From Brachionus koreanus (Eukaryota; Rotifera; Eurotatoria; Ploima; Brachionidae), in the NCBI GenBank assembly GCA_016987375.1, contig PJRA01000263.1, positions 1,491,409 to 1,555,408 on the forward strand: a stretch of 64,000 bases of DNA, in the 5' to 3' direction. The translations under genes were made by a program, and so were the position numbers. Below are positions 1 to 64,000 of the stretch, one piece after another. Numbering within the stretch: position 1 is the stretch's first letter; every line of letters begins with the position of its first letter. The notes under the pieces are model-generated. The model worked only from the letters and a program-made list of their open reading frames with translations, ran no database searches and was not told the DNA's origin.

Positions 1-1588
1 GAGTATTCCGAATATTTGCTATGATAGTTGGCAAATTGAAAACCAAGAAATTGTAAGTCAACAAGTATTTCGGAGAATGTTGACAACGCGGTAAGTCAGC
101 ATTCTCCGAAAAATTAAAGAATTCAAATGCAGGAAGTCAATTGCTATAAATAAAACTCTTTACAAATACTTAATAAATTCTTTTTTTGATTATTGTTTTA
201 TTATATTAAAATGCTGCACCCAAATTATTAAAAAAGACCTAAATAAATGATAAAGCAAACTCACTGTTTATTAAATTTTTTAAAATTTTTAAATCACAAA
301 ATTAGCGAAAATCAAAACAAAATGTCCATTGAGTAATGTTCGAGACAATAAAATAAGAATCAAACAACCAAAAATGACATTAAATATATTTTTTTAAAAC
401 CTTTTTTTTTTAATTTAATTTATTGATCTTATTCATTTAAACATTTAATTCAATTAAAAAATATACAAATATAAACGTATTCAAAGGTATAGAACTGTGA
501 ACCAGGTTGTGTGTCATTAATTGTGTCATTTTTATATTTATACAATAAACTAAAATAAACTTATTTTAATTTTGCTATTTTGTGAACTTTTATTTTGCAT
601 TTTATTTTTTACTTTTGGGTCTTGAAATTATAAATAATGATAAATGATAAAATAAAAAATTACTTAAATCAGTCATTTTCAAGCTAGTCAATTTATAAAT
701 ATTATATTTAGATTTCTAATAAAAATTTATAAAGTTTAATTAGAGCATAAAATGTCTAAAAAGAGAATAAAATGAATTATTTGAAATTTTGTTTATTTAA
801 ATTAATTTTTACTCAAAAATAAACATGATAAAAAAATTGAAAAAATTATTTAAGTTTTCCATTTAGAAATAAATCAATTTAAAGATTGATAAATTTTTAA
901 TTAAAGCAAATTGGTTATTAAACCATCAAAATAACGTTGTCCCTTTTAAATTTTAAATTATAAAACAAGTAAATAATTATTTCTTAAAGTCTTCAGGTAA
1001 GATATTTTCAACGTGTTATAATTTTTAAAAATTTATTTTGCATGCATAATTTAACTTTCCAGGTAAATTATCTAATAGAAAAATTAGATATTTTTGTCAA
1101 GTTTGTTTTGCATTTTTAAATTTAGCTCAAAGTTAATCAGTCATGTACAAAACCCCTAACTTGGAAGTGATTCAAAATGCAAAATTAAAAGCAATAATAA
1201 TATGGAGAATATTTGTGTTTGTAACCGAACAATAGAGCAAAATTAAACTTCGCTATAGCTCAGCTTTTTTTATTTAAGATTTCAAAAAAGGCACTTTTAT
1301 GCATTCGCGACAGTCGTAGTTCGTTCCACTTGAACTCTTAAATTAAATCGACGCAATTTTTTTCATTTTTGTTTAGTTTACTATCAACCAAATATTCTAT
1401 CTACTTTCATAAAAAATTATTTACTTTGTTTTGAAACATAAAAATCACTTAAAGCCAAATGAAAATTTTCTCTCTATTTTTTTCTACTATCAAGAAATCT
1501 TCGTATCTACTCAAACTAAGTCACATTTTTAAAATTTAATTCTATTTTAGTTACAGAAAAATTGTTTTTAAATGAGTAAATAAAAACT
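1..1588. other. Intergenic region upstream of KDM5
   Basis: AT-rich DNA with no supportable gene. It should contain the KDM5 promoter and 5' UTR, but no clear TATA or initiator could be chosen from composition alone. The stretch 490-560 resembles the tail seen at 12616-12710 (a TTGTGCCATT-like block followed by an AAACTAAA-type run), so it is probably an old retroelement 3' end. A short hairpin lies at 69-110. Confidence 0.5.
69..110. repeat. Short inverted repeat (hairpin)
   Basis: Positions 69-84 and 95-110 are reverse complements at 15 of 16 bases (TTCGGAGAATGTTGAC against its partner), with a 10-base loop. It could be a foldback transposon end or a chance hairpin. No function is assigned. 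Confidence 0.5.
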
Positions 1589-4500
1589 ATGTCCCAAATA
1601 AAATTAAATGAGATTACAGAGGCAATTACATTTACGCCTACTGCCGATGAATTCAAAGAACCACTGGAATACGTAGAAAAAATTCGACTAATTGGTGAAA
1701 AGTACGGAATATGCAAAATAGTACCACCATCAGATTGGAAGCCTCCATTTGCAATTGATATGTTTAATTTCAAATTTAGACCAAGAATACAAAGACTAAA
1801 TGAATTAGAGGTAATTAACATGTTTGATTTGTATTTATAATTCTTCGTAAAACTCATGTGCTAACATGGGTGTTTAATATTCATAGGCTTAGATTGTCTT
1901 AAAATGACATTGTGTGTCCTATGACCTTGACATTATTAAAAAAAATTCTTAAAGTTATGAACAGATTTTATCATGAGACTTTAATATGAAGGTTGGATTA
2001 AGAAAAATTGTTTTGGTTATTTAAAAGTTTTTAAATTTTTCGATTAGAATTGATTGAAATACAAAATTAATTAAAATTTAGTAAAATATTTTTCTATAAA
2101 TTTCTATTTTTATCTTAATTATTTTAAAATTTAGAGGATAAATGTTAATAGTTTTTGGTATTTGAAATTTTTAGTCACTTTACGAAATTGAGCATTCCTA
2201 AAAAAATTTAAGGCAACAAAATGTCTTAATTTTGGACATATCTATGTCAATTATTTGCACACGATTGTGTGCTGGTAAATTAATGGTTTTTTTAGATTAA
2301 GCTGTAAAAAATGAAGAAAAAAATCTTTTTAGTTGAGAATTCTTTTTAAATTTGATATATTCAATGTTAAGCAATTATAGGGTCAACTTTGTAAAGCAAA
2401 AATAATAATTTTAAAAATTTTTTAGTTTTTTTTTAACCACAATAAAAAAAATTCAATATTAATTTCCTTTTTTTTATAAAAATTAAAAATTTTAAAATTA
2501 TTTTATTTTCGATATATAAAGAATAATGATCGATTAGTGTTTAACACTTAAAGGATCAGTTTTATTATGAAACCTATTTTTATACCCCATATCTTTGGGA
2601 CTGTTCGTCAAATTTCCAAAAATTAAATTTTATTTAAGATTTATTCTTATGAACAAATTTAGAATTTTATTTGGACAAAAAGATAGTGTCAAATTGATAC
2701 TGGTCCTTTAAGTGCTACTAGGAAACACTTCTTATTGTTATCAATTTTAATTTTTCCAAAGCTAAAAAAACTCATAATCACTTTTTTTATCATAGACATA
2801 ATTTTGTTGATTTAAAAAAAAGGCAAAAAATTTTAAAATTTTTCATTTTGTTTCAATTTTTTTCTTATCATTTGAAAAAAAATAAAAACAAACATTAAAT
2901 GCTTTTCATTTATTTTAAAAAAATTGTAAACAAAAAATAAAATCAATAAATATTTGACATTTTCACTAAAAATATTTATACAACTAATTTAGAATTAAAT
3001 TAGATTGATGATTAAACTGTTAGTGTACTTTTATTCAAAGCTAATAAAAAACGAAAAATTAATTTTTAGATTTAATTTTTTTTTTAAAGAATAATTTTTA
3101 AAGCTTATTTTATTTTATTGTCTAGGCAAATACCCGAATTAAGCTGAATTTTCTTGAAAAAATATCAAAATTTTGGGAACTACAAGTAAGTTGGATATTT
3201 TTCAATCAAACTAAAAATGAAAAAATAATTAATATACAAAAAAATAAAAAAAGGGAAAAAAATTTCGAATTCCAATAGTAGAAGGCCGTCAATTGGACAT
3301 TTACAGACTGTACAAAATGGTTGACGAGCAAGGTGGCTTTGAACCAGTCTCCAAAAACAAACGATGGGCCTATTTAGCCAAACAGCTCAACTACAAAGAC
3401 GCTTACACATGCACAACTATTAAAATGCACTACGAAAACATTCTTTATCCATACATTTTATTTGAAGCTGGAGTTACTTTGCCGGGCGAAAGCACAAACC
3501 GCAAAACCAGTGAATCAGAATGCAAAGCAAACAGAAAAAAACCTAAACTGGACGAAGACAAAATAGAGCACATCAAGTGTCTGGTGTGCGATCGAGGAGA
3601 TGACGAAGCATTTATGCTTTTGTGCGATGGCTGCGACGACAGCTATCACACATTTTGTCTTTATCCGCCGCTCAAAGAAATACCCAAAGGAGAGTGGCGC
3701 TGTCCAGTGTGCATAGCGCAAATATGCAAAAAACCCACAGATGCATACGGCTTTGGTCAGTCAAAAATCGAGTACAATCTAAGCGATTTTGGCAAAATGG
3801 CCGACAAATTCAAGAAAGAATATTTTAAAAAAGAGCCGCGTCAAGTTTTGCTAGATGAATGCGAGCGAGAATTTTGGCGCATACTAACCAGCCCCGACGA
3901 ATCAGTCGAGGTAGAGTACGGCGCCGATTTGCATACACTGGAAACAGGCAGCGGTTTTCCGACCAAATCAAACAAAGGCAAATACAAAGAATCGTTTGAT
4001 CCGTATGTAGACTCGCCGTGGAATTTAAACAATTTGTCTCTATTGAGCAAATCAGTGCTTAGCCAAATGAATGTGGACATATCTGGCATGAAAATACCAT
4101 GGGCGTATGTGGGCATGTGCTTTTCGTGCTTTTGTTGGCACGTCGAGGACCATTGGTCCTACTCGATAAACTATTTGCACATGGGCGAGCCTAAGACTTG
4201 GTACGGAGTGTCCGGTTTGGACGCCGATAAATTCGAACAAGTGATGAAAAAAAGCGCACCTGAACTATTCGAAAAATCGCCCGATCTTCTTCATCATTTG
4301 GTGACAATAATGAATCCAACGTTGCTTCAAGAGGGCGGTGTGCCCATACACAGAATACACCAGAGGGCCGGCGAGTTTGTGATCACGTTTCCGCGCGCCT
4401 ATCACGCAGGCTTCAATCAGGGCTTCAATTTTGCCGAGGCGGTTAATTTTTGTCCAGCCGATTGGATGTCGATTGGCCGCGCTGCTATACAAAATTACAA

Positions 4501-7500
4501 ACAAGTCAAACGACACACGGTCTTCTCTCACGACGAGCTTGTGTGCAAAGTGGCGCTTAACAAAACAAACATTGACTTGAACGTGTCCATTGCCATACAA
4601 AACGAGCTCAAAACGATGATTGACCAAGAGACCAGGGAGCGAAAGCTGCTGCTTGACAAAGGCGTTAAGAGTGCGCGCAGAGTCAACTTTGAGTTGTACT
4701 CGGACGACGAGAGAACTTGCGATTACTGCAAAACGACTTGCTTTATGTCGGCGCTGACCTGTTCGTGTCAACAGGATCGAATTGTGTGTCTGGACCACTT
4801 TGAGCATTTGTGCGCCGTGTCGACCGCCAACGGCAAAGTAGTGCAGAGCCAAGCGCACAAGCTGACCATTCTATTTCGCTATGAAATGCAAGAGCTTTGT
4901 CTCATGTACAACAAGCTTAAGCAGATGACCGACGAATACTTTGTCTGGTGCAATAAGGTCAAAAATCTGCTCGGCATAAACGACGACCCCGACTTGGAGA
5001 TAATCGAGTCGGACTCGACGTATAACAAGCCGCATTTTAAAGTATTTCTCAAATTGTATCAAGAAGCCAAAGAGAAACAATATCCGGCCAAAATTTTAAT
5101 GTTCAAAAAAATGAAAATAAACTTGCTCAAGCAGCTCGAGGACGAGCTAAATCGAGCAGTGACAATTGGAAAATTGTGCAAGAAATATTTGAATGCATTC
5201 AAAACAGGAGAAAAATCGGACTCCGATGACGAAGTCATATTTGTCAAAGAGACTAGTATCAAGTCGAACAGGCCATATTTGAACGATCTAAAGCAGCTAC
5301 TCGATGACTTGAATTCGCTCAAGTGCGACTTGGATGAGGCCGATGTGTTCCGCACTTTGGTCAGCGAGAGTGTTGAGTATGAGAACAAGATAAAAAAAAT
5401 GATAGACGAATGGAATTTGAATAAGTTGGATGAGCTGACCAAGGCTGTCGAGTATTTGGAGCGCATTGATATCGAATTTCCGACAAATTTAATGCACCAG
5501 ATTAGAACAATGCACAAACAAGCTGTTTGGTTGGACAAGGTGAAAAAAATCGAGCCTAACACAAACATTACTGTGCTGCAGAGTCTTCTTGATGAGTTTG
5601 TGTCCGAGTCGTTGATTACCAAATTTGGCGACAAAAAATGCGACGTAATACAAAAAAATTTTGTCGACTTGCAAGAATTGGTTTGTGTGACGCAAACGTG
5701 TGACGAAAAGGCCAAAAAAATGATAAATAATGCCAATAAAAGACTTGAGAATATGGAATCGCTGCTTAACGAGTGCCAGAATATTCCCATTAAAATCGAT
5801 AATGTGATCAAATTGGAAGATTTAGTTCACAAAGCTCGACTATGGAAGCAAAAAGCAAACGAACTAGTCAAAGTAAGTCTCTTTAATTGATTAATCTAAC
5901 AAAAAAAAAAGCTTCAGGCAAGAAAATTTAATGGTAAAAATTAAAAAAAAAACACTAGAAAATTTACCCATGATAAACGATTTATTCAATTTTTTTTTTA
6001 AATCTTAGCTAATAATGGAGATTAATTTGAAAAATCTCTTTTTGATAAAAGACTGATATGTTAGTTAGCATGAATGTTTAATTGTGTTCTATCACTAAAT
6101 TTAATCTATTTTTAAAATTTTCAATTTTAGACAAAATTTTGTTTAGTATTGAATAAAATAATTTTGTAAAAGAGTTTGAAAAATTAAATTGATTTTTTTC
6201 TTTTTGTTGAAAGATTTTTCTTAACATGTTTTAAAAATTTTGTGACACTAAGATGCTTGGAACTGCGTGACTATGTTCCGTTTGACCCAATCGGATAGAC
6301 TTATAATTATAATCTTTAAAGCAAAGTCAATTTTATGCTTAAATTTAAACTACCATTTTGTCAAAATCATCTCTAAAAGGTCTTTAAATATTTTTTGATT
6401 AGCTTCAAAGGCATGTTTTTTAAATAAATAAACTTTCAACGTTTAACTTTTTCTAAGTCTTCAAATATTTTATCCATATATAATTATCGACTACACTTGC
6501 TATGTTTTACTACAAATGAATATTTGTCTTGGCAACAAATTTTGGTAATTTGAAGGACGGTTGGAGAAATAAATACATCAATGCAGTCTAAATAATTATA
6601 TTATATTAATAACTTAATTCTAACTTAGTAGCTCATTAAAATTTTTTCACGCTGCAAAGAACCCATGATGTTACCAAGTTAATCTTGATAGTACTATTCT
6701 AGGTTCAGATTAGAAAATTTAAACAATAAAGAAGTGAATGTAGATAAATTCCTTTCATTAATCTTTAAATTTTTTAGCTAAGATTCTCAAAAATTTAATT
6801 TTTAAATAGTAAGATAAAAAATATCAATAAAACATATAAATTGTGGATACTAAAAAAATTTTTAATAAGTTCGATCCAAGAATTAACTTTGAGCATTAAA
6901 ATCCATTCAATTTTTGTTTCATTTAACTAAAAGAAAACAATTAAAAGTTTAATTTTTACACTAGAACGCTCGAGTGGTTTTTTAGACACATTTTTGAAAA
7001 ATTGAAACTTGAATTTTATCACATAAAAATAAAATTCTTATAAACGGCTTTTATTAGCTAAAAATCTTGATTGTAATTTTTTAGAAAATGAATAAATTTT
7101 CATAGAAAATGTTTAATTTATCTTAACACTAGAAAGCCCGGCTGATTTCTCATTAAAATTTCAAATAAAGTAATCAAGATAAATTAAACATTTTCTATGA
7201 AAATTTATTCATTTTCTAAAAAATTACAATCAAGATTTTTAGCTAATAAAAGCCGTTTATAAGAATTTTATTTTTATGTGATAAAATTCAAGTTTCAATT
7301 TTTCAAAAATGTGTCTAAAAAACCACTCGAGCGTTCTAGTCTTAATAACTTAATTTTAAATTTCTATGCGAAATCAGTCGGGCTTTCTAGTATTAAGTTC
7401 ATTACAGATTTTCACATAATAATTTAATCATTATTTTTAAAAATCTATTCACTGTACGAAACTATATTTTTATTATTATGTTTCAATAACAGTTTATAAA

Positions 7501-9663
7501 AAAAAAATAATCAATTTTATGTTTTGTTTTCTGTCTCTTAAAACTTAAAGGCCAGAGGCATTTTTCAACTTATTTTATTTGACTCGTTTCTTTACTTTTT
7601 TTCAATGATAATAAAATTATTTTGTAATAAAAATTAAATAATTATAAAATTAAATATTTATTTTTTAAATAATAAGTAACAAAAAGGGTTCAAAAGACCC
7701 CCTCAGCCTTTGAGTGTTAAAATATGATAGATTTAAGCTAAATATTCACTTTTTCATAATTTAAATTTTTTTTCAAGTCTGAGCTATGACTTGAATGATT
7801 TAAAAAAGTAAAGAAAAAAATTTTCCATTATAAATTTTGGCTTCCAACAAGCCCGTATAACAAACAATTTATTTTTTTTACTTTAAAAAATTAAAATAAA
7901 ACATTAAATTTAATATTTATTTTAAATTAAAGTCTGAGCCATACGTAAACGAATTAAAAGACTTGGTAAAAGAAAGCGATGAACTTCAGATAAAATTTGA
8001 CTCGGTTTCAATTTTGCACACTCGTCTTAATCTGTTCACCGAATGGCTTTTCAAATTAGAAACAACATTTCTTAAATCGGATTCTGCCAAGACTGTGTTG
8101 GACATATTAACACCCCGTCTCGATATCGAACACTTCAATCACAAATTACAAAATAGCCTGAAAGCATGTGCTAGCTCAAGTTCGTCACCCATTTTGAACG
8201 AGGTAGCCATGTCCAAGTACATGACAAAACGTCAGCGCGAAAAAAGCCTCACTCTCAATTTAAATTCATCAAAATCAGACGCTCAAGAGCCAACCATTGA
8301 GTCATCTCTAGATTTCTATGCCAATGAAACCAATTTAGAAAATCTCAAGGAAAAATACAAAAGTCTACAATACAAAGAAATTGAGTTCATAAAGCAGAGT
8401 CGTCGTTTGAATACTGAAAGAATTTTACTACTAAAAAATTTTCTACAAAATGTTGTACTAAACCTGTCCGAGCCGATTAACATCAAAGAAAACTCTTTGA
8501 ATAAAATAAAGTGCACTTCGTGCACTAGCTCCATGCTTAATCGAATATTTTCATCTAATCATTTTAATCAATGTAGACTTTGTCTTGGCTTGTACTGTTC
8601 CGTGTGCAATAATGTCAATTTAAAGCAGTCTAAACTTAAAATGGCCGAATCGACCAACTATTTGTGCCCTCAGTGCGACAGATCCAAACGGCCCAAACTT
8701 GACACAGTGGTTGATTTTTTGATTAAATTTGAAAAATTACAGGTCAAGTCATTTGAGTCAAATGCGCTTCAAATGTTCGTCAATCGAGCTCTAAATTGGA
8801 ATGAAAAATACGACAAGCTAATTAAAGAAATTGATGGTGCTATTCAAGAATGTGATGGCAATGAGTCGACTTGGGAGGAAAAAATAAATCCGTTGAAAAA
8901 ACAGGAGCTGCATGATTTGCACATAGACGGCCTATTGCTTGAAATAGACTCGACCAAAGTACTTCAATTGAATGATTTAATGGAAAAAATGGAATGCGGC
9001 GAACTGGCCGAATTGAGGTCTGTATGTGATAGAATAAATGAATTCAAGGACAAAATTCAGTTTGTTGAAGCGGGTCCGAGTGCCCCGTTGAATTCACAGG
9101 TTTCGTCGCCGATAGTGCCAGCTACCAGTCGATCCAAGCCTGCTAAACTTGAAAAAATCAAAATTAACAAAATAGCGCGGAACAGTGAAGGAAATGAAAC
9201 AGATAAGACAAAAATTAAAGATGCTAGGGGCAAGAAATCAAAGATAAAAGACTCGGATCCACCAAAGAGTCGCAAGAGAGAAATAAATCAAGTGTATGAC
9301 TCGGATGAGGAGCAGTGTGCGGCACTCAAGTGTCTAAAACCTATGGGAGATAACATCAAATGGGTACAGTGTGATGGCGATTGTCAAAAATGGTTTCATA
9401 TGGCATGTGTTGGTATAACAAAAATAAAGCGTAGAGATAAGTATTTGTGTCATTTGTGTACGATTACACAAGATGAGAATTCAACTAGTTCTAGTAATAC
9501 AAGTTTGAATAATGGCAAGAATGAGTCAAAATTAACTTATGAAGAATCAATGGAAAATGAAGATTTGAAAAATGACCAAGATTCTAGTTTAATAATAAGC
9601 AAAATGGAGACAGATACAACCGAGAGTGTAAATCTGAATGCTACTATTGAAATAATCGAATAG
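1589..9663 (+). CDS. KDM5: Lysine-specific histone H3K4 demethylase 5 (KDM5/JARID1/Lid)
   Basis: Four exons (1589-1810, 3126-3185, 3254-5872, 7933-9663; all phase 0, GT-AG) give 1543 aa, within the 1400-1800 aa usual for the family. KDM5 is a nuclear Fe(II)/2-oxoglutarate enzyme that removes methyl groups from H3K4. Domains in order: JmjN (about 14-74, with YGICKIVPP and DWKPPF), ARID (about 75-165), PHD1 (203-247, C4HC3), JmjC with iron ligands H390, E392 (HVE) and H478 (YHAGFNQGF), C5HC2 zinc finger (583-614), a PLU-1 helical region, a Cys-rich patch from 1161, and a C-terminal PHD (about 1429-1476, ending WFHMAC...CHLC). The start ATG begins directly before the JmjN domain. The core of exon 3 is much richer in G and C than exon 4 or the introns. 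Introns 1 and 3 hold MITEs. Family assignment is secure; only the exact 5' UTR is unknown. Confidence 0.96.
2545..2714. mobile_element. MITE-like element in KDM5 intron 1
   Basis: The ends are inverted: CACTTAAAGGATCAGT at 2545-2560 mirrors the sequence ending at 2714 with one mismatch in 16. The left side is preceded by TTAA (2541-2544), as expected for piggyBac-type insertion, but the right side reads CTAC, so the target duplication is not confirmed. An outer AGTGTTT pair (about 2536 and 2729) extends the symmetry. It has no coding capacity. Confidence 0.6.
6462..6725. repeat. Dispersed repeat R1, copy in KDM5 intron 3
   Basis: Clearly related to 19437-19660 inside CLEC16A intron 5. Both run through TTTTATCCAT, CTACAAATGAATAT/CTACACATGAATAT, a CACGCTGCAA block, then TTAATCTTGAT and GTACTATTCTA, in the same order and orientation. 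It contains no ORF. It is probably a fossil transposon or retroelement segment of unknown class. Confidence 0.65.
6959..7392. mobile_element. Nested pair of TTAA-type MITEs (outer copy)
   Basis: The outer element runs from CACTAGAACGCTCGAG at 6959 to CGGGCTTTCTAGTA at 7392, preceded by TTTA and followed by TTAA (7393-7396). It is interrupted after TTAA (7123-7126) by a second, oppositely oriented copy of the same family. Together the two copies form an inverted repeat of roughly 160 bp per arm (about 6959-7122 against 7170-7340) that could fold into a long hairpin in the KDM5 pre-mRNA. The TTAA target and CACTAGAA termini suggest mobilisation by a piggyBac-like transposase (inference). Confidence 0.8.
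7127..7341. mobile_element. Inner 215-bp TTAA MITE inserted into its own relative
   Basis: The element starts CACTAGAAAGCCCGGCTG and ends GCGTTCTAGTC. It is flanked by a perfect TTAA duplication (7123-7126 and 7342-7345). It has the same length and layout as the solo copy at 44737-44951, which fixes the unit at 215 bp. It is non-coding and its last bases are the inverse of its first. Confidence 0.85.
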
Positions 9664-10160
9664 TTTTAATTTAAAAGAATCAATGTCTGGATTAAAAATT
9701 TTATTTATAATTTAGACACCTGTTTAGTTGTAAATTAAGATTATGTAGGTATAAGTAATTCTCAACTTTATAGATTTTTTTTTATGATTGTTGTAAGTTA
9801 GTCGTTTTCGTTTGTTCTTTTTTTTTCTCATTGATTTGTTTACTCTTGTTGTACTCTGTTCTCTTTAATACATATTGAAATGGTCTAAAAATTTTTATTT
9901 CTAATTTAATTTAATCATTTTTAATTTATATTTCATTCAGCACTATATATTGTTCATTATTTAATAATAAGATAATAAAATTGCCAAAAAAATTACTTTT
10001 TTTAATATTTTTAATAATCCTTTGGTTTCATGATTCAAGTTATTCTTTTTTAATGGTTTAATATTGAAATAAAAATAACTTAAACTTGTATCACATGGCA
10101 AGTTTTTTTTCCTCTTTGACATTTTTTAGAAAAAAGTTGAATAAAAAAGCCCAAGCAGCA
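9664..10160. other. KDM5 3' flank
   Basis: AT-rich region after the KDM5 stop codon. No canonical AATAAA lies within the first 200 bases; AATACA near 9867 is a possible weak poly(A) signal. Nothing else is recognisable before the sequence gap. Confidence 0.4.
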
Positions 10161-10512
10161 NNNNNNNNNNNNNNNNNNNNNNNNNNNNNNNNNNNNNNNN
10201 NNNNNNNNNNNNNNNNNNNNNNNNNNNNNNNNNNNNNNNNNNNNNNNNNNNNNNNNNNNNNNNNNNNNNNNNNNNNNNNNNNNNNNNNNNNNNNNNNNNN
10301 NNNNNNNNNNNNNNNNNNNNNNNNNNNNNNNNNNNNNNNNNNNNNNNNNNNNNNNNNNNNNNNNNNNNNNNNNNNNNNNNNNNNNNNNNNNNNNNNNNNN
10401 NNNNNNNNNNNNNNNNNNNNNNNNNNNNNNNNNNNNNNNNNNNNNNNNNNNNNNNNNNNNNNNNNNNNNNNNNNNNNNNNNNNNNNNNNNNNNNNNNNNN
10501 NNNNNNNNNNNN
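10161..10512. other. Assembly gap (352 N)
   Basis: Unresolved bases. The short inverted words CATGGCAAGT (about 10095) and ACTTGCCATA (10513) flank the gap, which suggests that a repeat or foldback element defeated assembly here. The open frames across it are artefacts. Confidence 0.95.
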
Positions 10513-10719
10513 ACTTGCCATATCTAAAAATGGACTGAACTGAATGCTCTTCAAAATTATAAATCTAACTAAAGAATTCTAAAGAATTTTATATAGTGAA
10601 AGCTTAAAAAAAATTTTGAAATTTTGGTAATGTCATTATTGGAAAAAAAGCCTATCAGCAACTGCAATAACTTTAAAGGGAGAAAGGTAAAAGATTGATT
10701 TAAAAAATTTAATAGTGGT

Positions 10720-10910
10720 TATACGAGTCTTCAAATGAATAAAGGGTCAGAAAGACCAGCCATTCTCGATCAAAATGCTCTTCGTATGGCTGTTGAGAGC
10801 AACTCCAAGCTTATAACTAGCCAATTACCCTTATTTGTCACTATCGCCGATTATTATTGACTTTAATTTGATTAACAAAGTTGGCAGATGTTGCCGAGTT
10901 ATTATTTGAA
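10720..10910 (+). pseudogene. Possible mariner-type transposase relic (N-terminal helix-turn-helix region)
   Basis: One frame reads RPAILDQNALRMAVESNSK and continues to LPLFVTI. This resembles the second helix-turn-helix of mariner transposases (a G/S-R-P motif, then an acidic D-x-x-L helix, then a T-I pair). After stops and frameshifts a piece like INKVGRCCRVI follows, where the family has a GK-x-x-K-x-x-x-WVPH stretch. No catalytic domain was found. The call rests on pattern similarity only. Confidence 0.35.
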
Positions 10911-11527
10911 AGATTTAGATTTAGATAAAGAAGTACATTTATTTCCGAAATAAAATCAATGACTTCTTGGCTTCTTGATGGATCATTGATTTATGTTATT
11001 ATTGGTGAAAAAAGGTAATGTTGTATGTTTGGTGGAATTTACAAAAGATAATACACTTTGTGCTGGTTCTTTTTGGCTTAATAGCTCATTTTCTTAGAGG
11101 AAGGTTTTATACTTACAAAGAACAAGTTGAAAAGGTGTGATGAGTTTTTTGGAGAAGAATCGGCTGATAGGTGGCTAAAGACCCCAAAGCATAATAGTTT
11201 ATATTCGATTTAAATTAGTGTTATGAAAGTACATCATGTCCATCATGGAATATGATATTTCATTGTTTTTTATTTGAAATTGAAATATCTTGAATGTTAA
11301 AATTTAATTGTTTAGCTCCAAAATATTAATTATCAATTTCGGATATTTTCTCTATTCAACTCCTAATTATCAAAACCAATTTTGGGAAATGTGCTTCAAT
11401 CATAGCACAGTATTGTGAATCTGAACGAAGACCTTGCACAACGGCTTTCAGACCCTAAAATAACTATGCATAGCATGGTACACTAGAGAAAGATAAATTA
11501 ACTAAAGAAGACAAGGAAGAAGAGTTA

Positions 11528-12535
11528 GGATTTTGTGAAATTTAGTACAATAGAACAGAACAAAATTTAAAAAAAGAGTTTTGTTTAAAAGTCAAAAGCA
11601 AGTTCTGTAAATACAACATTCACAGTTGCACTATTATGGTAAAACTCTGAAATTTTAGTATATTTTAAATTTGGCTTTAGTTCACTTTGCAAAGATTTTG
11701 TACATCATTAGCAGACTTTGACTTTTGGTGCAACTAAGTATGTTGCAGTTTTTGGAAATTACAGAACTAATTAACAGCCTTCAGAAGAAATTTATTGAAA
11801 AAATTTACATTAAGACTATTAGCATGATTCAATTGAACCTCGAAGAAAAAGTATGTGAAGATTTGGTGTCAAACCTTTTCTCAAATTGAGATAAAAGAGT
11901 AGTATTTGTTTAAACAAAGAAAATTTGATTTGGCTTTAATTTCTTTTAATCACCAAAAAATCTTACTTTTCTAAAAACACTTTTATGAAACAAAATTACT
12001 TCTTTAATATAAACTGATTTAAAAAAATGATTGATCTCAAAAAGACATTTAATGAATCATCGATCGAAGATAAGAGTTCATCTGCTAACAAAAAAGGCAT
12101 TGAAATTGACAATCAGACAAACAACTCCAATTCTTGTAATCGACAAAACAGACGAAAAATAATTTACTAGAGCGTTGAAATTTTCAATGAGGCTAGAATG
12201 TAAACATCATATATTGTGCCATTTATATTTATTTAATCATTTAATCATATTAAATAAGTGAGAAATGATGTCGTAAGTATTGAAAAAAAATGGATCCACC
12301 AAAAACTCACAGCACCAAAAATGAAATAAAAGAATATTATAAATGTTCTATTAATTCTAATTTTGTTTTTATTAAAAAAAATTTTCTTTATTAAAGAGTA
12401 TTTTTATAAAAAAAAATTATTTTAATTTTACTTATTTTAAGTTTTTTTAGACAAACAAGGTATTCTAATATCACAAGAGTATTTTTAGAATGAAATGAGA
12501 AATTTAGAAGATCAGAATTTTTGATGAAAGAAAAA
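11528..12535 (+). repeat. Dispersed repeat R3, left copy
   Basis: Two blocks (11528-11745 and 11930-12535) match 54261-54505 and 55390-55975 in the same order. The shared core includes a start codon followed by MIDL(K/E)(K/E)TF, then an IEDKS motif, DNQTNN and SCNR. Here the frame stops after the Arg/Lys-rich segment, near 12167. The family looks like a decayed transposon with a short conserved peptide. I do not recognise the peptide. The second copy is longer because about 0.8 kb separates its blocks. Confidence 0.65.
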
Positions 12536-12615
12536 TTCAAAGCTATTTGATTTTTGGCGGCCCATAAAAGATCGTCGAATCATTTAATTCAATTTAAAAT
12601 AAAATATATAAATAA

Positions 12616-12710
12616 GGTAATTCACAGACATAATAACTGTAACAATGGAACAATGGTTTATGTCATCAATTGTGCCATTTATATTTATTCAGTAAACTAA
12701 ACTAAACTAA
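12616..12710 (+). repeat. Retroelement 3' tail with ACTAA microsatellite
   Basis: A TTGTGCCATTTATATTTATT block is followed by AGTAAACTAAACTAAACTAA, a simple-repeat tail typical of non-LTR retrotransposon or SINE 3' ends. Related blocks occur near 505-555 and 12215-12235. Confidence 0.5.
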
Positions 12711-13255
12711 TAATATTTAATGACAAATGATATCTCGCTGATAGAGTGAGAGTAAAAATGGACTAAACTAAATACTAAAGTATTTAGATTACTAAAGTTT
12801 TCACTATGAATAAAAAAAACATATTAAAATAGTTATTCAAATTTCACCAATTTAATTTAGCTAATTATTAATAAAAAAATGAGAGAAAAATTAATATCAA
12901 ATATTTATTTAAATAAGAATTAAACTTTCAATTTAACTTCAATAAATACAGGTAATAAAAAAATTGCACTTTTAAATAAAAAAATAGTTTAAGATTAAAT
13001 TCTGCTCATATCTTAAATAAAACTAATTAAAAAAAAAAGCGTTTAAATAGAAAAAAATAAATGCTCACTATAAATACATAAAGAGAGTTTTATTGCTGAC
13101 TTTCCATTTTTACAATTTTGAAATTATTAGTCAATCGCAATTGAAAAAGAAAAAAAAACAATTTATTTGTTCATGTATAAACTTAAGCAAAAATTTCTCA
13201 AATCAATTATATGTAAAAAAAAAATAACCCTATAATTAAATTAATCTAAAGATAA
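12711..13255. other. Intergenic, 3' flank of CLEC16A
   Basis: AT-rich with no gene seen. A minus-strand AATAAA lies at 13162-13167, about 90 bp after the CLEC16A stop, and is the likely poly(A) signal. The nearby (+) KDM5 and (-) CLEC16A genes converge on this interval. Confidence 0.45.
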
Positions 13256-16200
13256 CTAGTAATATTGAATGGATGGATCATCTGGATTGAAAATAATTGG
13301 CTCAGAATTACTCTCGTTATTTACATTCATTTGTGTGTCATCGTCAGCTAGCGGTTTAATTGTTTCTTTTAGCTTTGTCGTCAAAAAATCATCACTTTCA
13401 TTTTGATTTAGCTGTACGCCAGAGTCACTAGTATTTTTGGGTGAAAAAACCGGTAGTGATTCTATTTTTTCTTTTAGTTTATTTGTATCCAATGAAGGAT
13501 TCGAGTTGGATGATGATGCCAAACTTGGAGAAGTGAATGAAATTTGATTTCTGTAAAACGATACCGAAATAGTGTTTGGATCAGATGGATTGCTTTTGTT
13601 AGTATTTACTGGTGAGCTTGTTTTTGAAAATGCAGCCATCGGTGAACTTATCATTTGAGTATGCTTTTCACCTTGGGCTATTTGAGACCAAGTTGATGAT
13701 ATCATAGATGCTCTTCCTTTAAAAAAAAAATAAAAAAAATAATTTCAACTTTTTTTTAAGTACCTGGATGGCTTAAGTTGTTAAGTAAATTATATCCTTT
13801 GGTTTAGTTCAAATTCTTTTAAAAATTTTTTATTTTTAAAAAATAATTATTGAATACCTGCTACTAAATTGTATGGTAGTATGTCATTTTGAGACTGTGA
13901 ATGCAAAAAATTTGGTTTTTGAGCATTTGAATTAGATGAAAGATTAAGCAATTGAGCGATCTTTTCCAATTTGATTCGTCTTGCTCTCTCCCGAGCGCGG
14001 ACTAAATGCTGCTTGGCAGCCATGCATCTAATATGGTCATCGAATGTAAATGTCGAATTTAGCAAAATATATGGTTTTCCTGATTGTGTTGACTTTTTTA
14101 TTGTTATACTCAGTGAGCGACTGTCTTCTTTATCTGGTGTAACCTCCACGTCCTAGTAGTTGTTAAACATTATTTTCTCTTATCATTGTCTAAGTTTTTT
14201 AACTCTTACTTGAATCAAATCGGAAAATTTGACAATCCCCCATCCGATGCGTTTTACTTCAGGTTCAACTAATATAAACTGGATTGGATCAATGACTAAG
14301 AATCGGCGATCTTTTCTAAATTCAATGATTTAATGACTTATATATTAAAATATAATAGTTTTCTTACTTGTCTTTTAGGTTAACTGTACAAGCAATTAGA
14401 TCACTGCTATCTTGTTAAAATCAAAATTAAGATTTAATTAAAATATAATTGAAAAAACTAAAATATTAAATTTAAATATTGGTAAACAAATATGGAATTT
14501 ATTTAGATTCATTTTTTTTTGTTAGTTGATAATTTTTTTTTCGAAATGGATTTTTAGATTTGGTAAAATTGAGAAAAGCTAAAATATGCTAAAGGAACCC
14601 TTGAAGATTAAGCTTTTAAACCCAAATCAAATCATTTGAAATTTTTGAACAAAAAAGGAAAACAGTAGAATTATTATTATTTATTTCAATGAACGGCCGA
14701 ATATAAATTATCAAGAATTAATTTATCAACAGTATAATAATCCAATTTTTTTTTCTACTAACTAACAGTATAATTTGTCAACTTTTATTTAATTGAAGAA
14801 ATTAAAAGCTATTACTAATTAATATAACAAAATAATTGGGGTTCTAGTAACCCTAATCTAAGCAGATTCTAAAATAATGCACTCTATTTTAGGAAAATGT
14901 TCTTTATTTCTGACTTTTAAAAATCCTTGGTTCACACATGATCTGTTGAAAAGACATTTTACATGATCTTTGGAAAAGGAAATAAATTCAAAATCAATAG
15001 AGAACTTAAAATTTACGAGTACAATTTAGATCGTGAGGAAAAAGTAAAGTTCTTAGGTATTAAGCTAGACTCAAAACTTACAATTAGCTCAATGATAGAT
15101 GATTAAAAAAACGCTGTAATTCAAGACTCAACATTATAAAGTATCTATCAAATAAAAAATGGGATCTTAAATTCAAAACACTAGGTAACTTATACAAATC
15201 CTTAGTAAAGTCAATATTAGATTATTCCTTTCCTTGTTAAAACTCTTTCCCAGAAACCAACATTAAGAAATTACAAGTAATTCAAAATTCAGCAGTCAGA
15301 TCCATTTTGAATCTAAAATATGATACTCTCTCCAACGTAATCAATCACGAGGCCTTTAACAAGCTTAAATTAGTAACAGTCTCAAATCGACTCTTTGAGT
15401 TGAATGAGAAATATGTCAGGGCAGGATTGAGACATTCTATTTCATTAGTTGTCAGACTGGTGGATGAATATAAAGAAGGTTTTGAATCACAAGATATATC
15501 GAATTTACTACTCCATTGTGTAATTGCTACTATAAACTAACTATTTCAAATTTGTTCCCTAATCACTTGAATTTAAACTTTAAATTTAGCGTCAAAATTG
15601 AAATTAAAAAGATGCCTCTGAAATTTATCCAAGGAAATTCTGGTAAGAGCATTTTGTCTTTTGCATTAAAATACAACTAAAGTGAACGGCGAAACCACGA
15701 CTTATCTCTAAATTTGTAATTCCTTGTATCTTTTGTACTTTTCAAATAGACATATCTTTTTTAGAGTTATGTAGATTTTAAAATTTTCTTTAAAAAATGA
15801 TATTATTATGAAAAATTATTATAGTTTATTTTTTAATATTTTTGAATCAAAAAAACATGAAAAAGTGCTTGGTGCTTCTAGTTTTTTAAATCGGATTTCC
15901 ACATCATATCTCGGTTTTCTATATAAGAAAGTAATGTCTGGCTAATTTAACTATTTTAAATTTTAGATTTTATTTCTTAGACAATATCAAATGGTTTACC
16001 GGTTTACATTCATCATTTGCACAGATTTCGCAAAATTTCTCTTCTAACTCAAATTTTTTGGTTTTGGTTATGACCCAATAGACCCAATAAAAAGCATTTC
16101 AATTAGAACGATCTAATAAAGAAGTGTTAAGAAATGCCAACTCAGCTAATGATACGAAAATCTTATCTATAATGAATAATCTCAACTCGATCTATTAGCT

Positions 16201-19200
16201 ACAACCAGATTTAGATAGAGTGGTTAAAACAGATATTGACTCAACTCGATGCGGATAAATACAAAGTTGGCAATTAAAATCCTTAGTTTTGTTAACTATC
16301 TTATTAGTAATTCGGCTGTTTTTAAGATACTAACTAGAAATTATAATAAAAGACTGTTGATGATTAAACATTTTTTTAAAACTTAACTTATAAAGAAAAC
16401 AAGAAAAATAATATGAGATATGATCTGAAGTTAAATGCCAATACCATAGAATTAATAGTCACGATTGGAACAATTGAATTCACCTCAAAGATATGCAATT
16501 ATTTAAACAGTAACCAAAAAGCACTGCATTTAGAAACGCTTAGCATTTAGAAAATGGCAAAATAATCAAACTGTTCAGACAAAGAATTAGTTGTAACATT
16601 AAGAAAAAGTTACAAGAGTTAGATTAAAGTTATGATAATGGTATAAAACTTTTGAGTAAGTGAAAAATTTAAAGAGATTTGGATATTTACTTACAGAGTT
16701 ATTTAAAATGCGGCAATCAAGTCAAAATGATTTAGCCAAAGAAAATAGAATGTTGAGTTTAATTAAGAAAGTTTAATTAAACTGCAGTTTTAACTCATAT
16801 TGATTATATAACGTTATACCATTCCGACAAATTATACAGATTTGATTACAATACAATGAATTTATTTTTTTAATGTAACTAATTATTAGAATCATTTTTG
16901 ATAAATTTATTGAAAAAAAATTTAAATTCAAAATTTTTTTAAATTGGAACGAATTTGAGTTAAAATTCGACGTGGTGTCTCTTGGCATATTATCTTAGAA
17001 AGATTATCCCTAAATTTACAACTTTAAAAAAAAAATTCATTGTATTGAATCAAAAATCTAATTAAAATACTTTCAAATTTTTTAAATAAAACAAAATGAA
17101 AATAAATTTAAAAAAAAAATACTTAAATCCAATGCATCGTTTTCCTTGACCAAATGCTCTTGTTTAGTAAGAGGCAATTGATTTTCAATTTCATTAGTTA
17201 AATTTAGACACAAGGTTCTAATCAAAAAAAAGTTTCTCATCAAATGCTTTAGCTTTTCTGTATCACCGCACGGAAAACGCTTAGTAAGTTCGATTCCACT
17301 AAGCGGTGTACTCGTGGGAGTCAACAAAATCGACCACTCTCTGAGCAGCATTTCACAACTAAACGTTTGAGACTGTCAAAATAAAATAAATGAAATTTTC
17401 AGATTAATCTAATAAGATAATTTTATAATAAATACATTAAAACTATGGTATTCATGCTCGAACATATCTAAAAACATTTCCTCAGTCCTAAAGCTTTCTC
17501 TAAGCATGGAAGCTGACTGCATCCTCACTTGCTCAATTCGCGTCATGTGCCCTTCACTAATGTACGATCTATGCGCCGTACAAGCAATGCTCTTAATTAC
17601 TCTAGTTGCTATTTCCAATGTTGACAAGCGTACCTTGTAGTCCGGCTCGACTGATTTTTCCACTATTTTAATCAAATAATCCATCAAATTTTCATTGTTC
17701 ATTGGGCTTGTTTCTCCATTGGTTTGTCGTGGCTTAATCAAATCAACAACTTTGCTTGGTAGGCCAGGATTATTGACCATTGTGTACATAAAACTCAAAC
17801 AAATAAGACTATTTAACTCATCATAATCATTTGTGTTCAAATATTGTAGCAAATTTTCAAAAATTAATCCGAGTTGAGCTTGATTTTTGGACATTACAGA
17901 CAAATTTCGATGTTTTTCATCATCAGTAATATTCAAAGCTAGTAGTTCACTATTATCTAGAATTTCATCATTGGCTTTGTCAGCTAAAGGCTCAATATTG
18001 AGCTCTTCGTTTGGGTTAACATTTTCATTTGATTTATTCAAAGAAGAAAAGTGTGGCACAGATAGTGACCGTCTACTGTGAGAGTGTGTACGCTTTTTTT
18101 CACTTGACAACGAAGACAAATAGTTGACCAAATTTCTGGGCTCTGACATGTAGTCATCAAAAGTCTGACCGGGTGGATTTTTGGATCTTTGGCACATTTG
18201 ATCAATCAATTTATCATCATTTACAAAGAAAATCAGCTCGCACAGGTCTGCTATCAATGGTTGATAAGTAATGATTGAAAAAACGTGAGATAACAAAAAA
18301 ACAGCCAAAAATGGTTGTATGTTAGGCATTTGATCTTTGACCAAAAATTTGTCTTTACGAATAAGCGAGCTCAAGAATACTGGTACAAATAGGCGTCTAA
18401 TTAATTGCTGAGTTAGAAAATTACTCAATGATTGGTTGTCTATCATGTATATGTCTTGTAAATAGTTTAAATGATCTATGTATTCGTCAATCGAATCGAT
18501 TAGACTCGATTTTTTTGTGTGACTATTAAATAGTTTAAATAATTAAGTTAGCATTGTTTTAAACTAAAAGTTGAGAACATGTTGAATTATAGTCATTAAT
18601 TTTAATCAACAAGTTGATTAAATTTTTTTTTATTTTTTGATTTGAATTTAAAAAAATAAATAGATTAACATTGTTTAATTATATTTGAGGTAAATTTTTT
18701 CATTTTCTTTTAACTAGTAAACTTGACCAAAGCTTGCAATTGAAAAAAAATTCAAATTTTGTCAGATTTTAGAACACCATATGTTTCAATTTCATTATTC
18801 AAATCCAAAAGAATAGTCAGATTAATGAAATCAAGTGATTAATTAATAGGATATTTTTCAAATTTTATTATCAATATCAATAACAATATTTTAATTATTT
18901 TTTCTTGAAATAAAAAATTATTTTTCTATGCATCACATGACTAAAAATTATGGTAAAAAAATTAAGTAAAAATTTTAAGAGTTCATTGATTAATTATTTC
19001 TTATACTATTAAAATCAAAAGATATTTCAATATCTTAGAAAAAAAAACAGGAAATCTTTCAAATTATTGAATATTCTAAAATTATGCATATTGAATTTTA
19101 TTTTATTTTAATTTTATAAATAAATAAATTTTCAATTTGGGTTTTTATTAGAAAATTTAAAAGAGAAAATAAAAGTTAAAAAAAAAAAATTGTTAAATAA

Positions 19201-21543
19201 AATCTTTTGATCAAAATTCATTTTTCAAAAATGATCAAAACATTTTAAATGCGCAGTTAAATTTTAATACATTTTTAGAAATTACAATCCTTTTTCAAAG
19301 TTTAAAAATAAAGCTTTTAAATGTTACAAAAATTTACGATGAAAATTAATTGCTTATTTAAGATATTTTTTTATCAATTAAGCTTGTAAAAGCTTAACTC
19401 TTTCTTGGATCGCATTATTTATTATTTAAGTCTATTTTTAAAATATTTTATCCATGTAGAATTATCAATTACATTTGGAGATGTCTTGCTACACATGAAT
19501 ATTAAATTTTGGTCATATACCTCAATATGCAGTGTAAATAATTAAATTGTATTTTACTTAATTGTAAATTTTGAAGCTCATTTAATTTTATCACGCTGCA
19601 AGGGACTCCTATCAATTTAATCTTGATTGTACTATTCTAAGTTCAGATTAAAATAACTTCAAATAAAATGATATATTTAATGCTAATGAAGATTTTAGAT
19701 TAAAATAATGGAAAAATAATTGAGAGATTTTTTTCGTCTAATGAATAATACATAAAAATGTTGCATTATCCAATTTAAAATATCTAAATCCAAGGCATGT
19801 GATTATAAAACAATTTCTTTTAAGTAATACAAACTTATTCATAATAGACGTATAAACTGTCCTTGTTATGGTTTTATTTATTTTAATATACAAATTTTTC
19901 TTTTTTTTTTACTTTGAAAATGCTGTCCTAGAAAAAAAATGCTAGGAAAAAAAATTTTTTTTGCAACAATTCCATAGAAAAAAGTAAATAAAAATTTTTG
20001 AATAATGAATGATCGAAGAATTTAAAAAATAAAGCTATATTTAATTTAAAAATTAGAAGATATTAAAAAATTTTATTAAATGAAATGATTTTTGTATGAA
20101 AAAAAAATCTAACCAATATAAGCGTTAAAGATGTATCTAAAATGATATAGAAAAGTAAACTTAATTAATATTCAAATAAAGCATTATTAGACCTGAATCA
20201 AAAAGATAGCGACAAATTAATAATTAAAAATTTTCTTTCTATAAAAAAAATTAGCTATTTTTTACCCTAAATAGTTACTCTATCTCTTTGTTAAATCCGA
20301 AAATCTAGTTTTTTGTCTTAATAATGGCACAAAAAACAATTATTTTAATCAAGAATATGCAACATGTTATGTTTATTTTATTTTAAGAAATTTTATTTTT
20401 ATAAATTTTAACTTATCTAAAATAATGATATTTTTTTTCAGTTAAATTCAATTTAAAAAAGACTGCAAAATGTTAATTTCACAAAGGCTAGGAGAATTTT
20501 TTTTAAAAATCAAATAATTCTTTGGAAAATAAATCAAAATAGTACTAGCTAAATTCAATAAATTCTCAACTTAGAAATTCGTTTATTAGTTCAACTTACT
20601 CGATTGTATTTTTGACGCAAATATCCAAATCTAACACATGATTCCGTATGAGCCAGACTAGATTGGAAAAATAGCATTGGGCCGTTTTTTCTTTGATAAA
20701 TTTTTGCATTTGTTGAACAGGCACTCGAAACACATTAAGAGTTAGAGTTCGAACTGCAATTCGAACCATGGCTTCAGGATGATCGAAAAATTTTAATGCT
20801 TCTACATACAAAGGAAATTCTGATACTCTCTGTTGATTAGAAAAAAATAATTTTTATTAAAAAAATAATTTTAGTTACTTCATTGAAAAAAAAGTGAATT
20901 GAGTGAGAGTTAAGCTTTAGAGAAAGTGTCTTGAGAAATGAAATGTAATAGGCCATGACTTCTTCATCAGAAAAATCGAATTTATTCAAAATAATGTTAT
21001 TTATGTGGTTGTTTGATAGAAGAAAATCTGTAAAATATAAAATTTTTTATAAAAATGTAATTTTGAATTATTTCTTTAATTACACAAAGATGTCTCGTTT
21101 CGAATGTTTTCGAATAAAATGTTAAGAGTTTGAAGCAGTTGAACACAAATAAACCGGCCATATTTTTGTCTCATATAGTGAAGAAAAAATGTTATCATTT
21201 GTTTCTCCAAGAAAAAACTTTATAAAAAAAATTATTAATTTCTTTAAAAAAATTCACTTCGAAAAAAACTCACTCAAAAACACCCGAGTCATTTTGATCA
21301 CCCCAAATGAGTATTTCAGAAATAGAGCGCAGTGTTTCGATAAGTAAATCTTTGTTGTTTTCAGTGACACTTTGATTTTTGTTTAATATTCCATACAAAT
21401 ATCTAGGAAAAATATTAAAAAATAAATATTTATTTAAATTTTCTGTTTGTTCAAAATTAAAAGAAAAACTACTTTAAATTTTCTATAGAGTGTGGGTTCT
21501 TTGGTTTGCCGATACCCATCCAAATTCGGGCCTTGGAAATCAT
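13256..21543 (-). CDS. CLEC16A: CLEC16A / Ema homologue (FPL-domain endolysosomal and autophagy regulator)
   Basis: Eleven exons on the minus strand: 21543-21473, 21402-21274, 21217-21084, 21027-20879, 20829-20600, 18522-17436, 17372-17123, 14410-14368, 14315-14210, 14152-13858 and 13716-13256. All phases agree and give 984 aa, close to the vertebrate length. CLEC16A is a cytosolic/endosomal membrane-associated protein that controls endosome maturation, autophagy and mitophagy through the E3 ligase Nrdp1. The N-terminal FPL region is well conserved ([48 protein letters not shown]). The middle keeps [17 protein letters not shown] and RFPCGD motifs and the exon 8-9 segment SSDLIACTV...RIGWGIVKF. 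The conserved C-terminal block ([33 protein letters not shown]) is followed by a Ser/Asn-rich tail (about 832-984). Despite the family name there is no C-type lectin domain. Introns 5 and 7 are long and filled with transposon relics. Confidence 0.95.
14955..15540 (+). mobile_element. Non-LTR retrotransposon relic (reverse-transcriptase 3' part)
   Basis: Lies in CLEC16A intron 7, antisense to the gene. A translation broken by two stops reads [13 protein letters not shown], then [25 protein letters not shown], and an intact last part (15307-15540) preceded by [11 protein letters not shown]. The order FLGI-x-LD, LYKS, LDY, QN-x-AxR is the usual thumb-to-C-terminal pattern of Jockey-like LINE polymerases. 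The fragment at 29130-29300 belongs to the same family. Confidence 0.75.
15700..15884. mobile_element. Truncated copy of the 23039-23785 TTAA element
   Basis: The right end GTGCTTGGTGCTTCTAGT and about 150 bp of preceding sequence match the outer parts of the element at 23039-23785, but without the LINE insert found there. The left terminus is missing. Confidence 0.6.
16120..16770 (+). mobile_element. Highly decayed LINE relic
   Basis: Short conserved words appear across several frames: NNLNSI and [10 protein letters not shown] near 16175-16230, then [27 protein letters not shown] sequence near 16690-16770. These follow the DL...W and GLIKK order of CR1-like reverse transcriptases and resemble 43510-43790. 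Many stops are present. It lies in CLEC16A intron 7. Confidence 0.5.
19205..19345. repeat. Dispersed repeat R2, copy in CLEC16A intron 5
   Basis: Matches 53820-53960: both contain TTCATTTTTCAAAAATGATC, a TTAAAT(G)GC/TGCAGTTAAAT segment, and CGATGAAA followed by TTAATT. Non-coding; class unknown. Confidence 0.5.
19437..19660. repeat. Dispersed repeat R1, copy in CLEC16A intron 5
   Basis: Partner of 6462-6725. The shared ordered blocks end with CACGCTGCAAGGGACTCCTA (here) and a TTAATCTTGAT-GTACTATTCTA segment. Confidence 0.65.
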
Positions 21544-23034
21544 TATTACGTACGTTTTAAAATATCAAATTTTTGATTTTTTATCTTAATAAATGATGAG
21601 TTAATTGAATGTTAGAGTAATTCAATGTTGTGATAAAATTTTTTAAAATAATATTTCATAATTACCTTTTTTTAAATGCTAATCTAAATTTTGAGTATTT
21701 ATTCGAGGTGCATTTTAAAATATGTGTTAAGTATTACGCTTATGTTAATTAGGGGACTTGTAAATGCATTCATGTTTTGTTAATTGCATGACATTTATTT
21801 TGTCTCAGAAAATTTTCTAATTAAGTTAAAATCAGAAACGGAAGAATTTTTTTTAACTGAATAAATAAAGAATAAATTTTATTTACAAAACACTAAGATT
21901 TACAATAATTGAGGTGTGTGATTTTTTGTTTGGGAAAATATTTAATTTAGCAAGAATATCGATCTTTTAATTTGAATCATATAATTACATTTATGAAAAT
22001 AAAATCATTCTCAATATTGTTAATTATAAAATTTTTCTTTTATCTTTTGTTTAAACTGGATAATAAAATTTTAATAATTTTTTGTTGCTTTAAACTATTC
22101 TTATTATCTAAGAAAATTTAACTAATTAACAATGAATATGTCAATTGAAAATTGATTATTTAGGAAATATTAGAGTCATTTTCAAGAATTTAGTTAAAGA
22201 CACCTTAGTTTTCATATTACTTAGATTTGTTTAGGAAAATAAACCTAATAATCAAATTAAATTGAAAATTCCCAAAAATTATCATTCAAAATAGGTTTTT
22301 GAATATTTTTTGACTAAAAAATTTATTGCACAGGCTTATTTCTAGAGCTTTGAATTAGTTTTGTAAGCGCAATTTAAATTTTTTTACAGCATAGAAAAAA
22401 TCAAAAATTTTTATAAACTTATTATTATTAATTTTTAAAAACATATTTAGTATTTAAAAAGACATTTAAAAGTCAGTATTTTAAAAGTCAGTAAGTTTAC
22501 CATTTAATATTAAAACTGCACTTTTAAAGAAAATTAGTTCTAATTTGAGTTAAGATCCAACTTATCTAAAAGCCGTAAATCTCAAAAAATTTTTAGTTAT
22601 TAACTTTGCCTCATTTTATTTCAGGAAGAGTCTTATGTCATCTTTATGATATTTCGAGATTTTTTAGAAGATAGATTTGAGTTATTGTAAATATTTATCT
22701 CGCTTTATCAAAAGATCAGTTTTTTAGTTTAAAGAAATTTTTTTTACGGATAATTTTCGATTTAATCAATTTTATTATAATTTTTATATATTTATTATCT
22801 TATCCATGTGAAGTATCTTTTAATTAAAATGTTTATTACAATTTTAATTAAAATGCTTTATCCCATCAGTATTATTTAAAAAATTTTGATCTAAAAAATG
22901 CACAGAAACAAAAAATTAAAATATCTAAAAATATCTATATTAAAATAGCTTTAAAAATAAAATATCTACTATCAAAAGGAAGAAGTTAATATCCAAAATT
23001 TCAAAGAACAATGAGTTTATATTTTATATTTCTT
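21544..23034. other. Intergenic region upstream of CLEC16A
   Basis: AT-rich with no coding signal in either strand. The CLEC16A promoter must lie at its left edge. Nothing else is recognisable. Confidence 0.4.
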
Positions 23035-23038
23035 TTAA

Positions 23039-23785
23039 CACTAGAAGCACCAAACGAGTCATTTTGACTCGTTTAAAAAATTTTTAAATCCTCTTATCTT
23101 TTGAATAGATTTTTCAAATGAATATATCTCTTTTGATTTATGTGGATTTTAAATTTTTTTTAAAAAAAATTTATTACTTTATACGGATATATTTAAACGA
23201 TCTCTTTATTTATTTAAATGATCTCCAAAAATTAATTAAAATTCTAGAGGCTGTTCAACTAAGAGCTACTCGTGCCATTTCTGGTTTTAGAGATCTAAAC
23301 TACAACGATAGACTAAAGACTCTAAATCTAATGAATTTGACCGAAAGGAGAATGAGAGGTGACTTAATTCAAATGTTTAAAGCTAAAAGAAATATTGATC
23401 ACGTGAAATGGCAATCTCCACTCACTTTTTCAAGCAGAAGTACAAGAGACCATCCATACCAAATTAAAAGAGAAATAATCAAAAATTGTGCCCAACGATA
23501 CCACTTTTTCACAAACCATTTAGTAAATGGCTGGAATAAGCTGGAAGTTGATGCAGTGGAAGCTCAATCTTGCGATATTTTTAAAGCAAAAATAGAAAAA
23601 ACCGTCATAATATTTTTTGCACATAATCTGTTGTCAGATTTTAGGCATTTATGTGTTGCAATAAATCACTATACTACTATACTACTAAAATTATCTCCTA
23701 ATTTTTACTTTATATAATTATTACTGTTTTTTTAAAATATTTTTTAATAAAAAAAACGTGAAAAACTGCTTGGTGCTTCTAGTGT
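23039..23785. mobile_element. TTAA-flanked (piggyBac-type) element containing a LINE fragment
   Basis: Perfect 15-bp terminal inverted repeats, CACTAGAAGCACCAA at 23039 and its inverse ending at 23785, are flanked by TTAA on both sides (23035-23038 and 23786-23789). Just inside the left end is a small palindrome, ACGAGTCATTTTGACTCGT. Removing 23200-23700, which is LINE sequence, leaves an element similar to 15700-15884. It carries no transposase, so it is non-autonomous. Confidence 0.85.
23200..23717 (+). mobile_element. LINE (CR1-like) 3' end nested in the TTAA element
   Basis: The open frame contains LEAVQLRATRAISGFRDLNY, DRLKTLNLMNLTERRMRGDL and IQMFK, then FFTNHLVNGWNKL. This is the typical C-terminus of CR1-type reverse transcriptase ORF2 (Q-x-RATR...GLRDLxYxERL...RRxRGDLI). 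The frame is open to 23717, so this is a fairly young 5'-truncated insertion. A CTATACTA-type repeat near 23670 may be the tail. Confidence 0.8.
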
Positions 23786-23789
23786 TAAG

Positions 23790-24363
23790 ATAAAAAACTT
23801 TTGAAAAAGTAAAAAAAGTATTTATATCGACCTTAAAAACAAATTTATTGATTCCAAAAGCATCTTCTATACATCTTGTAAGTCATTTTGTAAATTGGGA
23901 ATATTTATGAAATTTATTTACTATAATCGAAATAAAATTTCAAAATTTGAGTCTTTTTTTAATTTTAATGCGTTTTAGGGGAAGATGTGCTAGTTTTTTT
24001 TGATGCGCTTCTTAGAACAGAAATTGTGGTAATAAGGGAGACCCTTAAACTAATTATTTTCTTAAAATTAAAAATCCTCCTAACCTCATCAACACACAAA
24101 TCTTTTAAGATTTTTTCTCCAGTAAATACAACCTTTGAAAAAAAAAATACTTTATAAATTTAGTTGTGAATAAAGGGCAAATTTTATAGTCTTCATTTCA
24201 AAATTAAATTTTCTATTTCTTAGGAGCACATGAATTTAGTTTTAAAATTGCACGCAAGTAAAATACCTAAAACTAATTTAGAAAATCTCGTTTTTGACTA
24301 TAATTTTAATTAAAAATTTTCTTTTATTGTATTGTTTTTATAACGAAGAGATAAACTATTGAA
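23790..24363. other. Intergenic region upstream of TSR1
   Basis: AT-rich with no gene detected. It should contain the TSR1 promoter. No distinctive site was identified. Confidence 0.4.
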
Positions 24364-27300
24364 ATGGATAGCAAACAAGTCACTCATAATCCGGGTCGTT
24401 TCAAGCAGCAAAATAAAGCGCACAAAACTGGCCGACATCGCTCTAAAGGTGAAATAGACAAGAGCCACAAGGGAAAAGTGGGCATAAAGGCTTTGACAAA
24501 AAAGAACAAACTAAATGCCCAAAATAAAGACCAGCGAAAGAACAGGCTTAACCAAATTCGCAAAAACAAACGCGACCAAATACTTAACAAAAAAAGATCG
24601 ATTGGCTCATTAAGCGGATGTCCACATATAGTCGTATGATTTCTGAGTAGTTAAAAATTTTTTTTTCTAATCTATTATTTAGTCAATAATTCCACTCTCA
24701 ACCGATGTTAATTGCATGGATGTCATTGAACAAATTAACAATAGTGATCCAGAATCAAAAAAAAAAATCTCTGATGCGGGAATTTACACTCTGGAGTAAA
24801 ATTTAAATAAACTTTATTTTTAAAGATAAATATTTAAATTTTTAGATCGCCACGATTCAAATCAAAATATAACTTTATTATACCAAATCCAATGAACACC
24901 AATGCTATTCTTGACACATTAAAAGTAACTGATACTTGCCTTTTTATTTTGTCTGCAAAAAATGGTATGGACACATTTGGTGAATCGTTATTCGAAATGA
25001 TCTATAGTTTTCATCTTCCTACTAGCTTATTTATTGCTCAAGTACCATTCTGTTTTTTTTCTTTAAATTAATTTTCTACTCTTTTTATTTTCAGGGTATC
25101 AAAAATTTACCTCAAAAAATTCAAGGTTTAACAAAAGAAAATTTACAAAAAATAATCAATTCCAAGTAAGGTTTTGCATCTATTTATTAATAAGTAATGC
25201 TTATTAAAAGAAATAATTGAAGAGGCTTTGATTCAAAAGTTTTGACGCTTGATTCTGATTCTGATGGCCTCAATTTACTTTACAGAATATCTCAGCACAA
25301 ATTAACTGAGTCGAAATTCAATTCAATTCGATCATTTATTGTGGCCGAAAAGGTTGAATTTGAACCCTATAAAATTAATGTAAATATATTTTCATATTTT
25401 TTATTTAAATTTTTATGCCATTAAAAATAATTTATAGTAATTTTTTTTAAATAAAAAAAAATGTTACTTTCGATCACTTTAAGAACAATTATAATAAATC
25501 TTAAAATTTAAATATTTAGAATAATGCTAGTTATCTAATGTGTTGATGTGGCCTAGTGGCTTCACCGTAGTCTTGAAACGAGCAATGCTCGAGTTCAAAT
25601 CTTTATCTTGGAAAAAAATAATTTTGACTAAAATGATGAATTTTGCCATGCTAATGCTGAGTAAATTATAGAATTTACCATGAGCTAAGCTTAGTGCATA
25701 TCTGACTTAATTAATTAAAAATATTTAAATACTTTTTTATATTAAAAATAAAAGACTTGTAATATATATATGCTAATAGTTTATTTATGCTAATATTTTT
25801 TTTTAATTTTTTTTACAAAAATAAAACATTAAGCATTGTCGAAATTTTTTTTGTCACCAGAAAAGCTTTTAGTCAGAATTTTCCACTTATATATATCAAT
25901 TTCAGTTCTTCAAATTATCCTTTATCTCATTTCAAATAAATTGAACATGTTCTCGCAATAATTCTTGCACTTTTGTTTTGTCAATTAATCAAATGATTAA
26001 TTTTTAAAGTGGCAAAGTAAAACAAAGAATTGAAAGAATATTTCGGTTTTGTGAATTTTTGTACAAATGCTAAAAAAGCTAATAACTTTTTTTCAGAAGG
26101 CTTTTAATTAGTTATGTAAGCGTAAAAAATTGCAACAGATTTTCAGATTAAAAAAAATAAAAAATTAAAATCATAATAAAGTTAAATAAAATAAAATAAA
26201 GTAAAAAAAATCAGACTTGTTTTTAATTCACAAGTCTTAAGTCAAGTCAACTTTTAACTTTGACGTCGATTTTTGTGACTCAGACTTAAAACTATGACTT
26301 ATAAACAAGCCTGCAAATGATGAACAGATCATAACGAGCCATTCTTAAAATTCATCCTTTAATAATTTTTTAAATTTGTTTATCAAGTCTGAAATGGGTA
26401 CTTTGAAATTATATGGACATTTAAGAGGTCAAAATTTGAGCGTCAACTCCTTAATACATATGCCATCACTTGGTACATATCAGATGAGCGATATATACAC
26501 ATTAAAAAAAATAATGGATCAAGAAAATTGGGAATTAATTGAGCAGGCAGATCCATCAAAACAAGATTCGCTTGAGACCGAAGCACACTATGATGAAATG
26601 AATGCAGAACAGACTTGGCCCACAGAGCAAGAGTTAAATGACGCTCAAATTAAAAGAGTTAAGAAAAAAGTGCCCAAAGGCACGTCTGAGTATCAGGCAG
26701 CTTGGATTTTAGATTCAGAAGAAGAAGAGGTAACTGACGATGAAGATTATGATGATGATGATGACAATGAAGATAATAAGGAAAACGAAAGCTTCGATGA
26801 AGATGATGAAGACGAAAGTATTGATGATGATTTTGATTCTGAAGAAGAAATGGAAACTTTAACCATTGGAGCTGAGCAAAATAATAAATATGATGAAAAT
26901 ATTGATATGGATGAAGAGAAAACAACACTTGAGAAAATTAGAGAGGCACGCAGTCATGCACAATTTCCAGACGAAGTTGACACTCCTTTAGATCAGCCAG
27001 CTAGGATTCGATTCCAAAAATATCGAGGGCTCAAGAGCTTTAGAACATCACCATGGGATAAAAATGAAAATTTGCCTTTAGACTATGCAAGAATTTTTCA
27101 ATTTGAAGACATTAAAAAAACGTTTAAAAAAGTTTCCAAAGAGAGATTAGATGGAGCCGAAGCAGGCCAATTGGTTTGCGTACACATTAAAAATGTACCA
27201 TCATCAATACAAATTTTACCAGGCCATCCAATTATTGCCTATGGTCTTCTTAAGCATGAAAATAAAATGTCTTTGATTAATCTTAAGCTTAAAAGAGTCA

Positions 27301-27881
27301 ATTTAAATCTTTATAATTTACCAATAAAGTCAAAAGAAAGACTGGTATATCATGTTGGTTGTCGTAGATTTGAAGCAGATGCCATTTTTTCTCAACACTC
27401 GAATGGCGATAAGCATAAATTTGAACGCTTTATGCCTGAAGATTGCACATTTGTGGCAAGTTTGTTCGCTCCAATTACATTTTCACCCGCAAGCGTTTTG
27501 GTATTTAAAAAATTAGATAATGGTGACATGGTTCTTATAGCCACTGGTGCAGTGTTGTCAATTGATCCAAATAGAATTATTCTAAAGCGTATTGTTCTAA
27601 GTGGTCATCCATTTAAAGTATCTAATAAGAATGCTGTTGTGAGGTACATGTTTTTCAATCCAGATGATGTCAATTGGTTTAAACCAGTAGAGCTGAGAAC
27701 TAAATATGGACGAAGAGGACAGATTAAAGAGCCATTGGGAACACATGGGCACATGAAATGTCAGTTCAGTGATAGCATGAAATCTCAAGATACAGTTTTG
27801 ATGAATCTATACAAACGTGTCTATCCAAAGTGGGCATATTCGGATAGGTCAAATGACTTTAATAATAATCATATTATGTGA
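24364..27881 (+). CDS. TSR1: Pre-rRNA-processing protein TSR1 homologue
   Basis: Six exons (24364-24633, 24683-24795, 24846-25041, 25095-25165, 25223-25379, 26388-27881) give 766 aa; vertebrate TSR1 is about 800. TSR1 is a GTPase-like nucleolar and cytoplasmic factor of 40S ribosomal subunit maturation, related to BMS1 but lacking an active GTP site. Evidence: a Lys/Arg-rich N-terminus (FKQQNKAHKTGRHRSKG), an AARP2CN-like middle (GTLKLYGHLRGQ), EQTWPTEQEL, KVPKGTSEYQAAWILD, a long Asp/Glu run (about 380-425), and the C-terminal RFQKYRGLKSFRTSPWD (about 476), GHPFK, RYMFFNPDDVNWFKPVELR, KEPLGTHGHMKC and LYKRVYPKW motifs. A poly(A) signal AATAAA lies at 27890-27895, only 9 bp after the stop, so the 3' UTR is very short. 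Introns 1-4 are about 50 bp; intron 5 is 1 kb and carries a SINE-like sequence. Confidence 0.96.
25541..25735 (+). mobile_element. tRNA-derived SINE-like sequence in TSR1 intron 5
   Basis: A near-consensus RNA polymerase III A box, TGGCCTAGTGG (25549-25559), and a B box, GAGTTCAAATC (25591-25601), are spaced 31 bp apart as in tRNA genes. The acceptor arms do not pair, so it is not a working tRNA gene. A non-tRNA body follows to about 25735. This layout is that of a tRNA-headed SINE. Confidence 0.6.
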
Positions 27882-29120
27882 ATTGGTTAAATAAAGATTG
27901 AAAAAAAAATTTTTTTTTTTAAATTTTCAAATATTTATGTATATTAAGCAAAATTTTCAAGATTATGAAATCCATGAATAATTTTTGTTCACACTATTAA
28001 TATTATTATTATTTCGGTCATCAAAAGTAGAAAATCCAGATTTTTTTAAATATATTTTTATATACCGTTTTTTCATTTAGATTTTATGGCCTTAAAAATT
28101 TAATTTGAACAATTATTTTTTTTTTAATATTGTCAGCCTGACACCCTTCGTTAACTCTAATACTCAACAAACCATTAGCATTATTTATAATCTGTTTTAC
28201 CAGTGGCTCATCATTGCTTGCATGTTAATCAATAATATCATTCAGTTGAAATTCTTTTGGTTCAAAAATGTCAGATGATCATCATATTTGCACTTAGGCA
28301 GGTCCAATAACTCGTCTTGGTCTCCCTCATAGCCAACTGTTTCAAATTGTTGTATAAATTAAGCGAAAAAATTAAATTCTAATAGAACCAATTCATAATA
28401 AAAAAGAGTCAAATATTTTAATTTACAGAAGTTTGCTTAGTAATTTAATATTTTTATTTAGTAATTTACTCAATAAAATAAAAAAAAAACTGATTCACTT
28501 ATCTTCAGGTAAAACATCATCAAAAAAAACTCTATAGTAATTAATTCCGATTGTTTTATTTCAAAATAAATGAATTAAAATATTTAGAAATTAAGGAAGT
28601 TTGTAAAGATAAAATCAAGTTTTTTTTTTGTTTAAACTGAAGTTATTATTTTAAATTTCTGTTTCTTTCAGAAAAAAATCAAGTAAAAATTTTAAAATCA
28701 GGTCCATTTGATAGACCGATGATGTTAAGCATAGTAATTTTTTGCTTAAAATTGAAACTCAAATATTTTTTTGATCAAATTCAATAATTTTTACGTTTGA
28801 TTTAATAAAGTCTATTTTTAAGTTTCAGAAACTCAAGAAGCGCCTGCAAAAAATCTAAAAAAACAAAACCTCTTTTTTAAATATTAATAAAAAAAGAGGG
28901 AGGATGGTCTAGCATAAAAAATTCAAATAAATTGTAAAAATATTAAATATAAAAGTGAAATAAATGAATTAAAGAAAATTTTACAGTTTTTTACAATTTT
29001 ATTCTTCAAAAAAATAACACTTTACCTAATTTTACGTAAAATTTGTTATTTTTTCATTTTTTTTAAAAAGTAAAAGTTTTGTTAAAAAATTTTGGAACCT
29101 TTTCTCTTTTCAAATTTTTA
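27882..29120. other. Intergenic with a possible transposon relic
   Basis: Mostly plain AT-rich DNA. On the minus strand 28130-28340 has slightly higher GC and protein-like fragments (for example DQDELLDLPKCKYDDHL and EPLVKQIINNANGLLSIRV in different frames), which suggests a broken transposase or gene fragment. I cannot name it. Confidence 0.3.
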
Positions 29121-29129
29121 CGTAAAAAT

Positions 29130-29300
29130 TACTAAATAAAGTCAGAATGAAATTAAGTTTCTAGGTATCAAATTTAATTCTAACCTTAATTTAATCTGCT
29201 TATTGATGATTTTAAAGAATGTTATAATATAAGACTAAATCTATCAAACAAAAAATGGGCTCTTAATCAAAAAACGTTAGAAAACCTTTATAAATCTTAA
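29130..29300 (+). mobile_element. LINE relic, same family as 14955-15540
   Basis: Fragments FLGIKFNSNLN, then LNLSNKKWAL and KTLENLYKS occur in the order seen at 15040-15200 ([27 protein letters not shown]), separated by frameshifts. Confidence 0.65.
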
Positions 29301-29379
29301 GTCGGATCAATCCATTCACATTTATTTTACAGGAAACAAATAAATAAAAAATCAATAATATTTAACCATTTATGCATTA

Positions 29380-29900
29380 ACCTCTATGTTCTGTTGCTTG
29401 AACCAGTTGCTCACTGAGTGAGCTAAAGCTCCATCTAGTTGAAAAACCTAAGGGTCATTTGGAGGATTTTTTCTTAGGAGTTGATGCAGAAAAACTAATT
29501 AATTCGTCTTGTATAAATTTCGCATATGCCAGTGCCTTTGTAGGAAATGCATCCCCAAATACCGGCTGACCTTCCACCGTTTTGTAACCTTGAGATACAG
29601 AACTTCGGGTGAAATTTTCATTTTTAAACCATTTTACTACTACTTTTGATTTACGTCACTGAAAATAACTCTGGACCAATCACTAACTGTCCAATTAAGT
29701 CACTGTTTACATCTTATATCTTTTTTGTCTATCTTTTATGTTAAGAAGCGGTTTTCTGACCGCTGTATGAGACTCTTAACCCTTTTATTGGAGATATCTC
29801 ATTATAGTATACTTAATTATTTTATCTCGACTTTTTAGCAGACAAGACCCACGATCTGCCATTTTTGTGGGCTATAAAAATTTTTTTACCCATTTTTTGC
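29380..29900 (-). pseudogene. Tc1/mariner-type transposase relic
   Basis: Minus-strand fragments in order: GRSWVLSAKKSR (near 29870, like the G-R-P...LS linker), NWTVSDWSRVIFSDV (29690-29650, matching the Tc1 block that carries the first catalytic Asp), and LDGALAHSVSNWFKQQNIEV (about 29445-29390, matching the block with the second Asp). The spacing between the two Asp blocks is about 77 codons. Stops and frameshifts make it dead. Confidence 0.65.
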
Positions 29901-31157
29901 TATATTAAAGATTTTTTGGTAATGTCATTTACAGACCGAATGAAGAGTTGGAGAGCTTTTTAATTAAGCTGTTTACGAGCAAAATTTACTCAAAATTAGA
30001 GGATATTTAAGAATTAATTATAAAGGTGTGAAAAAAGGTAGTAATGATTGGTTAAAACTTTTAGATTACACGAACTTCTATACTTTTGCACCGACTTTTT
30101 TTTTAATTTTTAGAGGAAATGTTTTGATTATAAACTTTTAAAAAATAATTATAATAGATCAAATATTATGATAAATTTTTTTATATAATTTTATTATTAA
30201 TTTCAAATGTTAAAATTCTATTTGACTAATTATATTAAATTAAGTTTAATTAAAAACATTTTTTTTAAATTATATGACCAGAAAAAAAAATGGACAGAGT
30301 GATTGAAAAAAAAAATTTTTGTTGAATTTGACAAGCCCCTTATATTTTTATGTCGAGAGAAAAAAAAGTTTTCAAATTAGTGCTTTTATTTTTTTTCTTT
30401 TACACTCTAATATTTGTAAAATTCAAAACATTAAAAAATTTAGATAAATAAAATAATTAATTTCTAAACTTTTGCAACATACTGTATTTATTCAAAAAAC
30501 TAAACTAATAAACTTAATTTTTTTTGCCGAATTTTCAAATTGATGACAACTTGTTGATATCTAAGAAAGTGTACTTGGACAAGTCGAGTGATGAAAAAAA
30601 AATACAAAGACTTTTTTGTATAGTACTTGATTGTGCTGAATTTATAATGGTTGATGTTAATTGTTAAAGAACCATAAGAACTAAAAATATTTTCTATTAT
30701 ATGTCAATTTTCTTTATGCATTTTCTAAATTTTTTTATTTTTTTTAATTTTTATTATTATTGCTTATTAGCTTAGAAAAAGTTAAGTTATTAATATTTTC
30801 AAAAAGTGTCAAAATGAGTTAAAAATTGATTTTTTTTTTTTGCTTTGATTTCGAACTTTAAATTTCGACAGACACTGTTTTTTTTCGAATAGATAAAATT
30901 AAAAAAAAAACTCCAAAAATATATTTGATAAATCTTATATGATTTTTCAAGTCTAACATTTTTTTACTCTTTTTAATCTTAATTACATGACTTTCAATAT
31001 AAAGAACATGAATTTATAATTAAGTTGAATTTAAAATTATTATTTTTTCAATTTTTAGATAAAAAGAAAATTTTTCAAAATTAGAAAACTTAATTTTTTA
31101 TCTTATTTTATTTCAAATTTATTCATATGAAAAGTCAATTCTAAATGTCTAGCTGAA
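29901..31157. other. Intergenic region upstream of RICTOR
   Basis: AT-rich with no gene seen. An in-frame TGA at 31128-31130 precedes the RICTOR start, which supports the ATG at 31158. Confidence 0.45.
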
Positions 31158-34100
31158 ATGAGCAGGCGTTTTAACTCGAATATTTCACATCGAAGCAAAC
31201 ATCTACCAGTTAAACCAATCGATACTTTACTAAGCGAATTTTTAGATGTGTTTCGACTTGGATCGGACCCCAAATTAAATCTTGAAACTAAGATTCAGCT
31301 TCTCGAATCATTCCTAGCCTCATTTATCTCTTATTTTAAGAAATTAAACGAAGAACAAATCTCAATAGTCGAAAAGCTAACCGGTCACACGGAAACCATT
31401 TGTATTGCCTTACTCCTTAACATCATTCAACTTGAATCATCAAAAGTCCGGTTACTATCGCTGCGTCTAATTCTCTACTTGTCTCATTTGGAAGCATTTA
31501 ACTCCAAATTCCAAAAATTTAAAATAAACAATTTTATTATTCGCCTCATTGACTTGAAATTAACTGAGCAAGATGTTGCACTTTCTATTGAATACATAAG
31601 ACTTTTAGTACAACTTTATAGACAATATCTATCACACTCGATTATATATTGCCTATTAGGAGCAATCGAAGATCCTCGAAATAGAATAAATAATTTAATT
31701 GTAGAGACCCTTCTGGAAATTGCTCATGCACGGCCTGTAATTGCATGTGAATGCAAAATTTTTGATAATCTTATTGATTTCCTGCTCAATTCTATGCCTG
31801 AATCGGACTTTTATGTCGAAGTAATTATTCAGTGTTTTATTAAAACACTTGAGAATCCAGAGTGTCGAAAATTAGTAAATTTAGAAGACACTTTGTCCTA
31901 TATAATCAGTCCAATAGTCAATGCTGACTATGTGGCTCTTGGCTATGGTAGTTCAAAAGACCGGGAAGGACCGGTCGAGCCCAAAATTGAGAATATTATC
32001 AACACGTGTCAAACTGTTGTCTATACACTCATGAAAAGCTACAATGGTATCATGATACTAAGTCTTAATGAAGCCAAAATATTAAAAACACTTTTGTCGC
32101 CATTGAGCTGGTATATAAAGGCAAATAAGCGTGACACAAATCAAAATCTACCAGCCAACTCAAGGCATGCTGAGCGCGAGCTTTTAATTTTAAATTCTAT
32201 TTTAGATCTTTTTCATCGTATCTTTTTCATAGACAAATTGTCTCTTGAGCTATTTAGATCAAGAGGATCGACTAATCGTTCATCTTCAGTGAGCACATCA
32301 TGTTCAACGACTGTCAATTTATTAGAAGACGATTTTGTCAATCAGGAATGTGACTGTCTATTTGAATCTTTAGACTCGTTTTCTAGTCAATCAAACCTTA
32401 CCAATATGGCCATTGACAACAAGATATCAACTTATTCGTCATGTTTAAACTTATGTTTGACTTATAGAGTTTTTTTGCTAAAATTGCTGGCTGAAATAGG
32501 CATTTTCGAGTCTCTTTTAGACCTTTATTTTGGACTTCCAGTGTCGTTTATGCAAACTTTTAGTATGGAGAACAAAGATCCTGATCATTTAGTACAGAAA
32601 TATGCAGCTCTAAGTCTGAAAACAGTGAATTTATTCGCCCAACTCTATTATATGATAAATACACTTTTTTACAATGAATACTGTATAGACGATTTCACAC
32701 AAGGAGAATCTGATTTGAGCCCTTATAGCTCGGAAAAGAGTGTGTACAATGAAATGAAAAAGCTGAGTCTTATTTCTTACATGAGGCTGTTGGATTCTGA
32801 AGAGCGTGAAAGAGACATAATAAATTTTGTGACTCAATTTAGCTCTAAAAAAGAAATGCTTAAGAATGGACTGCATATTGAAACAGATAAATTAGCTAGA
32901 TTGGGATTTTATTCGCAGCAATTTTTGGCCAATTCGGGATTTTTGAGTTCTAAAAAATCTCAAATTGAAATCGAAATTTTAAATTCGCAAATATCTGATG
33001 GAAATGCTTTTTCTGAAAGTAAAAAGTAAATTTTTGACTTTTGATATATTTATACAAATTGAATAAAAATGTCTATTGTGAAATTCAAACACAAATAGAA
33101 AAAAAATTCTCTCGTTTTTGATAAATTAAAATTTACCTAAATAAAAAACATTTGAAAAAATATTGCAACTAAAAATATTTTTTCTTTAAAACAAAAAAAG
33201 AGAAAAAAAATTAAGCATCAATACGATTTAAATTGATTATTATTTTGATTTCAAAAGCAAAAGAAAGTAAAAGTTTAATTTTAGATAATAAAGGTGCAAC
33301 AAACTATATTTCACTTTGTTGCAGTATTTTCTTAAATGTTTGTTGTTTTAATAAAATTTTTTTCGATGTTTATTTGAATTTCACAAAACCGGTCTGACCG
33401 ACCAATATAGCGGTCAGGAAGTTCAGAATGGTCTAAATCTTCTTTTCAACCCTCATACGATTATAGAAATTTTTAATAAAGTTATAGAGATACAGATAAA
33501 AATTTTTCTACATAAACTTATTTACAGATTAATAAAAGATGAGAAAGTTTAGTCTTGTTCAAAATCTAAAAAGTTATCAAAAGGTGTTTTGAATTTATGA
33601 GTTGAGTTTGTTGACAAAACGAATTTGATAAATAGTTTTTTTAGCCTTGTTTCTAGTAGATCGATTTTTTAAAGTTTGATGTATAGTCTCTGTCGAGGTT
33701 TTAAATGGGAAACGTTTGATTGATCGGAGGATTTTATTTTGAAAAATTTGAAGGTCTTTAGAGATTCTTTGGGTACCATTTGTTATACAAAAGTCGTTAA
33801 TAGAGTTGATTGCTTTCTGGAAATGAAATTTGATGTCTTACTTTTTACTTCCTGTGAACCATATGGCTAAATCATCGGCAAAGAGAGCGTGTTGGACTTC
33901 GGGAGGGATATGTTTTGCTATGTTGCTAAAGTGTATAATAAAAAGAGTTGGAGAAATACAGCTACCTCGTGGAACACCACATGTTCCAGGTGCTCATAGG
34001 TGTTGATAGTTTGTCTTTGATCTTCATTTGAAACATTCTTCCTTCGAGAAAGCTTTTTATCCATTTCTTAATTTTTGGACACATAGGTAGGACTGTTAAT

Positions 34101-37100
34101 TTTGTTGAGGATGCCGATGTGGGGTGTCTTGTCGAGGTCGAAAAAGACTGATCCCGTCATTAGTTTTTTGTTAAAGCCTTGAATTATTGATTGGTTGAGT
34201 CTAAGTATATAGTCTTGAGGATTTTTTTCCTTCTAAAGCCTGATTAAGTCGGAGGTAGCAGATGGTTCTCTTCTTACCATTTTTGTAGTCTTGAGTTAAT
34301 GATTTTTTCTAAACATTTGCTTAGACAACTAATGAGGGATAAAGGCCTATAAGAAGTCACTAAATCCGGCGGCTTGTCCTTTTTCGGAATCATAACAATT
34401 TGAGCAATTTTCCATTTCTTCGGAATGTAGCTAGTTCCAATGAAGCATTAAATAGCTTGAGTATTCGATGAGAAGATTTTCTTTTGAGCCTGTTAATTTT
34501 TAAGATTTTCGATGGTTTTCATCCACTTTTACCTTTATTTAACTAATAGATTGAAATGATAGATATCAATAATTTAAACTAATTAAAAAGAAAAAGTGAG
34601 GTCTAAATCTACGATTTGTGTTGAATTGAATAGAAATATCTCAATTATAAGAATTCTCTCTTTTATTAAAAAAATTTATTCTTTTGAAAGAAAGATTGGG
34701 ACAAATTCTGAAGTTTAATAACCCGATTAATTTTACAATACGGGGCGCATGTTTAAACCCTTTTCATTAAAAAATGGGGGACCGGTTTCGACTGGGTAAT
34801 AATTGTAGTGTAGGTGATCAACTCGATGCAGAAGCCTCTGTGTCAGACCGGACCTGTTGCTCAAAAAGGTACTTGAAAAGGAGATGAGTGCCTTCCCATT
34901 ATTCATAAGGAGGCAATTATTAATTTCACACATTATATTAAAGCTTCTGTATTAAAGATATCCTATTTCCTAGCCAAGTGTCCGAAAGTTGACGACTTAA
35001 AAAAGTCTAGTTGGTTTGAACAAAAATTTTCTTAAAGAATATTTAAAACATAAATGATTTATTATTTTTTTGTAGGTAAAAGTAAGCTCTTTCATAATTC
35101 AAAGCTTATTTTTTCCTAGCCAAATAAACAATTTTTTATATTTTGATACAAATTAATTTTTTAGATCATAATCAGATTCCTCGTTATTAAAATATGCTAA
35201 AATGAAAATTTTTAACCATGCAATTAAATTATTCAATGAAAATTCTAAAAAAAAATTTTTTAATAATTGTATGAGTTAAATAAATAAATATTAGGAAAAA
35301 TTTTATTTTTTAAAAATTAATTTTTATTTCTAGTTTTTCACTTTTCGGAAGCTTTTTTTCAAAATCAGAAACAACTAATCTAGACGAACAAATATCTCGT
35401 CAAATCGATCAGACTCAAGTGCTCGAGTCAGATGCCTATTTAACAATGGATAATAAATTCAACTGGAATTGGCTCGAAATTATTAAACTATTCGAATTTT
35501 ACATACTAACCAAGTCAAGCTTTCATCCGAGATTTTTGCCAAGTGAATATGCCTTGGAATTAAATTCGAAATTTAAACATTTGTTTGATAACAAAAAAAT
35601 CAAAAAATTTTTCAAAAAATTATTCAATTTTTTTTCTTCGAGAAATTTTTCTCTCTCCGAAACTAAAACAATGTCTTTAACTAGGAATTTATCGTATCCG
35701 TCATTTCATCAAACCATCAACAACTTTGACCAAATCGCATGTTCTGGCTGTTATCTCATAGACTTTTGTCTCAACAACGCACATCTAAATGAAAAATATT
35801 TACTTCAAATAGTCGAAAGCCTAATTGACTACATTGACAAAGAGTTCAGTGAGTCTAGAGAGCATAATCATTTAAAGCCAGTTGTCAAAGAATCTCCTAT
35901 TGGCATGTGCATTCTTTTATTGGCTCACTTGACATCAAGCGACAAAGGAAATGAAATTCTTACCAAATTCAGAATGAATGACATGATGCTTGGACTGATG
36001 GAAAAAAGCAAGGACCTCTCATTTATTAAACTAATTTTGAGTGTTTTCAATTTTTATGTTTACAAGCCATCTCGTTTGATATTGGAAAAGTCACTCTGTT
36101 TCAATTCGATTTATATTCAAGGTGATCCTAATTTGATCATACAATACAATGAACTTCAAATATATGTCCTCAAACTTATTCTTAATTTATTTAGAGCCAA
36201 TAATCTAAAATTTGAAGTTTTCTTTGTTAAAATTTTGATTCAGTCTCTTTGTTCAACCAAAAACATGAAGCTTGAGATTCAAAGTGATGAGATAATAGAG
36301 TCATTTCGAATTTTAACCAATTTAAAGCTTATTCACATCGAATATTATCTTAGTCAAAGAATTGATTTTATTGACGAGCTAATAGATGAAATAGAAAATT
36401 TAGAAGTTCTAAAAGAAACATGGATTGTAAAAAATAGCAAAATAATCCGAGTTAAATTGGATTTTTTAATTTTTCGCTTGAAATTAAGCTATCAAAGTTT
36501 AAAAATCATGGAAATTGAAAAAATAGATCAATTAATAAAACAATGGTATGACCTTAGATTAGATAAGTTGTTTTTTAAGCTTACTGAACGCAAATTATTT
36601 GAATATCATGCTATAAATTCAAATTTTTCCAATGAACTTGATGACCGTGATGATTTTGATAATGACTTAACAAATCAAGAGCCAAAACTTGACAAAAAAC
36701 CATGCAGAATTTATCGCTTAACATCTGAATTGAATCGTAATGTTTCCTACATGTTATCAGCTCACTCTCGAATATTTCTTCCTTTTCACTTGAACACATC
36801 TCTTACTCGACTAGTATGCAAGCATTTTTTTAAAAGTTCTTTCTTAGACAACAAAACAACAGAACAGCTAAAATTACTGAAAATGTCCATAAATAATAAA
36901 GTAAATATAAAAGATTTAAAATCAGCTTTATGGTCTACAGCTTCGTTGTGCATAAACGAAGATGGTTTTCGCTATCTATCTCGCGTAAACTACAAAATTT
37001 TCAAAAATTTATTTGACTTTACAAGTCATTTTGTAAAATTGGTCGAATGTCATCCAAATTTGTCAATTAGATCCACTTCCTACATTTGTTTAAATTTGAT

Positions 37101-37857
37101 TTGCAGATCATGTACTGGTGCAAATTTGATAGGCAAAATAGGTTGGCACACCTTTCAACCAAATAGATTTACTCCAGCCAGAGCGTTCTATTCGCTCTTG
37201 TCTTCTTTATCCAAAGAACAACAAACTCTAAACTCTCATTCATCTATAGACACGGCCGTAATTTTGTTCAACTTGAATAGAACCAAGTCTAGCATTGGTC
37301 TAAAACAAATTAGAAAATATTTTGACTGTAATTTGTCAAATTATGAGCTGGAATACTTGTTCAAAAGAAATTTGGTTGATTTGGAAATGTTGGACGATAG
37401 AAGTTTTATTAAAATTTATGATAAGAATAGAGTAGCTGTTAATTTCGAAAATTTTTCAGTTCCTATTCGAATCAGTTTAATGGCTGTCGATGAAAGCTAT
37501 GAGCCATTTTATTACACAGAAAGTGATAAAGATTCTTGCTTTAGATGTGATTTGGATGAGTGTTTAAAATGTAATTTGAATAATTCTATTATGATTAAAA
37601 GTTTTAGTGAAAGAGATAAAAAAGTTGACCAAGAAATTTTGGAAAATATTGAACGTATTGTACCGCTGATAGAGTTTGAAGAAAGTCATAAAAATATAGT
37701 CAAACGACTTTTTCAATTAAAAAGGCAATCGCCCAACAGCTTTGATATTTGTATGTTTTTATTTGTTGTCAATAGATTTATGTCCATTTTTAATATTAAA
37801 TATAAATTGCGTAAAATACTGCAAGATTTGTTTAACGATCTAAATTTTATATATTAA
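31158..37857 (+). CDS. RICTOR: RICTOR homologue, defining subunit of TOR complex 2
   Basis: Two exons (31158-33025 and 35334-37857; the junction splits an Asn codon) give 1463 aa, shorter than the roughly 1700 aa of vertebrates because the Ser-rich middle is reduced. RICTOR is the helical-repeat scaffold of mTORC2, which phosphorylates AKT/SGK/PKC at membranes. Support: an N-terminal armadillo-like region with a RLLVQLYRQYLSHSIIYCLLGAIED segment as in Rictor_N, followed by a PECRKLVNL...SPIVNADY block; the NWNWLEI motif at the start of exon 2 (LDWNW in relatives); LPFHLNTSLTRLV; KSALWSTASL...SIRSTSYICLNLI (the conserved ALW/SIRGT block); and the C-terminal FDICMF...LRKILQDLFND segment. A poly(A) signal lies at 37903-37908. 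An in-frame stop 30 bp upstream fixes the start. The 2.3-kb intron contains an antisense LINE relic. Confidence 0.92.
33400..34470 (-). mobile_element. LINE reverse-transcriptase relic in the RICTOR intron
   Basis: Minus-strand conceptual fragments in order: VPKKDKPPDLVTSYRPLSLI (about 34390-34330), LEKI, then FFDLDKTPHIGIL, GVP(R)G with SPTLFIIHFSNIA, and ALFADDLAIWFTGSKK (33895-33845). The last contains the reverse-transcriptase catalytic FADD motif. Downstream RSIKRFPFKTSTE-like and NRSTRNK pieces follow. Several frameshifts and stops are present. The motif order is that of Jockey/R1-type LINEs. Confidence 0.8.
34733..34960. other. GC-elevated segment, probable transposon fragment
   Basis: Distinctly more GC-rich than the surrounding intron, with GGGGACCGGTTTCGACTGGG and CAGACCGGACCTG words. 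The minus strand is open for 66 codons but no domain is recognisable. It may be the untranslated end of a LINE. Confidence 0.3.
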
Positions 37858-39498
37858 TTTATAACATTTAAATAATTTTTTTTAGGCTATCAAAAATTTT
37901 CGAATAAATTTTTAGAAATATCATTTGAATTTTAAATTCTCAAGCTGAGACAATACTAGTTTGAATCTTTTTCCCATAAAATAGATTTGCTCCAAAATCA
38001 TCTAAATTCAACTAAATATTACAATTCTGATTGTTCGATCTCAAGTATTAAACTTAAGTACATAGTATCCTCTTTTTTAATATATTTATTCACTAAATTT
38101 AATTAGTTAACAATTAATTTATTAATTAAAGAAAATAATGTAGTTGTAATCTGATTAATTTTGGAGAAATTTAAAAAATTCTAACGATTTATAGTAAAAT
38201 CATCACGATTTTTTTTCCCAAAATAAAAAATAATAATCTAAAGAGCGGCTAAAAATGGTTGAATGTGATATAAAAGTGAAGTTTAGAGAAATTTACAGAT
38301 TTTTTTCATTAGTTTCTATCCGAGGGAACAGAAATAGGCAAAAAACACTGTTTAATCGTGAGCGTTTGAACCAAATAGAAACAGAGAATAAACAGGCGGA
38401 AAAGAGCCAGAAAAAAAATAAAATTTATTATCTTTGTTTAAAAAAAATGGTTTATAGCCAAGAATTTAGACAAATGAAATCATAAATAATTAAATTAAAA
38501 TAACATTCAACATATTTTTTAATATATATTTTTCAAAAATATTGTAAAGTAGAGTGCTTCTTAAGTGTTTAAATAGTATTTATGGGTATTTGAGGCTTTA
38601 AACTGTTTTTTTCGCGCCTCAAAAGCGGTTTAAAAATAGTTTTAAAGAAATATTTTATTTTGTTTATTAAGTGTTTTTTTCCTCGAGTAATTTCATATTT
38701 TTTTTAAAAATTAATTTCAAAATTTATCACTCTGGCCTTTTAATTGATCATTTGCTATGACCTAAATTGTTCTCATATGACACCATAAATGTGTTGTTAG
38801 AATTTTTTTCTGATTAAAATGAACCTAAGATTGTTTTTTTTTCTGTAAAGCTTTCAATAAGATATAGTCAAAAGCACCTAAAAATGACCATTTTAAAAAC
38901 TGTTAAACTTGGCGTTTTATTTTTTTAATCGAATAACTTTTGATTTATAAAATTTTTACCCTCAAAATAATATCAAAATAAATCAAATGTAATTGACATC
39001 TTAAAAAATAAAAATTTTGTCTAATTCGATATTGTGAACATTAAATACAAACCGAACAATTTTTTTTCTTTTTTATTAAATTAAAATTTACTAAATTCCA
39101 CTGCATTTAAAAATGCTGCATCAAAGTGCATTATGCTGTGGCATCTTTTTTTCTAAAATAAAATTTTAACTTTGCTTTTTATTCAGAAAATCTAATAAAT
39201 TCAAATCGTATTGGTATTTTATAAAGTATGTTACACTTTAATACATTATTTCTTTTTAAATTTATTCAGTAAATTTTAATTTATCAAAAGCGAAAAAATT
39301 TTTGGTCGATTTTTATTTGAATTTCGTCAAACATTTAATTGATTATTTAAGTATTTAGTTAATTAAATTTTTACGAAAAAAAATTAATTAAGTATGTTAA
39401 TTTACTTTTGCTCTGAAAAAAATTTCAAAATTTAATAAAAATTCTATTTGAATTTTTTTGGAAAAAAATTAAAAAATTTTCTTTTAAAAAATTTAATT
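37858..39498. other. Intergenic between RICTOR and THOC3
   Basis: AT-rich. One 76-codon frame (38255-38485) is Lys/Arg/Gln-rich and unlike any family I know, so it is not called as a gene. No repeat family was identified. Confidence 0.4.
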
Positions 39499-40515
39499 AT
39501 GAAGTATTCTTTATCAAGTCTGAATAAATTAGTCAAACTTCAGGAAACAGTTAAAAATGCTTCAGTTAAAACATTTTCAGCTCATAATTCCAAAATCCAT
39601 TCAGTTTGCTGGAATATAGATGGCCGTCGACTTGCCTCAGGCTCTACCGACAAAACAGTAGCTATTTTCACCTTCGAAAACAAAGAAAAACTTGTTAGTA
39701 TCAACCGAGCCACTTTGTTTATTAAACTTTAACTTTTTTTTTTAAAGTCAAAAGAAAGCACATTCAAAGACCATAAGGATACGGTGGATCAACTTTGTTG
39801 GCATCCAACTCATCCTGATTTACTGGTTACAGCAAGTGGTGATAAGACAGTTAGACTTTATGATTGTCGAGCAGCTAAATCAATTAAAACAATTGACACA
39901 CCTGGAGAAAATATAAATGTATGCTGGTCTCCAGATGGCAAGTGCATAGCAGTTGGTAATAAAGACGACTTAATAGCTTTTGTTGATACGCGAAGCTATA
40001 GATTCACTAGCGAAAGGCAATTTAAGTTTGAAGTAAACGAAATATCTTGGAATAAAGAAGGCGACCTTTTTTTTATTACAACAGGCCTAGGAACTATTCT
40101 CATTTTGAGCTATCCAGATTTGAATGAAGTACACAGTATTGAAGCACATCTTGGAAATTGTATATGCTTAGAGTTTGATAAAAATGGAAAATACTTTGCT
40201 ACAGGTTCTGGTGATGCATTGACATCTCTTTGGGACGTAAAAACACTCAGCTGTTTGAGAACTTTTTCCAGGCTGGAATGGCCCGTCAGAACCTTAAGTT
40301 TTAACTATGATTCTCAAATGATTGCTACAGCAAGTGAAGATCATTTTATTGATATAGGCCATGTAGAAACAGGAGAGCAGGTGGCTTGCATTAAAAGCGA
40401 TATGAGTACATTTACTATTGATTGGCATCCAAAATATAATGTTTTGGCGTTTGGTTGTGACGACAATAATAATGATCGTGATACAGGTTTTGTAAAACTT
40501 TGGTCATGTTTATAA
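39499..40515 (+). CDS. THOC3: THO complex subunit 3 (TEX1), WD40 protein of mRNA export
   Basis: Two exons (39499-39693, 39748-40515) separated by a 54-bp intron give 320 aa, typical for THOC3 (about 350 in vertebrates). THOC3 is a WD40 beta-propeller subunit of the nuclear TREX/THO complex, which couples transcription to mRNA export. Conserved family stretches: AHNSKIHSVCWNIDGRRLASGS, VDQLCWHPTHPDLLVTASGDKT, GENINVCWSPDG, AVGNKDD, FKFEVNEISWN, YFATGSGDALTSLWD, LEWPVRTLSF and TASEDHFIDI, spread over about seven blades. The ATG at 39499 is preferred because the frame upstream begins at TTG. A poly(A) signal lies at 40573-40578. Confidence 0.96.
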
Positions 40516-41352
40516 AAGAATGAAATTTTGATTTTTAAAAAATGTGAATTTTCTGAATTTAAAAAATATTATAATAAAATTTTTTCTATTTAGTAATCAT
40601 TTTTGTGATGAAAATTTCTCTTTTGAATAAAAAGTTATTAATGGTAATAAATAAGGAATGAATGATTAAGTTCTGGTTCTAGATACAATAGCCATACAAC
40701 AGAAAAACGTTAGATTTAACTTGATAAAATCAAAATTAATTAAAATTAATAATAGACGAAAGCTATGAAGATGATGAGTTAACTAAATTAGTTTATTAAT
40801 GGAAATTATTATTTTAAATTAATAAGAAATTTTCATGCAAAAAAGATCGGATTATTTTTCATAAATTTTTTTAAGGACTTAGTAGGAAATAAGCATCCGG
40901 CTCAATAAGAAAAAAAAATTAATCAAGGTTATTTTTTGTCTCTTTAATTTTATCTAACTATATTTTATTTAAATAGATTGATGGTCAAAATAAAAATTAA
41001 ACTTGGGCCATTTAAGACTGTCAGAATAATATTAAGAAATTTATACACTGTAAGATAATTTTTATTAATTTATTGAAAAATTTTTATTTTTCTTTTTTAA
41101 TTTATCACCATATCTAATTAATTTCGAATATTAATTCTACTTGCTTGATAAAATGAAAATTTTCTAAAAATAAATCTTTGAATTATTTCGAAATGTTTTG
41201 CAAAAAAAAGATTTCAACAAAGGCTTTTTTTAAGCGAAAATCAAAACTCACATTTCCTGTAGTTAAAAGAAAAATAAATTCTTTGATATTTCAAAATCTA
41301 GAGTACGCATAAAATTCACACCTTATTATTATCTGTTCTATTCTAATTAATT

Positions 41353-41372
41353 GACTGAGTATTTATACTCTT
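41353..41372 (+). promoter_or_regulatory. Candidate TATA element of nanos copy A
   Basis: A palindromic GAGTATTTATACTC about 95 bp before the ATG contains TATTTATA. It is preserved in the same place in copies B (near 48013-48026) and C (near 52751-52764). Conservation across the copies fits a core promoter, but they are recent duplicates, so this is weak evidence. Confidence 0.45.
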
Positions 41373-41460
41373 GGAAATCATGTGCAAAGAGCATCGAAAT
41401 CAATTTAAAAATTAATCATTCTAAAAAACAATTGAGCAATCTGAATAGTCAAAATAAAAA

Positions 41461-41985
41461 ATGGAAATTATCAACAAAAATCAATTGGTCTTTGGTTTGC
41501 AACAATTTGTCGATTCAATAATAAAAAGTCAAGATTCTCATGCATTTAAAAAATATGATCAAATAAGAAAAATGAGTGGATCTTGTTCAGTATCACCAAA
41601 TTCATCTTTAGACTCTTGTAAATCACCGTCAACAAATTCGATTAGTTCATCTTCACATGAAAATTCAATAATTCAAGGAAGAGTGAGACCATCAGAAATA
41701 ATAAAATTTGATTTTGAAAAATATGCTATCAAAAGTGCTCGTATTTTGGAGAGAAATCCAAGCAAACAAATTATTTGTACATTTTGCAAAACAAATGGTG
41801 AGCCAGAACACATTTACAAGTCGCATTCAATCAAAAATATTCAAGGTAGAGTAACATGTCCATTATTGAAAGAATATATATGTCCAGCTTGTGGTCAATC
41901 AGGTGAAAATGCTCACACAATTACTTATTGCAAGAAATTCAAGACTCAAAAGAGAAACACGATTTTGATGCAATCAAGAAATTAA
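41461..41985 (+). CDS. nanos: Nanos-type zinc-finger protein, copy A
   Basis: Single exon, 174 aa. Nanos is a cytoplasmic RNA-binding repressor that acts with Pumilio and the CCR4-NOT deadenylase in germ cells and stem cells. The C-terminus carries two perfect CCHC zinc knuckles: C-x2-C-x12-H-x10-C (starting CTFC) and C-x2-C-x7-H-x4-C (starting CPAC), with exactly the spacing of the family. The N-terminal 100 residues are Ser/Asn-rich and low in complexity (SCSVSPNSSLDS); no clear NOT1-interacting motif was recognised. A poly(A) signal lies at 42157-42162. The gene is tail-to-tail with GTF2H1 (stop codons 380 bp apart). Copies B and C encode the same protein. The flanks mark this as the probable original. 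Confidence 0.93.
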   Translation: MEIINKNQLVFGLQQFVDSIIKSQDSHAFKKYDQIRKMSGSCSVSPNSSLDSCKSPSTNSISSSSHENSIIQGRVRPSEIIKFDFEKYAIKSARILERNPSKQIICTFCKTNGEPEHIYKSHSIKNIQGRVTCPLLKEYICPACGQSGENAHTITYCKKFKTQKRNTILMQSRN

Positions 41986-42366
41986 TTTAATTACTTTGTT
42001 TTTTTTATTGTATTTTGACTAATTTCAAATAATAGAAAAAAAATTATTTTTTGACCATTTAAAAAATTATTCTCACTTTGCTTTTTTAAATTTCAAATTT
42101 TATAAATGTCGTGTTTATTTTATTTTTTTATCGCTTTTTCACAAATATATATTTTAAATAAAAATTAAAAACTAACTTTTATGTTTACATTTATAATAGT
42201 TTAAACCATTCAACTGTGTCGTTAACAACAAGTTGCATTTTTATTCAAATTTTAAAATGAAAAATGTAACTTTATTTTATTGATTTGTATAAATTGAAAA
42301 AAAAATATAATCTGAAATTAATTAAAAGTCATGATCGTAATTTAGATATGACAAAATGATTTTTAT

Positions 42367-45300
42367 TTACACGGTTCCTTGTTTGCTTTTCCAATTATTA
42401 TATTTCATTAGCGCTATTTTAAACATGTTTTCCAAATGACCGGTTACCTACAAATTCAAAATTTATATAAAAAAAAAAAATTTGTAGTTTTTGGCTTTCT
42501 TATAAAAATAATGACTGAAAATGATATTTAACTGATTGAAACTTTAAATTTTTTCTTTAAATCTTAATTATAAGATATAAAGTGTATTTATACTATCAAG
42601 AAGAGTTGGTCAAAAGTCAAAGTTAATTCTGTTCTCTAAATTTCATATTCATAATTTTATTATTAATTTAGGAAGCTTAGCTCAATCAATTAATATTATG
42701 GTTTAATATTTATTTAAACTTACGTTCCAGGAAAAATTTTCTTTTAAAAGTTGATCTTTTAGAACCATTATTTTTTGTTGGTAAAACGTTTTCAAAGTGT
42801 CTCTAGCCAATTTTAATTTCAATTCTTGCTCCGAATTTTTCGGAGGAAACATACAATGATAGGTCTTGAGCATTTCGCATGATGAAACATATATAGACTT
42901 TATTTCTTCTTGATAGTGCTTCGGTACTTCATCTCTTAAATTCTGTACATTGTTTGTCTGCATTAGTTGACTTCCTGGAGACAAATCGACCAAAATGCTT
43001 ATTGCCAATGAAGGATTAGACACTTTTTGGATATCAATGCTCCATTCTTGAAATTGTTGCAATGTTGTTTGACATAAAGATTTTTTATCTTTATTTTTAA
43101 GCATCTTTCCAGTTTGAGACTCTTTTTCGACAGTTTTTGGTGCATAAAAGTATCTGTCAATGTGTTTAAGATTTAAAGCCGCACCTCTTAATGTTCCAAA
43201 CTCCTCTTTTTCTAAATCTTTTATCTCGTCGTCAAGCAGACGAATCTTATTACTTCCACTACTATTCTTTGACATCTTGTTACTATCTTCTTTAATCGAA
43301 TTCTCTTCCATTGAGTTTAGCACTCTCATCGAATAATAATTATATCTTTTAATTAGATTTTGTTTAGAAAGATTTGATGCTTTGGAGGTCGTGAAGTCAG
43401 TCAAGCCGAATCCCTAGACAAAATTCTATTATTTTTCGTTTTTTTTTCTTTAAAATACCAAACACAATATCCAAATTTTGTTCATTTTGGTAATAAAAAA
43501 TTCAGAGTTTGATTACAAAATCTGTTCAAGAGCCTTGAGTAAGTCAAGCGTTGAAAGGGATTTGGGTATTTACTAACAAAATGATTTAAAATGGACTACT
43601 CAAGTCAAAAATTCTACAGCTAAAGCAAATAAAATTTTGGGCTTAATTAAGAAAGCATTTAAGTATCCTTGTAGCGAGGCTATCAAATTATTGTATTGTT
43701 CAATGATTAGACCATACCTTGAATATGCTGTCAGTGCTTGCTGTCCTTATACAGAAAAAGACATAAATGCATAAATGAAGAGCAACAAAGTTGATTCCAG
43801 AAATGCGTAATTTGTACTAGATCTACTAATAAGATAAATTGATGATGTTTTAGCTTAGATTTGAAGTTATAATAAATAATTGAAGTTATGCTTTTTCATT
43901 CAAATATTGAAAAAAAAATTTATTTTTATAATTTATTTAACCTTTGAACCGAACTTTTTTGAAATCAAACCCAAGATAAAAGCTAGTCTATTGATCGTAT
44001 GAAAATTAGATTAATCTTTAAATTTTGTTTTTACTAGAAATTAAATCATATAGCGATCAGTTGAATAAAACTTTAAATTTTAAAATTAAAATTAAACTAA
44101 TTTTTAAGCTTTGAGCAGTGTAATGATACGTTTCATGTTTTTGAAATGCGAATTAGTGTCAGTATTAGGCAAAACATTTCATCTTTAAACATGTTATTGG
44201 TATAGCTTATACCTTGTCTTAAACAGAATTTCCAACATATGATTTAAGCACAAAAACGTTAAAAGCGATAGACGTAAAAAAAATCTTCTAAGAAATTCAA
44301 ATGATCCTCTAAATACAAATGCTTTTGTTTTATGTTTAAAAACGAGACCTGCAACCACATCTTTAGAGTCTACCGCAATACCTAGTGTATTAGACAAAAA
44401 AAATGTGGAAAACCAAATCTAAGTAATATTCAATTTTCAAAACATGGTAGACCTAAAAAATTAAATTTTTTTTTCTACTTAGAAAAAATAGAAAAGCTAC
44501 TTTTTGCATTTTTTCTTACTCTACTATAAACAAATAATTTAGCTACTCAGTAAAATGTAAGCCAAATTTAAAACAATTTTTTTAAGATATAATTTTTTAT
44601 TAAAATTTTTCCTACTTAATAAAAAATTTTATTTATTTTTTCATTTGTCGGATGCTTACTGAATTTTTTTATAGAAAACACAACACTTACTTCCTCAATC
44701 GAATAGTTGATGATAATTTTACAAAGAAACTATTTACACTAGAAAGCCCGGCTGATTTCTCATCATAATTTCAAATAAAGTTATCAAGATAAATTAAACA
44801 TTTTCTTTGAAGATTTATTCATTTTCTAAAAAATTACAATCAAGATTTTTAGATAATAAAAACCGTTTTTTAAAATTTTATTTATATGTGGTAAAAATCA
44901 AGTTTCAATTTTTCAAAAAGGGGTCTAAAAAACCCATCAGGCGTTCTAGTGTTGATCAAATCAGAGAAATTTATTAAATTATTGCATACATTAATGATTA
45001 AAATGTTACGTTAAGTGAAAAATGGTAACTCATAAAATCACGTTATACACTTGAATATTCTTCTAATAAAAAAAAATAACTTAAATACTTAGAAATTGAA
45101 GGAAGTTTATAAGTCGAGTGAAAAAGAATAGAAGATATTTCAATTTTGAATTTTGGCTCAATTTTTTAGATTCGTACTTAGCGAAGAATTAATAAATAAA
45201 AAGAATTAAAATAAATTTATAAAAATAAAAAATTACAAATAAAATATTTTTACGAAATTATTTGAAATTTTTTTTTATTTTAAACCTCAAAAATATATTG

Positions 45301-46398
45301 ATATGGACAAAATATCTTGTGAAAATATTAGATAAAAATTGAAAATAATCTTAAAACAATCAAAAATATGAATTTTGTGTTTTTCTTTAATTTTAAATAA
45401 CTTACATCATCACTTGAGAGAACTTTTTGACTATCGATTATGTCCACTGGTTCTGTCAGAATTTGTTGTGCCCTTGATTTCAATTCTTCATCAAGCTTGA
45501 GAGCACACTCTTTGAATATATCATCTGCAGCCAAGTTTATCTGGTCTTTGCGGAAGTAAAAACTCTGAAAAAATTTTGTCCAAAAATCTTGCTCGGACAT
45601 TCGCGATGGTACATTTTGATTATATTTTATTTTCACTGACGGATATGTTTTTAAAATAGATTCTTTGTCATCATAGGATAAATTATATACCAGACCATTG
45701 GTACCGTCCGATTTTGGACAAATGTTAGCCATAAAACCTTGAGCAACACCGGTTTTCTGAGATTTAGAAGTTGATTTATAATCTTCCATCTAGAACAACA
45801 TTTTTTTAAAAGCAATTTATTAAATCTTAATTTACATTAACAAAATTTTTCCAAAAATCCTCTGCTGATAATATTTGCCCAACAACCAAGTCGTTATACA
45901 ATTGATAAATTTGAGGATTTTCAATCAAAATTCTGTTAAAAACAAAATAACAAATTTATAAAAATAAAAATGGCAAAAATAAACTTTTTTTTCTTTTCCA
46001 ATTCTGCACTAATTTTCTGGCCAAACTTGGGCAGCAATTGACTCAATTCTTCCTTTACTTTGTCCCTGTCTCTAAGCTGAGCTTCTGGTCCACCCGGATT
46101 GGTGAAATGAAATGTAGTCGAGGAGTCATCATGAAGAACCACTTGAAGCTGAACTTTGGCCTTGCCTTCCGAAGAAATCTTTTGAGCTTTTAAAAGCTAA
46201 TGATAAAATTGCATTGCCAAAAGATGTTTAATTACTTTTTATATCAACATAGTTATGGCTGATGGATGTTGCAGTTTTTTCCCTGCCTTTAGATATCCAT
46301 GAAATTCTCTCACTCATTACATACAGAGTTCCGTCCATTTTTTTACATCTCACATTTTCTATTTGGTGAATTATCTCTTCTTTGCTATTACCAGACAT
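42367..46398 (-). CDS. GTF2H1: General transcription and repair factor TFIIH subunit 1 (p62)
   Basis: Six exons on the minus strand (46398-46236, 46186-45985, 45932-45842, 45789-45406, 43413-42724, 42447-42367) give 536 aa (human 548). p62 is a core TFIIH subunit in nuclear transcription initiation and nucleotide-excision repair. The N-terminal PH domain (about 1-105) includes [30 protein letters not shown] and [13 protein letters not shown] segments. BSD1 ends [10 protein letters not shown] (about 143-152), BSD2 has [13 protein letters not shown] (about 216-228), and [14 protein letters not shown] and LSPGSQLMQ mark the C-terminal half. The last exon encodes [20 protein letters not shown]. 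The AATAAA at 42362-42367 overlaps the stop codon, so the 3' UTR must be minimal. Intron 4 (2 kb) holds a LINE relic and a MITE. Confidence 0.95.
43510..43790 (+). mobile_element. CR1-like LINE relic in GTF2H1 intron 4
   Basis: One nearly continuous frame reads [54 protein letters not shown] and YTEKDI, the CR1-type polymerase thumb order. An internal stop and missing ends make it a fragment. It is antisense to GTF2H1. Confidence 0.8.
44737..44951. mobile_element. Solo 215-bp TTAA-type MITE
   Basis: Starts CACTAGAAAGCCCGGCTGAT and ends CAGGCGTTCTAGTG. Same family, length and orientation of ends as 7127-7341, with scattered differences inside. Flanking tetranucleotides are TTTA and TTGA, so the original TTAA duplication has decayed or was imperfect. 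Confidence 0.8.
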
Positions 46399-47025
46399 GT
46401 TAAAAGCAGCTGAAAAGTTTTTTTTTTGTAAAATAAATTAAACTAATTTCAATTTTTATGCTCAAATTTTTTTTAAGGCATATATATATATATATAAATT
46501 ATATAAATAATAAATGTTATGAAATTAAATCTGATCATATTTTAGAATTATGAGTTAATAGAATAAAATTTTAATTAAATGATATTATGATACAATAGGT
46601 CAATCAAATACATATTTTACGGTAATTTTCAAAAACCTAAAGTAATTTGAAATTTTTTTTATTTAGTTTAAGTTATTATTTGTAAGGTTTATTTTGCTTT
46701 TCTAATGAATAATTTAAAAATTTTAATGAAAATAAATTAATTTATTTGTTTTTATTTTAATTGTTTTTGACATGGAAAAGTTGAGTATTCTTAATAATAT
46801 ATAATTAAGTTAAAGTTTATATTCTTAAAATTTGAAATTTATCTAAGTAGCTTTTTTAAGTCGATTAAGGATAAAAAAAAGTTTTTTTATTATTTATCTG
46901 AAAAAAATAGACTTTCGAAAAAAAGATATCAAGAATAGATTTTAAGTTCAAAATATTGTTTTTTGACATTATCATCGTTAAACCCCGCTCTTACAAACTA
47001 AGTCCTTTCTTACTAGGCAATTTTC
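46399..47025. other. Intergenic, upstream of GTF2H1
   Basis: AT-rich with a TA microsatellite near 46482-46495. No gene seen. GTF2H1 promoter expected at the left edge. Confidence 0.4.
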
Positions 47026-47173
47026 TATCTATAATTTCTAAATTTTTGAAATTTAATTATTTTATTTTATTTATTTTATATCAAACCGAATTAATAAAAA
47101 TAAAAATTTAGCACATTTACTTTTTATTTTCGAGTAAAATATGAATAGATAAATTCTGCTTGCTTGATAAAAT
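47026..47173 (-). repeat. Left arm of an inverted repeat flanking nanos copy B
   Basis: The reverse complement of this stretch closely matches 48663-48813 (ATTTTATCAAGCAAGCA, ATTCATATTTTACTCGAAAA, GTAAATGTG, ATTAATTCGGTT, AAATTATAGAT). The arms enclose nanos unit B. Confidence 0.75.
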
Positions 47174-47208
47174 GTTTGATAAATATAATTTAAAACGTAC
47201 TAAAAAAT

Positions 47209-48612
47209 TAGTTTTTAATTTTTATTTAAAATATATATTTGTGAAAAAGCGATAAAAAAATAAAATAAACACGACATTTATAAAATTTGAAATTTAAAAA
47301 AGCAAAGTGAGAATAATTTTTTAAATGGTCAAAAAATAATTTTTTTTCTATTATTTGAAATTAGTCAAAATACAATAAAAAAAACAAAGTAATTAAATTA
47401 ATTTCTTGATTGCATCAAAATCGTGTTTCTCTTTTGAGTCTTGAATTTCTTGCAATAAGTAATTGTGTGAGCATTTTCACCTGATTGACCACAAGCTGGA
47501 CATATATATTCTTTCAATAATGGACATGTTACTCTACCTTGAATATTTTTGATTGAATGTGACTTGTAAATGTGTTCTGGCTCACCATTTGTTTTGCAAA
47601 ATGTACAAATAATTTGTTTGCTTGGATTTCTCTCCAAAATACGAGCACTTTTGATAGCATATTTTTCAAAATCAAATTTTATTATTTCTGATGGTCTCAC
47701 TCTTCCTTGAATTATTGAATTTTCATGTGAAGATGAACTAATCGAATTTGTTGACGGTGATTTACAAGAGTCTAAAGATGAATTTGGTGATACTGAACAA
47801 GATCCACTCATTTTTCTTATTTGATCATATTTTTTAAATGCATGAGAATCTTGACTTTTTATTATTGAATCGACAAATTGTTGCAAACCAAAGACCAATT
47901 GATTTTTGTTGATAATTTCCATTTTTTATTTTGACTATTCAGATTGCTCAATTGTTTTTTAGAATGATTAATTTTTAAATTGATTTCGATGCTCTTTGCA
48001 CATGATTTCCAAGAGTATAAATACTCAGTCAATTAATTAGAATAGAACAGATAATAATAAGGTGTGAATTTTATGCGTACTCTAGATTTTGAAATATCAA
48101 AGAATTTATTTTTCTTTTAACTACAGGAAATGTGAGTTTTGATTTTCGCTTAAAAAAAGCCTTTGTTGAAATCTTTTTTTTGCAAAACATTTCGAAATAA
48201 TTCAAAGATTTATTTTTAGAAAATTTTCATTTTATCAAGCAAGTAGAATTAATATTCGAAATTAATTAGATATGGTGATAAATTAAAAAAGAAAAATAAA
48301 AATTTTTCAATAAATTAATAAAAATTATCTTACAGTGTATAAATTTCTTAATATTATTCTGACAGTCTTAAATGGCCCAAGTTTAATTTTTATTTTGACC
48401 ATCAATCTATTTAAATAAAATATAGTTAGATAAAATTAAAGAGACAAAAAATAACCTTGATTAATTTTTTTTTCTTATTGAGCCGGATGCTTATTTCCTA
48501 CTAAGTCCTTAAAAAAATTTATGGAAAATAATCCTATCTCTTTTTCATGAAAATTTCTTATTAATTTAAAATAATAATTTCCATTAATTAATAAACTAAT
48601 TTAGTTAACTAA
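47209..48612 (-). repeat. Segmental duplication unit B
   Basis: Inverted copy of 40773-42177, including about 690 bp of 5' flank and about 190 bp of 3' flank of nanos. The distal 5' flank shows several substitutions against A, while the coding part looks identical. Confidence 0.85.
47398..47922 (-). CDS. nanos: Nanos-type zinc-finger protein, copy B
   Basis: A 174-codon intact single-exon gene. Protein identical to copy A, and by eye the nucleotides are identical too. Both CCHC knuckles are present with family spacing (C-x2-C-x12-H-x10-C, C-x2-C-x7-H-x4-C). It carries its own proximal promoter region with the GAGTATAAATACTC palindrome and the AATAAA signal downstream, so it could be expressed independently. 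It sits between two arms of a roughly 150-bp inverted repeat. It could still be a silent duplicate, but there is no disabling mutation. Confidence 0.9.
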   Translation of the reverse strand: MEIINKNQLVFGLQQFVDSIIKSQDSHAFKKYDQIRKMSGSCSVSPNSSLDSCKSPSTNSISSSSHENSIIQGRVRPSEIIKFDFEKYAIKSARILERNPSKQIICTFCKTNGEPEHIYKSHSIKNIQGRVTCPLLKEYICPACGQSGENAHTITYCKKFKTQKRNTILMQSRN

Positions 48613-48813
48613 TTTTTTTTGCAAAACATTTCGAAATAATTCAAAGATTTATTTTTAAAAAATTAACATTTTATCAAGCAAGCATTTATCTATTCATATT
48701 TTACTCGAAAATAAAAAGTAAATGTGTTAAATTTTTATCTTTATTAATTCGGTTGGATATACAAATAAAATAATATAAAATAATTAAATTAAAAAAATTT
48801 AGAAATTATAGAT
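48613..48813 (+). repeat. Nanos 5'-flank fragment and right inverted-repeat arm
   Basis: 48613-48720 repeats the segment found upstream of nanos copy C (52911-53015), starting with TTTTTTTTGCAAAACATTTC and running through ATTCATATTTTACTC. 48663-48813 is also the right arm that mirrors 47026-47173. A further diverged piece (about 48865-48945, with AGTAGAATTAATCTATTCAT and AGATATGGTGAT) follows. These are leftovers of additional rearranged nanos flanks. Confidence 0.65.
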
Positions 48814-48949
48814 GAAAAAAAACAAGCTTGTTTCGTAAAAATTTAAAAAGAATTCTTATAAATAAATTATTTCATTTTAACGAGTAAGTAGAATTAATCT
48901 ATTCATATTTTATTCGAAAAATATTAGATATGGTGATATAACTAATATA

Positions 48950-49901
48950 AATTTAATATTTATCTAAAAGTTTTTCACATAATATACTGTTAGTTAGCCA
49001 ATAATTGTATTTATTTCATTTGTATCACTAGCCCAAGTTTCTCTAGTACATTCGCTTACATTGACATCGTCATATTAAAAAAATACTCTTCATTTTAATC
49101 TGCTTTTTTCTAAGACCCTTCTGAAAAAAAAAAACGAGGATTATTAAATAGATGTCATTAGGCTGTCAAAATTTAAGTTAAAAAAAAATAACAAAATTAA
49201 AAAATCTGATTTTAATCATTAAAGTGGCTTTTAAACTCATTTTATTGGAATCTTTCCTTCTTCCTAATTGTTTTCTTATTAAACCATGTTAGAAATAAGC
49301 TAATTGACCACCAACTATAGCAAAGTGGTGGACCTTATTATTAAATAAAGCTTATTCCAAATTTTTAATAAATTAAAGATTTGGGAGAAGAAAAAAAAAT
49401 ATTGCGATAAACTCTGGTAATGAGTTGGAAGTGTCACTTTTAAAATGAGTCAAAAGCATTTATATTAAGAGGACTATTTGAGTTTTTTTGAAGTGCTAGT
49501 TAAACTTAAAATCTTCTCCTTTTTTCTGCTTTTTTCAATTCTTAAATCATTTTCTTGCTGTTCTGTAAAGTGTGTTGATCAACAGATAACATGTTTTAAT
49601 CAAAGTCAATTTCGATAATTAAGATACGAAATTTCCTCTTTTTTTTGATAATTTAAAGATTAAATAAGCCCGGAATTTAGACTTTAATTTAAAACTAATA
49701 GTCGTTTTCAAAATAGATTATATCAATATGGTCTAATATTCTTCTTGAAAGATATCCATTTGGAATCAATTCGAAAATTTCACAAATAAGAGTTGTATCA
49801 AGAGTTATCTAAATTTCTAATTTTTGACTTAAAATTCGTGAACCACGTATTTTGAGACTCTAAATACCGTAAACCCTTGCGATATCATGCATGGGATAAC
49901 T
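48950..49901. other. Intergenic
   Basis: AT-rich with no gene or clear repeat family recognised on either strand. Confidence 0.35.
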
Positions 49902-50497
49902 TTTGATTCTTAGGTTTTAGTGCACGCATAAGCGACCTTCCTTCCGTTGTTAAAATCGACCTCCTTGGGATGCATGCAAAAAAATGCAGATTTTATGTTT
50001 TGAGGTGGCGTTAAAATTCAAAAAACTTTAAATTAATGCNNNNNNNNNNNNNNNNNNNNNNNNNNNNNNNNNNNNNNNNNNNNNNNNNNNNNNNNNNNNN
50101 NNNNNNNNNNNNNNNNNNNNNNNNNNNNNNNNNNNNNNNNNNNNNNNNNNNNNNNNNNNNNNNNNNNNNNNNNNNNNNNNNNNNNNNNNNNNNNNNNNNN
50201 NNNNNNNNNNNNNNNNNNNNNNNNNNNNNNNNNNNNNNNNNNNNNNNNNNNNNNNNNNNNNNNNNNNNNNNNNNNNNNNNNNNNNNNNNNNNNNNNNNNN
50301 NNNNNNNNNNNNNNNNNNNNNNTTGCCGGGTCAAGTCCGCATTTTCGGTTTTTGACTCGGCATTAATTTAAAGTTTTTTGAATTTTAACGCCACCTCAAA
50401 ACATAAAATCTGCATTTTTATGCATGCATCCCAAGGAGGTCGATTTTAACAACGGAAGGAAGGTCGCTTATGCGTGCACTAAAACCTAAGAATCAAA
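49902..50497. mobile_element. Foldback element with 138-bp inverted arms around a sequence gap
   Basis: 49902-50039 and 50360-50497 are near-perfect reverse complements (138 bp each). They begin outside with TTTGATTCTTAGGTTTTAG and include GTGGCGTTAAAATTCAAAAA. The centre is 283 N (50040-50322) plus 37 known bases that start TTGCCGGGTCAAGTCCGC. A diverged single-arm relative lies at 58957-59285. The hairpin probably caused the gap. No transposase is visible, though the gap could hide a short insert. Confidence 0.8.
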
Positions 50498-51676
50498 GGA
50501 TTCTATAAAACAACGAATACTTAATAAAGTTGTAATTAGTGTTTTTTGCTGTTTATTAGTCAAAAAAAAATAATCCAAAGGCAAATTTATATTAATTTTT
50601 ATTAAAATTATCAGTATAAAGTTGTTAAATATATCTGGACTTTTTTCCAAATTCTCATCTACATACCAAACTGACTCACAGTTTAAAAAATTTATATTTT
50701 CCTTGGCACAAACAGTAAAATATGTTTCTCATCTACATATCTAATATAAAATTGAATAAAATCTTTCCCTGATTTAGGAACTCTGTTCTTTTCTTAAATA
50801 ACAAGTTATTTTAAAGTTTTGGCTTCTTTTCAAACATCAGTTTCTTTTGTTCTTTTCCTATCTATCTTTTGTTTAAAGCTGCGAATTCGAACCAGAGTAG
50901 AAGAATCCTTAATATTTAAGTTGCAGAGTTGTTTAAAATTTCAAAATTAAAAGCTTAGTCCTTTAAAATTAAATTTCAGTTCCAGGCTTAAAATTCCGGC
51001 ATTAGTAACGCTTGCACAAAAATTCCTATCGATTCTAGCTTCTTCAGAATCAGTTTAAAGGATTTATTCTAAATCTGGTCATATCAAACGACCATATAGA
51101 ACAGGATTAACTAACGATAACCTAGAAAATAGACTTTATTGGTTAGTAATATGTATTTAATCAAGAAATTGAAAAAATAAATTTTTGATAACAAAGGAGA
51201 ATCTTAATTTATAAAAATTTGAGTAAAACTTTTGCCCTTGGACTTGGCCTTGGCTAAACACTTGTGACTTTTAAACAACTCTGCTAAGTTACCAAAAAAA
51301 TCTTAAATAATTGTGGTTGGGTTCTCATTAGTAATTACTAAACTTGCTTTTATCTCAAAACATATTTTCTAGTCGTAATTTCATAATTTAAAGTTTCATC
51401 ATCATGACAATCAAAGTAAATTTTATCATTATTATTTTCACCTGTAAGGACTTACACTAATTTAGAAAACATAAAGAAAAATTCAAATATATTAAAGTTT
51501 TTCATTCTTCCCTTTACATATTTAAAGTCATATTTGGCTTTTCTTGTTGTTTTAAAAACAAAAATGGAAGGTGTTGTGTCAAAAATAGACTCTAAATGCT
51601 GGGAATTGTTGGAATAATTTAATAAATGTGACATTCTACAATTGATTAATCTGTAAAATATATTTTAAACAATAAA
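50498..51676. other. Intergenic
   Basis: No gene is supportable. One 60-codon minus frame (51452-51634) has no recognisable domain. No repeat family was matched. Confidence 0.35.
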
Positions 51677-51753
51677 GGTCATTTGGAAAACATGTATAAA
51701 AAATGGCGCTAATGAAATATAATAATTGGAAAAGCAAATAAGGAACCGTGTAA
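51677..51753 (+). pseudogene. Broken duplicate of the last GTF2H1 exon
   Basis: Corresponds to the end of GTF2H1 exon 6 (42367-42441) carried along with nanos unit C. Relative to the working exon it has 2 extra bases in the AAAATAGCG region, causing a frameshift, and a CAA to TAA change near the end. The exon's acceptor and first codons are missing. It is non-functional and serves as a marker of the duplication's origin. Confidence 0.85.
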
Positions 51754-52134
51754 ATAAAAACCATTTTGTCATATCTAAATTATGATCATGACTTTTAATT
51801 AATTTCAGATTATATTTTTTTTTCAATTTATACAAATCAATAAAATAAAGTTACATTTTTCATTTTAAAATTTGAATAAAAATGCAACTTGTTGTTAACG
51901 ACACAGTTGAATGGTTTAAACTATTATAAATGTAAACATAAAAGTTAGTTTTTAATTTTTATTTAAAATATATATTTGTGAAAAAGCGATAAAAAAATAA
52001 AATAAACACGACATTTATAAAATTTGAAATTTAAAAAAGCAAAGTGAGAATAATTTTTTAAATGGTCAAAAAATAATTTTTTTTCTATTATTTGAAATTA
52101 GTCAAAATACAATAAAAAAAACAAAGTAATTAAA

Positions 52135-52659
52135 TTAATTTCTTGATTGCATCAAAATCGTGTTTCTCTTTTGAGTCTTGAATTTCTTGCAATAAGTAAT
52201 TGTGTGAGCATTTTCACCTGATTGACCACAAGCTGGACATATATATTCTTTCAATAATGGACATGTTACTCTACCTTGAATATTTTTGATTGAATGTGAC
52301 TTGTAAATGTGTTCTGGCTCACCATTTGTTTTGCAAAATGTACAAATAATTTGTTTGCTTGGATTTCTCTCCAAAATACGAGCACTTTTGATAGCATATT
52401 TTTCAAAATCAAATTTTATTATTTCTGATGGTCTCACTCTTCCTTGAATTATTGAATTTTCATGTGAAGATGAACTAATCGAATTTGTTGACGGTGATTT
52501 ACAAGAGTCTAAAGATGAATTTGGTGATACTGAACAAGATCCACTCATTTTTCTTATTTGATCATATTTTTTAAATGCATGAGAATCTTGACTTTTTATT
52601 ATTGAATCGACAAATTGTTGCAAACCAAAGACCAATTGATTTTTGTTAATAATTTCCAT
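52135..52659 (-). CDS. nanos: Nanos-type zinc-finger protein, copy C
   Basis: Intact 174-codon gene with the same protein as A and B. By eye there is a single synonymous difference (codon 4, ATC to ATT) and a few changes just before the ATG. Both CCHC knuckles and the proximal promoter palindrome are kept. Its 3' flank contains the frameshifted GTF2H1 exon fragment, which has accumulated several changes while the nanos frame has almost none. It may be functional or kept identical by gene conversion. Confidence 0.9.
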   Translation of the reverse strand: MEIINKNQLVFGLQQFVDSIIKSQDSHAFKKYDQIRKMSGSCSVSPNSSLDSCKSPSTNSISSSSHENSIIQGRVRPSEIIKFDFEKYAIKSARILERNPSKQIICTFCKTNGEPEHIYKSHSIKNIQGRVTCPLLKEYICPACGQSGENAHTITYCKKFKTQKRNTILMQSRN

Positions 52660-53009
52660 TTTTTAACTTGATTATTCAGATTGCTCAATTGTTTTTTAGA
52701 ATGATTAATTTTTAAATTGATTTCGATGCTCTTTGCACATGATTTCCAAGAGTATAAATACTCAGTCAATTAATTAGAATAGAACAGATAATAATAAGGT
52801 GTGAATTTTATGCGTACTCTAGATTTTGAAATATCAAAGAATTTATTTTTCTTTTAACTACAGGAAATGTGAGTTTTGATTTTCGCTTAAAAAAAGCCTT
52901 TGTTGAAATCTTTTTTTTGCAAAACATTTCGAAATAATTCAAAGATTTATTTTTAAAAAATTAACATTTTATCAAGCAAGCATTTATCTATTCATATTTT
53001 ACTCAAAAA

Positions 53010-53130
53010 TAAAAAGTTTTAATAATTAAATTGTGTCTTTAACAACAAGTTCTTTATTCAATTTTTAAATTTAGAATTTAATAAAATCTGAAATCAATTA
53101 TTGATATCACAATCATAATTGAATAATTGT
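53010..53130 (+). repeat. Diverged nanos 3'-flank fragment
   Basis: TTGTGTCTTTAACAACAAGTT followed by TTTATTCAATTTTTAAAT and ATAAAATCTGAAATCAATTA resembles 42214-42340 of unit A. It is on the plus strand, opposite to the adjacent unit C, so it represents an older, deleted copy. Confidence 0.5.
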
Positions 53131-53391
53131 TATACAAGCAGAGCTCTCTTTCATATTAAAATTTGAATGGTATGGATGGCTAATTTTATTGAACCCTAAA
53201 TCCTTTACTAAATAAATAATCGTTTTCTAATTTCAAGTTAATTCAATTGATACCATGCCATTTTTCTAAACTAGTTTCTTTTTAATTTGGGATGTAAATT
53301 TGTCTCTTAGCTGAAATATATATGGAAATAAAATATCAAAAATTAATACTGAATTTTTATCACTTCCCAATTTAGGCTAAATCTATTGAAA

Positions 53392-53667
53392 ATGCATCAC
53401 CAATTTTTGATTGCATCTTTATTAGTACTTACTGTTAGTCTGAATTGTAAGGCTGATACTAGCATAAGTGTTGATATAACAAAACCAATATCTTCAACAA
53501 GGTCAACATCGCTAATTACAAAACAAGCTTCTGAATCCAAAACAACAAAAACAAAAGTTGATTCATCTAAAACTCTCAGCAATTCGTCATCAAGCTTAAG
53601 ATTAAATAGTTTCGCTCATGTTTTACCAATATTTTATTTTATTTTTGCTATTAAAAAAATGATTTGA
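53392..53667 (+). CDS. Small secreted Ser/Thr-rich protein, possibly GPI-anchored
   Basis: A 91-aa single-exon frame. An N-terminal signal peptide (FLIASLLVLTVSL, cleavage near CKADT) is followed by about 50 residues rich in Ser, Thr and Lys, and a hydrophobic C-terminal end (HVLPIFYFIFAI) after a small-residue stretch. This layout is typical of GPI-anchored surface peptides, although the tail ends KKMI. No homologue is recognised. The ATG at 53392 is preferred over the TTG two codons earlier. A CCCAATTTAG acceptor-like site sits about 18 bp before the ATG, compatible with a spliced or trans-spliced 5' UTR. Confidence 0.5.
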   Translation: MHHQFLIASLLVLTVSLNCKADTSISVDITKPISSTRSTSLITKQASESKTTKTKVDSSKTLSNSSSSLRLNSFAHVLPIFYFIFAIKKMI

Positions 53668-53819
53668 TTATTAAAACATAAATAAATATTTATATTGTCT
53701 TACATTTAAAAAATTTTTTTCAGCTAATTTCAATTAAAAGGTTTAATTTTAATGAAAAATAGATAAATTAATCTCGGCGTGTTGATTTTAATCACTTAAA
53801 TTGCCAAAGTAAAATTTTT

Positions 53820-53960
53820 GTTCAAATTTCATTTTTCAAAAATGATCTAAATATTTAAAATGTGCAATTAAATATCAGTGTATTTTAAGAAACTCCAGAC
53901 CTTTTTATAAGGCTTAAAATTAAAAATTCCAAAATCTGCGATGAAATTTAATTTCGCATT
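53820..53960. repeat. Dispersed repeat R2, right copy
   Basis: Partner of 19205-19345 with the shared word TTCATTTTTCAAAAATGATC and following blocks. Non-coding. Confidence 0.5.
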
Positions 53961-54260
53961 TTAAATATATTGATCATTTTAATACTCAAAAAATCTGTGA
54001 AAATTAAAATCCTATTAAATTCACATTCTTCATAGCAAAACTTATCAAATTAATTTTTAATTTATTTTATTACATTCAATATCTTAAATTTCGATTTCAA
54101 TCACTTTTGTTTGAATTCAACAAAAAATGAACATACAATTGAGAATTTTTTGTGCATTAGAAAATTAAAAAGCAATAATATTCGTTAGGAATATAAAGAA
54201 AAATAATATACAATATTGGTAATATAAATGATGCAATTAGAAATTTAGATAAAAAAAAAA

Positions 54261-55975
54261 CGGTTTTGTGAAATTTAGTACAATAGAACAGAACAAAATC
54301 CGAAAAATTCTTTTAGTTTTTTTATTAAAAGTCAAAAACAAGTTCTGTAAATGCAACTTGGTGCAATATTCAAAGTTGGATATTATCACCAAACTGGTAA
54401 AACTCTGCAAATTTAGCATAATTTAAATTTGGTAAAATTTGGCTGAAATGCATTTTGAAGAAATTTTACATATCATTAGCAAACTTTGACTTTTGTTGCA
54501 ACTAACTTTGTTTCACTTACAGAACTAACTAAAAGTCTTAAGGAAAAAAATTATAAGCTGTAAGCTATAAGCGTTAATTTTTGTCCTATTTTTTTATTTT
54601 GTACCAAGTTTAACAAAACCAAAATAACAAATAGTCATTATTCTCTAATGCTGCATTTTTGGAGGTATTGTCAATAAGACTATTAGAAACAAGTGTAGTT
54701 TAATCTTAAATTAAATTGTCAATCCCATTAAATGGAAAAAATAAAAAAATTGATTCCGAAACTAAGGTTTTCTTTATGTGAGCCTCTATTTACCCGGACT
54801 TTTATGAACTTTATATACTTTATATCATATTAAATTATCTATTTCAATAACTTATTCGTTCAATTCTCTTATTCATTTTATTGATCATTACAATGATTGA
54901 CATTTATGTACTTTGTGTACTTCATGCCAAATTTAACCATACATTTCTATAACTCATTCTTGGCAAACATAATCCCAACCCCTGTTTTACTCTCGTCTGT
55001 TAAAAAAACACTCAATTTGTCTTACCAGGTCTTTCGCTCAGTAAAACAATGGTTAATTTAGTGGTTAGGTTTATTTAACTTGTTCTTTCATTAATCAATT
55101 TTTCTAAAACAAAACAAATCATTATATTTTCTAGATTTTTAATTTTGCTTTATTTCATTTTTTTGTCATCTTATTATTAATGACTTTAATAATAATAATA
55201 ATAAAATAAGTTACAACTAGCTAGCAAGCTAGACTTGCGAAGATAGAAAACAGTAGGATCCCATCTAGGTAACTGTATTAAATATACTATGATTGGAGCA
55301 AGGTCACTTCCCTAAATCTACCTTCATCACATTGAAGATTGTTTTTTATTATGTCACTTTTCCCTCGTGTCGATTCTACCGATTCTACTTTAAATTCCTT
55401 TTATCACCAAAAAATCTCACTTTTCTAAAAACACTTTTATTTAACAAAATTACTACTTGCAAACAAAATAACTAGTTGAATGTAAAATTACTTCTTTAAT
55501 ATAGACTGATTTAAAAAAAATGATTGATCTCGAAGAGACATTTAATGATTCACCAATCGAAGATAAGAGTTTATCTTCTAAAGAAATAGGCATTGACATT
55601 GACAATCAAACCAACAACTTCAACTCTTGTAATCGACCAAACAGACCAAAAAGAATTTACCGGGGCGTTGAATTTTATTTAGCAATTACAATGAGCCCGT
55701 CATAAGTATTGAAAAATGGATTCACCAAAAAACTCACAGCACTAAAAATGGAATAAAAGAATATTATAAATGATTAATTAATTCTAATTTAGTTTTTATT
55801 AAAAAAAATTTTTTCTTTATTAAAAAGTATTTTTATAAAAAAAATCATTTTAATTTTACTTAAGTATTTTTAGACAAAAAGTATTCTAATATCACAAGAA
55901 CATTTTTAGAATGCAATGAGAAATTTTAGAAAAATGTGGATTTTTGGTGAAAGAAAAATTCTAAACCATTATTAA
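54261..55975 (+). repeat. Dispersed repeat R3, right copy with short ORF
   Basis: Blocks 54261-54505 and 55390-55975 match the copy at 11528-12535. At 55520-55705 the frame is open for 61 codons (MIDLEETFNDSPIEDKS, DIDNQTNN, SCNRPNRPKRIYRGVEFYLA). It is acidic then basic, perhaps the N-terminus of an element-encoded DNA-binding protein, but unrecognised. The interval between the blocks contains an AAT microsatellite near 55189-55205 and no clear gene. Confidence 0.6.
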
Positions 55976-56565
55976 TTTGGTCTATTTAATGGTTTACCAT
56001 TTAAAGTAAATGAAGGAATCTTTTTTTTACCAAATAATAAAATATCTAAATTCAAATTATGTGGTTTCAAGCTATTTTTCTACAAATAATACAGACTTAT
56101 TAAAAATAGACACAAAAAATGTCCTTTATATGTTTTTATTCTTAATTTATTTTTATTTTTTATTACTACATCATTCATGAGGTGTTTACTGAAATAAATC
56201 ATAATAATAATAAAGAATAAAATACATTAAAGTCTAAGTTAGTACAAGATCTCAATTTATTCAATAATCAAAAACAGGAAGGAGAATATTGCATGAAGTA
56301 AATGAAAGATTCATACAGGAATTTTGATGGCGTCATTAGTTGAATTACTAACAGAATTTAAAAATTTCTATTTTAATTTTTATTTATTTAAGAAAAAAAA
56401 TATGGATCTAAAAAATTTTGTTACAAAAAATTAATTTTTTCTCAAAATTAAAGCTTTTACTTTTTAGAAATTAGAAATATAATAAAACTAATTGCATTTT
56501 GGCAATTTTTTTTCAGTTTCAATCTATCATTTTTGTATTCAATTTGATTTAATAACTTTGTTCGG
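55976..56565. other. Intergenic, 3' side of GPCR
   Basis: AT-rich with nothing recognisable. The likely GPCR 3' UTR lies at its right edge. Confidence 0.35.
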
Positions 56566-57594
56566 CTATAATTTGGCACACAGTTCATGTTCAGCGTTTA
56601 AAGAACACCTTTTTGCCAATCTTCCTCGATAAATTTTAAAATTGTGTCTATATACTTTATTGTATTTAAAAAATATGAATATTTTAGAAATTATAAGCAA
56701 GCGTAGGCCAGCATTTCCAATTAAACATAGCGTATTATCAATGAAGTAATTGCTTGTCTGGAACAGCTCGTGCAAACCATAGTACAAAGCATATGGAATT
56801 GTTCCAAACGAATAATTAAAAGCTATTAAAATAACCATTTGTGTGACATTCTTTTTGGCTCTGTTTTCTACTTTTTCTTTGGGACTCCAATTTTGTCTTC
56901 CTTCCAGATTAATATTAGAGCTAAACTCAGATACCTTGATAAGATTTTTCTCTTTAAGATATTCTTTAAATCTTATTACTGTGAATAGATTTACAATTAA
57001 GAGGATAAATGAGCCGATAAAAAGACGGATAGTAGACAAAAAAATGGGGATTATTCGTCCTGGTTCGGAATGGCCGAATTTAGTGTACACTGTTTGATAT
57101 CCATATTTGTCTGAGTATTCAATTTTTTTAAGACATAAGACTGGGGAATAAAACACTAAAGAAACAATTGAAATTGCAAGCATTACTCTTAGGGGTTTAT
57201 AATTCTGCAAAGTCTTGCGTTTAGAAATCAAAAAATATCGCTGAACAGTAATGAAAACTTCCATTATGATGTTGTAAATTGCCAAACAACTGGTCAAATA
57301 GTCATCTAGAACTATTTGATATACCATTTTAGCAAAACTAAAACCATTCATTTGGTCACATGGAGTGCCACAAGCTATCATAGCATAAAAGGAAATGATT
57401 AGCATGTACAAAAAGTCAACTACAGATGAGACTAAATAGTATTTGTAAACATTATCTTTTAGTCTTAACTTAACGAAAACTAGTATATTTATGAGTGAAG
57501 TAAATATTCCAATTAAGGCTAGTCCAGCAAATATTAATTCATCAATATTTAAATGTGTCCTTTTAGTTGTTGATGTTGAATTTAGAAAACTCAT
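56566..57594 (-). CDS. Rhodopsin-class seven-transmembrane receptor, orphan
   Basis: Intronless, 342 aa. Seven hydrophobic segments at about 19-43, 50-74, 95-121, 134-154, 180-208, 248-274 and 284-310, with an Asn-glycosylation site (NST at 5-7) before TM1. The end of TM3 reads VQRYF (QRY at 118-120), standing in for the DRY motif. TM2 keeps an Asp (D60). TM7 lacks a clear NPxxY. The basic C-terminus ends after about 30 residues. It is probably a peptide-type class A receptor; invertebrate genomes often have expanded, intronless, fast-evolving families of this kind. The ligand cannot be inferred. The start Met directly precedes a short extracellular tail. Confidence 0.8.
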   Translation of the reverse strand: MSFLNSTSTTKRTHLNIDELIFAGLALIGIFTSLINILVFVKLRLKDNVYKYYLVSSVVDFLYMLIISFYAMIACGTPCDQMNGFSFAKMVYQIVLDDYLTSCLAIYNIIMEVFITVQRYFLISKRKTLQNYKPLRVMLAISIVSLVFYSPVLCLKKIEYSDKYGYQTVYTKFGHSEPGRIIPIFLSTIRLFIGSFILLIVNLFTVIRFKEYLKEKNLIKVSEFSSNINLEGRQNWSPKEKVENRAKKNVTQMVILIAFNYSFGTIPYALYYGLHELFQTSNYFIDNTLCLIGNAGLRLLIISKIFIFFKYNKVYRHNFKIYRGRLAKRCSLNAEHELCAKL

Positions 57595-58956
57595 TTTTTC
57601 ACTTAGAAATTTTAAAATCTAATTAGATATTGAATAATTTTAACTTTCTTTTATCATCATCGCCAAAATGAACACTTCAATATTCAAATTAGGTTAACGA
57701 AAAATTGACTCAATTTTTTTAAAACTATCTAAAAATAAAGATTAAATAAGAATATTAAAATATTTTTAAAAAATATTAAACATTTTTACACTACGTAGAA
57801 TAAATGGATTAATTATTAGACCAACAAAAAATTTTAATTATAAACTTTTAGCTGATTTGAAAAAAAACTAAATAAAAATTAATTTGATAAAGTTATCAAT
57901 AGGCTAAATTTTATTAGAGAATAGTTAAAAACCCAATAAAATGTTTAAAAAGATAAGATTGAAAATTTACGGTGCCTATTATTTTTAATTTTTAAATAAA
58001 TTTAATTTATAGCATATGACAAAAATAGTTTTAATCAAATTTTTTTTGATAAAAAAAAATTAATTTTATTGAGATTTTTAAGTGTAATTTTTTTGTCTTG
58101 AAGTTACATTTTGTGATAGGACATTTTTCTTTTTCTAAATTTTAAAAATAAAATTCTTAAAACTCAATTTAATGGATGATGCTGCTTTATATGGCAATTC
58201 AAAAATTCATTTAAAAAATGCTTGAAAATAACATTATCATTGAATTTAAATGTTTCGATAACATACATTTGGTTAATATATATTTTATTGATTACATCTG
58301 TCTTAAAATTAGAAGCGATCAAAATAATATTAGTTACCAGGATAGAGTTAAATATTATATTTCTTTAAAACATGGGATGAAAAAATCTTGAAGAGGAAGC
58401 GAAAAACTATTCCTTACTTTAGCTTTTAGCTAAGGTGTAAATTCTTAATTCCTTTTTATTTCAAAAATTTTATTATTTTTTCTTTCAATTTTTAGATTTT
58501 ATCTCTTCTTAATTAAAATAATTTTTTTTGATGCAATTATCAAAAATTTGATTAAAAAAAATTTAAAACCTTAATTAGTTTTCATCTAATTAAATAATAA
58601 TATCGAAAAAATTTCTCAAAATTTCATCAAAAAAAATAGGGCAAAACATCTAAGAAATCTTAGATTTCTTAACTTAATTGATGACAAATTTTATTTCTGG
58701 TAATCGTTCAGAAACTACATTTTTCATTACAAAAATGATTCTTATATTTATTTTTTGGGTCTTTGATTATTTATTCGCAAGTCTTAGTAGATATTAGAAT
58801 GCAAAAAAATTTTTTGAAAATTCGACCAAACACACAGCATCACCTTTTTATCAAAGCATCCTCTTTTACACGACTGACTGACTGAGCTGGTTTAGATGGG
58901 TCTAACCATTAATTTATGTTAACATTATTCGCAAATAGATCCATTTCTCATTACTT
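57595..58956. other. Intergenic region upstream of the GPCR gene
   Basis: AT-rich, no gene or named repeat detected. GPCR promoter expected at the left edge. Confidence 0.35.
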
Positions 58957-59285
58957 TTGATTCTTACACTTACGCATAAGTGACAATCCACCTCATGTTA
59001 AAATTGGCCTCTTTGAGGATGCATAAAAATGCGCATTTAATGTTTGGTAGCAATGTTAAAATTCGAAAAACATTTAAAAAGAATTAAAAATTGAAAATTA
59101 TAAATTAGATTAGTGGCAATTAAAAACTATTTTTTATTTATTTCTAATTATTTTATTTAATTTTTATGTTTTTTTGTAAACCTAATTATTTAACCCGCAC
59201 CATAACTTAAAAATTTGAACTTTTTTTCCACTAATTTAATTTATTATTTTAAATTTTTAATGCGGGGTCAAGCTCAAGTTATTGG
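58957..59285. mobile_element. Diverged relative of the foldback element at 49902-50497
   Basis: The left part (58957-59090) follows the arm sequence: TTTTGATTCTTA, CGCATAAG, GTTAAAAT, GGCCTC, GATGCATAAAAATGC, ATGTT, then GTTAAAATTC. The right part has TTAATGCGGGGTCAAG (59253-59270), like the inner edge GCCGGGTCAAG at 50324. The second inverted arm is lost or decayed. Confidence 0.6.
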
Positions 59286-60535
59286 GTATAAAAATTGTCA
59301 TTGGGATTTCCTAGAACTAGATGCAAAATTAAAAAAAAAGAGGTAATGTTTTACTTTTTTTGGGGTAAAAATTGATATTTTTTAAACTATTTTAAAAAAA
59401 CTTGAGTTTTCTAGGAAATTTAATAAAATATAAATTTAATTTAATTAGACCTTTAATTGCAGCATAAATTGTAAGCTTAACATATACAAAATCAAAGTAT
59501 AGTTATTTTAAAAGATATTACAAGAGTTTCAAAACCCAAAAGATTTAATTAGAGATTTAAATGCTTAAGAGTGAAACAAACTTAGAGCATTTTATTAGGA
59601 TGATGATTCAGTTCATGTCTTAAAAAAGCTGATTACTGATATTTTGTGAGAAGTGTGGTCAATTGTTACCGATCTGAAACTGAAATGCTTGAAACAAAAA
59701 ATTTTCTATTGTAACTTAAAAAGAAATAAATTGTATAAAATCATCTACTATTAATTCTGGTTTTAAATATGAAGCAATACTGAAAATTAAAACCAATTCT
59801 AAATATTTAAAATTTTTTCATTTAATGCAAAACAATTGAATGAATTTACGTAATTAAAATACGTAAAAAAAATACATGTCGCCAAAAAAATAAAGACATG
59901 TCTTTTTACATCGAACTGATTAAAATAAAATTTAAGTAACTTAAGTAACTTTTTTTTTATTTTAAAAAATAGCTGCATTCATAACTATATGTATTCTTAT
60001 GGATTTAATTCTCTTTGGACTGAATTTGAACAAATACTTTTTTTTATTTCATTTTTTTTTTAAACTAATGTCGGAACTTTAGTAACAAAATTTAAATAAA
60101 TCTAAAAAAAAAATCAATAAATTAATTGAATAAATCTTAGAAATATCGATTTCAGATATATTTCTTAATTGATTATCATTTTTTTAGGTAATTTAAAAAT
60201 TTCAAAAGAATCATCACAACCAAGTTTAAAAAAAAGCTAAAAAAGCTTACTTTTTTAAATATTTTTTTTCTAAAAAATCATATGATTTAAAGGAAAATGT
60301 CGTAGAAAAATCACGTATTATGAACAAATAATTAAAAAATTTAATTGATATGTAATTAAAAAAAATGTCACGTTTTCTGAGAAACGCGTTAATTAAAAAA
60401 AGTAGATATTTGTATTTTTTTTATTAAATAACTAATTTTTTTAGTAGAATTATTTTCATCTTCACAAAAAGTTTTCCTTTAACTAAATTTAAGAATAAAA
60501 TAGCATTACCCTAAATAAATAATAATTAATATTTT
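59286..60535. other. Intergenic, 3' side of GOT1
   Basis: Very AT-rich, no gene seen. No canonical AATAAA was found on the minus strand immediately after the GOT1 stop. Confidence 0.35.
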
Positions 60536-61937
<1,402 letters not shown>

Positions 61938-62136
61938 TTTTTTTTCTAAAACTTTTTGATAATCAAAAAAATTAAAAATTTTAACAAAAAAAAATAGATA
62001 TTTTCACTCTAGTTGGAGTTTTTAAGCCCCAATCAACATAAAAGATAAACAATGCTTACGAAATGATAATTTTATTACGATTTACAAATTATTTATAATT
62101 TTGATTTGCAAAAAAAAAATTATACTGGAGAATAAT

Positions 62137-63651
62137 TTAGAAATAGTGAGAAAATTTTTTAGTATAGAAAAATTCTTTATAGACAAATTTGACCATTTTG
62201 GCTACAAATAAAAATAAATAAAACACAGTTACAATATAATCGACAAAAGAGTTTAAATCAAGTCTGGTAAATGAAAAGCCATTGTTCAAGTGCTGCATTT
62301 TAAATGGAGAGACCTGTTCAATCAAGTTCATGTTGTGATGAACTGTTTGATTTATTAAAGTGTCCAAAAGAAAAACGGCCATTATTAGCCATGGAGTGAA
62401 CAAAAATTTTGCATAATTATAGCCAAAGAATAATTCGACAATAAAATAAACTATGAGTTTAATTAAAAGGACCGTAAATACTACTATGTGAGCGGTTTCT
62501 TTTGATACGCCAAATGAGCTGACCAAGCATAAATTTAACATTAAGAGAAAAACTACAAAAGACCATGTTGCATACAAAAAAATGCCATTTTGAACCAACA
62601 AACGAATCAACCAGGCATCCTTTGATCTTAAAAACATAAATTTATAGTTGTTTAAGACCAAGCCTAAAAAATTTTTATTAATTCTTGAAAAGAAATTTCT
62701 ACTTTTTGATAAAATAAAGCAAAAATTTTGTTAAATTAAAAAAGTTCTTTTAATGAAAATTAATAAAAAAAAAAAAAAAATTACTTTTCTGTGTAATACA
62801 TTTCTCGTTGATAATCCGACAATTTAAACAAAGAAACAGATGCAGAAACGTACAAACCGATCACTGTGAGAAAAGAGTACACACTTGCAAACTTTTTTGT
62901 TTTAATTCATAAATGCTTACGGTAATAGATTGATAAAAAAAAATTTTACAATGAACAATCCATGGCTCCAGCAAAAAAGAGAAAAAATATACAATAAATT
63001 CGAGATTGAAAAGTTTATATAAACAAGCCAATGCATCACAGGAGGATATTTGTACAAGTAATCGGATGAAGACTTGCGAAAGATGGTTGTCATTCCGTAC
63101 ACAATCCATGCTAACTTAATTTTTTAAATTAATTTGAAATGATAATTTCATTTTTGCTAATTAATGAGTACTTGGTAAGCAAAAATCAAGACCCAAAGGT
63201 ACATGACAAACTTAGAGGGTGCCAATTTGGAATCAAACTCGTACAATATGCTGGCATCAGTAGGAAATTGAAAATTTTTTATGCCTAAAAAAATAGTTTA
63301 GTTTTGAATTTTGAAATTTTTTAAAGTCAAAAGCGGTGCTAAGCTACACGAAATCTAAAAAACTAACTCACTTTTAATCTATTTAAAAAAAAACAAAAAA
63401 CAAAATTTTTTTAATTTTTCTTTTTAAATTAAGTAAATTACCAAATAAGCTGGTTCCAGTGGCAAACATAATGTTGGCAACCAGTGAGGCCAAATAGGTT
63501 AGTGCTGAAAAACCGATTAATCCGAGCATTGAAAAACTGTGTTCATAACTTAATTTTTTATAAATTAATAAAGCTACTTATTAAGTTTTAAATTTTTTTA
63601 CTGCTCATCCATCGAAACTGATAAAGACTGAGACCAGTGTTGGGCAGTCAT
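62137..63651 (-). CDS. Multi-pass membrane protein of unknown function
   Basis: Six exons on the minus strand (63651-63602, 63548-63442, 63284-63172, 63114-62921, 62883-62785, 62626-62137) with agreeing phases give 350 aa. About eight hydrophobic segments run from SFSMLGLIGFSALTYLASLV near the N-terminus, through YLWVLIFAYQLAWIVYG, WLVYINFSISNLLYIFSLF, YSFLTVIGLYVSAS, LFLYATWSFVV-like, HIVVFTVLLIKLIVYFIVEL and a segment around PWLIMAVFLLDTL, to a last helix near IVTVFYLFLFVAK. There is no signal peptide. The short introns and conserved phase pattern show a real gene. I do not recognise the family. The start is the first ATG after an acceptor-like TTTTTAG, so a non-coding first exon upstream is possible. 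Confidence 0.8.
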
Positions 63652-64000
63652 TCTCAATCTAAAAATAAAATTTTTTACTTTTACCAAAAAAAAAGGTAAA
63701 AGCTGTGTTTCCTTTTCCTAGAGAGTTAATTTCAAATAAAATTAAAAAAAAATAAAATCAATTTCTATATGTACATCTAAGCTTCAAGCTTTCTTGTTAT
63801 TTGCAAGATTTACTACTTTTATTTTAAGTTTGAATTGAAATTTTTTTTCTAAGCGTTAGCGTTTTTGCATTTTATTGTTTTGTATGAAAAATAAGAAATC
63901 AAAGCTTTTGGTTGAATTCAGGTTAACAACTTTTGAATAGAGTAAAAATTCTTAAATTTTGATAAAAACTTGTGCAATAAATAGGCATTTATTTATTAAA
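63652..64000. other. Upstream flank of the membrane-protein gene
   Basis: AT-rich, no coding signal; may contain a 5' non-coding exon and promoter of the 62137-63651 gene. Confidence 0.4.

Follow-up and report, generated by a model that had tools for sequence, protein, structure and literature searches.

The window analysed here, 64,000 nucleotides of Brachionus koreanus DNA (C1:1491409-1555408, in an assembly of 83.26 Mb and 92 contigs), carries three nanos genes, and two further copies are found beyond its edges. In window positions, the five copies are the following:

41461..41985, + strand: copy A, from the list of open reading frames, an intact single-exon coding sequence for 174 amino acids with CCHC-CCHC zinc fingers
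47398..47922, - strand: copy B, from the same list, an intact coding sequence for the same protein as A
52135..52659, - strand: copy C, from the same list, an intact coding sequence for the same protein as A
77275-77799, - strand, outside the window: copy D, intact, differing from A in the last residue alone (N to F)
-18368..-17844, + strand, outside the window: copy E, intact and diverged

The initial annotation had described A, B and C as a 12-kb cluster of three genes for one 174-residue Nanos protein. The three reading frames are indeed intact and their products identical, and the copies are real. The extent has to be revised, to five copies over 96 kb. The nanos cluster is real, intact and unusually uniform.

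The copy A protein contains a zf-nanos domain (Pfam, E=2.8e-22, residues 106-159), matched over its full length (1-54/54) with 79.2 bits against a cut-off of 27, and it aligns with the three of three PDB sequences returned, all named nanos. The fingers of Nanos proteins are spaced C-x2-C-x12-H-x10-C and C-x2-C-x7-H-x4-C. This spacing is found when counted on the eight Cys/His residues of copy A (C106, C109, H122, C133, C141, C144, H152 and C157), which are invariant across 17 aligned proteins. An N-terminal CNOT1-interacting motif is given as a feature of Nanos in the available part of PMC4003280; in the alignment, the Brachionus-type proteins show an LV-x-GLQQFV-like N-terminus. Genome-wide, a protein search gave eight nanos matches (8/8 candidates scored), and the Pfam zf-nanos profile retrieved the same eight genes. 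Five of these (E, A, B, C and D) lie within one 96-kb stretch of contig C1. The three others are diverged genes at C7:1248984 (L006), C1:2814152 (L007) and C9:713197 (L008); in L007 the zinc fingers are embedded in a very long Asn/Ser-rich reading frame (888-codon open frame). No nanos pseudogene was found in a 134-kb stretch around the cluster, where a tblastn search with a limit of E<=1 recovered the five copies plus a single match at chance level (E=0.56). Since all five copies are intact, all of them probably make Nanos. The E protein is 88-89% identical to that of A over aligned residues (85% by gapped tblastn).

Across A-D, the coding region has five variable bases in all:

base 12: C in A and B, T in C and D (Ile4, ATC/ATT, synonymous)
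base 363: G in A and D, A in B and C (Ser121, TCG/TCA, synonymous)
base 516: A in A, B and C, G in D
bases 520 and 521: A in A, B and C, T in D

Thus A and B, previously read as identical in coding sequence, differ at one base (363). The single synonymous base attributed to C holds with respect to B (base 12); with respect to A there are two (12 and 363). The differences among A, B and C are all synonymous. Copy E shares T at base 12 with C and D, and G at base 363 with A and D. Synonymous divergence is 0.01-0.03 among A-D versus 0.22-0.23 to E, and dN/dS between E and A is about 0.27 (0.060/0.219).

The identity extends beyond the coding sequences, into blocks of DNA and flanking elements placed as follows:

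40780..42180, + strand: A side of the A/B block, reaching from about -681 to about +719 around the ATG and ending 18 bp beyond the AATAAA poly(A) signal
47203..48603, - strand: B side of the A/B block
41140-42441: A side of the A/C block
51677..52980, - strand: C side of the A/C block, reaching by BLAST from about -321 to about +980 and near-identical as far as about +950
41231..41460, + strand: proximal promoter and 5′ leader of A (five-copy alignment, -230..-1), nearly complete in A-D and reduced in E to about 156 bp with 81% identity
48613..48719, - strand: a detached extra nanos 5′ flank of C type upstream of B (it matches the C flank over 107 bp at 99% and the flanks of A and B over 70 bp at 96%)
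47021..47176, + strand: inverted counterpart of 48665-48818 at 92% identity; these two arms of about 155 bp each enclose B

By self-comparison, A, B and C sit in repeats, inverted or direct, of 1408 bp at 99.3% (A/B), 1304 bp at 98.9% (A/C) and 1041 bp at 99.2% (B/C). Segmental duplications are defined by a length of at least 1 kb and an identity of at least 90%. The three pairs are segmental duplications by this rule, as had been proposed, and D (match length 754 bp) and E (459-482 bp) fall below the length. At thresholds of 90% identity and 150 bp, the 134-kb stretch has 11 self-matches, of which 8 link nanos units, 1 links the arms of B and 2 belong to an interspersed repeat. A pairwise comparison of coding, untranslated and flanking DNA, as the initial annotation had recommended, gives a mosaic of near-identical cores and different outer flanks. 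The near-identical core of D runs from about -196 to +514, with a diverged yet alignable stretch directly upstream, and E retains its promoter stretch and coding region only. The DNA 3′ of A's stop codon has high-identity matches in C and B alone; otherwise there is one weak match (102 bp, 74%) on contig C42.

Within the promoter, a TATA-like element, TTAATTGANTGAGTATTTATACTC, lies at -114 to -91 in copy A. In genome-wide pattern searches allowing at most 2 mismatches, TTAATTGANTGAGTATTTATACTC was found at 5/5 clustered copies and at one site with 2 mismatches on C25, whereas another conserved element occurred at these five copies only. The two elements were also considered as signs of a genome-wide germline regulon, an idea not supported by their confinement to the five copies, bar the one 2-mismatch site. 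A retrocopy origin was discarded: the promoter is carried along with the genes (about 680 bp upstream in A/B), so the copies are not processed retrocopies. Downstream, A, B and C have a common 3′UTR with AATAAA 172 bp past the stop codon. Within 200 bp of the stop, AATAAA occurs at 26 and 180 bp in D and at 151 bp in E. Control through the 3′UTR may differ between the copies.

The arms around B consist largely of nanos 5′ flank. All 5 matches (self included) of a 377-bp query covering the detached flank and its arm lie inside the nanos cluster; in the other arm, four short stretches on other contigs match the portion 47002-47080 (80-88% over 49-79 bp). This arrangement suggests that an additional nanos copy, or a palindrome, formerly occupied the place of the arms. 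Unrelated genes adjoin or separate the copies:

39784..40515, + strand: THOC3 gene adjoining A (Pfam THOC3 beta-propeller), single copy
42703..46400, - strand: interval separating A from B, which holds a BSD-domain gene (Pfam BSD, E=1.4e-13 at 45328-45789) and two interspersed repeats

The one strong match of THOC3 scores 572.5 bits and the next genomic match 43.5 bits. The BSD-domain gene presumably encodes the TFIIH subunit p62/GTF2H1, and its extent is likewise presumed; the reading frame 42703-43404 gave no Pfam match. Among the 40 of 658 candidates scored in a DNA search, the 3.7 kb between A and B are represented elsewhere in the genome by their two interspersed repeats alone.

How the differences between the copies are distributed bears on the origin of this uniformity. 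In contrasts picked post hoc, after viewing the data, D and C show 3 differences in -196..+514 (711 bp) versus 5 in the 29 bp directly upstream (Fisher p=3.4e-6); A and B show 1 in -601..+714 (1316 bp) versus 4, together with one indel, in the 78 bp at the outer end, -680..-602 (p=4.4e-5); and A and C show four within a patch at -13..+11 (25 bp) versus one in the other 1147 bp of -296..+875 (p=8e-7), where -296 to -14 is free of differences and the single one lies between +12 and +875. Block-end sites were trimmed where the alignment fades (A/B: -685, +715, +720, +721; A/C: -325, -324, -322 and all from +954; C/D: -232, -229, -227, +519, +520, with +515 used in the run test only). With the same trimmed sites, the longest difference-free run, compared with uniform placement, gave modest p values of 0.018 (A/B), 0.039 (A/C), 0.0027 (B/C) and 0.0089 (C/D). 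Copy D becomes abruptly divergent at its stop codon, where 3/6 bases of 516-521 differ, and the 3′UTRs beyond barely align. Sharp-edged tracts lying within more diverged sequence are thus seen in the D core and in the A/B and A/C contrasts, all of them chosen post hoc. The groupings of the copies also conflict. The patch at -13..+11 unites A with B and C with D, and base 363 unites A with D and B with C, all four combinations being present; the second grouping is a single site with one transition, which repeated mutation could explain.

The flanks of D and E were compared with those of A against composition-matched random segments. For the 5′ flank of D, 16/4000 random segments were as good by global score, and 122 and 46 of 3000 by local score in the two directions. 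Its 3′ flank is marginal (101/4000 global; 37 and 27 of 3000 local). The flanks of E show no convincing homology to A (global, 1051/4000 for 5′ and 392/4000 for 3′; local, 87 and 213 of 3000 for 3′). An earlier test with unmatched random segments (150 each) flattered the D 3′ flank (A/D 0/150), and the matched tests are relied on instead. The same unmatched test gave 0/150 for A/B and B/C far downstream (+740..+1000). Because its 5′ flank past the core still aligns with that of A, D resembles an old paralogue whose core has been refreshed.

From these patterns we infer that local duplication was followed by ectopic (interlocus) gene conversion among the cluster copies, and we hold this to be the probable history. 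The nanos family would have spread over 96 kb among unrelated genes through small DNA-level duplications in both orientations. Ectopic conversion would then homogenise its members, such that promoter and coding sequence become near-identical in A-D and the outer flanks, as well as the 3′UTR in D and E, stay different. The evidence comes from one assembly and from the cluster DNA of one species. Against conversion, the residual flank homology of D is weak, so that a short duplication ending at the stop codon would also fit; break-repair mutations could likewise cluster at block edges.

The initial annotation had left the choice between recent duplication, conversion between inverted copies and selection for dosage. 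Recent serial segmental duplication alone would have produced very young copies A-D of unequal lengths, with no later exchange. The low divergence within the shared blocks (dS 0.01-0.03) agrees with it, and A could have given rise to both B, with its long 5′ side, and C, with its long 3′ side. The end of the D tract at the stop codon could also be a duplication breakpoint, and the weak flank homology of D goes in the same direction. However, young duplicates would be expected to differ evenly along their length, and the clustering of the differences therefore favours conversion. Nor does this scheme account well for the discordance between the patch and base 363, or for diverged homology just outside the near-identical core in the D 5′ flank. 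Duplication alone thus fits poorly and we consider it rather unlikely; the D boundaries, the clustered differences and the incompatible groupings favour conversion atop local duplication. Selection alone, purifying or for dosage, might be thought to keep the copies identical, since five of five are intact, dN/dS between E and A is about 0.27 and the promoter is partly conserved even in E. But identity includes synonymous sites, the 5′ leader and, in A-C, the 3′UTR, and E, by contrast, stands at dS 0.22. Copy number may be a target of selection; identity itself is not created by it. As a sufficient cause it is very improbable.

It may also be asked whether the extra copies are false, through misassembly or unmerged haplotypes. 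The genome is AT-rich, the repeats measure 1.0-1.4 kb and N runs occur in the region, all of which would invite such an error. However, flanks and block boundaries differ copy by copy, both neighbours tested are single copy and the host contig measures 6.29 Mb, for which reasons an artefact is highly improbable; the several nanos proteins of B. plicatilis and B. calyciflorus also speak against it. Transport of the nanos units by a mobile element, the inverted repeats flanking B being its terminal repeats, would explain why B is enclosed by inverted arms of about 155 bp (92%) and why the outer part of one arm (47002-47080) recurs at four short places on other contigs. Yet the 377-bp query on the other arm is confined to the nanos cluster (5/5), no comparable bracket was seen around A, C or D, and block ends vary among copies. 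Despite the four short matches, this origin is disfavoured and would be extremely improbable.

Related species were compared at the protein level. The search with copy A matched 16 proteins, the nearest named ones being Brachionus nanos-like proteins. Copy A is 69-71% identical to four B. plicatilis 'nanos-like' proteins, which are 72-83% identical to each other, and 53-56% identical to three B. calyciflorus nanos proteins; protein P0003 is intermediate (67%). The comparison with related species that had been called for therefore gives several diverged nanos copies in B. plicatilis (4 proteins) and B. calyciflorus (3 proteins); it used representatives (P0001 for 5 sequences, P0010 for 4), which do not show near-identity elsewhere in the genus. 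In a tree of 38 proteins, A, D and E form a clade with support 100/99; a second clade, with 93/93 (81/86 in a tree of 14 of the 38), comprises the B. plicatilis four. The B. calyciflorus proteins form no supported clade in the 38-protein tree and have 59/69 in the 14-protein tree. The diverged nanos genes on C7, C9 and C1:2.81 Mb fall outside the clade of Brachionus and cluster proteins, two of them on long branches that make their placement unsure. Trees constrained to pair A or E with any one of the B. plicatilis four were rejected in 8/8 cases (AU test, p<=4.3e-5; these pairs were chosen once the first tree had been viewed, and the smallest p values are not literal). Copies within a species are closer than copies across species in the tree and in the AU tests, which is the pattern of concerted evolution. 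Since one-to-one orthology with B. plicatilis is rejected, amplification or homogenisation is, as judged from these proteins, lineage-specific; the trees, built from protein data only, fit independent amplification equally well as homogenised older copies.

A broader scheme of 'one protein, several 3′UTRs' can be envisaged, in which conversion would equalise promoter and Nanos in A-D and end at the stop codon of D, leaving 3′UTR control of a germline regulator as the main difference, and in which amplification would be recurrent and independent in Brachionus lineages, whose reproduction alternates between asexual and sexual. As a whole, this scheme is speculative and we regard it as doubtful.

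Processes of this kind, duplication followed by gene conversion, are known. What is notable is the gene acted on, the D tract ending at a stop codon and the multiple nanos genes in other Brachionus. In Caenorhabditis, the inverted hsp16 and hsp70 paralogues are described as multigene families with interlocus gene conversion (available part of PMC3966223). The likeness lies in neighbouring paralogues in both orientations and in similar tract sizes, 12-2958 bp being the largest range in Table 1 of that source and about 0.7-1.3 kb being found here. Unlike these families, the present one encodes a germline RNA regulator and has unrelated genes interspersed over 96 kb; promoter and coding sequence are common to the cluster copies, and the D and E 3′UTRs differ. 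Regarding rotifers, the available part of Smith et al. 2010 (PMC2938724) reports Bpnos RNA of B. plicatilis in the ovary, germ cells and late embryo, and Nanos is a translational repressor of germ cells with Pumilio as partner (ibid., in part). Bpnos has the same two CCHC zinc fingers (Pfam PF05741, zf-nanos). One nanos gene is described in that part of the source, whereas here five are clustered, four of them nearly identical, in addition to three diverged ones.

No report of such a cluster was found among the listed titles and abstract starts of papers on nanos in rotifers or Brachionus, on its duplication and on its gene conversion. A duplication of nanos is known in the pea aphid. The available part of PMC9329388 does not mention it. 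The statement that one to three nanos paralogues are usual proved loose, four being given for the silkworm (PMC8662646) and for a grouper (PMC5412271) in the accessible parts of these sources. Grouper, shark (PMC5932020, in part) and silkworm resemble B. koreanus in having several nanos genes per genome; for the grouper and shark paralogues differing expression is stressed, whereas the product of four copies in the present cluster is essentially a single protein.

Nanos is a core germ-cell gene, and monogonont rotifers reproduce with and without sex (PMC2938724, in part). In such an animal, a homogenised nanos cluster would be a natural system for testing selection on germline dosage or 3′UTR control. 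More practically, in situ probes, knock-down and qPCR in rotifers that assume one nanos gene may target several loci together.

Some other features of the region may be mentioned. The interspersed repeats between A and B, at 43478-43814 and 44732-44953, have many genome copies at 82-96% identity, and, judged by eye, the former resembles a reverse transcriptase end. Between B and C, at 49902-50497, a 138-bp inverted repeat (99%) surrounds a 283-bp N run, and further N runs occur at 10161-10512 and 73676-74229. An imperfect palindrome of about 712 bp (75%) is found at 6794-7505, parts of which match 44733-44956 at 90%.
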